This document shows positions 1-41,076 of a stretch of DNA of 41,076 bases, one piece after another. The notes under the pieces were generated by a model. The model was not told the DNA's origin. It ran no database searches and worked only from the letters and a program-made list of their open reading frames with translations. The stretch comes from Methylacidiphilum caldifontis (GTDB lineage: Bacteria > Verrucomicrobiota > Verrucomicrobiia > Methylacidiphilales > CAMAQI01), in NCBI GenBank assembly GCA_945877805.1, contig CAMCSM010000016.1, positions 1-41,076 of the forward strand, written 5' to 3'. Both the position numbers and the translations under genes were made by a program. Within the stretch, counting starts at the first letter, position 1. Every line of letters begins with the position of its first letter.

Positions 1-339
1 AAAAATGCGGTTTTTTTGTCTTTCAAATAAACAGAGAATTGAATTTTCCTCCGTTAACCTCCGTTTACCCCGCGGTGAAAAAACTGTCTTTTCGTGTGTT
101 AGGTTGACGCCTATGCGCACATGCGGGATCGTTCCCGATAGATTCCTAATGCAAGAAATGGGATAAACAAAATGCAGCGCCCCGCTTTTCTCTTTAGTCA
201 GCTTCCCAACTAAATCTTGATTAGAAAAGAAATCTTGTATGTCAAATGTTCCATTGAAACTCGTGGAGACAAAGAGGGAGGATCGACTGATCGGCTTTAA
301 TGCGAATTTTATTTTGTGTTCTTTGCGTTCTCTTGCGGC

Positions 340-1170
340 TCAAACAAGCTCCGCTTCAAGCGGGACGGAAGGAGAAACCGTTAAATTGGACTGCCTTTGA
401 GATCGCTTAGAATCTAAGCGACGTAAAGCGCTCATCGCTTTTGGCCAGCCTCCGAAAAAGCGATGCTTACAGATCGCCGCGAAAAGTGCCGGATTAGCAA
501 TCTTCATCTCACTCCCATTCATTTTGGGATTTGCGGCCACTAAAGGTCTCATTTGCTCTAAAATCAATTCGCGACTCCATCGCTGGCGACGACGGATCGT
601 CGAATAATCCAAGCCCGCATCACTCACTGCTTTTTCCCACGTTCCAAATCGACGACGAGCCGTTGCGATAAGGGTATTCGAGGAATCATCCATTCGCTTA
701 GAACTCAAATCCTCCCCTTTGCTATGAAGGGTTCGAATCTCGTTAAGAATCTCCTGATCATCCCATGAGCGATAGCGATAAATCTCCTCCGCAGGAAGAC
801 CTGCCAACTCCAAGGCATTTCTCCACGATCCAAAGTGCTGCGTTCGAATCGCCGCATAAACCATCGGCGCCTCCTTACTCAGCATCACCGCTCGAAATGA
901 GAGATCCACTCCTGCCCGATAAAGGGATTGAATTGTTTCGATAATCTTTTCATTCGACCATTGATGATAGCGTCTCACCTCGTCATATGAAAATCCAGCC
1001 TCCAAAACCGCTTCCTTCCAACCTCCAAAATGTCTCATCCCCGCAGCAAGCAATTCTTGATAAGTCTTTCTCATATAATGAGAATACAACGGAACCCCTT
1101 CAAGATGAAGACGTTGTATTTCTTGAACAATAATTTCTTTAGACCAATTTTTGTTTTTACGATTTGCCAT
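340..1170 (-). CDS. Protein of four tandem HNH-endonuclease-associated repeats (homing-endonuclease-associated repeat type), no nuclease domain visible
   Basis: ORF 340..1227; ATG at 1170 (MANRKNKNW) preferred because AAGGA lies upstream. Four ~58-aa repeats: W(S/D)xExIxxxIxxLxxxGxxL...RxHFGxWxxAxxxAGLxxxxIRRy. Confidence 0.75.
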   Translation of the reverse strand: MANRKNKNWSKEIIVQEIQRLHLEGVPLYSHYMRKTYQELLAAGMRHFGGWKEAVLEAGFSYDEVRRYHQWSNEKIIETIQSLYRAGVDLSFRAVMLSKEAPMVYAAIRTQHFGSWRNALELAGLPAEEIYRYRSWDDQEILNEIRTLHSKGEDLSSKRMDDSSNTLIATARRRFGTWEKAVSDAGLDYSTIRRRQRWSRELILEQMRPLVAANPKMNGSEMKIANPALFAAICKHRFFGGWPKAMSALRRLDSKRSQRQSNLTVSPSVPLEAELV

Positions 1171-1282
1171 AAGTATTTTTTCCTTAAATTGATAAGCATT
1201 AGTTATACCTATTTCTCGATTTGTCAAATGACAGTCATGTTAAAACAATTTTCCTTAGCGAGGAATAAATGTAAATGCTGTT

Positions 1283-1318
1283 TTAGAAAAAATTCAACTC
1301 ATTGAAAGGCAATGAGTT
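1283..1318 (-). terminator. Rho-independent terminator after the GT9 gene
   Basis: AACTCATTG-CCTTT-CAATGAGTT hairpin (1296-1318) followed on the minus strand by GAATTTTTTCT. Confidence 0.7.
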
Positions 1319-1326
1319 CCGCTGTA

Positions 1327-2280
1327 TTATTCATTTATTTGATTAAATACTTTTAAAATTGAAATTTCTTTCATACAAGCCATGGGGATAGAATGAAAAC
1401 AGACTCTTTTAAGACAAGGGGAGCAAGAGAGCTCCGAACGGAGAATCTGACTGTTTAAACCAACGGGGGCCGTTTTTTCGGAATCGGTTGCGCCAAACAA
1501 GGAAACGGTCTTCACTCCCAAAGCGGCGGCTAAATGAGCAGGGCCTGAATCGGTACTCAAAACAAGGCGGCTCTCTTTTAAAACTTTAAGTGATTTCTTT
1601 AAGTCGAGCTGTTCACGGAGATCGATGATATTCCCCCCCTCACACGGAAACCAAGGGCCATTTCCGATTAAAACACACGGTTCTGGGGCAAGCTTCTGGG
1701 CCAATTTCTGATAATTCCGCCAAGGCCATAGTTTCGTCTTCCATCGTGTATAGGGATGAAAAACAACATAGGAGGAACAAGAGCGTAATACTTCAGGAAG
1801 CTCAACAGAGGGCTCCAGCCGAAAAAGCAACGGATCGTAAGGGATTTTTAAATAATCTAGGACTTGGAGATAACGCGCCGCGGCATGAGTCGCCTGATCC
1901 GGGACAGATTCATCGTAAAAAAAAGAGGCGCCTTCCCTCGCGGAGGCTAAACCTATTTTTCTCTTCGCCCCAGCTAGCCAAGTTAAAATTCCACTCCGTA
2001 AAAGTCCTTGGAGATCGATACTTAAATCATACGAATTTTCACGAAACCACTGACGAAGCGGTAAAAGATCCTCTTTTACCTGCAACCAAGAGAACTGAGG
2101 TTTTCGAATCGAAAGAATATGATCAATATCAGGATGTCCCTCCAAGAGCTCCCCATAAGGACTAAAGAGAAGCCAATCGATTTGAGCCTCTGGATAGTGA
2201 CGGCGAAGATTACAAAGAAGGGGAAGCGTTTGGATGACATCACCCAAAGAACTGGGTTTGATGAGAAGAATCTTCATCAA
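1327..2280 (-). CDS. Glycosyltransferase family 9 (heptosyltransferase-like)
   Basis: MKILLIKPSSLGDVIQTLPLL N-terminus; STDSGPAHLAAALGVKTVSLFGATDSEKTAP motif typical of GT9. Confidence 0.9.
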   Translation of the reverse strand: MMKILLIKPSSLGDVIQTLPLLCNLRRHYPEAQIDWLLFSPYGELLEGHPDIDHILSIRKPQFSWLQVKEDLLPLRQWFRENSYDLSIDLQGLLRSGILTWLAGAKRKIGLASAREGASFFYDESVPDQATHAAARYLQVLDYLKIPYDPLLFRLEPSVELPEVLRSCSSYVVFHPYTRWKTKLWPWRNYQKLAQKLAPEPCVLIGNGPWFPCEGGNIIDLREQLDLKKSLKVLKESRLVLSTDSGPAHLAAALGVKTVSLFGATDSEKTAPVGLNSQILRSELSCSPCLKRVCFHSIPMACMKEISILKVFNQINE

Positions 2281-3011
2281 GTCGCACTTGCCAGCCGCTC
2301 CGCAAGACGAGGAGGAAGACCTGCCATCAAGATTTTATTTTGAGCCCGAGCAAGGTCGTAGGGAAGTCGACGAAGCTCAATCGAGTGATCGTCAGTATCA
2401 TAGACAACATAAGCGGCACGCCAATCTCCATCACGGGGCTGTCCAACACTCCCGACGTTAATAAAATATTTACGATTGGGCTCAAGTTTGAATTTCCGAA
2501 AACTAAATTCAGTGACTTGATCTGATTCTAAAATATAAACACGGGGAACATGGGTATGCCCATAAAAACAAAGATTTGTTTTTTGATGCTTAAAACTTGC
2601 GTAAGCATCATCGGTCTGAAAAATATAATTCCAACCGTTCGGTCGATCCAATGTGGCATGAACAATCGTGAAGTCTTGAATAGGACGATGATAAGGCAAT
2701 CCCCTGAGAAAGTCTTTCCCTTCTTTTGTCAGCTGTGAGCGAGTATAATCCATTGAGACTTGGGCCAGATCGTTAAAATGACTGGTATCGGAACTATCGC
2801 AGGCCTCTTCGTCGTGGTTTCCTTTGACAATAGGGCATCCTAGGGCCTTCACAATTTCAAGACACTCTTTCGGATTCGCATTATAGCCGACAATATCTCC
2901 AATACATAATGTGTGAGTCACGCCAGTGGTCTGCATGTCCTCTAAGACCGCCTCAAAGGCCTCTAAATTGCTATGGATATCTCCAAAAATACCGTATCTC
3001 ATTTTTACCAA
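2277..3011 (-). CDS. Metallophosphoesterase family protein
   Basis: YGIFGDIHSNLEAFEAVL, GDIVGYNANP, KGNHDE, FYGHTHVP, NVGSVGQPRDGD motifs. Confidence 0.92.
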   Translation of the reverse strand: MVKMRYGIFGDIHSNLEAFEAVLEDMQTTGVTHTLCIGDIVGYNANPKECLEIVKALGCPIVKGNHDEEACDSSDTSHFNDLAQVSMDYTRSQLTKEGKDFLRGLPYHRPIQDFTIVHATLDRPNGWNYIFQTDDAYASFKHQKTNLCFYGHTHVPRVYILESDQVTEFSFRKFKLEPNRKYFINVGSVGQPRDGDWRAAYVVYDTDDHSIELRRLPYDLARAQNKILMAGLPPRLAERLASAT

Positions 3012-3057
3012 TCAACCGTTCCCCATTATTTAATTTCAATTTTTCTTGAAATTACTT

Positions 3058-3780
3058 TCAAGGAAGCGGCTTAAGAGGATCAAGACTAGAGTCTTTTTTC
3101 AATTTAAGCAATCGTTTCTCAATCAGACTCCGATCTGAGAGATGAGAGCTCTTTTCGAGAAGTTTCTCCCAGTAATTCAGCGCGGCCTCGGGATCTCCCT
3201 GTTTTTCAAGGGCATAGCCTGCCATCCGGGCGACATAAGAGGGGGCTCCGTCAAACTGGGAGGACTTTAAAAAGCATTCGTAGGCAGCACGATAATCGTG
3301 ACGACGCTCCTGATGAAGGAGTCCTAATTGTAACCACAACTTATAATGAGTCGGATGATAAATCGTCCCCTCCTCAAGTAAATTCTTTCCTTGCTCAACC
3401 CAATAAAGCTCCTGCTCTTTCCGAACCTCCATTCGACTCTCGAGTCGATTGTTTCGCTCCGCTAACGAAGCGTTCCAAGCTAAATGCCAAGCCCCCATAT
3501 CCCAAAATATAAGGGACTCCGGCTGCATTCGAGTCGCAATTCGAATGTTCTCATAAAGACGATTCCATTGTCGACTCTCCCAAGAGGTCGTCACACGCAA
3601 CCAGGCGATATCTGCAACGACCGGGCGCCAGCCGCCTAAGACGCCGCGAATAAACTGTTGTTCAAACCGTTTCCCCAACGGCAAATAAGCGTTTAGCTCC
3701 GGCTGCGGCTGGATCTCCTCAAAGAATCGTTTTCCCCCTGCTCCGAGAATCAGCATTAAAAGACAAATGATGATTTTCAT
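3058..3780 (-). CDS. TPR-like secreted/membrane-anchored protein encoded with the ABC exporter
   Basis: N-terminal hydrophobic segment; TPR-like helices (YKLWLQLGLLHQERRHDYRAAYECFLKSSQF); 5 bp from the next gene. Confidence 0.7.
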   Translation of the reverse strand: MKIIICLLMLILGAGGKRFFEEIQPQPELNAYLPLGKRFEQQFIRGVLGGWRPVVADIAWLRVTTSWESRQWNRLYENIRIATRMQPESLIFWDMGAWHLAWNASLAERNNRLESRMEVRKEQELYWVEQGKNLLEEGTIYHPTHYKLWLQLGLLHQERRHDYRAAYECFLKSSQFDGAPSYVARMAGYALEKQGDPEAALNYWEKLLEKSSHLSDRSLIEKRLLKLKKDSSLDPLKPLP

Positions 3781-3785
3781 CGTGA

Positions 3786-4649
3786 TTAGCGAAATTCGCG
3801 AGATTCAAAAATCCAAGTCGAGAGACCGAGAATCCAAAGGAGATTAAAAAAAGTATAGCCCAAAGGTGGAATTAAATAACTCCATCCCGGAGTTGCCCCT
3901 AATAAAATCCGCTCCGCTCCCTCGTAAAAACTCATATCTGGCAAAATGACAGCGAGCAATCCCACCCCCCACTTCATCCCCACTGAAAGACCCTCTGAGC
4001 CCATCACCCATTCTCTTGCCGTCGACTGAAAATGTCCAATCAGATAAATCATCAAGGAGGTAAAAATCGTAAAAAGCGACGAGCTCGCAATGGTAGAAAA
4101 TAGCAAGGTAAAACCGACCATCAAAATTAACTTCAAATAGAGAATCAAAACCGCCATCAATAAAGCAGGATTCCAAAGCTGATCACGGAATCGTTGAAGG
4201 TCCTGCGATGAAAGCCGATCGGTCGCGTTTCCGATCGCCGCCTCTAATAAGCCCTTTTCCTGATAGGCAAATAAACCGGCGGAGAGAACGGTCAAAATGA
4301 TTAAGGCAAAGAAAAGAATGAGACCGATCCCCATTCCCTTCGATAATAAATACTCCCATCGATTTAACGGTTTCGCCAGAATCGTAAAAATCGTTTTTTG
4401 CTCTAAATCATTCGCAAGACTCTGCGCCGTCGCAATAATTGCCAAAAAAAGACCGAAAATACTCATGGTTCCATAGCAAAAATCTCGCATGAATTTAATC
4501 TGCTCCTCAAAGGTCAGAGCGGTAAATAAAGGAAGGGTCAACAGAGTTAAAGCCGCAGGGATTAAAATGAGATAAAGAACATTTTGTCGCAATAAATCTC
4601 GAACAGTTAATCCCGTTAATGTCGAAAGCCGAAGATAAAGAGAGCTCAT
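3786..4649 (-). CDS. ABC-2 type transporter permease
   Basis: Multiple TM segments; NDLEQKTIFTILAKPLNRWEYLLSKGMG is typical of ABC-2 permeases; overlaps the ATPase gene by 4 bp. Confidence 0.88.
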   Translation of the reverse strand: MSSLYLRLSTLTGLTVRDLLRQNVLYLILIPAALTLLTLPLFTALTFEEQIKFMRDFCYGTMSIFGLFLAIIATAQSLANDLEQKTIFTILAKPLNRWEYLLSKGMGIGLILFFALIILTVLSAGLFAYQEKGLLEAAIGNATDRLSSQDLQRFRDQLWNPALLMAVLILYLKLILMVGFTLLFSTIASSSLFTIFTSLMIYLIGHFQSTAREWVMGSEGLSVGMKWGVGLLAVILPDMSFYEGAERILLGATPGWSYLIPPLGYTFFNLLWILGLSTWIFESREFR

Positions 4650-5488
4650 TTCGTATACCTCCGAAACAGATTCTCCAAGCTCCCGGAACGAGGAGTGACC
4701 TCGACGGCTGAGGCTCCAAAATCATATAAAGCCGCCTTCACCCCCGAGAGCTGTTCGTCACTCAATCCCTTGACCTGAATCGTCGCAGCATCATTCCTCT
4801 TTAAAAGCTCATTCATCGATCCCTCAACCAGCTTCTTTCCCTGATACAAAATAGCGACCCGATCGGCAACGGTCTCTACTTGCTCCAATAAGTGAGAGGT
4901 GAAAAGAATTGTTTTTCCCAAAGAGCGCAGTTTTTTCATCGCCTCCTTCATCAGATCGACCCCTAGAGGATCGAGCCCTGTCGTCGGCTCATCAAATAAG
5001 AGAAGTTGAGGATCATGAATCAACGCCTGTCCGAGGCTCACCCGCTGAATCATCCCTTTTGAATAGGTATGCAGCGGTTTCTCTGCAAAGGAACTCATTT
5101 GAGTCAACTCTAAGATCCGCTCCAATCGATCCTTCAGCTCACCCCGCGACAAACCGGAAAGCCCCCCGTAAGTCTCTAAGATCTCCCGACCGGTCAAATA
5201 TTTTGGGAAATAGGGATTTTCAGGAAGATACCCGACTTGAGCCCGTGCATTTCTTGAGCCCGCCGGCTCTCCTTGAATCAAAATTGAGCCCTGTTTCGGT
5301 TTTATAAAGCCGAGGATCAATTTAAATAAAGTCGTTTTCCCCGATCCATTCGGACCAAGAAGAGCAAAGATCTCCCCTGCCTTTAAATCGAGGCTAAAAT
5401 CATCAAGAGCGACCATCTCCTTACGATTCCAAGACAAGGAATAGCGGGCTTGAACATTGAGGATATGAAGTGGAAGACTGCTGTTCAT
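4646..5488 (-). CDS. ABC transporter ATP-binding protein
   Basis: Walker A GPNGSGKTT, signature YSKGMIQRVSLGQAL, Walker B LLLFDEPTTGLDP. Confidence 0.95.
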   Translation of the reverse strand: MNSSLPLHILNVQARYSLSWNRKEMVALDDFSLDLKAGEIFALLGPNGSGKTTLFKLILGFIKPKQGSILIQGEPAGSRNARAQVGYLPENPYFPKYLTGREILETYGGLSGLSRGELKDRLERILELTQMSSFAEKPLHTYSKGMIQRVSLGQALIHDPQLLLFDEPTTGLDPLGVDLMKEAMKKLRSLGKTILFTSHLLEQVETVADRVAILYQGKKLVEGSMNELLKRNDAATIQVKGLSDEQLSGVKAALYDFGASAVEVTPRSGSLENLFRRYTK

Positions 5489-5567
5489 CGAAGAAATTGA
5501 GTTTAGCGAGAGTGATATTCTCAGGGCGAGATAAATTTAACGATGAAAAAAGAAAAATACTTTTTTC

Positions 5568-5840
5568 TTACCTCAAAATTCTGAATCCCTTTAAATCTCT
5601 CTTCGCCTCCAACCACTTCAATTCCCTCTCCTTGATCCGATCATGTAAATGAGTTTCATCGAGTTCCTTCAGATAGGCCTCAATTTCCGATTCTGTCCCC
5701 TCCAAAATTAATTCAACGCGACCATCGACAAGGTTTCTGACGGTTCCGATAAGATCATATCCGGCAACGATCTGCTGGGCTGTATATCTAAATCCGACCC
5801 CCTGGACGGTTCCGGTAAAATAGGCCTCTAATCTTTTCAT
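5568..5840 (-). CDS. acyP: Acylphosphatase
   Basis: [16 protein letters not shown] and [17 protein letters not shown] motifs. Confidence 0.93.
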
Positions 5841-8045
5841 TTATCGTCCATACCGCAAGAGTCGTAATCCATTCAAGCAAACGATCACCGTACTTCCTTC
5901 ATGACCAATGACCCCTATCGTAAGCGGGAGATGTAACCCCAAAGCGCTGACCACTAAAACGGCGATCACAAAACTTGCAAAGCCGAGATTTTGAAAAACC
6001 ACCCGTTGCGCCTGACGACTTAAGGCCAAAATATGCGGGATTTTTCGCAAGTCATTCGACATGAGAACGACATCAGCACTCTCCAACGCCACATCACTTC
6101 CAGCCGCCCCCATCGCAATTCCGACATCTGCCGTACTCAGCGCCGGAGCATCGTTGACCCCATCTCCGACCATCGCCACGGAGCCAAATTTGCGATGTTC
6201 CTGTAAAATTCTCATCTTATCTTCCGGGAGCAGTTGAGAGAAAACCTCATCGACTCCTGCAAGCTTACCAATGTATTGCGCCGATCTCGCATTATCTCCC
6301 GTCAGCATTAAAACTCGTTGTACCCCCAATCGACGGAGTTCCTGAATCACCGTGACGGCCTCAGGACGCAAGGTATCCGACAAAGCAATTAACCCTAACA
6401 GAACCGCTTTCTTTGCACTCTCATCGATCTCAGTCAAATGAACCACCGTCTTTCCTTCGCTCTCCCACTCCTCGAGAACCGGCTTCAAGAGATCAAATCC
6501 CTGGAGTTCATATCCTGAAAACAAACGAGCCCCTCCGACCGCAATCTGTCGGCCCTCAACAAGCGCCTTGGCCCCCTTCCCCGGAACCGATTGAAACTGT
6601 GCGGGAGATTGAAATTGAAGTTGAAAGTTTTTAGCACGAGTCACAATCGCTTGCGCCAACGGATGCTCCGACTTTAATTCCACTGAAGCGGCAAATCGAA
6701 GCACCTCTAACGGATTTTTAGCAAACAAAGCAATCTCTGGATTCGCAAGCCAATCGGTCACTTGCGGTTTGCCTTCAGTGAGTGTTCCGGTCTTATCAAA
6801 AGCGAGAATTTTGACCTGAGCCGCCCGCTCGAGCTGCGCTCCTCCTTTAAATAAAATTCCGCTGCGTGCCCCATTCGCAATCGCCGAAAGAATTGAGGCA
6901 GGGGTACTAATCACTAAAGCACACGGAGAGGCGACGACCATCACGGTCATCGCCCGATAAAACGCGGTCGAAAAACTCTCCCCAAGAAAAAAGATCGGAA
7001 TCAAAATCAATCCAATCGTAAACAGAATCACCCCCATTGCGTAATATTGCTCCGCATGCTCCAAAAACCGTTGTGTCTGTGCTTTTTCACTCTGTGCCTC
7101 CTCAACCATTCGAATCAATTTAGAGATTGTCGAATTTTCAACCCCCTTCGTCACCTCGATCTCCAAACTCCCATTCTGATTGATCGTTCCGGCAAAAACA
7201 GAGTCGCCGACCTGTTTGAACACGGGCATCGATTCCCCGGTCACGGAGGCCTGATCAAAAGTGCTCTCCCCCTCACGAACGATTCCATCCAAAGGAACCC
7301 GATCCCCTGGACGAATGACAATCATACTTCCTGGCTTAATCTTCTCGATCGACTCCAAGCGGGTCTGTCCCTTCTCCAACAAAAGAGCCTCTGTCGGTCT
7401 GAGTCTTGCTAAAGCATCAATCGCCGATCGCGTACGATCCATCGCAAAGTCCTGTAAAACATTCGAAAAAGAAAACAAAAACAGAAGCATCGCCCCTTCA
7501 AACGGAGCCCCGATATAAGCGGCTCCTAATGCAGCGAGAACCATCAATAAATCGACATCGACCGTCCCATGTCGTAGCGATTGACTTCCTGCAATCACTC
7601 CAAAGTAACCGCCAAAGAAAAAAGCGGCGGTGTAGGAAAACTGACTCAATAAATCGTGTTCAAATTTTTCTAAACCCCATCCGAGAATCATAAAAAGAAA
7701 GGTCAGTGCCGCAAACTGCATCTCACGTCGTTCTTGAGAAAAAATCCACTGAATCCATCCCCAAATCGTTTTAGGTAAGGCCGACTTTGCCTTTTTCAGA
7801 TCCTCCTCGATGGGATGAACCTCGGCTCCGAATCGTTTTGCTTCATCAAGAATCGAATCTGAGGAAAGAGTTCGTTTATCGTAAGAGACCTTTAAAATCT
7901 GTCCGACGAAAGAGGCACTGGCATTTTGAACCCCCTCTTTCTTTAAAATCCGTCGCTCCAACTTTAAGGCACAGGCCTCGCAGGCATGCCCCTTGAGTCG
8001 CATTAAAAGCTTATCCAATTCAACAGGAGGAAGGAGATCGTTCAT
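5841..8045 (-). CDS. Heavy-metal translocating P-type ATPase (Zn/Cd/Pb-type)
   Basis: N-terminal CEAC metal-binding domain, SPCALVISTP, DKTGTLTEGKP, MLTGDNARSA, GDGVNDAPAL. Confidence 0.95.
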   Translation of the reverse strand: MNDLLPPVELDKLLMRLKGHACEACALKLERRILKKEGVQNASASFVGQILKVSYDKRTLSSDSILDEAKRFGAEVHPIEEDLKKAKSALPKTIWGWIQWIFSQERREMQFAALTFLFMILGWGLEKFEHDLLSQFSYTAAFFFGGYFGVIAGSQSLRHGTVDVDLLMVLAALGAAYIGAPFEGAMLLFLFSFSNVLQDFAMDRTRSAIDALARLRPTEALLLEKGQTRLESIEKIKPGSMIVIRPGDRVPLDGIVREGESTFDQASVTGESMPVFKQVGDSVFAGTINQNGSLEIEVTKGVENSTISKLIRMVEEAQSEKAQTQRFLEHAEQYYAMGVILFTIGLILIPIFFLGESFSTAFYRAMTVMVVASPCALVISTPASILSAIANGARSGILFKGGAQLERAAQVKILAFDKTGTLTEGKPQVTDWLANPEIALFAKNPLEVLRFAASVELKSEHPLAQAIVTRAKNFQLQFQSPAQFQSVPGKGAKALVEGRQIAVGGARLFSGYELQGFDLLKPVLEEWESEGKTVVHLTEIDESAKKAVLLGLIALSDTLRPEAVTVIQELRRLGVQRVLMLTGDNARSAQYIGKLAGVDEVFSQLLPEDKMRILQEHRKFGSVAMVGDGVNDAPALSTADVGIAMGAAGSDVALESADVVLMSNDLRKIPHILALSRQAQRVVFQNLGFASFVIAVLVVSALGLHLPLTIGVIGHEGSTVIVCLNGLRLLRYGR

Positions 8046-8075
8046 GGTTCCCTTAAAGATAAGTCAAAAAAATTT

Positions 8076-8708
8076 TCACATTAACGTCAATCGAGAGCTT
8101 AAATAGCGTTCCGCTCTCATCAAGGCGCGGAACTTCGTTAAATCCTCCTCCATCGACCCGCTTAAGATGGTGTAACGATAGCTCTTCCAGACCTTCATCT
8201 CTTCACGACCGGTCGCTAAACGCTTCTGAATCTGCTCCTCCGTCTCCGTTCCTCGCTTACGCAATCGCCGCTCCAGCTCCTCAAAGGTCGGGGGCATAAT
8301 AAAAACATCGACGAGCGATCCCTGAATAATCGGATCACTACAACCTCGAATTTGCTGAGCCCCTTGAATATCAATATCCAGCAAGACATCCGTTCCATTC
8401 TCCAAGGCCTGAATCACCGGCTGCTTGGGGGTTCCGTAATAGTGATCATGAACCTTCGCATATTCCAAAAAGCCCCCAGCCTGGATGCGACGCTCAAACT
8501 CCTCTTTCACCAAATAATGATAATCCTCTCCCTCAATCTCTCCTGGTCGCGGAGGCCGCGTCGTACAAGAAACCGAATAGATAAAATCATCGGAGTGACG
8601 GAGGTTATCGCATAAGGTCGATTTCCCCGTTCCGCTGGCCGCAGATACGACAAAGAGAATTCCCTGTCGTTGAAATTGATGCTTCTGATTATTTGTCGTT
8701 GCGATCAT
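8076..8708 (-). CDS. gmk: Guanylate kinase
   Basis: SAASGTGKSTLCDNL P-loop; TTRPPRPGEIEGEDYHYL; DIDIQGAQQIR; downstream of yicC. Confidence 0.95.
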   Translation of the reverse strand: MIATTNNQKHQFQRQGILFVVSAASGTGKSTLCDNLRHSDDFIYSVSCTTRPPRPGEIEGEDYHYLVKEEFERRIQAGGFLEYAKVHDHYYGTPKQPVIQALENGTDVLLDIDIQGAQQIRGCSDPIIQGSLVDVFIMPPTFEELERRLRKRGTETEEQIQKRLATGREEMKVWKSYRYTILSGSMEEDLTKFRALMRAERYLSSRLTLM

Positions 8709-8819
8709 AAAAAAACTCTTCTTTTAAAATCATAAATCGGAAGCCAATGTAACTTGTATCAAAATCAAAATATTTCAAATTGAATTTAATACATAGAGAT
8801 GTCATTGACCGATTTATTT

Positions 8820-9695
8820 TTATTCAATATTTTGAATCTGTTCCCGAATTTTCTCCAGCTCTGTTTTCATGACAACGACCGATTGTGAGATCGTCAAGTC
8901 ATTTGCCTTGCTTCCGATGGTATTCACCTCTCGATTCATCTCTTGAATCATAAAATCTAAGGTCCTTCCCACCGGTTCCGATTTTACGACAATTTGATCG
9001 ATCTGTGCAAAATGACTTTTTAATCGGGTCAACTCCTCCGAGATATCAGAGCGATCGGAGAAAAAGACGATCTCTTTTAATAATCTTTCGTCTTTGGCAT
9101 CGATCTCCAAATCGGCCTTCTTAATTTTTTCGATCAGATTCTGACGATATCGTTTCATGACCTCAGGAGCCTGTTTCTCAATCCGTGCGAGTTCAAGTCG
9201 AATGAGATTAAATCGAGTTTTTAAATCCTTCGCTAAATGAGATCCCTCTTTCTCTCGCATCTTTTGAAACTGATCCAAGGCCTTTTCCAAAGCCCCATGC
9301 AGTGGCTTCCAGATCGACTCTGCATCCAAGGTCACTCCCTCTTCTAAAACAATCCCCGGCCCTCGCAAAACATCATGAAGCGTGATCTCTCCCTTAATTT
9401 TGAGCTTCTTCGCAAGTCGTTTCAGCTCCTCGGCATAACGTTTTGCTGCCGGCTCATTAATCCATGAGGCCTTCGTGTTCTCCGGGATTCCATGGAGCGC
9501 CACCGACACATTGACCCGACCGCGAGAAACGCGACTGTTGACCTCATCCCGCAAACGGGGCTCAAGCTCAGAAAGAAGCTTGGGGAGTGAGACCGCAATC
9601 TCGATCTGTTTCCGATTCACTGCGTTCAACTCAACACTGATCTGTTGTCCTTTAAAAACGCTCCGACCCTTCCCATATCCAGTCATGCTTCGCAT
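8820..9695 (-). CDS. YicC family protein
   Basis: MRSMTGYGKG N-terminus; DRSDISEELTRLKSHFAQ...GRTLDFMIQEMNREVNTIGSKA C-terminus. Confidence 0.95.
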   Translation of the reverse strand: MRSMTGYGKGRSVFKGQQISVELNAVNRKQIEIAVSLPKLLSELEPRLRDEVNSRVSRGRVNVSVALHGIPENTKASWINEPAAKRYAEELKRLAKKLKIKGEITLHDVLRGPGIVLEEGVTLDAESIWKPLHGALEKALDQFQKMREKEGSHLAKDLKTRFNLIRLELARIEKQAPEVMKRYRQNLIEKIKKADLEIDAKDERLLKEIVFFSDRSDISEELTRLKSHFAQIDQIVVKSEPVGRTLDFMIQEMNREVNTIGSKANDLTISQSVVVMKTELEKIREQIQNIE

Positions 9696-9789
9696 AGATG
9701 GAGTTTAAGGATCACCCCTCTGAATTGCGATCTAATTTTCTTGAGAGTGGCGACTTGAATCCAAATCCAGGAGGGATTAACCGTATGAA

Positions 9790-10440
9790 TTAAAAATTAC
9801 AGCCTAAAACGGCTTGAGGTCCGAGGTGATTCCATCCGTAATTTTTACGAGCGGGCTCTGAAAGTCCTCCGTTTGAGGCATGAAGGTAATTTAATTCGAG
9901 ACCTGCAAAAAAACGCTCTGTGAAATAATACTTACATCCGCCTGTGACTGTAAAAACAAAACAGAAATCTTGTCCTTGACCTTGCTTCGTTGCATTAGGA
10001 ACGCTGTCGACAAATCCAAGACCGACTCGTGCTCCGACATAGGGAACCCAATTTTTCCCAGGTTGAACGAATTGATACATCGGCCCAGCCAAAGCACCGA
10101 ACATCCGTGTCTCGGCACCACGATCGATCGGCAAATAGAACCCCGTCCATTGAAATACGGTATTTCCACGGAATAAACCCTTATTACCAATCTCGTCCAT
10201 GTTCCAGTTTAAGCTCAACATTTGTGGAAAAGTTTGATAGTTGGTATTCCAGCCCCCGATATCAAACATCGCTCCTGATTCTACCTGTAACTCCCAGACA
10301 TCTTCACGAATCGCTTTTTCAGCATTGGAAAGAGAGCCTTCCTTAAAAAAAGAGTCGTTACGTAAAGCCGGCTTTTTCTCTCCTGCTCCTGCAAAAGAAA
10401 GAACCAACAAGACAATCAAAAGAGACTTAATAGCGTTCAT
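9790..10440 (-). CDS. Outer-membrane beta-barrel protein (acyloxyacyl hydrolase/PagP-like fold possible)
   Basis: Signal peptide; alternating aromatic strands; terminal ...GPQAVLGCNF. Confidence 0.6.
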   Translation of the reverse strand: MNAIKSLLIVLLVLSFAGAGEKKPALRNDSFFKEGSLSNAEKAIREDVWELQVESGAMFDIGGWNTNYQTFPQMLSLNWNMDEIGNKGLFRGNTVFQWTGFYLPIDRGAETRMFGALAGPMYQFVQPGKNWVPYVGARVGLGFVDSVPNATKQGQGQDFCFVFTVTGGCKYYFTERFFAGLELNYLHASNGGLSEPARKNYGWNHLGPQAVLGCNF

Positions 10441-10493
10441 GAAAAAAAAATAAACGAAACAGAGTCATTCTGCAATGGTATTTCTTACAAATG

Positions 10494-11864
10494 TCACAAT
10501 TTTTTAACCTCTTGGCCTTTAGGGGTATCCCGAACGATCCATCCTTGGGCTGCGATTTCATCGCGAATCCGGTCACTTCCAGCCCAATCTTTGTTTTGTC
10601 TTGCCTCTTGACGTGCCTCTAAAAGAGCCAAAATAGTCTTCGGAACCTCATGATTTGCCGAAGCAAGCCCTAAAACACCGTTCACTTTCCCCCAAAGAAC
10701 AGTTAAATCTCCTACGGGAAGCCCATCATCCATTCGTTTGTTGGTTTCACGAACGAAATCAAAGAGTGCCCCCATCGCCTCTGAAATATTCAAATCCTCT
10801 TCTAATGCCCCCTTAAATTTTTCAATAAAAGAGTGATGACTCCACTCCCCTGTTACCCCATAGGAAGAAAACCGTGCAATCCAGTCATCCAGACGGGAAA
10901 TCGCCGCTTTCGAGGCCTCTAAGGAGTCCCAAGTAAAGTTCAACGTTTGACGATAGTGAGCGCTTGCAAATAAGGTGTATCGAATCACCCGTCCCTCATA
11001 TCCTTTTTGTTGTAAATCTCTTAACGTGAAGAAGTTACCGATCGATTTCGACATCTTCTGATCATTCACTAACAGATGGGCGGCATGAGCCCAATAGTTC
11101 ACAAACTTCTTCCCTGAGGCCCCCTCACTCTGGGCAATCTCATTCTCGTGATGCGGAAAGACCAGATCAACCCCTCCACAGTGAATATCAAAGGTCTCCC
11201 CTAAATACTCCGTACTCATCGCAGAGCACTCAATATGCCATCCAGGGCGACCGGCTCCCCAAGGAGAGTCCCATTTCACGGCACCATCTTCAGCGCTCCA
11301 CGATTTCCAAAGCGCAAAATCTCCAAAAGACTCCTTCTGGTACTCATCCTGACTCACACGAGCCCCGGCCTTCAGTCCTGCTCGATCTAAACAAGCTAAA
11401 CAACCATAATCTTTGAAGGCGTTCACTCGATAATAGACCGATCCATCTTCAGAGAGATAGGCATAATCTTTTGCGATCAATTTTTGAATCATCGAGATCA
11501 TCTGTGGGATATGATCGGTTGCTCGAATTAAAAATTCTGGAGTCTCTAAATTCAAGGTCGCACAGTCCTCTAAAAAATAATGAATATATTTGGTCGTATA
11601 ATCGTGAAGCGACTCCCCTGCTTTTTGAGCCCCCCGAATAGTCTTATCATCGACATCGGTATAATTCATCGCCTGTTTGACACGATAACCGAGAAATTTG
11701 AGTGACCGACGAAGAAGGTCGACAAAAACAAAGGTCCGAAAATTTCCGATATGAGCGAAATCGTAGACCGTAGGCCCACAAGCATAGAGTGATATCTCGG
11801 GAGGGTGAATCGGTTCGATCGACTCAAAGGTCCGATGGAGGGTGTTAAAAAGCTTCATAGTCAA
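10494..11864 (-). CDS. cysS: Cysteine--tRNA ligase
   Basis: YACGPTVYDFAHIGNFRTFVFVDLLRR; GRPGWHIECSAM; KMSKSIGNFFTLRDL. Confidence 0.97.
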   Translation of the reverse strand: MTMKLFNTLHRTFESIEPIHPPEISLYACGPTVYDFAHIGNFRTFVFVDLLRRSLKFLGYRVKQAMNYTDVDDKTIRGAQKAGESLHDYTTKYIHYFLEDCATLNLETPEFLIRATDHIPQMISMIQKLIAKDYAYLSEDGSVYYRVNAFKDYGCLACLDRAGLKAGARVSQDEYQKESFGDFALWKSWSAEDGAVKWDSPWGAGRPGWHIECSAMSTEYLGETFDIHCGGVDLVFPHHENEIAQSEGASGKKFVNYWAHAAHLLVNDQKMSKSIGNFFTLRDLQQKGYEGRVIRYTLFASAHYRQTLNFTWDSLEASKAAISRLDDWIARFSSYGVTGEWSHHSFIEKFKGALEEDLNISEAMGALFDFVRETNKRMDDGLPVGDLTVLWGKVNGVLGLASANHEVPKTILALLEARQEARQNKDWAGSDRIRDEIAAQGWIVRDTPKGQEVKKL

Positions 11865-11924
11865 TGCGATCCATAGTGATCAGATACAGCATCATGATCA
11901 ATCTAAAACCAGTCTATCTCTTCA

Positions 11925-13841
11925 TTATTTCTTTGGTCGAAAAAGCCCCTGCGTTGTGAGCTCACTGCAGGTCTGATAATAGGAGATCGCCTCTTTAATC
12001 CGTGCGGTAGGTTCCGGGATCGGAGTAAAGCTCATTTCCGGTTCCTTCACTTGAAATTCTAACCGCTGTTTCACCGGCTGAAGGATCGCAATCTGATCTC
12101 CACGATAATAGCCGACTTTTTGATAGGTTGCCGGAAAGGCTCGCTCCTCCTCCGGTCTCATCTTTAAAATATCTTTCCCAAAAAAGAGGGTGTCATAACT
12201 CCAGTTGAGGAGTCCAGCAATCGTCGGAGCCACATCCATTTGCGAGCATCGTTTATCGATCTGCTGGGGAGCAATCAATGCCGGCTGCCAGATCATGAGC
12301 GGAATATGATATTCTCGAATCGGAATCGAGGTCTTTCCGGAACTCCGAGCACAATGATCGGCGACAATCACAAAAATAGTCTCCTTAAACCACGGCTTTG
12401 ATTTCGCTTGTTCTAAAAACTCTCCGATCGCCGCATCGGAATATTTAACGCCGCTCTCGTAGGTTTTTTGTGGAATGTCAATTTTTCCCTCAGGATAGGT
12501 AAAGGGACGATGATTTGAGGTCGTCATAATAAAGTGAAAAAAAGGCTGCTTCTGCGCATAAGCCTCATCCCCTTGCTTTAACGCCCAGTTGAAGACATCG
12601 CCATCACAAGCCCCCCAAGCATTTTTAAAAGTGATCTCCGAGGGATCTGCAGCTCCGATATCGTGAATTCGAAATCCATTCCCCGAAAAAAAGGCGTTCA
12701 TGTTATCAAAAAAACCGTTTCCGCCATAAATAAAAGCGTTGTCGTACCCTCTTGTTTTAAAAAGAGCTCCGAGGCTAAAAAGATTTTCATTATCCTTCCG
12801 TCTTAAAATCGATTGACCTGGAGTCGGAGGAATCGACAACGAAAGCGATTCCATTCCCCGAATGGTTCGACTTCCCGTCGCATAAAAATTTGTAAAAAAC
12901 AGACTTTCACGACTGAGTTTATCTAAATAAGGAGTCAAGTTCTGATCATTTCCAAAGACCCCCAAATAAGAGGCACTCAAACTTTCTACGGTAATCTGAA
13001 TCACATTCCATTTTTTTTCGGGACCGGGATTCTCGACCCGACGCCAGAGATTATCCGGAAGCTCTGAAATCGAATGACTATTCGAGCTCAAAAGCTCTTT
13101 CTTCATGAAGGCATAAGCCTCTTCTCGGGGAATCATCGGATAAAATTGAGTGTAGGAAATCCCTTGATCCCACCAAGCGGCTCCCATAGAGAAAAGTCCG
13201 TTGCGAGCGATCTCTTGGAAATAAGGATTTGAAAATCGTTGAGTCATCCGATTTTCAAGGAGACTCGCCAAAAAAGAGGCGACAAGAATCCATCCTAAGA
13301 CAATCCTCAAACGAGTTTTTAAAGAAGAGGGAAAGGCGAGATCAACGCAAAAATAAGACCAGAACGGTCTCACCAAGATAAAGGTTAATATCCATAACCC
13401 GATACTGATCCAGACCATCGGATACGATTCCCAAATATTATGAACGACCTCATGCGTGTACGTTAAGTAATCGATCGCAATAAAATTCAATCGAGCCTGA
13501 AATTCCTCCCAGAAAATAAATTCTGAAGTGGCTAAAAACAACAGGGCATGCCCAAAAACCGCGAGCGCTAGCCCAAGTATCACTTTCCCCTTTTTTTCAG
13601 AAAACCAACGGGGATTGATCCATGAAAGCCCAAAGACCCAAGCAGAAGTCATCAGAAAACCGGCCGCCATATCAAAAGGAAACCCGATCAGCCAAGCCGA
13701 AAGGAGTTGAAGCGGAGACTCAGAAACGAACCGCCAAGAGATCATCGTGAGCCCGAGTCGAGTCAATGAGGCCATTAACCAAAACAAGCAAAGCAAACGA
13801 AAACAAGCGCGAAGAAAACCATTTCCAAATAATTGATACAT
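11925..13841 (-). CDS. LTA-synthase/sulfatase-family phosphoglycerol transferase-like membrane protein
   Basis: N-terminal TM helices then VIQITVESLSASYLGVFG...ATGSRTIRGMESLSLSIPPTPGQSI...FIYGGNGFFDN. Confidence 0.88.
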   Translation of the reverse strand: MYQLFGNGFLRACFRLLCLFWLMASLTRLGLTMISWRFVSESPLQLLSAWLIGFPFDMAAGFLMTSAWVFGLSWINPRWFSEKKGKVILGLALAVFGHALLFLATSEFIFWEEFQARLNFIAIDYLTYTHEVVHNIWESYPMVWISIGLWILTFILVRPFWSYFCVDLAFPSSLKTRLRIVLGWILVASFLASLLENRMTQRFSNPYFQEIARNGLFSMGAAWWDQGISYTQFYPMIPREEAYAFMKKELLSSNSHSISELPDNLWRRVENPGPEKKWNVIQITVESLSASYLGVFGNDQNLTPYLDKLSRESLFFTNFYATGSRTIRGMESLSLSIPPTPGQSILRRKDNENLFSLGALFKTRGYDNAFIYGGNGFFDNMNAFFSGNGFRIHDIGAADPSEITFKNAWGACDGDVFNWALKQGDEAYAQKQPFFHFIMTTSNHRPFTYPEGKIDIPQKTYESGVKYSDAAIGEFLEQAKSKPWFKETIFVIVADHCARSSGKTSIPIREYHIPLMIWQPALIAPQQIDKRCSQMDVAPTIAGLLNWSYDTLFFGKDILKMRPEEERAFPATYQKVGYYRGDQIAILQPVKQRLEFQVKEPEMSFTPIPEPTARIKEAISYYQTCSELTTQGLFRPKK

Positions 13842-13976
13842 AGGCGTTAATAGCGATCAAAAAAAAAAATTTAAAGTAAAATCGAGACCTCATTGACTCA
13901 CATTTTGATTAGTTTTTCTAAAAACAATTTGTTAAAACTAATTTACAGCTTATAGTAAACAACAGAGGAGACGAAT

Positions 13977-15206
13977 ATGGCAATCGCAATGGTTCTCGGT
14001 ACTGGGGGAGTAGGATCGGTCATTGGACAAAAGCTCCATACCTACGATTGTTTCGAAAAAATCATCCTTGCCGATCGAGATACCACCTTTGCGAAAACGC
14101 TTCAGGGGAATACCAAAAATAACCGATTTGAGGTCTGCCAAGTCAACGCCACCAATGTTCAGGAACTCTCGGCCTTCATGATTGAGAAAAAGGTCGATGT
14201 GACCCTTAATGCCTGCAATAGCGTTGTTAATTTTTCAGTTCTCGAAGCCTGTTCAATTGCAGGCTCTCACTATATCGATATGGCCGCGGATATCTACTCC
14301 CCTTCTGGGGCCAAAAAATCAGGGAAAAACTCTTACGAAGCGGAGATCGATCGGTTTAATCAACCGTTTCTCGATAAAAATATCGCCGGAGTCATCTGCA
14401 TGGGAGTCGACCCCGGGGCGGTCAATGTTTTTGCCCGCTGGGCGATGGATCGTCTCGATACCGCCACAAGTATTCGCATTCTCGATGCCGACAACGGGGA
14501 TGTAAAGGGCTATCGATTTGCCGTTCTTTTTTCCCCAGAAACTTTTTTCGAGGAGTTAGGAGCCGTCCCCTATTATGTGAAAGATGGACAAGTCACTTCA
14601 GGGAGACCTTTAGAAACCGAGGTCGAATGGATTCGTTTTCCCGATCCGATTGGACTGGTCAAAACCTATGCCGTAGCCCACGAAGAAGGGGTCAGTCTCG
14701 GAATCTATCCCCCCTTTGTCAAAAAAGGGGTTCGTTACTCGGTATTTAAATATTCGATTTCCGATAAGGTCTATAACATCGCAAAGTCTCTCTCTCTCCT
14801 TGGACTCGACTCTTGGAAAAAAATTAAAGTCGATGGAGTCGAAGTCGCCCCTGTTCGTGTTGCGGCCGCCAACCTTCCGAAGCCGGCACAACTCGGTGCC
14901 ACGGTCGATGGATTCTCTTGCGTCGGAGCCGAAGTCCGAGGAGTCAAAGACGGGATCCCCGTCGAATACTTCATCTACACGATGGATAACCATCGTGAAA
15001 CTTATGACAAATATGGCTACTCCTTGACCGTTGTTCAGACCGGAATTCCCCCCGCCGTCACCGCAAAGCTCCTCGTCACCGGAAAGATTAAAGAACGAGG
15101 CGTGATGATGCCCGAGGCTCTTGCCCCTGATCTGATTATGGAGGAATTCGTCAAAGAGGGACTCAATATCTTCGTTGAAAAACGTGAATCCAAAAAATGG
15201 GTCTAA
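13977..15206 (+). CDS. Saccharopine dehydrogenase family (NADP-binding) protein
   Basis: MVLGTGGVGSVIGQKL Rossmann motif; GVDPGAVNVFARWAMD and overall layout typical of the family. Confidence 0.85.
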   Translation: MAIAMVLGTGGVGSVIGQKLHTYDCFEKIILADRDTTFAKTLQGNTKNNRFEVCQVNATNVQELSAFMIEKKVDVTLNACNSVVNFSVLEACSIAGSHYIDMAADIYSPSGAKKSGKNSYEAEIDRFNQPFLDKNIAGVICMGVDPGAVNVFARWAMDRLDTATSIRILDADNGDVKGYRFAVLFSPETFFEELGAVPYYVKDGQVTSGRPLETEVEWIRFPDPIGLVKTYAVAHEEGVSLGIYPPFVKKGVRYSVFKYSISDKVYNIAKSLSLLGLDSWKKIKVDGVEVAPVRVAAANLPKPAQLGATVDGFSCVGAEVRGVKDGIPVEYFIYTMDNHRETYDKYGYSLTVVQTGIPPAVTAKLLVTGKIKERGVMMPEALAPDLIMEEFVKEGLNIFVEKRESKKWV

Positions 15207-16648
15207 CCTCCGCTCCCTTTATGACTCGATCTCTTCTGATTCATGGCACTTGGATTCCCACAACTGAATCCCACCCTATCCATCGACCTTACGATGGAAC
15301 TCTCTTAGATTCGGTGGCATTAGCCACTCATGAAGATCTTGAGCGAGCGCTCGACTCTTGTCAGTCGGCCTTCGAACAAGTGAAATCAACCCCCGGATTC
15401 GAACGAGCGCAACGCCTGCTCGCCGTCGCGAGCGGAATCGAAAAACGTAAAAAAGAGTTCGCTCAACTCATTTCAGAAGAATCAGGAAAGCCACTCTTTC
15501 TGGCACTTGCCGAAGTGACTCGGGCCATCGATACCTTCACCGCTGCTTCAGAAGCGGCACGAGAAGATCAAGTCGAGGGGCTTTCCCTCGATGCCTTTGC
15601 CCCGGGGAAAAATCATTTTGGGATCACTCGCCGATTTCCCTTAGGAATCATCTACGGGATCACTCCCTTTAATTTTCCGCTCAATCTGGTTGCTCATAAA
15701 GTCGCTCCTTGTATCGCAACAAACAATGTCATGCTCCTCAAACCAGCCCTTAAAACCCCCCTCACCGCCTATTTGCTCGGAGAGGTTCTGATCGAAGCTG
15801 GCCTCCCCGCCGGTCAAATCAATATCGTGACCTGCACCCACGCTGTCGCTGACTATCTCATCGAAGATCCCCGGATCAAAAAAATATCATTTACAGGAAG
15901 TCCGGCGATCGGGTGGAAGATAAAATCGCGGTGTGCCACGAAACGAATTACTCTGGAACTCGGCGGCAATGCGGCGGTCGTGGTCCATTCCGATAGCGAT
16001 TGGAAAAAAGCAATTCCAGCAATCGCCACCGGGGCGTTCAGTAATGCCGGTCAATCCTGCATCAGCGTTCAAAGAATCCTTCTTCAGCAATCGATCTTCT
16101 CTGCCTTTGAAAAAGAATTCCTGACTTATACTCAAGAAAAAATAAAATACGGAAACCCTCTCGATCTTCATGTTCTTGTCGGCCCGATGATCGACCTCCT
16201 TGCCCTCCATAAAACCGTAGAGTGGATCGATGAAGCGATCCTTCATGGAGCGACCTTACTGTGTGGAGGAAAACCGGAAGGAACTATTCTCCCTCCGACT
16301 ATTTTAACGAATGTCCGTCACAGCGATAAAATCTACTGCGAAGAGGCCTTCGCTCCTGTCGTCCTCCTTGAACCGTATGAGACTTACGAACAAGCCCTCG
16401 CGTTGGTCAATGAATCGGACTACGGATTGCAAGCGGGGATCTACACTCAAGATATCGGACGAATCTGGAAGGCCTTTGAAACCGTTGAGGTCGGAGGAGT
16501 GCTCATCAATCAAGTCCCCACGTTCCGAACAGAAAATATGCCGTATGGGGGAACCAAACTCAGCGGCTTTGGACGTGAAGGCATCCGCTATGCGATGGAA
16601 GAGATGACCGAATTAAAATCGCTGATTCTCCATCTCCCGAAAGTTTGA
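15197..16648 (+). CDS. Aldehyde dehydrogenase family protein
   Basis: ITPFNFPLNLVAHKVAP; SFTGSPAIGWKIK; LELGGNAAVVV; NAGQSCISVQR (catalytic Cys). Alternative ATG at 15221. Confidence 0.92.
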   Translation: MGLTSAPFMTRSLLIHGTWIPTTESHPIHRPYDGTLLDSVALATHEDLERALDSCQSAFEQVKSTPGFERAQRLLAVASGIEKRKKEFAQLISEESGKPLFLALAEVTRAIDTFTAASEAAREDQVEGLSLDAFAPGKNHFGITRRFPLGIIYGITPFNFPLNLVAHKVAPCIATNNVMLLKPALKTPLTAYLLGEVLIEAGLPAGQINIVTCTHAVADYLIEDPRIKKISFTGSPAIGWKIKSRCATKRITLELGGNAAVVVHSDSDWKKAIPAIATGAFSNAGQSCISVQRILLQQSIFSAFEKEFLTYTQEKIKYGNPLDLHVLVGPMIDLLALHKTVEWIDEAILHGATLLCGGKPEGTILPPTILTNVRHSDKIYCEEAFAPVVLLEPYETYEQALALVNESDYGLQAGIYTQDIGRIWKAFETVEVGGVLINQVPTFRTENMPYGGTKLSGFGREGIRYAMEEMTELKSLILHLPKV

Positions 16649-16690
16649 ACTCATCACGATTCTAAGGAGGGAAAAGAACTCTCTTAGGAA

Positions 16691-16945
16691 AAGGATCGTG
16701 AAACGATAAGGTAAAGCCGCTGGAAGCGAAAATAATTTTGGTACAGAGGGAATACCATTCGTGAAACGAAAAATAAGAAAACAGGGTCTGATTGTTTGGT
16801 GCGGGAGCAAAACCCAGAGGAGCTTTAGCGACGATAAATACAGTATATGGAATCTAACTTGTTTGGAATGGGGTAGCAGGGATTCAACCAAAACAAAGTT
16901 TTGTACGGGGCACAACCAAATCGAAGATTTGTATGGGGGTACAAC
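16691..16945. repeat. Mosaic mini-hairpin repeat block 1
   Basis: ATCGT-GAA-ACGAT (16695-16707), CGCT-GGA-AGCG (16718-16728), TTCGT-GAA-ACGAA (16758-16770), CAAAAC-AAA-GTTTTG (16889-16903), CAAATC-GAA-GATTTG (16917-16931). Reverse complement matches parts of 27350-27500. Confidence 0.8.
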
Positions 16946-17041
16946 TTAGCAGAAATGCAGGAAAAATACCGAATTCGCCGCAGGGTAACCCCGCACAGCG
17001 GTCGTATAAGCATGAACCTAAAGATAACAACCTAAACAAAT

Positions 17042-17166
17042 TTTAGCCGCAAAAGAACGCAGAGAACGCAAAATATAATCGGGCCTCAAAAAATCTTCTT
17101 TTCTGGAACAAACTTTAACCTGAATTGTTTTTTCATTTTTGAGTTCTTTGCGTTCTCTGTGGCTAA
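17042..17166. repeat. Imperfect inverted repeat of TTTAGCCRCARAGAACGCARAGAAC words
   Basis: Left arm 17042-17072 and right arm 17136-17166; a related single copy lies at about 316-342. Confidence 0.75.
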
Positions 17167-17194
17167 ATCAACGGTTTATTTTCACGACAACAAT

Positions 17195-18127
17195 CTAATT
17201 CCCTGGCAACGGAGGGCGTATCTCCACTTGAGGCTCATTCGACTCTTGCGCTGAATAATGAAGCGCGCGTTGATTCTCCTCCTGCAGCAAGGTTGCGACA
17301 CTATGACCTTTTTTCACAACGCGATTCGGAGCAAAAACAAGTTCAATCCGACGATTCTCCTGCTCTTTCCCCTCCCCAGGAATAGTTAACGGCATATACT
17401 CTCCGCGGGAGACAAGAGCCAGTTTTGTCGGAGAGACTCCGAGTCGAATCATATAATCTAAAACCTTTTCCGCACGCTCAGAGCCAATCTTCCAATTACT
17501 TTTTGTCCCCGGCAACGAATCGGTATGGCCTTCAACCGCCATATAATAATCCCCCGAATAAAATTCGAAGACCTTCGCAATGACCGCCATTTGTTCCAAT
17601 ACGGGCGCAGGCAACTCCGTGGCCCCCGGATCAAAACAGGCCCCCGGAAGTTGAACCACCACATAGGGCCCACTACGATAAGCCGGAAGTTCAGGAAAAA
17701 GATTCGCAAGTGTTTCAATCAGAAGTTTTGCATCCTCCGGTGCCGCTCCATTTAATGGACGAGAAAAAACCGGCTTCGTAATCTCCGAGGATTGACTCTG
17801 AACCTCCTCAAGCGATTTCTTAAGAGCTTCTAAGCGCTTTTGTAACGACTCGATCGTCGCCTCTTTATCTTCCGATTGAAGGGTGAGCTTCTGAAAATCT
17901 TTCAGTAACCGCTCATTTTTTTGCATCAATTGTTGTCGCGCATCACGAACATTGACCATCTCTCGATATTGAAAATACATCACCCCCACGATCCCAAGCA
18001 GAACCATCGCGACAAAAATAAAAAGATACTTCACCCAATTCGCTAAGCGAATTTGGAGAATGCGGGGAGCCCCAGGAGTATCATGTAACTCAACCCCTGC
18101 TCCTGTCATCGAGTTTTCTTTTTTCAT
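17195..18127 (-). CDS. OmpA/MotB-type peptidoglycan-binding domain protein, inner-membrane anchored
   Basis: One N-terminal TM, coiled coil, then VEGHTDSLPGTKSNWKIGSERAEKVLDYM...NRRIELVF. Confidence 0.88.
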   Translation of the reverse strand: MKKENSMTGAGVELHDTPGAPRILQIRLANWVKYLFIFVAMVLLGIVGVMYFQYREMVNVRDARQQLMQKNERLLKDFQKLTLQSEDKEATIESLQKRLEALKKSLEEVQSQSSEITKPVFSRPLNGAAPEDAKLLIETLANLFPELPAYRSGPYVVVQLPGACFDPGATELPAPVLEQMAVIAKVFEFYSGDYYMAVEGHTDSLPGTKSNWKIGSERAEKVLDYMIRLGVSPTKLALVSRGEYMPLTIPGEGKEQENRRIELVFAPNRVVKKGHSVATLLQEENQRALHYSAQESNEPQVEIRPPLPGN

Positions 18128-18245
18128 CTCTTAAAAACCGATTCCGAAATTGAGCCCTCTCGACTTCCAATCAAAGCTAATTTTTTTTTAATCCCCTGCA
18201 AGTCGAATCTTGACATACTATAAGGAGTATTTATTAATAATACAG

Positions 18246-18261
18246 ACACAAAATATTGTAT
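18246..18261 (+). promoter_or_regulatory. Candidate NrdR box overlapping the nrdR start codon
   Basis: ACACAAAATATTGTAT matches the recalled consensus ACACWATATATWGTGT at 14/16 positions; ATG is at 18260-18262. Confidence 0.55.
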
Positions 18262-18718
18262 GCGCTGCCCAAAATGTAAGGGAAATGAGGACAAAGTAAT
18301 TGATTCCCGTCCTTGGAAAGATGGTGCGGTCATCCGTCGACGTCGCGAATGTCTTACCTGCAACTATCGTTTCACGACCTACGAAGAAATTGAACGAGAA
18401 GATTTACGTGTCATTAAACGGGATGGACGATTTGAACCATTTGACCGTCGAAAGCTGATTTCAGGAGTCGAACGGGCCTGCGAAAAACGACCGATTCGCA
18501 AAGAGTCTATTGATCGCCTCGTCGATGAAATGACCGATGAACTTGAACAAAAATACCAAGGGGAAATTCCCACACTCGCTGTCGGCGAGCAGGTGATGCA
18601 ACGCCTCCGTAATCTCGATGAAGTGGCCTACGTTCGTTTTGCTTCGGTTTACCGAAAATTCCGAGATGCGCAGGCATTCGTGAATGAAATTCAAAACATC
18701 AATCCCCCTCCTCTATGA
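18260..18718 (+). CDS. nrdR: Transcriptional repressor NrdR
   Basis: MRCPKCKGNEDKVIDSRPWKDGAVIRRRRECLTCNYRFTTYE zinc ribbon plus ATP-cone. Confidence 0.97.
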   Translation: MRCPKCKGNEDKVIDSRPWKDGAVIRRRRECLTCNYRFTTYEEIEREDLRVIKRDGRFEPFDRRKLISGVERACEKRPIRKESIDRLVDEMTDELEQKYQGEIPTLAVGEQVMQRLRNLDEVAYVRFASVYRKFRDAQAFVNEIQNINPPPL

Positions 18719-19272
18719 TTGGATTCCCCCACGAACTTCCAGCAGTCCTTTGGCACGGCGGAAAACCGGTTCCGCTCACGGTCGAGTGGCTCACCGAAAC
18801 AATCGACTCGATCGCTCTCAGATGCGGAGAAAAAAATTGGCAATGGTCCAACGACGTCGCTCGCGCCACTCGCCTCTATTTTAAAACCGATTACGACTAT
18901 GCCACGATTACCCCCAGCGAACTCGTCGATGTGGTTCGTCAAATCCTCGATGCACTGGGACGCAAAGAGATGGCTCAAAACGCGCACCTCTCTCCTCCAA
19001 GGACCCATATCTATCTTCCGGAAATGGTCTCACGCGCTGAGATGGAGATGAGTTTCTATCGAGAACTTCGGGAACGACTCCATGAAATGATGGATGCTCA
19101 GGTTCGTAGTGTCCGCCTCAATGGAATGAGACGATGCTCCAAAATGCTTGAGGGGACACGACGATGGAAACGTTCTTGCGAAAATATTTATGAACAAATC
19201 GAGCTCTATGCCATCGCCTGCGTCCGTGAACGAACCGATCAAGAGATCGAGCTCATCATCTCCCCAGAGTAA
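18715..19272 (+). CDS. Hypothetical protein translationally coupled to nrdR
   Basis: ATGA start/stop overlap with nrdR; 185 aa, no motif recognised. Confidence 0.7.
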   Translation: MIGFPHELPAVLWHGGKPVPLTVEWLTETIDSIALRCGEKNWQWSNDVARATRLYFKTDYDYATITPSELVDVVRQILDALGRKEMAQNAHLSPPRTHIYLPEMVSRAEMEMSFYRELRERLHEMMDAQVRSVRLNGMRRCSKMLEGTRRWKRSCENIYEQIELYAIACVRERTDQEIELIISPE

Positions 19273-19275
19273 ATC

Positions 19276-19614
19276 ATGACCCTCTTCGAACGTATCATCG
19301 CACGAGAAATCCCGGCTCAAATCATTCATGAGGATGATCTCTGCATCGCAATCCATGATATCAATCCTCAGGCCCCGACGCATCTGCTGATTATTCCGAA
19401 AAAAAAGATCATCCGAATCTCACTCTCGACTCAAGAAGAAAGCACACTCCTCGGACATCTCCTCTGGACTGCCGGCGAAATCGCAAAAAAACTTGGAGTT
19501 GATCAATCCGGCTTTCGTCTCGTCATTAATAATGGCCCCGATGCCGGAGAGACCGTCCCTCATCTCCACCTCCATCTCCTTGCCGGCAGATCCCTCCACT
19601 GGCCTCCAGGTTAG
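19276..19614 (+). CDS. HIT family (histidine triad) protein
   Basis: FERIIAREIPAQIIHEDDLCIAIHDINPQAPTHLLIIPKK ... PHLHLHLLAGRSLHWPPG. Confidence 0.95.
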   Translation: MTLFERIIAREIPAQIIHEDDLCIAIHDINPQAPTHLLIIPKKKIIRISLSTQEESTLLGHLLWTAGEIAKKLGVDQSGFRLVINNGPDAGETVPHLHLHLLAGRSLHWPPG

Positions 19615-19833
19615 CCTAACGTTATTACTAAAGGATTATCATTTGGATAACCTATTTTCTGATTCGATCTACATTGCCCCAGAGGATCCCTCGGATTTAC
19701 CGGAGACAATCATTATTGTTTATCCTTTTAATCGCCAGACTGCGATCCATATAAAAAAAATGTATGAAAAGCAAAAATCGATTTACCTCTCAAAATAGAT
19801 CAACAAAAGTTAATTTTATTTACAAAAACAAAC

Positions 19834-19868
19834 TTATAGTTAACTTTATTAGCTAAAGTTAACTATAA
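19834..19868. promoter_or_regulatory. Perfect dyad, likely operator of the downstream fic gene
   Basis: TTATAGTTAACTTTA-ttagc-TAAAGTTAACTATAA: 15-bp perfect arms ending 1 bp before the ATG at 19870. Confidence 0.6.
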
Positions 19869-19869
19869 C

Positions 19870-20804
19870 ATGAATCGAGAGCACTTAGTTAAAGATATTG
19901 TCGATCGGCTTGTTCGCTTACCCTCTCCATTTGATTCCCATTATGGCGTGGTTCCCCTTCCGCCTTCAGAGGAATACATCATCTTAGGGGAGATAGCGCA
20001 AGCTCATCAAGAGGCATTGAATTCAATTATAAAAATCGATTCCTTAGTTGAAGAGTTGCACGACCCGTACATCGTCAGTCGCATACTTTCCCGACAGGAA
20101 GCAGTCAATAGCTCCAAAATTGAGGGGACAAACAGTACCCTCAATGAACTTCTCTCTCTTGAGGAAGGGGAGGACAAACCGAATGCTCGTCCCGTAATCG
20201 CCTACGCAAAGAGGGGATGGGATCTCTTTGCCAAACCATCATCACTCGCATGGCGATCTCCCACCTTCATTTTGAAGCGATCCACCCTTTCGAGGATGGA
20301 AATGGAAGAACAGGACGACTGCTCCTTCCACTTCTGATGACTGCTGAGGGACATGTCCCAATCTACTTATCCTCTTTCATCGAGTCGAATAAACAGAACT
20401 ACTACGACGCGCTTAAAGCGGGACAGCAAAAAAATCAACTTCTTCCGATGATCGCCTACCTCTCAGAAGCCATTAAGAAAAGCGTTGAGGAAGTGATGGT
20501 CACTCGGAACGCATTGAAAGGACTCGAAAAGAACTGGCAAAAAAGGGGAAGCTCGAGGGAAAAATCGACGGCAAATAAAGCATTGTCATTACTCCCACAT
20601 TATCCCGTATTCACCACAAAGCGGTTAGCAGAACTTCTAAATGTCTCGGTTCCCGCAGCAGCGCGGGCCGTTCAGCAATTAAAAAACGATGGAATTATTA
20701 CGGAAAAAACCGGATATCTACGCAATCGAATCTTTGTCGCTGAAGAGGCATTGCTCATTTTAAATCGCCCTTTTGGAGAGACTCCTGCGATTGATATGGG
20801 ATAA
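19870..20804 (+). pseudogene. Fic family protein, disrupted by frameshift plus internal deletion
   Basis: Frame 1 encodes the Fic N-terminus with inhibitory-type SSKIEG; frame 3 encodes HFEAIHPFEDGNGRTGR plus a C-terminal winged-helix region; the usual linker (~60-70 aa) between them is missing. Confidence 0.75.
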
Positions 20805-20852
20805 AGAATATTTTCATTGAGGAGATATCCTTGGTTTCGGTCTTTGACCGAT

Positions 20853-21908
20853 TTATGTTGAAAGATCCACTCGCTCCTCTTGAACTTTTTTCAAACGCAG
20901 CTGACCACAGGCGGCATCGATGTCATGGCCCTTTTCCAAACGTAGCGTAATCTTGATCTCATGCCGTTTTAAAACATCGGCAAATTTTCGAATCTTCGAA
21001 TCACTTGGACGATCCCACGGAAGCCCCTCGACCTTATTATACGGAATCACATTCACCTTTGCAAAAACACGTTTTGCTAAACGGGCCAAAGCCTCCGCAT
21101 GCTCTGGACGATCGTTGACCCCCTCCAAAAGAATATATTCAAAGGTGATCATGCGACCCTTTTTCTCCTGATAATATTCACAGGCCTCGATCAACTCTTC
21201 CACCGGATATTTTTTATTCACCGGCATAATCTGATCTCGGACCTCATTGGTCGCTCCATGCAATGAAATCGCTAACCGAACCTGCAGCGGATCATCGGCC
21301 AGTCGCTTGATTTGAGGCACCAGCCCGCTGGTTGAAATGGTGATATGCCGGGCCCCAATCCCCACCCCCCAAGAGGCATTAATCATCTCGATCGCTTTAC
21401 GAAGATTCTCGAAATTAGCAAAGGGCTCACCCATTCCCATAAAGACTAAATTACTAATTCGCTCTCCCGTGACCCGCTCCGTCTCGATAATCTGTCCGAC
21501 AATTTCACCGGGTGTCAGATGGCGTTTCCAGCCCTCCAGCCCACTCGCACAAAATTTACATCCATAGGCACAGCCGACTTGAGAAGAGACACATAAAGTC
21601 ATTCGATCCGATTTCTCTCCATAAAGAGCAGGGCTCGCAGGAATTAAAACGCTCTCAATATAATCACCTTGCGACAACTTCCAGAGCAATTTTCGAGTCG
21701 TATCTTTAGATCCTTGAAGTTTTTCTAAAGTCAAAGGCGAGAGGGAGAACTTAGCCTGCAGAGAATCACGCAGCTCCTTCGGCAAAGAGGACATCAGCTC
21801 AAAAGAGGGGGCACGCTTTTGATAAATCCAATCCCGGATCTGATCCCGTCGATAACGAGGAACCGCTCCTAAATCCCATTCCTCCGGTAATTGATCGAGT
21901 AGATACAT
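20853..21908 (-). CDS. rlmN: 23S rRNA (adenine(2503)-C2)-methyltransferase, radical SAM
   Basis: SQVGCAYGCKFCASGLEGWKRHLTPGEIVGQI; NLVFMGMGEPFANFENL; CGQL near the C-terminus. Confidence 0.96.
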   Translation of the reverse strand: MYLLDQLPEEWDLGAVPRYRRDQIRDWIYQKRAPSFELMSSLPKELRDSLQAKFSLSPLTLEKLQGSKDTTRKLLWKLSQGDYIESVLIPASPALYGEKSDRMTLCVSSQVGCAYGCKFCASGLEGWKRHLTPGEIVGQIIETERVTGERISNLVFMGMGEPFANFENLRKAIEMINASWGVGIGARHITISTSGLVPQIKRLADDPLQVRLAISLHGATNEVRDQIMPVNKKYPVEELIEACEYYQEKKGRMITFEYILLEGVNDRPEHAEALARLAKRVFAKVNVIPYNKVEGLPWDRPSDSKIRKFADVLKRHEIKITLRLEKGHDIDAACGQLRLKKVQEERVDLST

Positions 21909-21993
21909 GAGTAAATCCTAATCCATCAGAGCCTAAAGTCGATCTCCCATCTCATCAACGCTGATCATTCCATATGAAATCTCTTAGTTCCCC

Positions 21994-23250
21994 TCAAACT
22001 GGCCATGCTGCCATCAGCCACCCAAAAATCGCCCCAGCCAAAACAACCCCCATGGGACTCCATTTCCATCGCTCTATCCCCCAGAGTGCCACAAGTACGC
22101 CAACGATTTTAATCCATTGAATCTCCCCCGAGACCATTAAAACATGGGATGCAAAACCGATCGCCATTGCCCCGATCACGCCAACGACCGCAGCAGAGAT
22201 CCATTTCAAGAAACGCTCCCAAACGGGAAAGGAATCCAATCGATCCAAAAGCGGCCCCCCGATAAATATAAATAAAAAACTAGGAAAAAAGGTAACCCAG
22301 GTGGTAATCATCGCCCCAAAAGTAGCCATTCCGAGAGGTGAGCCTCCCTGTGGATTCAACCAGCCGGCCATAAACCCAACAAACTGCAAAACCATAATCA
22401 ACGGTCCGGGGGTCGTCTCCGCGAGCCCTAGCCCAGCGATCATCTGTTCGGTATTTAACCAATGAAAATGATGAACCGCCTCTTGAGAAACATAAGGAAG
22501 AATCGAGTAAGCCCCGCCAAAGGTTAACAGCGCCACCTTGGTAAAAAAGAGCCCTAACTGAGCCCCCAAACTAGACCACCCTTGAATCAACCCGATCGCC
22601 ACAATCGGAGAAAAACAGATTGCAAATCCACCCAAGAACTTCAAACAAGCCTCAATCCCAATCTTTCTCCACTGATGATCAATTTCTCCCCCGATTTTTT
22701 GAGAAGGCTCCTGACCTTTCATGAGCAAAGAAATCAAGAGAAGCCCGCCCACCCACCAGAGAAAATTAAGGTGAAAAAAAAGAGCCCCCGAAAAGGCGCC
22801 AACAGCCAATCCTAAAGCCCCTTTACTCTTGATCGATTTCTTACCAATCCTAACAATCGCCATTGCCACTAATGCGACCACCGCGACCTCCAATCCCTGA
22901 AATAAAGAGGCGACGAGAGGAACGGTTCCCCATTGAGCATAGAGCCAACTTAATCCCCACAAAATAAAAACAGCGGGGATAACAAAGAGCCCTCCCGCGA
23001 CAAAAGCCCCGCGAACCCCATGCATTCGCCATCCGATATAAGTCGCCAGCTGCTGCGCCTCGGGGCCGGGAAGCATCATACAAAAATTGAGCCCCCTTAA
23101 AAACTCCGCCTCACTGATCCACTGCCGACGTTCCACGATCTCCTCATGCATCATCGCAATCTGAGCGGTCGGCCCTCCAAAACTCACGAAACCGAGCTTC
23201 ACCCAAAAACTGAATGCCTCCTTAAATGTCGGACTCTTTACTTCCATCAC
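21994..23250 (-). CDS. chrA: Chromate efflux transporter (two-domain CHR family)
   Basis: FGGPTAQIAMMHEEIVERRQWISEAEFL...PGPEAQQLATYIGW; second half FGGAYSILPYVSQEAV...ETTPGPLIMVLQFVGF. Confidence 0.94.
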   Translation of the reverse strand: MMEVKSPTFKEAFSFWVKLGFVSFGGPTAQIAMMHEEIVERRQWISEAEFLRGLNFCMMLPGPEAQQLATYIGWRMHGVRGAFVAGGLFVIPAVFILWGLSWLYAQWGTVPLVASLFQGLEVAVVALVAMAIVRIGKKSIKSKGALGLAVGAFSGALFFHLNFLWWVGGLLLISLLMKGQEPSQKIGGEIDHQWRKIGIEACLKFLGGFAICFSPIVAIGLIQGWSSLGAQLGLFFTKVALLTFGGAYSILPYVSQEAVHHFHWLNTEQMIAGLGLAETTPGPLIMVLQFVGFMAGWLNPQGGSPLGMATFGAMITTWVTFFPSFLFIFIGGPLLDRLDSFPVWERFLKWISAAVVGVIGAMAIGFASHVLMVSGEIQWIKIVGVLVALWGIERWKWSPMGVVLAGAIFGWLMAAWPV

Positions 23251-23329
23251 TCAACCTTGAATCGCTTCCTCAATCCAAACAAGAGATTTTAAATCTGAAA
23301 AACAGTGAATCGTTCGAAAAGGGAAAGGC

Positions 23330-23371
23330 CGGTACAAAAAACAAGGGCGATCCGCCCCACCGGATCGCCCT
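23330..23371 (-). terminator. Rho-independent terminator for the minus-strand 23581-25259 operon
   Basis: AGGGCGATCCG-GTGGGG-CGGATCGCCCT hairpin (23344-23371) followed on minus strand by TGTTTTTTG. Confidence 0.7.
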
Positions 23372-23548
23372 CAACAACTTAGGAGGAACAAAATGTACTG
23401 ATGTAAAGTTAGACATCCTCTCTTACCGTTTCGTTCAAATTATTTTATAAAAAATAAAAATAAATGTAAATACCTTAATACAAACAACTTAAGAAAACAC
23501 TCCTCGCGAGAAAAAATTTCACCTCATCAAGCAATCCACCAAAAATGG

Positions 23549-23573
23549 TTAAATCCGTGTCCATCCGCGGTTA
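23549..23573. repeat. ATCCGTGTCCATCCGCGGTT-type intergenic repeat word
   Basis: gttaaatccgtgtccatccgcggtt; related words at 29774-29800 and 29868-29900. Confidence 0.6.
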
Positions 23574-23580
23574 AAAAAAA

Positions 23581-24198
23581 CTATTGCTTTGATTCCATAA
23601 TCCGAACTGAAGGGGGCTGTTTTAGTTTTAACTTTAAAATCAAGTCGTCAAAAGTAGATCGGCCATAGTATTCCTGTTCTGCGCCCAAGATAAAGACAAC
23701 GCCATCGTAGAGATCATTCTCAATCAACTCCTTAATCGCTCCTAAAGGGGAAACTTGTTTGTAAGTCGTTCCCTTGGGAATATCGGAACGATCCCAATAA
23801 ACGATCGCGGCTCGATAACGAAGATTGCCGATACTATAAATTTGAGTCTGATAGAGCCGCTCTTTCTCCCCAGGATTCGGAACGATTACCTCATCAGAGG
23901 CCGGATCGGCAGCTCGAAAAGGGGGCTGCTTAATCGGCAAATAAACCGCCTCTTTGGAAGCAAGCTTTTGCTCAAAATTGAGGGGCTTGTTGGTTAAACG
24001 ATAAACGGTCATTGCGGACACAAATAAAATAAATACGGCGGCAAAAAAACGGATCACCACGCGAATTTTTCGATTCGTCCAGAAAGAATCCTCTGGATCG
24101 TCAGATCTTATCCTCTTCTGAAAAGGATTCGAAAAACTTCCCTTAAATAGGTTAACGCTCACAGAGGGATTGTACTCCCAAATCGAAACCCTTTCCAA
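23581..24198 (-). CDS. Hypothetical membrane-anchored protein
   Basis: Single TM segment (VVIRFFAAVFILFVSAMTVY); overlaps the 3' end of the methyltransferase gene. Confidence 0.65.
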   Translation of the reverse strand: MERVSIWEYNPSVSVNLFKGSFSNPFQKRIRSDDPEDSFWTNRKIRVVIRFFAAVFILFVSAMTVYRLTNKPLNFEQKLASKEAVYLPIKQPPFRAADPASDEVIVPNPGEKERLYQTQIYSIGNLRYRAAIVYWDRSDIPKGTTYKQVSPLGAIKELIENDLYDGVVFILGAEQEYYGRSTFDDLILKLKLKQPPSVRIMESKQ

Positions 24199-25259
24199 TT
24201 CTTTTCTTCAACCGTTCCTTTGATCAGCCCCAAAACTTTAAACTGATTTCCCATCATTTCAGGATGGGTTAAGGTCTTGAACTCACGAATCTTTTTCTGA
24301 AAAACAACGGAGTCAGCAGGATGGGTTTCCGAAATCTCACACAACCAACGTTCCCCCATTCCTGTTAAATAGCGTCCTTGATCAGTATATCCGATAAACT
24401 GAGCCCCCTCGCCTAACCCCTTTCGGTAGAGCTCCGTAAAATTCACATGCGCAGTGATATCCTGCTCTCCGACATGGAGAAGGGGATCCATTCTCTTTTG
24501 ATGATTCTGATACATCTGAAGGGTTCCGGAAGTTCTCTCTCGAGAATAATAAACCGACTCCGGATATCCATAGTCGACAATCAACACGACTCCTCTTTTA
24601 AATCCCCGTAAAACCGATTTCATCCACGCCTCTGCCGTGCGTTGAATCTCGGTCGTATAACCCTCAATCTCAGGAATAGAACTTAACCAGGGAAACAACG
24701 GGTTCTGCTCTGTAATCTTGCGTAGATCCCAGCGATTATCGGCAAAGTTCTCTCCGCAAATCACTCGCTTCTCATGCCATCCCCCTTCCTGATAGGTCAC
24801 GAGATCAACGGGAAAACTGTCGATCAATTCATTGGAATAAAAAAAGCCGGTGAAAGCCTCTTGAGGAACCTCACTCCAATCGGAAAAAAATCGGAAAGGA
24901 ATCTTTAATCCCTCCCATTTTTCCCTTTGGAGAAGACGGAGGCGATCGAACGGTTCAATGCAAACTATCTCAATCGCCTGATAGCATTCGATCTGCAAGA
25001 GTTTAAGCTCCTCCAGGATATCCACCAGCAACCGCCCCTCATGAGCCCCCTGCTCGATCAGATGAAACGGTTCCGGATAACCGAGAGAACTCCAGACCTC
25101 AAGAACCTGATAAGCAAGAATCTGTCCAAAGGAGGAACCGACGCTGACCGAGGTAAAAAAGTCTCCTTTTTTTCCGATTTTCGGCACTCGACTATAATAG
25201 CCACGTGCCGGGTCGTACAAGGCATGCGCCATAAACTCTGAAAATGAGATCGATTCCAT
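24159..25259 (-). CDS. SAM-dependent methyltransferase, MidA/NDUFAF7 family
   Basis: SFSEFMAHALYDPARGYYSR...GDFFTSVSVGSSFGQILAYQ; FFSNELIDSFPVDL-like; VVLIVDYGYPE. Confidence 0.9.
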   Translation of the reverse strand: MESISFSEFMAHALYDPARGYYSRVPKIGKKGDFFTSVSVGSSFGQILAYQVLEVWSSLGYPEPFHLIEQGAHEGRLLVDILEELKLLQIECYQAIEIVCIEPFDRLRLLQREKWEGLKIPFRFFSDWSEVPQEAFTGFFYSNELIDSFPVDLVTYQEGGWHEKRVICGENFADNRWDLRKITEQNPLFPWLSSIPEIEGYTTEIQRTAEAWMKSVLRGFKRGVVLIVDYGYPESVYYSRERTSGTLQMYQNHQKRMDPLLHVGEQDITAHVNFTELYRKGLGEGAQFIGYTDQGRYLTGMGERWLCEISETHPADSVVFQKKIREFKTLTHPEMMGNQFKVLGLIKGTVEEKNWKGFRFGSTIPL

Positions 25260-25311
25260 AAAAAAAACTATTTGTTCCTCACTGAAGTAATTTATGCTAG
25301 TAGATATTCTT

Positions 25312-26712
25312 ATGACGACAAGTGCTTATCAGTTGGCGATTATTGGCGGGGGTCCCGGAGGTTATGTGGCTGCAATTCGTGCCGCTCAACTCGGATTTAA
25401 AGTAGCGATTATCGAAAAAGAAAAGAATCTCGGAGGCACCTGCCTCAACTGGGGATGCATCCCCAGTAAAGCCCTCTTAACCTCGACGGAACACTATCAT
25501 GCCGCTCAGGAAAAGTTCTCAGCCCATGGAATCACTTTTAAGGAGCTTCAAGTCGATATCCCGACTCTCATGAAACGCAAAGAGGGGGTGGTCGGCAATA
25601 TGGCTAAAGGGATCGATTTTCTGATGAAGAAAAATAAGATCGATCGCATCAATGGCTTTGCGCGATTCCTCGATGCAAACTCCGTCGAGGTCGATAACAA
25701 CGGAACGAAACAAACCGTGACTGCCGATCGTTTTCTCATCGCTACCGGAAGTGTTCCGATCGAGCTCCCCTTTCTCAAATTCGATGGGGAAACCGTTGTC
25801 TCAAGCGATCAAGCGATCGCTTTTCCGAAAGCCCCGAAATCCCTTCTCGTCATCGGTGCCGGTGCGATTGGACTCGAACTTGGCTCGGTCTGGAAACGAC
25901 TCGGAACAGAAGTGAAGGTTTTGGAATTTCTCCCCCGGATCGCTCCGGGATTTGATCTTGAGGTCGCCACTCATTTACAACGTTCATTGACCAAACAAGG
26001 GATCCAATTTCATCTCAAAACAAAAGTTGAATCGGCAAAAGTCACTAAAAATTCCGTAACCTTAGAGGGCTCTGAAGAGGGGAAACCCTGTACCTTCACC
26101 GCAGAAAAAGTTCTCGTCGCCGTAGGCAGAAAACCGTTCTTTGAAGGACTGGGACTTGAAAAAGTAGGGGTTCAACTGACCGCTCGGAATCGCATTCAAG
26201 TCGATTCCCATTTCCGCACCAATATTCCGACGATCTTCGCGATCGGCGATGTCATCGACGGTCCGATGCTTGCCCACAAAGCCGAAGAGGATGGGGTCGC
26301 TTTTGCGGAACTCCTTGCAGGGAAACCGGGTCATGTGAATTACGACCTCGTCCCTGGCGTCGTCTATACCTCTCCTGAAGGGGCCGGAGTCGGTCTCACG
26401 GAAGATCAATGCAAAGAAAAAGGCCTTGCGATCAAGATTGGAAAATTCAATTTCATGGGCAACGGACGTGCCGTTGCTGCCGATGCCGCTGAAGGATTTG
26501 TCAAAATCATCGCCGATGCAAAAAGCGATCGAGTACTCGGATTCCACATCCTTTCCGCCAATGCCTCCGAATTGATTGCAGAGGCGGTATTATTAATGGA
26601 ATTCGGTGGCTCTTCCGAAGACCTCGCCCGAACCATTCACGCTCACCCCACCACGACAGAGGCCCTCAAAGAGGCCGCTCTTGCAGTCGAGGGTCGGGCC
26701 CTTCACGCGTAG
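25312..26712 (+). CDS. lpdA: Dihydrolipoyl dehydrogenase
   Basis: IIGGGPGGYVAAIRAAQLG; redox pair GGTCLNWGCIPSKALL; HAHPTTTEALKEAAL. ORF opens at 25294; ATG at 25312 is the more likely start. Confidence 0.95.
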   Translation: MTTSAYQLAIIGGGPGGYVAAIRAAQLGFKVAIIEKEKNLGGTCLNWGCIPSKALLTSTEHYHAAQEKFSAHGITFKELQVDIPTLMKRKEGVVGNMAKGIDFLMKKNKIDRINGFARFLDANSVEVDNNGTKQTVTADRFLIATGSVPIELPFLKFDGETVVSSDQAIAFPKAPKSLLVIGAGAIGLELGSVWKRLGTEVKVLEFLPRIAPGFDLEVATHLQRSLTKQGIQFHLKTKVESAKVTKNSVTLEGSEEGKPCTFTAEKVLVAVGRKPFFEGLGLEKVGVQLTARNRIQVDSHFRTNIPTIFAIGDVIDGPMLAHKAEEDGVAFAELLAGKPGHVNYDLVPGVVYTSPEGAGVGLTEDQCKEKGLAIKIGKFNFMGNGRAVAADAAEGFVKIIADAKSDRVLGFHILSANASELIAEAVLLMEFGGSSEDLARTIHAHPTTTEALKEAALAVEGRALHA

Positions 26713-26789
26713 CAACTGTCCCGATGGAATCGGGAATGACACAGGAGTGAAGCGAACTTAAAAACATTCAAACAGGGATAAAGACATTG

Positions 26790-26903
26790 CCTCACGCAAA
26801 GGCGCAAAGCTTCCCAAGGTTCTCCCCTTAGGAATTTCGAAAAGAAAAAAATCATTTGCCTTTTCGGGAGGAGCCTTGGGAAACTTCGCGGCTTCGTGTG
26901 AAA
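26790..26903. repeat. Long imperfect inverted repeat with CTCACGCAAAGGCGCAAAG words
   Basis: Arms cctcacgcaaaggcgcaaagcttcccaaggttctcccc and gggaggagccttgggaaacttcgcggcttcgtgtg around a ~40-nt centre. Confidence 0.75.
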
Positions 26904-27000
26904 AACTGTATTTGGGTATTTTTCATAATCTCTTGGACGATAGATATTTATAAACTTCAGGAAGTTTACTTCACTAAGAGCCGTTTTGTCTAGCCTCGCC

Positions 27001-27252
27001 ATAGCCGGATAGCCGGATAGCTGAATAGCTTGATAGCCGACTTGTCCGCCAGAGTCCCGCAGTGCGGGACGACGGAGGATGCGTCGCCTGCCACGAGTTT
27101 TGTGTCGGGGCCGCGGGAAACACTCCCCTGTATTATAAACCTAGTGGCATGGTGATTGTCGAGAGGGGGTGCTAGCCCCCCAGACTCGACAATCACCATG
27201 CCACTAGGATAAATGAATTTAAGCTATCCGGCTATCCAGCTATCCAGCTATT
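27001..27252. repeat. Composite inverted-repeat element bounded by inverted ATAGCCGG-type tandem 8-mers
   Basis: Five ATAGC(C/T)xx 8-mers at 27001-27040, inverted counterparts at 27221-27252; inner palindromes at 27054-27070 and 27140-27208; related end at about 30044-30074. Confidence 0.8.
27140..27208. repeat. 24-bp perfect inverted repeat with inner hairpin
   Basis: CCTAGTGGCATGGTGATTGTCGAG (27140-27163) / CTCGACAATCACCATGCCACTAGG (27185-27208); loop holds GGGGG-TGCTAG-CCCCC. Confidence 0.95.
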
Positions 27253-27349
27253 AGACGATTTGGCCTTCCGAGAGGAGCGAAGATAAGCGGTTTAAATTGA
27301 ATTTTATAATCTTGGCGAATTTTATCGAACCTACGAAGCCCCTTCTCAC

Positions 27350-27520
27350 CCTTTGCAAATCTTCGATTTGGTTGTGCCCCCATGTACCCCTGCACCAAAC
27401 GTTCGAGACCCTGTTTTACGTTTATTTGCTTCGCAATTGGTTTTCTGGTTGGTTGAATCCCTGTTACCCCAATTCAAACCTTTTAGATTCCATGGGTTTG
27501 ATTTCGTTTTACGAAGGTTT
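27350..27520. repeat. Mosaic mini-hairpin repeat block 2 (inverted relative to block 1)
   Basis: CAAATC-TTC-GATTTG (27356-27370), TTGC-TTC-GCAA (27426-27436), TTCGT-TTT-ACGAA (27503-27515); GGTTGAATCCCTGYTACCCC shared with block 1. Confidence 0.8.
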
Positions 27521-27698
27521 TCCCTAGGCTCTCCAAATGGTTTCCTATTTTTAATTGCGTTATCACGCAGGGAGTGGCGGTTAAACCCTATCCTTTCACG
27601 ATCCTTTTCCTTCGATCGATCGGTTTTTCTTCTCCCGAAAAGAACTATCTCATTTTTACCCTTGCGAAATCCTATAAATCTCGCAAAGTACTGACATT

Positions 27699-28649
27699 AT
27701 GAAGTTTCACTCATTTGTTACAGGTCTTTCATTCACTGCACTCCTTGCTTTTCTTCCGGCTGGAGAAGATGCCGCTAAGTCGATGAAAAAAGAGTCGAAA
27801 ATTAAGCCCCAACAACGAGAAATAGCCATCTCTCATGAATTTACTTCCGATAACAGTTACGTCGCTGGAGCAAATGCCAAGGTCGGCGATCAAAAATTTG
27901 GGAATGTCACTGAAATCAATAATCACGTAAATTACGTGATCTCTTCTCAACTCAAAGACAATCTCCTCCTTCGTGTTGGAGTTGACTACGATCGATACTC
28001 CTTTGGTCTCCCCTCCACTGAAAAACAAGGCGGCTTTTATCTCCCTTCTCCGAACACCCTCCAATCGACCGCAATGGTGATCGGCGCGGATTACACAATT
28101 AACGATCAATGGTTCATGCGCGTTGAGGCAACTCCTGGTGTTTACAATGACTCTGAAAATCTCTCCGGAGAAGATGTCAATGTTCCCCTGATTATTGGCG
28201 GTTCTTATATTGTCGATAAAGATCTTCAATGGTTCTTTGGAGTCAGTGTAGATCTTTGGCGTGATATTCCTGTTCTTCCGGGAGCTGGTGTTCGCTGGAA
28301 ATTCTCCGATCAATGGACTCTTTTCTTTGTTCTGCCTAAACCCCAGCTTCAGTATGAAGTGAACGAGCGTCTTACTCTTTTTGTCGGTGCTAACCTCAAA
28401 GGGGGCAGCTATCGGATGAGCGAATCTTTTGGACGTGAACATGGTCGCAATCGCCTCAATAGCTCGATTGTTAACTATTCAGAAGTTCGTATCGGAGCCG
28501 GTGCAACTTGGAAGGCCCTCTCCTTTCTTGATGTCAATCTTGAAGCCGGTTACGTTCCCACTCGAACCTTCGACTACGCTCGGGCCAACACCCGCGTAAA
28601 ACTAGAAGCAGCCCCTTACGTCGAACTTTCTGCGACCGCTAAGTTCTAA
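27699..28649 (+). CDS. Outer-membrane beta-barrel protein
   Basis: Signal peptide-like N-terminus, alternating strand pattern, C-terminal ...APYVELSATAKF. Confidence 0.7.
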   Translation: MKFHSFVTGLSFTALLAFLPAGEDAAKSMKKESKIKPQQREIAISHEFTSDNSYVAGANAKVGDQKFGNVTEINNHVNYVISSQLKDNLLLRVGVDYDRYSFGLPSTEKQGGFYLPSPNTLQSTAMVIGADYTINDQWFMRVEATPGVYNDSENLSGEDVNVPLIIGGSYIVDKDLQWFFGVSVDLWRDIPVLPGAGVRWKFSDQWTLFFVLPKPQLQYEVNERLTLFVGANLKGGSYRMSESFGREHGRNRLNSSIVNYSEVRIGAGATWKALSFLDVNLEAGYVPTRTFDYARANTRVKLEAAPYVELSATAKF

Positions 28650-28668
28650 GGAACTTCAAGAGCTGGTC

Positions 28669-29631
28669 ATGTCAAAACCTCGCAATCTTAAAGTCTTCTC
28701 AGGCAATGCTAATATTCCATTGGCTCAAGCAATCGTCGACTATCTTGGAATCCCACTCGGGAAAGCGACGGTCACCTCCTTCCCCGATGGAGAGACCTTC
28801 GTTAAAATTGATGAAAATGTTCGCGATCAAGATATCTTCATCGTTCAGCCCACCTCCACACCGACAAATCAGAACTTAATGGAACTTCTGATCATGATCG
28901 ATGCCGCACGCCGTGCGAGCGCCGATCGGATCACTGCCGTGATCCCTTTCTACGGCTATGCCCGCCAAGATCGTAAAGATCAGCCCCGGGTCCCGATCAC
29001 TGCCAAGCTCGTTGCGAATCTCTTAGTGGCTGCCGGTGCCTACCGAGTCCTGACGATGGATCTTCATGCCCAACAGATTCAAGGTTTCTTTGATATTCCC
29101 GTCGACCATCTCTATGCCGCCCCTGTATTTTATAACTACCTCAAAGCAAAAAACCTCGACAATTTAGTCGTCGTCTCCCCCGATGTTGGTGGAATGAAAC
29201 TGGCCGCTTCCTATAGTCAAATGTTGAATGCCGGACTCGCAATCGTCACTAAAAAACGATTGAGTGCCACCTCCGTTGAATCCGGTTTTTTAGTCGGTGA
29301 AGTCAAAGACAAAGATGTCCTTCTCGTCGATGATATTACGGAAACGGCAGGAACCATTACCGCCGCCGCTCGACTCCTTAAAAAAGAGGGGGCCAAAAGA
29401 ATTTTTGCCGGAATTTCCCATGCCCTCCTCGGTGAACTTGCGGTCTCACGACTCAAGGGTTCTGATATCGACGAACTGATTACCACCAACAGCACCCCTG
29501 TTCAGCCCATTGAAGGATTTAACATGAAAGTCCTCAGCGTCGCCGAGATCTTAGGGGAAGCCATTCACCGAATTCACTCCGGTGAGTCCGTCTCCTCCCT
29601 TTTTAATATCGATAATAAAAAATCGTTCTAA
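28669..29631 (+). CDS. prs: Ribose-phosphate pyrophosphokinase
   Basis: FSGNANIPLAQAI; DGETFVKIDENVRDQDIFIVQPT; VLTMDLHAQQIQGFFDIPVDHL; DVLLVDDITETAGT. Confidence 0.96.
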   Translation: MSKPRNLKVFSGNANIPLAQAIVDYLGIPLGKATVTSFPDGETFVKIDENVRDQDIFIVQPTSTPTNQNLMELLIMIDAARRASADRITAVIPFYGYARQDRKDQPRVPITAKLVANLLVAAGAYRVLTMDLHAQQIQGFFDIPVDHLYAAPVFYNYLKAKNLDNLVVVSPDVGGMKLAASYSQMLNAGLAIVTKKRLSATSVESGFLVGEVKDKDVLLVDDITETAGTITAAARLLKKEGAKRIFAGISHALLGELAVSRLKGSDIDELITTNSTPVQPIEGFNMKVLSVAEILGEAIHRIHSGESVSSLFNIDNKKSF

Positions 29632-29654
29632 AGAAATTCGAGGCTAAATTCCTT

Positions 29655-30030
29655 ATTTCAAGTCTTCGCTGGAAACGGAAATAGTTTTGGCTCGCAGGGC
29701 TAATTCTTCAGTTGTTGTAAACTCCTCATTTTGAGAGCTAAACGCCAATACATTTAAACCTAAAAAAGCAGTTGGAACCACGGATCACACGGATTTTCAA
29801 CGGTTTAGGAAAAATTGCCCCTACACCCTGTGGGTGAAGGAAAAAACAGCGGTTCATTTTTATAAACTCCTCCATCCGTGGTATCTGTGTTATTTGTGCC
29901 CCCATCCCCCACTGCACCAAAATTACGAGCACCTCCGGTGGCTTAAGTTGTTCGTTTTACGAACCTTTTGTGGTTAAATGGATTGCCGATTCTAGGTTTA
30001 TTGCTTTGCAATGGGTTTTCCTGGTCCCTA
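29655..30030. repeat. Mosaic mini-hairpin repeat block 3
   Basis: CACC-TCC-GGTG (29930-29940), GTTCGT-TTT-ACGAAC (29950-29964), ATTGC-TTT-GCAAT (30000-30012); degenerate CGCTGGAAACGGAAATAGTTTTGG at about 29667-29690. Confidence 0.75.
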
Positions 30031-30086
30031 TGGAAAATTGATTTAAGCTATTTAGCTATCGGGCTATCCGGCTCATATTCATCTGC

Positions 30087-31127
30087 CTACTCATCGCGAT
30101 GCTCCTCGCAGATTTCCCGATACCGTTGGCTTCCTTTTTGATAACCATCCATGAAGCAATCGAGCAAAATATCCGTGTGATTCCTCTCGTACACCGCAGC
30201 CACCCCCTCGTTGTATTCCAGTTTGTCGGTATGAAGGAATGAAAATGGAAAATACCCGCCGTTCAGAAGCGGGATATTCATTCCGATTCGGGAGGTGCGC
30301 TTGTTCGCATCGTGGAAGGGTTGGATGTAGGGCAAGACGGCCATAACAAAAAATGCCTGTTCAAAGGGATTTTTGATCGCCCCCGCTTTTTGACAAAAGA
30401 TTTCAAATGCCTCTTTGATTTTCCATGGGTTATTCAAAGGCTTGTAGGCCGACCCTGAAATGGTGACGATCGCTTGTCGAAGCGCTCCTTCGTACTCCTT
30501 TTTTGAGAGGAGATTTTTGGAAAGTAGCGAGTGAAGATCCTTGATGTCCCTGTCGCAGATCGTCAATGGATGAGAGAGAATAAAGTTAATGGCCTCCTTG
30601 TGATTGAGGATATGACGAATTCCCATCGTATCGGAGCTTTTCACGGACCCCTCGCCGTATTCCACGAGGGTTTTGGTTTCAAGCCACGAGAGCGTCGATC
30701 CTTCAAAACGGGAGGAAGCCCATGAAAGGTCGATAAGCGCAGACTCCATCCATCTTTTGTGCTCCATACCCAGTTTAGGGCGAATACCGATGGCTTGGAG
30801 CTCCTTAATAAAGGCAGATTTGATGAAAGTGGTTTTATTCGGTTCGTAAGTACTCAAAAAAGCTTCATTAAAAACGACAGGAGCCCTGAGATGCGGAGCC
30901 TTGTGAAGCTCCTGACGAATTCCCTCTTTTGTGCTGATGTTGAGCTCATAGGAGGCTCCTTTGGTGTCGCCCCTACGCAGGATCGCCTTGAGCTTAATAA
31001 GTGCGTTCAAATCCCGGTTGATCGTAAAGCGGGAAAGTCTCGGATACCTCTCTTGGACCACCTGCATTTGAATCGGTTCTTTTGAATCCCTGAAAATCTT
31101 TAAAATCTCTTCTTGGCGCGGAGTCAT
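30087..31127 (-). CDS. Fic family protein with N-terminal winged HTH; catalytic His replaced by Gln
   Basis: MTPRQEEILKIFRDSKEPIQMQVVQERYPRLSRFTINRDLNAL; SSRFEGSTLS; YIQPFHDANKRTSRIGMNIPLL. Confidence 0.9.
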   Translation of the reverse strand: MTPRQEEILKIFRDSKEPIQMQVVQERYPRLSRFTINRDLNALIKLKAILRRGDTKGASYELNISTKEGIRQELHKAPHLRAPVVFNEAFLSTYEPNKTTFIKSAFIKELQAIGIRPKLGMEHKRWMESALIDLSWASSRFEGSTLSWLETKTLVEYGEGSVKSSDTMGIRHILNHKEAINFILSHPLTICDRDIKDLHSLLSKNLLSKKEYEGALRQAIVTISGSAYKPLNNPWKIKEAFEIFCQKAGAIKNPFEQAFFVMAVLPYIQPFHDANKRTSRIGMNIPLLNGGYFPFSFLHTDKLEYNEGVAAVYERNHTDILLDCFMDGYQKGSQRYREICEEHRDE

Positions 31128-31134
31128 AGAATTA

Positions 31135-31180
31135 ATTGTTGCACGAATTGTTTCATTAATACAACAAATAATGCAACAAT
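31135..31180. promoter_or_regulatory. 46-bp near-palindromic operator upstream of the Fic gene
   Basis: ATTGTTGCA ... cattaat ... TGCAACAAT centred on ATTAAT; inner TTGTTT/ACAACAA half-sites; 7 bp from the minus-strand ATG at 31127. Confidence 0.65.
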
Positions 31181-31334
31181 AAATGGTGGGGACTGTACAA
31201 TGGTCGATTATTTTTTATATCGAAGTCTTTCATTCCATTTCTGAGAATAAGGATAATCCCTATAAAGGAACTTAAAATAGCAAAATCCTATTATTTCAGT
31301 CACTATTCATGACTTCAAGTCCAGGTGGGAAATA

Positions 31335-31492
31335 ATCCCAGATCATGCAATAGGAATCGGTTTACCTCTCAAAAGATATTACCAAAATGGTGATAAAAAA
31401 TGGAGGGGCAGCCCCGACCTGTCGGGGCTGCCTTCCCCGCAGCCCGAGGCAGACGGCGTCTGCCCCTCCAGTTCTAATGCAAGATATGGGAT
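31335..31492. mobile_element. MITE-like non-coding element with terminal and subterminal inverted repeats
   Basis: TIR atcccagatcatgcaa / ttctaatgcaagatatgggat; inner TGGAGGGGCA / TGCCCCTCCA; internal hairpins 31377-31395, 31407-31432, 31448-31464; same architecture at 40862-41076. Confidence 0.7.
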
Positions 31493-31508
31493 AATCCCAT
31501 TTCTTGCA
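31478..31508. repeat. 15-bp near-perfect palindrome made of back-to-back element ends
   Basis: TGCAAGATATGGGAT-a-ATCCCATTTCTTGCA, one mismatch. Confidence 0.85.
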
Positions 31509-31654
31509 ATAGAGCCAAAACCCAAAAGCATTTCAAAATAGGGAAAGCAGGTCTTTAAAAAACCAAAAATTCAGATGTCTTTTTTCCTTTTTTTAAAAAC
31601 TTCTAATGCAAAAAAACTGCCTTTGAATTTCAGGAATCCATCAGCCCACGCTTA

Positions 31655-31682
31655 GTCCGCCGTAGTTTCAACGAAGGTGGAT
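31655..31682. repeat. Short hairpin repeat GTCCGCCGTAGTTTCAACGAAGGTGGAT
   Basis: Outer TCCGCC/GGTGGA stem; related framing at 27044-27080 (gtccgccagag...gacggagga). Confidence 0.65.
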
Positions 31683-31716
31683 CAGCCCATCAGCTGGTGT
31701 AAAGGGCGTTCCAAAA

Positions 31717-32487
31717 GTGAAGCAGGGGGCGGTGCTGCATCGTTCCGGAGTCACCGCTGCCGTGCGGATCAATGATACAAGTGATGTCTGGGTTGGACGC
31801 GGGGCGACCTATCGCAGCCTCCCCTCTCGTCCCTTTGCCTCGGCAACGATCCCCGAGGTTCAAGCGCTCGGAAAAGGAAAGGGGGGATTGAAGGTCAATC
31901 TCGGTCTCTATTCGATCACCTTCAATAATCAACTCGATCGCGATTACGAATCGCTCGAAACCTTCAAGGCCTTTCGCTTGGAGGCGGCAAAACATAAGTT
32001 CGATTATTTTCTCGAAGTTTTTGCACCGAACGTCGAGTGCGGGATTTCGAAAGAAAACATTCCCGGCTATGTGAATGATCAACTCGTTCGCACACTGGCG
32101 GGGATTCCCAAAAGCAACTGGCCTCAGTTTTTAAAAATCCCTTACTTCGGCCCTCAGGCGATGGAGGAGCTGGTAAACTATGAGCCAAGCCTGCTCGTCG
32201 GGATCCTCGGAGGGGGAAGCGGAACGATCTATGATGCCTTCAAACTTTTGGCCGAAGCACAAAAATACGGAGCTCGTGTCGCTCTCTTTGGCAGAAAGAT
32301 CAAGGATGCCGAAGATCCGTTTCGTTTTGTCTTTTACCTCCGTCAAATTGTGAAGAAAACGATTTCGCCGGAAGAGGCGGTCAAGGCGTACCACGCCGAT
32401 CTCAAGAAATCGAAAATCGTTCCGATCCGATCGCTGGAAAATGACATGAAGTTAACCGCCACGGAAATTTCATACGCACGCAAATAA
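31717..32487 (+). CDS. Aldolase-type TIM-barrel-like protein, possibly 5'-truncated
   Basis: GTG start; beta-strand motifs KVNLGLYSITF, DYFLEVFAPN, FLKIPYFGP, LLVGILGGGSGT, ARVALFGRKI; abuts a repeat at its 5' end. Confidence 0.6.
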   Translation: MKQGAVLHRSGVTAAVRINDTSDVWVGRGATYRSLPSRPFASATIPEVQALGKGKGGLKVNLGLYSITFNNQLDRDYESLETFKAFRLEAAKHKFDYFLEVFAPNVECGISKENIPGYVNDQLVRTLAGIPKSNWPQFLKIPYFGPQAMEELVNYEPSLLVGILGGGSGTIYDAFKLLAEAQKYGARVALFGRKIKDAEDPFRFVFYLRQIVKKTISPEEAVKAYHADLKKSKIVPIRSLENDMKLTATEISYARK

Positions 32488-32525
32488 AGTAAAAGATTTT
32501 TTAGAATTTAAATCAGGAATAACTT

Positions 32526-33998
32526 ATGATCACCCTTCACGAAAAAGCGGCTCAATTTATCGCGCAAACTCCCCATCTCCATTGGTGGAATGGAAAGCCC
32601 CAAGCAGGAACCACATCGCAAACCTCCGAGGTTTTCAATCCTGCCGACGGCTCCCGATTGACCCAAGTCGCGTTGGGAGGAGCCAAAGAGGTTGATGAGG
32701 CGGTGCAATCCGCTCATCGTGCCTTTGGAGAATGGTCCAAGCTTTCCCCTCAAGAGCGCTCGACGTTGATGCATCGGTTTGCTGATTTGATGGAGGAGGA
32801 AAAAGAGATCTTGGCCCAGATCGAGAGTCTGGATGTCGGTAAAGCAATCACCGCAACTCGCGGGTTTGACATCCCCTTTGGGGTGGAATGTATTCGTTAT
32901 TTTGCCAACCTCTCGGTTCAAACCCCGCGCGATACCCCTCTTTCGATCGCTAATATGGAGGCGAGGATTCATCGTAGTCCTTACGGGGTGTGTGGTTTTA
33001 TTTTTCCGTGGAATTTTCCCTACAACCTCCTCCTTTGGGGAATTATTCCTGCACTTGCCGCGGGCAATACGGTGGTCGTGAAACCATCCGAAGTCACTCC
33101 GCTCTCGACACTCTATGTTGCGCAACTCGCCATCCGGGCCGGTATCCCTGCGGGAGTCTTCAATGTCGTTTTGGGAGACGGTCCCTCGGTCGGAGTCCCG
33201 CTCACCGAGCATCCGCTGGTCAAACGGATGTCCTTTACCGGATCAGGTCGTGCCGGAGCCGATGTCGCCCGACGCTGCGGTCAGCGCATCATCCCCTGCA
33301 AACTGGAGCTCGGAGGAAAAGGGGCCGCGGTTCTCTTTGAGGATACCGATCTTGAAAAAGCAGTGACACAACTGGCGGGGGCGATCACCTTTAATACCGG
33401 TCAGGTCTGCTGTACGGCCACGCGCTGGTTTGTGCATGAAAAGATTTATGAGGAATTTTCACGACGGATCGTCGAAGTGCTTCAAAAAGTAAAAATCGGA
33501 TCGAGTTTGGATGAAGCCACGGAGATGGGTCCCCTTGCCAGTGCCGCTCATAAGGAGCGGGTGCTCGGCTACTTGGATCAGGGAATTCAGCAGGGAGCAA
33601 AAGTCGTTCTGGATGCCGATCGTAAAAAAGGAAGTGCCGGCTATTTCGTCTCACCCTTTTTATTGGAGGGAAGTGATGAGAATATCTGTTTTCGTGAGGA
33701 AATCTTTGGACCGACGGCCTTCATGGTTCGATTCAAAGAAGAAAATGAGGCGATCACGCGGGTCAACAGCATCCCTTACGGATTAGCCAACAGTGTCTGG
33801 AGCCAGGATCTGGTCCGGGCAAACCGGGTCGCCGAACAACTTGCAGCAGGAAACAATTGGATTAACGCCCATAATGTATTTGCCTACGGGCTTCCTTACG
33901 GCGGAATCCATCAGAGTGGATTCGGAGGGGGGGTCAATAGTCCCGAAACCTTGAACGATTATCTCCTTCCCAAAACGATTGCCCGCCCTCTAGATTAA
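32526..33998 (+). CDS. Aldehyde dehydrogenase family protein
   Basis: IFPWNFPYNLLLWGIIPALAAGNTVVVKPSE; FTGSGRAG; LELGGKGAAVL; NTGQVCCTATR. Confidence 0.95.
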   Translation: MITLHEKAAQFIAQTPHLHWWNGKPQAGTTSQTSEVFNPADGSRLTQVALGGAKEVDEAVQSAHRAFGEWSKLSPQERSTLMHRFADLMEEEKEILAQIESLDVGKAITATRGFDIPFGVECIRYFANLSVQTPRDTPLSIANMEARIHRSPYGVCGFIFPWNFPYNLLLWGIIPALAAGNTVVVKPSEVTPLSTLYVAQLAIRAGIPAGVFNVVLGDGPSVGVPLTEHPLVKRMSFTGSGRAGADVARRCGQRIIPCKLELGGKGAAVLFEDTDLEKAVTQLAGAITFNTGQVCCTATRWFVHEKIYEEFSRRIVEVLQKVKIGSSLDEATEMGPLASAAHKERVLGYLDQGIQQGAKVVLDADRKKGSAGYFVSPFLLEGSDENICFREEIFGPTAFMVRFKEENEAITRVNSIPYGLANSVWSQDLVRANRVAEQLAAGNNWINAHNVFAYGLPYGGIHQSGFGGGVNSPETLNDYLLPKTIARPLD

Positions 33999-34005
33999 TT
34001 GTCCT

Positions 34006-34974
34006 ATGACCATCTCCTTTCAAGATCAACTTTTAACTGATGGAGTTATCTCCCCGGAGGCGATCATGACTCCCCTCACGGGAGGGGTTTCAAGCGATAT
34101 TTTTCTGGTCGAAGATCGCGGGCAAAAAATAGTCGCTAAAAGGGCTCTGGAAAAACTCAAGGTCGCAGCCGATTGGCATGCGGATGTAAATCGCAACATT
34201 TCCGAATACCGCTACATGCAAGTCGTTGAACCCTGGGTTGGGGAGTCGATCCCGAAAGTTCAGAAAGTCGGCAATGGCTATTTTACGATGGAGTATTTGG
34301 GAGAGGGATTCTTGAACTGGAAACAGGAGATGCTCCTGGGCAAGATCGACACTTTCTGGGGAGAGGCAGCGGGAAGAGTCATGGGGAGGATTCATCAAAA
34401 CTCATGGCTCGACACCGATGTACAAAAGAGATTTGAAACGACAGAAAACTTTGAGGCCCTTCGTTTGGATCCCTATCTTCGATTTACGGGAGCGAAACAT
34501 CCGCAGTTGCAATCGCAGTTTGAGGCTGAAGCCGATCGTGTCAAATCAACCCGCATTGCTTTGGTTCATGGCGATTTTAGCCCGAAGAATATTCTTATCC
34601 GGGACTCACGGATGGTGCTTTTGGATTGCGAAGTCGCTTGGTATGGGGATCCGGCATTTGATCTCGCTTTTTTAACCAACCATCTGGTTTTAAAGGCGCT
34701 CCATCTTCCTGAAAAACAATCCGACTTTTTAAAACTCTTGGAAACCTTTTGGAAAAGTTACCAGACCCATTTAAGCGCCGATCGCTTTGCTCATGTCTCC
34801 CTCAACTCACGACGCCTTCAGTGGATGCTCATGCTCGCGCGCGTCGATGGGAAATCCCCTGCCGAGTATCTCACTGAAAGCGCAAGGCAAAGGATTCGGG
34901 AGAAGGTCCGCCTTCATTTAAAACCGACCTTTTATCCGACTCCTGGGGAGACATTTAATCTTCTTTTTTCCTAA
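34006..34974 (+). CDS. Aminoglycoside-phosphotransferase-fold small-molecule kinase
   Basis: IALVHGDFSPKNILIRDSRMVLLDCEVAWYGDPAFDLAFLTNHL. Confidence 0.85.
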   Translation: MTISFQDQLLTDGVISPEAIMTPLTGGVSSDIFLVEDRGQKIVAKRALEKLKVAADWHADVNRNISEYRYMQVVEPWVGESIPKVQKVGNGYFTMEYLGEGFLNWKQEMLLGKIDTFWGEAAGRVMGRIHQNSWLDTDVQKRFETTENFEALRLDPYLRFTGAKHPQLQSQFEAEADRVKSTRIALVHGDFSPKNILIRDSRMVLLDCEVAWYGDPAFDLAFLTNHLVLKALHLPEKQSDFLKLLETFWKSYQTHLSADRFAHVSLNSRRLQWMLMLARVDGKSPAEYLTESARQRIREKVRLHLKPTFYPTPGETFNLLFS

Positions 34975-35006
34975 AAAACTCATCAAACTTGATTCCGAGA
35001 AAACAT

Positions 35007-36287
35007 ATGAAAATTAAAAAAATTGAGGCTTATCAAATCTATGACTCCCGAGGAAATCCAACCGTGGAGTGCGAAGTCACTTTGGAAAATGGAATGACCG
35101 GATACGGGATCGTCCCCTCAGGAGCATCGACCGGTCAATATGAAGCACTGGAGATGCGCGATGGGGAAAAGAAAAAGTTTCGTGGAAAATCGGTCTTTCG
35201 GGCGATTGGAAATATTCAAGGCGAAATCCAAAAAAGTTTGATCGGTCAGGAGATTGAAGATCAGGAGGCGATTGATCGCCGAATGATTGAACTTGATGGA
35301 ACTCCGAATAAGTCACGCCTGGGTGCCAATGCCATTTTGGGGGTTTCGATGGGAGTCGCGCAAGCTCGGGCCGCCGCAATGCAAAAGCCGCTCTTTCGTG
35401 CCCTAGGTAACGGAACACTTCTTCCTTTGCCTGAGATTCAGCTTATCGGCGGAGGAGCCCATGCCAACTGGAGAACCGACATTCAGGATTTTTTAATCAT
35501 CGCCACGGGAGCCAAGACCTACGAAGAGACCTTGGAAATGACCTTCAATGTCTATCATGCTGCAGCCGATCTTTTCAAGGCGGAGAATAAATATTATGGG
35601 GTGGCTGACGAAGGGGGTTTTTGGCCTGAGTTCGATTCCAATGAAGCTGTTTTTAAACGGGTCGTCGAAGCGATCGAAAAAGCGGGCTACATCCCCGGCA
35701 AAGAGGTCGCCATCTCGCTCGATATCGCTGCCAGTGATCTTTATGACGAAAAGAGCGGACGCTACGAATTTCGTTTGGAGAAACGATCCTTTAGCTCAGA
35801 AGAGTTTTGCGATCTGATGATTGATTGGTGTACCAAATATCCCGTGATTTCGGTCGAAGATCCGATGGCCGATACCGATATTCAGGGATGGAAACGCTTC
35901 ACCTCCAAAATGGGAAAGAAGCTGCAAATCATCGGCGATGATCTCTTCACGACCAATATCGGACGGATTCAGCACGGGATCGATGAAAAACTTGCCAACG
36001 CCGTTTTAATCAAGCTCAATCAAATTGGAACCGTGACCGAGACCCTTCAAGCGATTGAAATGACTAAAAAGGCCGGATGGCTTCCGGTCGTTTCCGCGCG
36101 ATCCGGAGAAACCGAAGATGCCTTTATTGCACATCTCGCCACGGGAACAAATGCCGGACAACTCAAAGTCGGTTCCTTCACCCGCAGCGAGCGGATGGTC
36201 AAATGGAATGAGGTTTTGAGAATTCAACGTCACCTCGGAAATGAAGCGAAATTTCTAGGGGCGGGAATTTATAGGACCCTCTTTTGA
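35007..36287 (+). CDS. Enolase-like protein with altered active site
   Basis: IEAYQIYDSRGNPTVECEV; VPSGASTGQYEALEMRD; GGGAHANWRTDIQDFLI; VADEGGFWP; GDDLFTTN; LIKLNQIGTVTETL; SARSGETED. ATG at 35007 preferred over TTG at 34989. Confidence 0.92.
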   Translation: MKIKKIEAYQIYDSRGNPTVECEVTLENGMTGYGIVPSGASTGQYEALEMRDGEKKKFRGKSVFRAIGNIQGEIQKSLIGQEIEDQEAIDRRMIELDGTPNKSRLGANAILGVSMGVAQARAAAMQKPLFRALGNGTLLPLPEIQLIGGGAHANWRTDIQDFLIIATGAKTYEETLEMTFNVYHAAADLFKAENKYYGVADEGGFWPEFDSNEAVFKRVVEAIEKAGYIPGKEVAISLDIAASDLYDEKSGRYEFRLEKRSFSSEEFCDLMIDWCTKYPVISVEDPMADTDIQGWKRFTSKMGKKLQIIGDDLFTTNIGRIQHGIDEKLANAVLIKLNQIGTVTETLQAIEMTKKAGWLPVVSARSGETEDAFIAHLATGTNAGQLKVGSFTRSERMVKWNEVLRIQRHLGNEAKFLGAGIYRTLF

Positions 36288-36472
36288 TCTTACTGGGGGT
36301 TTCTTTTTTTCGGCGTATTAAATCATCCCAGAGGGCTTTGTAGACTCTTTATCCTTAAGTTAACGCATATGCGCATATGCGGGACGGAGATGTGGCAAAT
36401 TTTGGGTTTATCCTTATTCTGCAGGGGATTTCCTCTCTGCTTCAATTTTTCTTATGGAAGGATCCGGAAAAG

Positions 36473-37513
36473 TCACCCCATGGCGCTGCCGTAGGTCAGG
36501 AATAGAATGGCGACGATAAGAAGTCCGATTCCTCCATAAATGACTTTCTTTGTTTTAAAGGCACAGTGAGACCATTCTTTGAGGAGAATCCCGAGAACTT
36601 TACTGAAAAGAACGAGCATGATCATGTGAAAGGCCCAGCTGATAAATTCATAATTTTTCATTCGTGAATGGCCGAGGTTGTAAAAGAAAAATTGGCTATA
36701 CCAAAGAAGTCCCGTGGCAAAGCCGAAGAAGAGATTGAGACTTTGGCGGGAGAGATCTGGCCGGGAAAAACGAAAGAGTTCCGAAAACGTCCCGTGCTTT
36801 CGATGGAGATAGAGCGAGTAGGCGGCGGCACTGACGAAGGCTCCGGTGTTGGTGAAGATATAAATGATGTTCCCTCCATATTGACCTGCACCATGATCCT
36901 GAGCGATCAACGTGAGCGGTTTGGCATAGTCCATGGCAAGTCCATAAACTGCGGAGCAAAAGCCCGCGATGATGGAGAGAAGAAGGCCTTTGGCCGCACT
37001 GGGTGCCATTTCGGGGGAGATTATTTGGGAATCCCTCTCTTTCATAAAGCCCGCAATTCCGCAGGCGGAGATCCCCAAAACGCCGGCAACGATCCCAAAA
37101 ATAATCCAGTGGAATCCGGCTTTTTCAAAGAGTGTCGGGAAGGTTCCGTGGACAAGCGGGGGAATCAGGGTGCCCAAAACGGCGGAGAGACCGACGGCGA
37201 TCGCGTAGGTCAGGGAATAACCGATGTAACGGATGGCGATGGCAAAGGTGGTCCCTCCAATGCCGTAGATCGCTCCCATGAGAAAAGTTCCCCACATGAT
37301 GGAACGGGGGGCTTCACTGAGAACAGCCCGAATTTCTGGGATCGTGAAAAGAGCAACGACGATCGGAATGAGAAACCAACAGAAAAAGGCCTGAACAATC
37401 CAGAATGTCTGCCATGACCAGCCTAAAATCTTTTTTTGAGGGGTATAACAGACGGAGGCACAAAGGGCTCCTGCGGCGTGGAAGAGAAGAGCAAAGAGGA
37501 GTGATTGAGTCAT
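36473..37513 (-). CDS. L-rhamnose/proton symporter RhaT-like permease
   Basis: 10-TM protein; ASVCYTPQKKILGWSWQTFWIVQAFFCWFLIPIVVALF and LLWYSQFFFYNLGHSRMKNYEFISWAFHM resemble RhaT. Confidence 0.88.
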   Translation of the reverse strand: MTQSLLFALLFHAAGALCASVCYTPQKKILGWSWQTFWIVQAFFCWFLIPIVVALFTIPEIRAVLSEAPRSIMWGTFLMGAIYGIGGTTFAIAIRYIGYSLTYAIAVGLSAVLGTLIPPLVHGTFPTLFEKAGFHWIIFGIVAGVLGISACGIAGFMKERDSQIISPEMAPSAAKGLLLSIIAGFCSAVYGLAMDYAKPLTLIAQDHGAGQYGGNIIYIFTNTGAFVSAAAYSLYLHRKHGTFSELFRFSRPDLSRQSLNLFFGFATGLLWYSQFFFYNLGHSRMKNYEFISWAFHMIMLVLFSKVLGILLKEWSHCAFKTKKVIYGGIGLLIVAILFLTYGSAMG

Positions 37514-37581
37514 AATTTTTTAAAAGGAACAGTTCTTTTATAATAAATGTTATTACAAATAATATATTAGTCAAATCATTC

Positions 37582-38637
37582 TCATCGCTTGTTTTTCCTT
37601 TTACGATAGGAACGGGGGGAATGACCAAATTGATGTTTGAATTCGGTCGCAAAATATTGGCTGGTGGAAAAACCGAGTTTGAAAGCGATCTCAGTGATGG
37701 GAGTGGACGGGTTCTGAGAGAGCTCCTCCGCGGCATGACGGAGCCTGCATCGTTTGAGAAAATTCATCGGACTGGAATTGGTGAGTTGATTGCAAAAGTC
37801 GACAAAGGAGGTCGACCCCATTCCGCATTGTTTCGCCATTGCGGAAAGGGTCCAGGGCTCGGTGCACGAAGAGGGATTGCTTTCGAGATCCTTGAGAAAA
37901 AGATCGACGGTGCGAAGGCGAGTGGAGAGCTCGGGGTTTCGCTTAGGCTTTTGTTGACGCAGGGACCCGAGGGTTTCGAGGAGAAGTTGGTTCACAGCGA
38001 GACCGACATGCGAAAGTCGCTCTTCCGGAAGTGGATGTTGGACGTGGTGGGATAGGGACTGGAAGGTGCGGATCATTTCCCTACTGGCGGGCCAGATCGA
38101 GGATTCATTTTCCCGCAGCATGCCGGTTAATTCCTGGAGATCATTTTTTTGGAGTTGAATCCACGGGGGCCAGTTCCAGTGATCATTGGGGCGGCGAACA
38201 CTCACATCGAGGATAAACCAGTGAAGCCGTCCTGATCCGACTTGGGGATAGCCATGGCTGTGCTTCTGCCAGGGGCGGGTTACGGTGAAGTGACCGGCTT
38301 TGAGAATTGTTTTTTTGCCATCGAGAAAGCAGGGCATTTCTCCCTTTTCGAGGAGGATGATCTCGATTCCCTCATTGCGGTGAAGTTCGAGTCCCCAGTT
38401 TTGTTTTCCCACAGAATTCCAAAAACCGAGGCTGCAGAGTCCGGGGAGTGCCTCCGGGGGAATAAGGGTTCCTGGGTAGTAGCCGGAGCTGATGGCATTG
38501 AGGAGGAATCGCCCCTCCTGCATCGCTTTTTTTTGCGGAAGGCAGCTGTCAATTTTATATTGATTTTGTCCCTCCGTGTAAATGGGTTGGGAAGGAGGAG
38601 ATAAAAAGAAATGTTCGTTTTTCACCGTTGAACGCAT
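37582..38637 (-). CDS. AraC family transcriptional regulator
   Basis: C-terminal double HTH (MGSTSFVDFCNQLTNSSPMNFLKRCRLRHAAEELSQ...ITEIAFKLGFSTSQYFATEFKHQFGHSPRSYRK); N-terminal cupin-like. Start at MRSTVKNEHFF preferred. Confidence 0.92.
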   Translation of the reverse strand: MRSTVKNEHFFLSPPSQPIYTEGQNQYKIDSCLPQKKAMQEGRFLLNAISSGYYPGTLIPPEALPGLCSLGFWNSVGKQNWGLELHRNEGIEIILLEKGEMPCFLDGKKTILKAGHFTVTRPWQKHSHGYPQVGSGRLHWFILDVSVRRPNDHWNWPPWIQLQKNDLQELTGMLRENESSIWPASREMIRTFQSLSHHVQHPLPEERLSHVGLAVNQLLLETLGSLRQQKPKRNPELSTRLRTVDLFLKDLESNPSSCTEPWTLSAMAKQCGMGSTSFVDFCNQLTNSSPMNFLKRCRLRHAAEELSQNPSTPITEIAFKLGFSTSQYFATEFKHQFGHSPRSYRKRKNKR

Positions 38638-38723
38638 TTGAAAGACTTTGATCGTTCTTTGTGCGATAGTCAACCTAACTTCAATTTTAAACGGAAGCAA
38701 AAAAACAATCGATACTCACACTC

Positions 38724-39515
38724 ATGGATCAAAAAAAGGATTTAATCATGCAACTCCAAGATAAAATTATATTTCTTACCGGTGGATCAACAGGAATCGG
38801 ACTCGATTGTGCCAAAGCATATGTTCGCGAAGGGGCGACCGTGGTTTTGGTGGCGCGCGATGGCGAGGAGGCGAGTCGACAGGCGGCGCTTTTGGGGGAT
38901 CGGCATCTGGGATTTGAATGTGATGTTTCCAACGACGAGGAGGTGAGGATTGCAATCAAGCGAGTTTTGGATCGTTATGGGAAACTAGATGTCATTCACA
39001 ATAATGCGGGGATTGCCTCCCCCAGCAAACCGCTTCATGAGACCTCCGATCAGGAGTGGGATGCGTTGATGAACATTAATTTGAAGAGTGTTCTACATAC
39101 GACGCGTCACGGATTTGAGGCACTGAAAACGAGTCGAGGTACGATTTTGAATACCTCGAGCCTGGTTGGGGTGATCGGTCAGGAGATTCATGCCGCCTAT
39201 ACCGCGACGAAGGGAGGCATGAATACGCTGACCAAATCGATGGCGCTCGATTACGCGAAATATGGGATCCGTGTCAACGCAATCTGTCCGGCAGGAACGT
39301 GGACCCCGATGCTCCGAAAGTGGGCGGGAGAGCAACCGGATCCACAGGGAATCAATCGCTACCTGGATGAGATCCATCCCCTCGGCTATTGTCCGGAGGG
39401 GGATGTCATTGCGGATGCTTCCGTTTTTTTGATTTCCGATCAGGCCCGTTTTGTCACCGGACATATCATGCACGTCAGCGGCGGGGCTGAAATCGGCTAC
39501 CGTCGAACTTCTTAA
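38724..39515 (+). CDS. SDR oxidoreductase, L-fucose dehydrogenase-like
   Basis: LTGGSTGIGLDCAKAY; YTATKGG; C-terminal CPAGTWTPML...VSGGAEIGYR recalls HSD17B14-type L-fucose dehydrogenases. Confidence 0.85.
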   Translation: MDQKKDLIMQLQDKIIFLTGGSTGIGLDCAKAYVREGATVVLVARDGEEASRQAALLGDRHLGFECDVSNDEEVRIAIKRVLDRYGKLDVIHNNAGIASPSKPLHETSDQEWDALMNINLKSVLHTTRHGFEALKTSRGTILNTSSLVGVIGQEIHAAYTATKGGMNTLTKSMALDYAKYGIRVNAICPAGTWTPMLRKWAGEQPDPQGINRYLDEIHPLGYCPEGDVIADASVFLISDQARFVTGHIMHVSGGAEIGYRRTS

Positions 39516-39570
39516 TAAAACATTCAACCATTGATTACTCACGTTCATTTTAACCCTTAAGGATATCACT

Positions 39571-40794
39571 ATGATTACCAAAATTACGACTCACGACGTT
39601 CGCTACCCCATTGGTTCAGGTCACGGGAGCGATGCTATTCACAAAGACCCGATCTATTCCTATGCGGTGACCCAGCTTCATGATGATCGGGGTCGTGTCG
39701 GGACCGGTCTTGCCTTTACCCTTGGAGAGGGAAATGATCTCGTTTGCCGTGCGGCTGCCTTTTACGCGGAACGCCTCAAGGGAAAAAGCATCCATGAAAT
39801 CATGGCCGATTTTGGACGCATCCAGAGGGAGATGGCGGACGAGCAACAGTTTCGTTGGCTGGGGCCGCACAAGGGGATCGTCCATTTGGCGCTTGCTTCA
39901 GTGACGAATGCCTGTTGGGATTTATGGGCGAAATCGGAAGGAGTTCCCCTGTGGAAGCATCTCCTTTCCCTTTCTTCGGAACAAGTGGTTTCAACCCTGG
40001 ATCTCTCTTATTTGGAAGATGAACTGACGAGAGGGGATGCCCTTCAGATTTTGGATCAGGCGTCAAAGACAAGGAAATCGCGGGAGGGAATTCTCCAGTC
40101 GGGATACCCGGGCTATGATACTTCCGTCGGATGGTTTAATTACGAGGATCAGCAGGTTCGTGAGAACTGTCGAAAGGCGATGGATGCCGGTTTTACAGCG
40201 ATGAAATTAAAAGTCGGATCACGTGATCCTGAGCGGGATATTCGCCGAGCCCATCTTGTTCGTGAGACGGCGGGGGATCAGGCGACGGTGATGTTGGATG
40301 CGAATCAACAATGGACCCTTCCCCAAGCGATTGAAATTTGCGGAAAACTTGCTGCGATTCGTCCGTTTTGGATTGAGGAGCCGACGCATCCCGATGATGT
40401 GACGGCGCATAAAACATTAGCGGAAAAAATTGCTCCGATAAAGCTGGCTCTCGGTGAACACGTTCCTAATCGGATCATCTTCAAAAACTATCTTCAATCG
40501 AAGAGTGCGGGATTTATTCAGGTCGATGCCGTTCGGGTGGCGGGGGTCAGTGAGTTTTTAGCGGTCAGTTTGCTTTCCAAAAAATATGGAATTCCTGTCG
40601 TTCCCCATGTCGGGGATATGGGGCAGCTTCATCAGCATCTAGTTCTTTTCAATCATATCGGCATCGAGCATCCGGCCCTCTTTCTGGAGCATATTCCGCA
40701 TCTTCGAGAGCACTTTGTCCATCCGGTCCAGGTGACGGGAGGGGTCTATCAAACACCCCAGGAAGCGGGATCGAGCTGCGATCTGAAAATTTAG
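39571..40794 (+). CDS. L-fuconate dehydratase-like enolase-superfamily protein
   Basis: THDVRYPIGSGHGSDAIHKDPIYSYAVTQL; RWLGPHKGIVHLALASVTNACWDL; MKLKVG; VMLDANQQW; WIEEPTHPDD; LGEHVPNR; VPHVGDMG. Confidence 0.9.
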   Translation: MITKITTHDVRYPIGSGHGSDAIHKDPIYSYAVTQLHDDRGRVGTGLAFTLGEGNDLVCRAAAFYAERLKGKSIHEIMADFGRIQREMADEQQFRWLGPHKGIVHLALASVTNACWDLWAKSEGVPLWKHLLSLSSEQVVSTLDLSYLEDELTRGDALQILDQASKTRKSREGILQSGYPGYDTSVGWFNYEDQQVRENCRKAMDAGFTAMKLKVGSRDPERDIRRAHLVRETAGDQATVMLDANQQWTLPQAIEICGKLAAIRPFWIEEPTHPDDVTAHKTLAEKIAPIKLALGEHVPNRIIFKNYLQSKSAGFIQVDAVRVAGVSEFLAVSLLSKKYGIPVVPHVGDMGQLHQHLVLFNHIGIEHPALFLEHIPHLREHFVHPVQVTGGVYQTPQEAGSSCDLKI

Positions 40795-40861
40795 ACTAAT
40801 TATGGATTTGGATTTTCGACAGGGAAGCAGGAAATTTTTTATTTTCTCTAATATCCCTTTT

Positions 40862-41076
40862 AACCCATTTCTTGCATTGGGAATGGATATACCTCACAAA
40901 CGATATCACCAAAATGGTGATAAAAACTGGAGGGGCACAGGCTCTGTGCCTCATCGGACGGGGAAAAGGCTCGTAAAACGAGAAGATCTCTCCGCTGGAA
41001 GCGGAAATAATTTTGGTACGGAGGGAGGAGGGGGTACAACTGCAGCCCCGACCTGTCGGGGCTGCCCCTCCAGTTC
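40862..41076. mobile_element. Second copy of the MITE-like element, truncated by the window end and carrying extra hairpin modules
   Basis: aacccatttcttgcattgg left end; TATCACCA-AAA-TGGTGATA (40904-40922), GGCACAG-GCT-CTGTGCC (40934-40950), CTCGT-AAA-ACGAG (40970-40982), TCCGCT-GGA-AGCGGA (40991-41005), GCAGCCCCGAC-CT-GTCGGGGCTGC (41042-41065). Confidence 0.7.

Follow-up and report, generated by a model that had tools for sequence, protein, structure and literature searches.

The intergenic blocks of the window, the whole 41,076-nucleotide stretch from Methylacidiphilum caldifontis analysed here, probably consist of nested non-autonomous MITE-like mobile elements that share a structured cassette, optional and about 90 nt long, and their folded single strand would be under selection. 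No fewer than four unrelated host elements carry the cassette, a similar cassette is nested inside it with the enclosing stem P3 kept, its stems covary, and repeat blocks present in one species are missing in another. The stems are conserved by pairing and not by sequence. An earlier sequence-only reading had described a dispersed mosaic family of mini-hairpins with interchangeable, self-complementary stems, and the stem covariation bears this out. The cassette in different hosts, the cassette within a cassette, the long-range P3 stem and the presence or absence of copies between species go beyond that reading.

As contig C16, the window belongs to the draft genome (G000) of a lake bacterium, 2.94 Mb in 169 contigs. 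Two genomes of the same genus were compared with it: CAMAQI01 (G002), labelled Methylacidiphilum sp. Phi, and the metagenome-assembled genome (MAG) CAMCYL01 (G001), with nucleotide identities to G000 of about 91% and 78%, respectively. The public name of CAMCYL01 is Akkermansia muciniphila, yet it shares its genus with a Methylacidiphilum-labelled MAG, and the name looks wrong.

Repeat blocks of the window and anatomy of the cassette

The features of the window are as follows, where R1 is a covariance model of the type 1 cassette with 63 positions.

16681..17195, plus strand: whole repeat block; missing in G002, where the flanks are joined with 0 bp between them
16681..16690, plus strand: 5' arm of element F7, CTCTTAGGAA, compared with the intact F7 copies L020 and L025
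16688..16750, plus strand: cassette type 1 (R1 match)
16695..16707, plus strand: hairpin hpA, ATCGT-GAA-ACGAT (hairpin count, covariation)
16718..16728, plus strand: hairpin hpB, CGCT-GGA-AGCG (hairpin count, covariation)
16741..16942, plus strand: stem P3, GTAC (16741-16744) with GTAC (16939-16942), enclosing nested modules
16751..16815, plus strand: cassette type 2, nested in P3, with hairpin hpC TTCGT-GAA-ACGAA at 16758-16770
16800-16802, plus strand: closing triplet TGC of type 2, which can pair with GCA at 16910-16912 (by eye)
16816..16905, plus strand: third module, with the putative closing triplets AAT (16867-16869) and ATT (16882-16884) (by eye)
16889-16903, plus strand: third-module hairpin CAAAAC-AAA-GTTTTG (hairpin count)
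16917..16931, plus strand: hairpin E, CAAATC-GAA-GATTTG; some of the other copies have the inverted loop, TTC
17041..17180, plus strand: second repeat of the block, with inverted ends AGCCGCAAAAGAACGCAGAGAACGCAAA and TTTGCGTTCTCTGTGGCT (by eye, limits approximate)
26714..27653, minus strand: repeat block; about 96 bp at the G002 site
27349-27444, minus strand: cassette type 2 and hairpin E, within the block 26714..27653
29616..29699, plus strand: weak partial type 1 match with the hpB region kept (R1, E = 0.004)
29908..29970, minus strand: cassette type 1 in an F5 (AACCAC...) element (R1 match)
40864..41076, plus strand: F2 element, broken off at the contig end
40963-41025, plus strand: cassette type 1 in the F2 element, with P3 formed by TAC (41017-41019) and GTA (41034-41036)

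The interval 16691-16945, to which attention had first been drawn, is real but forms only part of the larger block 16681-17195. The 3' arm of F7, TTCCTAAGAG, is not seen in this block, and the F7 copy looks truncated. A reading of the block as a set of nested brackets is possible, GTAC/GTAC, TGC/GCA and AAT/ATT, the last two recognised by eye. A second F2-type element at 31337-31510 lacks the cassette and has hairpins that differ in their stems, GGCAGAC-GGC-GTCTGCC as against GGCACAG-GCT-CTGTGCC.

Three hairpins make up the core cassette: hpA, hpB and P3, of which P3 has a loop rich in G. In type 1 the order is AAAAGG, hpA, a linker of about 10 nt, hpB, AATAATTTTGG, P3 and CAA. Hairpin hpA has 5 bp and a loop that is mostly AAA or GAA, hpB has 4-5 bp and mostly a GGA loop, and the P3 loop of the short-form type 1 copies is about 14 nt long (12-16 nt). 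Type 2 follows a similar plan, with AAAACC, hpC and TTTGG accompanied by TGC/GCA, CGC/GCG or CAC/GTG. Long copies carry type 2 within the P3 loop of type 1, and P3 still pairs, across about 70-104 nt; in the window copy the distance is about 195 nt, and further modules lie in between.

The short perfect hairpins noticed in the sequence-only reading, at least a dozen, are present and exceed expectation. In the four window blocks pooled, perfect hairpins with a 3-nt loop number 22, 13 and 7 for stems of at least 4, 5 and 6 bp, while the means of dinucleotide shuffles are 5.3, 1.4 and 0.4; the observed counts were reached in none of 300 shuffles. Loops of 4 and 6 nt show no excess over shuffles in these blocks, and loop-5 counts are inflated because each loop-3 hairpin, read with a shortened stem, scores as loop-5 too. 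The similarity of flanking sequence between the blocks is also real (repeats D2, D5, I1, I4, I5 and I6). Genome-wide there is no excess particular to 3-nt loops: in the intergenic DNA of the three species, approximately 124 kb, hairpins with loops anywhere from 3 to 10 nt are mostly more numerous than in shuffles, by about 1.1-6 fold. The 3-nt loop therefore marks the repeat family and not the genome. The weight that had been placed on stable GNA-closed DNA mini-hairpins is not supported by the copies, as the hpA loop is AAA in the majority of cases and a T-A pair closes the majority of hpA stems.

Host elements, distribution and mobility

At least four inverted-repeat elements that are unrelated to each other, F5, F7, F2 and F10, have the type 1 cassette immediately interior to their 5' arm, and a fifth host is an element with the word CGCAGAG. 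The sequences on the two sides of the cassette are AACCAC and ATAACACAGATACCACGGAT in F5, CTCTTAGGAA and GCAGGAATGC in F7, GACGGGG and TGCAGCCCC in F2, and AACCGCC and CGAAAGGCAAAAAACGCCAAG in F10. Three of the hosts, F5, F7 and F2, also occur without the cassette, and the F5 flanks are near-identical in loci L191 and L192; the cassette-free hosts come from a regular-expression search in which some matches are spurious, and those of F10 are few cases. The ends of F2 are terminal inverted repeats, CCCATTTCTTGCAT ... ATGCAAGAAATGGG, and its insertion is accompanied by a 5-bp target duplication, ATGAA, judged against an empty site in G000. At locus L030 the F2 duplication ATAAT was read without an empty site. 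The cassette itself, with the ends AAAAGG ... CAA(C), lacks terminal inverted repeats, and no target duplication is found at the cassette-host junctions, a clean duplication being seen for F2 only. The cassette could also represent a new class of genome parasite, a small structured nucleic acid that would be recognised by its fold and not by sequence and would insert site-specifically into the arms of other mobile hairpin elements, with a relative inserting into the cassette's own loop. We consider this unlikely, though conceivable.

Word-repeat inverted elements (with the words CACGGAT, CGCAAAG, GATAGCCG and GCAGGAAT) fill intergenic blocks, in the window at 26714-27653 and 29655-30075 and in other genera at loci L304-L314. 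Of 196 genomes of the phylum, 25 contain the F5 word-repeat pattern, against 0 in the reversed control, and the pattern is spread more widely than the cassette. For word repeats of the CACGGAT kind the count is these 25 of 196, with up to about 58 copies in one genome. A literature search on word repeats and on repeats of Verrucomicrobia gave no name or useful description for them.

A BLAST search with 16680-16950 gave 61 matches in G000. Core copies found with R1 number 75 in G000, 28 in G002 and 10 in G001, about 110 in three close species; these are lower bounds, because contigs of G000 often break in repeats or group II introns (for example C15, C68, C83, C97, C147 and C168). For the same reason nested arrays may be incomplete where they reach the end of a contig. 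In the remaining 59 genomes of the order R1 gave one weak match (27 bits, in G005), which was rejected by eye since the family features are missing. Among 390 genomes sampled across the phylum, the R1 cassette was found in none of the 389 other than G000, and plasmids gave no match. A single match in a viral contig looks like chance within coding sequence, as do pattern matches in Ferruginibacter, Ignavibacteriae and Omnitrophota MAGs. As far as searched, the repeat family is restricted to three species of one genus, the order of which is probably Methylacidiphilales, to judge by the label of G002.

An alignment scan of G000 against G002 revealed 14 indel differences. Several contain members of these repeat families, and one is an F2 element inserted cleanly, with 5 bp duplicated. 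Any single block absence in G002 could instead be a deletion. Copies are rarely at orthologous places in the two genomes, and almost no orthologous repeats are available in G002 for watching stems change in place. The short F2 copies have no ORF, and no autonomous element with matching ends was found in the genome stretches examined; one long interval considered as such a partner contains a group II intron reverse transcriptase instead. Matches to group II intron domain V number 21 in G000, 9 in G001 and 2 in G002. These introns sometimes adjoin repeats, as at G000:C87:68-146 (L323), G000:C4:60-141 (L328), G000:C138:5850-5931 (L007) and G002:C87:5049-5127 (L161). In the last of these an F2 element has its subterminal hairpin directly against the 3' end of the intron; the ORF there matches a group II reverse transcriptase/maturase. 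Other intron copies adjoin terminator-like hairpins, so that hairpins in general may be the intron target.

Covariation and the order of stem changes

Covariation was counted on 40 distinct short-form type 1 copies, and the per-copy statistics were drawn from extracted genome stretches; since repeat copies share ancestry, the counts are not independent. Two-sided changes occur in 8 of the 13 stem pairs, and 98.1% of cells are paired, compared with 22-49% in controls with a slid structure. Cells with both sides changed number 110, against 33 in shuffles, and the score was reached in 0 of 500 shuffles. The covariation for which the sequence-only reading had proposed a test is found with count tests, which were used in place of R-scape. 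The middle three pairs of hpA are almost invariant while its outer and inner pairs vary, and the P3 triplet is of four kinds, TAC/GTA, CTC/GAG, TGC/GCA and CAC/GTG.

When type 1 copies are compared in pairs, two-sided differences that keep the match climb from 1.5% of cells at small distances to 37% at large ones; one-sided differences stay at about 5% throughout. In closely similar copies one-sided stem changes exceed matched two-sided ones by 50 to 16. A two-sided rise together with flat one-sided differences would be the prediction of selection for pairing in the spreading lineages combined with neutral decay. We propose that a folded single strand, either sense-strand RNA or ssDNA, may be recognised by a putative enzyme during propagation. 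If recognition is by the fold, spreading copies would be selected for pairing and not for stem sequence, and copies that have landed would then decay by private, uncompensated mutations.

The same stems could in principle arise by neutral template switching (quasi-palindrome correction), in which one arm serves as the template for its partner and stems would stay perfect and covary without function. Such switching is described for RNA genes (PMC8794818), and it would fit the inversion of a loop in an unchanged stem (CAAATC-GAA-GATTTG and CAAATC-TTC-GATTTG), the CT/AG loop variants of the F2 GCCCCGAC hairpin and the many transversions among the stem changes. Against it stand the dominance of one-sided changes in close copies and the G-T intermediates for pairs in all three hairpins: C-G, T-G, T-A in hpA; CACC/GGTG, CACT/GGTG, CACT/AGTG in hpB; and TAC/GTA, TGC/GTA, TGC/GCA in P3. 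The near invariance of the middle hpA pairs next to variable ones and the pairing of P3 over up to about 195 nt also argue against it. Template switching may also act in these repeats but fails to explain the order of changes, and as a full account we regard it as improbable. Two origins had been offered in the sequence-only reading, a structured module and template-switch repair; the former is favoured, while the latter is disfavoured as the sole cause.

The non-Watson-Crick cells comprise 22 G-T, 7 A-C and 21 others. When they are collapsed by host and position, by a rule of our own and among related copies, the numbers are 18, 7 and 17, and the surplus of G-T relative to A-C has a one-sided P of 0.02. 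This 18:7 excess on one strand leans weakly towards RNA. Fold energies show no difference between one strand and the other, and RNA is only slightly favoured over ssDNA as the folded strand.

An ordinary cis-acting RNA that happens to be repeated, for example a terminator or an mRNA-stabilising 3' structure, would agree with the G-T excess and with the position of the copies, 41 of 61 of which (one count) lie downstream of a co-directional gene. Between tandem gene pairs, type 1 is also sense in 21 cases and antisense in 9 (P 0.04). This orientation bias is not robust, as it disappears when type 2 is added (28 sense vs 18 antisense, P 0.18). In addition, the rarity of copies at orthologous places and the presence of the cassette in unrelated repeat hosts speak against a cis-acting RNA. 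We find this explanation quite improbable.

Relation to known systems and meaning

The family is neither coding nor CRISPR, as had been stated, and the direct repeats form no regularly spaced repeat-spacer array. It is also no known RNA family. In the window no Rfam family is at or above its gathering threshold, and in eight element loci only tRNA and group II intron models passed, neither of which corresponds to the cassette; matches to CsrC/RsmY in these loci, which had raised the idea of CsrA sites, are weak and far below the gathering score. HEARO-type mobile structured RNAs occur as dispersed, ORF-less structured copies, as does this family. It differs from them in having no Rfam match to any such family.

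The closest likeness is to bacterial MITEs (reviewed in PMC10969869 and PMC2229807), which are short, non-coding and dispersed, with inverted-repeat ends and presence or absence between close genomes. The host F2 is MITE-like in its inverted ends and 5-bp target duplication. The present elements differ in sharing a covarying three-hairpin cassette at a fixed place in several unrelated elements, with a similar cassette nested in it, and the cassette itself has no target duplication. Repeated structures with compensatory changes are also seen in the Borrelia plasmid intergenic RNA motifs (PMC2674063).

As in REP, BIME and REPIN sequences (PMC3733652, PMC8266576, PMC3116915), the copies are mosaics of short extragenic palindromes in high number, some with a 3-nt loop, the REPs of S. 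maltophilia being perfect palindromes with such a loop (PMC8266576), and the genus carries Y1_Tnp genes. With REP defined as in PMC3733652, mobilisation by a RAYT (REP-associated Y1 transposase) is nevertheless mostly refuted and very improbable, since AAGG directly precedes all 84 of the 84 parsed hpA hairpins, the flanks of hpA, hpB and hpC contain no GTAG and CGTC only once, the Y1_Tnp loci of the genus have no cassette, and the stem sequences are not conserved.

Dispersed hairpin repeats of bacteria are usually treated as families of sequence, whereas the roughly 110 copies described here show a cassette kept by its fold. The family lends itself to testing whether selection or replication repair maintains such hairpins, and it suggests a putative mobilising activity.

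What the first reader, a model, noticed from the sequence alone, without database searches (positions are those of the whole stretch)
31335..31492. MITE-like element with terminal inverted repeats and swappable internal hairpins; a second copy runs off the window end
Copy 1 is bounded by atcccagatcatgcaa and ttctaatgcaagatatgggat, with a subterminal TGGAGGGGCA/TGCCCCTCCA pair. Copy 2 (40862-41076) keeps the same order (left end, tttacctc-like, TATCACCA hairpin, TGGAGGGGCA ... TGCCCCTCCAGTTC) but carries different or extra hairpins inside, including modules found in block 1. No transposase is nearby, so mobilisation in trans is an inference. Testable prediction: the bases just after 41076 should read close to taatgcaagaaatggg.
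Basis: partly seen in the sequence, partly recalled or inferred. Interest (0 to 1): 0.7.

Follow-up and report, generated by a model that had tools for sequence, protein, structure and literature searches.

The report
IS1380-type MITEs with exchangeable hairpins
The window carries two copies of a short "hitch-hiking" transposon that has spread to dozens of places in this bacterium, very probably moved by a transposase encoded elsewhere, and whose inner part is an interchangeable pair of DNA hairpins shared with a second, differently-ended family of hitch-hikers.

Summary
Copy 1 is a 154-bp element (31337-31490) flanked by the 5-bp duplication ATAAT. Of 35 elements with both ends in this genome, 24 have identical 5-bp A/T-rich flanks; none match at 3, 4 or 6-9 bp. 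A copy 99% identical to copy 1 has clean empty sites, with a single TTAAA, in both other held genomes of the genus. So it is a genuine, recently active MITE. Its likely mobiliser is an IS1380-family transposase: a sister genome carries a 1514-bp IS with matching ends (right end 19/19) and a 5-bp duplication. That gene was not found in this genome's draft assembly. Between the ends sits a cassette of two inverted GGAG-headed hairpins. Their stems change but stay paired, and the cassette is shared with a second MITE family; between-family chimeras exist, one with a perfect duplication. The cassette resembles a REPIN, but no RAYT link was found. Recombination between copies is the best-supported way the hairpins are exchanged. 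Overall: a new variant of a known kind.

The parts
31332..31336 (.). Copy 1, left target-site duplication ATAAT
   Evidence: Sequence; 5-bp duplications in 24 of 35 own-genome elements
31337..31490 (+). MITE copy 1 (154 bp), IS1380-type, family 1
   Evidence: Ends CCC...GGG, 5-bp TSD, 60 matches listed genome-wide; empty site for a 99% identical copy
31337..31401 (+). Long left end (CCCAGATCATGCAATAGGAATCGG...), resembles the left end of the IS1380 element in sister genome G001
   Evidence: Alignment score 56 against a shuffled maximum of 49
31377..31395 (+). Palindrome TATTACCAAAATGGTGATA, counterpart of the palindrome over the transposase start codon in the IS (TTCACCAATATGGTGAGTCC)
31402..31469 (+). 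Exchangeable cassette of two inverted GGAG-headed hairpins (68 nt)
   Evidence: folds better than shuffles, z -4.0 as DNA
31407..31432 (+). Cassette hairpin 1 (GGCAGCCCCGAC / GTCGGGGCTGCC)
31448..31464 (+). Cassette hairpin 2 (GGCAGACGGCGTCTGCC)
31470..31490 (+). Short right end AGTTCTAATGCAAGATATGGG (inverted repeat)
   Evidence: Matches the IS1380 right end TTCTAATGCAAGAAATGGG except one base
31491..31495 (.). Copy 1, right target-site duplication ATAAT
31496..31512 (+). Older relic end CCCATTTCTTGCAATAG; copy 1 landed directly beside it
40859..40863 (.). Copy 2, left flank TTTAA (presumed target duplication)
40864..41076 (+). MITE copy 2, family 1, medium-length cassette, truncated by the contig end
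   Evidence: nearly the same interior in C65 (228 bp, TSD TTAAA)
40929..41071 (+). Cassette of copy 2 (143 nt) with extra internal short hairpins
148..162 (-). Terminal 15-mer of a third element or relic at the left contig end

Best explanation
The elements are MITEs derived from IS1380-family insertion sequences. They keep the IS left end up to the palindrome over the transposase start codon, plus the short right end; the transposase gene is replaced by a cassette of two inverted, GGAG-headed hairpins. An IS1380 transposase acting in trans cuts at the CCC...GGG ends and inserts at A/T-rich pentamers (roughly WTWAW), giving a 5-bp duplication. SHOWN: ends, 5-bp duplications, an empty site in two sister genomes, an IS1380 element with matching ends in a sister genome, a shared cassette in two MITE families, chimeric elements, covarying stems. 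INFERRED: that this IS1380 type is the actual mobiliser; that hairpins are exchanged by homologous recombination between the dozens of copies through the constant GGAGGGGCA/TGCCCCTCC and loop sequences; and that hybrid hairpins are restored to perfect palindromes by template-switch correction or by selection.
For: 24 of 35 complete own-genome elements have identical 5-bp flanks (shuffled pairing mean 4.7, maximum 13 in 10,000) and none at 3, 4 or 6-9 bp. Clean empty site: C22:14170-14323 against G002 (L195) and G001 (L196), a single TTAAA with flanks joined exactly. The IS in G001:C30 is 1514 bp with TSD ATTAA and right end TTCTAATGCAAGAAATGGG identical to the common MITE end; its 438-aa transposase matches NF033539 IS1380 at 244.8 bits (cut-off 180). 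Further IS copies end G001 contigs C8, C52 and C53. Second MITE family with the same cassette: six elements with perfect TSDs; chimeras L191, L038/L061 and L093, the last with TSD TTCAA. Hairpin arms: 91.7% of cells paired against 67.4% shuffled, covariation 0.597 against 0.194, slid controls far lower. Hybrid half-hairpins (AGTG/CTGT) occur.
Against: No IS1380 transposase was found in the window's own genome (PF13701; protein search), although the assembly also lacks other multi-copy bodies: group II intron ends are present but no maturase domain. The IS left end matches the MITE left end only moderately. Eleven of 35 elements lack a perfect TSD. Only one of six loci gave a clean empty site. 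Recombination and palindrome correction are inferred from products only.
Confidence: 0.88

Rival explanations
1. The cassette is itself a REPIN (two REP hairpins in inverted orientation) mobilised by a RAYT tyrosine transposase, and it has invaded two MITE families: a two-layer, nested non-autonomous system.
For: The cassette has REPIN architecture: two inverted tagged hairpins folding into one long hairpin (REPIN description in PMC3116915). RAYT-type Y1_Tnp genes exist in all three genomes, and one in this genome (C20) is flanked by GGGAGGGACGACTTCCACGTCGTCCC hairpins, also GGAG-headed. One cassette-like pair stands alone at C83:2465-2512.
Against: Nearly all cassettes lie inside MITEs; only one free pair was seen. 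No RAYT gene is flanked by cassette-type hairpins, apart from a MITE remnant lying next to a RAYT fragment at G001:C49. The C20 RAYT hairpin has only 4 places in the genome. The usual RAYT tag is GTAG (PMC2817692).
Confidence: 0.17
2. The repeats are host regulatory or terminator structures kept by selection, not mobile elements.
For: Strong hairpins with a T-run on one side. A group II intron uses the hairpin foot before the T-run as its insertion site, as class C introns use terminators (general knowledge).
Against: 5-bp duplications and a clean empty site in two species show insertion; the matching IS1380 element explains the ends.
Confidence: 0.03
3. Another transposase family that also gives 5-bp duplications (for example Tn3-type, as for the TIME elements) mobilises them.
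For: 5-bp duplications are shared with Tn3-family TIMEs (PMC4133298).
Against: The ends are 15-19 bp, not about 38 bp as in TIMEs, and they match an IS1380 element in a sister genome.
Confidence: 0.05

Closest known systems
IS1380-family insertion sequences (NF033539; PF13701 DDE_Tnp_1_4)
   Same: Inverted ends starting CCC, 5-bp A/T-rich duplication; the matching IS in the sister genome encodes an IS1380 transposase
   Different: The MITE has no transposase gene; a hairpin cassette sits in its place
Bacterial MITEs in general (Correia/NEMIS, RUP, ERIC, Nezha)
   Same: Short, non-coding, many copies, inverted ends, target duplication, moved in trans
   Different: IS1380-derived, with an exchangeable hairpin cassette shared by two families with different ends. 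Six held papers mention both IS1380 and MITEs; I opened only one, so a described IS1380-derived MITE is not excluded
REPINs / BIMEs (REP doublets) with RAYT transposases (PMC3116915, PMC2817692)
   Same: Two inverted tagged hairpins with variable stems, folding into one long hairpin
   Different: Tag GGAG instead of GTAG; carried inside MITEs; no RAYT gene flanked by the same hairpins
TIMEs, mosaic Tn3-derived miniature elements (PMC4133298)
   Same: Mosaic non-autonomous elements with 5-bp duplications
   Different: Tn3-type 38-bp ends; no exchangeable hairpin cassette reported in the passages read

Membership tests
MITE | Terminal inverted repeats on a short non-coding element | tested here: met
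   15-19 bp ends, 112-329 bp elements, no transposase gene
MITE | Target-site duplication of fixed length | tested here: met
   5 bp in 24/35, none at 3, 4, 6-9 bp
MITE | Insertion polymorphism (empty site) | tested here: met
   C22:14170-14323 against G001 and G002; one of six loci tested gave a clean empty site, the others had rearranged or diverged intergenic DNA
MITE | Autonomous partner with the same ends in the same genome (usual, not strictly required) | tested here: inconclusive
   Partner found in sister genome G001, remnant in G002, none detected in the draft G000, whose assembly loses multi-copy bodies
IS1380-derived element | Ends match those of an IS encoding an IS1380 transposase | tested here: met
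   Right end 19/19, left end similar, TSD 5 bp on both
IS1380-derived element | IS1380 transposase moves it | not testable with these tools
   Needs a transposition or binding assay
REPIN / REP | Two inverted tagged hairpins | tested here: met
   GGAG-hairpin ... hairpin-CTCC; covarying stems
REPIN / REP | GTAG tag | tested here: not met
   Tag is GGAG in all 18 distinct arms aligned
REPIN / REP | RAYT gene flanked by the same hairpins | tested here: not met
   RAYT loci of three genomes inspected; the C20 RAYT has a different hairpin
REPIN / REP | Dispersed as a free unit | tested here: not met
   One free pair (C83) among the TGGAGGGGCA places inspected; about 40 of the 139 places were not listed by the tool

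The most novel reading that the evidence does not exclude
A two-layer parasite: an independently mobile REPIN-like hairpin cassette has become the standard payload of two separately ended IS1380 MITE families and is replaced lineage by lineage (GGAGGGGCA type in this genome, GGAGCGCCG type in the sister genome), possibly because the hairpins help the element to spread.
Probability: 0.2. Interest if true: 0.7.

Novelty: new variant of a known kind. Interest (0 to 1): 0.5.

Why it matters
It gives a clear natural case of modular MITE evolution: constant transposase-recognised ends around an exchangeable pair of hairpins whose stems keep changing but stay paired. Because copies, chimeras, an empty site and the likely mobiliser are all in hand within one genus, it makes testable how non-coding hairpins in bacterial repeats arise, swap and are kept perfect, and whether they help the element or are merely tolerated. 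It also suggests that REP-like hairpin pairs can travel on a DDE-type transposon rather than through a RAYT.

Tried and rejected
Autonomous element between the outward ends at C9:37892-40559: rejected, host genes between two separate MITEs. RAYT origin of the cassette: looked for cassette hairpins at the RAYT loci of three genomes; not found. Empty sites at five further loci: L134, L005, L146, L057 and L003 gave orthologous genes but rearranged or diverged intergenic DNA, so only L002 is claimed. Rfam at gathering threshold on the window found nothing. No paper found linking Methylacidiphilales or Verrucomicrobia with MITEs by the terms tried in the held library. Assigning the true right neighbour of the window contig by matching TSD TTTAA failed: C18 and C108 overlap fully but are followed by TTAAT and GTTAA.

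Full report
OBSERVATION. Copy 1 reads CCCAGATCATGCAATAGG...TTCTAATGCAAGATATGGG at 31337-31490, with ATAAT on both sides. Copy 2 begins at 40864 after TTTAA and is cut by the contig end at 41076. The window is the whole contig C16 of a 2.94-Mb draft genome in 169 contigs. Searching the genome with copy 1 listed 60 matches; the terminal 15-mer occurs 257 times with up to 3 mismatches against 84 for the reversed control, and TGGAGGGGCA 139 times against 4, which at two per cassette means several dozen copies. The prediction for the bases beyond 41076 is met by contigs C18 and C108, which share 133 nt with the window end and continue TAATGCAAGAAATGGG. Which contig is the true neighbour is not resolved.

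IT INSERTS. Among 35 own-genome elements with both ends in the fetched loci, 24 have identical 5-bp flanks; shuffling the pairings gives a mean of 4.7 and a maximum of 13 in 10,000; no element matches at 3, 4 or 6-9 bp. Targets are A/T-rich (TTAAA, TTTAA, ATAAT, ATAAA, TTTAT). The copy at C22:14170-14323, 99% identical to copy 1, has a clean empty site in both other held genomes of the genus, G002 and G001: the flanks join with a single TTAAA.

THE LIKELY MOBILISER. G001 carries a 1514-bp insertion sequence at C30 with TSD ATTAA. Its right end TTCTAATGCAAGAAATGGG is identical to the common MITE right end, and its left end CCCAATTCATGCAATAG is close to that of copy 1. Its 438-aa transposase is IS1380 family (NF033539, 244.8 bits, cut-off 180; PF13701). 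The start codon lies in the palindrome TTCACCAATATGGTGAGTCC, whose counterpart ATCACCAAAATGGTGAT is kept in the MITE. G001 has further copies at contig ends and G002 a broken remnant; none was detected in G000. Absence from a draft is weak evidence: the same assembly holds group II intron ends but no maturase domain.

THE CASSETTE. Between a 65-nt left end and a 21-nt right end sits GGAG-hairpin ... hairpin-CTCC, in short (about 59-68 nt), medium (about 143) and long (about 230-245) forms. Hairpin types in this genome include ACAG/CTGT, AGTG/CACT, AGAC/GTCT, a long AGCCCCGAC type and two ACCTCCG types, in many combinations. Over 18 distinct 22-nt arms from two genomes, 91.7% of stem cells pair against 67.4% in shuffles, with covariation 0.597 against 0.194 and far lower values for slid structures; relatedness of the copies weakens the shuffle control, the slid control less so. 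Hybrid arms with half of one type and half of another exist. G001 has the same architecture with a different head, GGAGCGCCG; TGGAGCGCCG is at 98 places there against 0 for its control.

TWO MITE FAMILIES SHARE IT. A second family with ends CCTAAATTCGGCAGTTGAAG...AACTGCCGAATTTAGG carries the same cassette and also has 5-bp duplications (L175, L178, L181, L184, L189, L107). Chimeras of the two families exist (L191, L038/L061, L093), and L093 has a perfect duplication TTCAA, so an element with one end of each family probably moved as a unit. A second IS1380 element in G001 (C118) has ends resembling family 2; that link is tentative because the contig cuts its flank.

HOW IT LIKELY WORKS. An IS1380 transposase acting in trans moves DNA lying between suitable ends. 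With dozens of copies per genome, homologous recombination through the constant heads and loops exchanges hairpins, spacers and even ends. That stems remain near-perfect after exchange implies correction by template switching or selection; this last step is inference. The REPIN reading is attractive in form, but its RAYT association, GTAG tag and free dispersal were tested and not met.

DISTRIBUTION. The element was found in all three held genomes of the genus and in none of 57 further genomes of the order. The exact 19-nt end occurs in the records of only two genomes of the 84,980-species collection, titled Akkermansia muciniphila MoH-23oct19-121 and Methylacidiphilum sp. Phi MaE-09apr19-199. 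Contig number, size and position identify the second as G002 and suggest that the first is G001, whose title is then probably wrong. Records near the window's own genome may be left out of that scan.

VERDICT. Real, mobile and of a known general kind, with an unusual exchangeable hairpin payload shared between two families.

Noticed in passing
L092, L085, L076, L012/L192 (G000 contigs C117, C33, C38, C118): Group II intron ends (RF00029, 40.0 bits in L092, equal to the gathering score) are inserted at one site in the cassette, between TGCCCCTC and CATTTTTT, in both MITE families. The hairpin foot before the T-run thus serves as an intron target, as expected of class C introns; the class was not established.
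   Followed up: partly
window 16690-16960 and 27350-27620: Older intergenic arrays of short hairpins (CATTCGTGAAACG, CGCTGGAAGCG, AAATCGAAGATTTG) that share modules with the long cassettes, without MITE ends.
   Followed up: partly
window 27141-27209: A large near-perfect inverted repeat (cctagtggcatggtgattgtcgag ... ctcgacaatcaccatgccactagg), a further palindromic element.
   Followed up: no
L063 (G000 C20:4800-8300): A Y1_Tnp (RAYT-type) gene lies between ABC-transporter-like genes and is flanked by GGGAGGGACGACTTCCACGTCGTCCC-type hairpins; only 4 such hairpins in the genome.
   Followed up: partly
L147 (G002) and L145 (G001); window 1-162: Elements with the same outer ends but another interior (ATCGGGAGCGATC..., GCGTCAAC-containing repeats), suggesting further cargo types under the same ends.
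   Followed up: no
L215-L219 (CAMCYL01 records): Records titled Akkermansia muciniphila appear to be the genome that the kinship table puts in the same genus as a Methylacidiphilum-titled MAG; the title is probably wrong.
   Followed up: no
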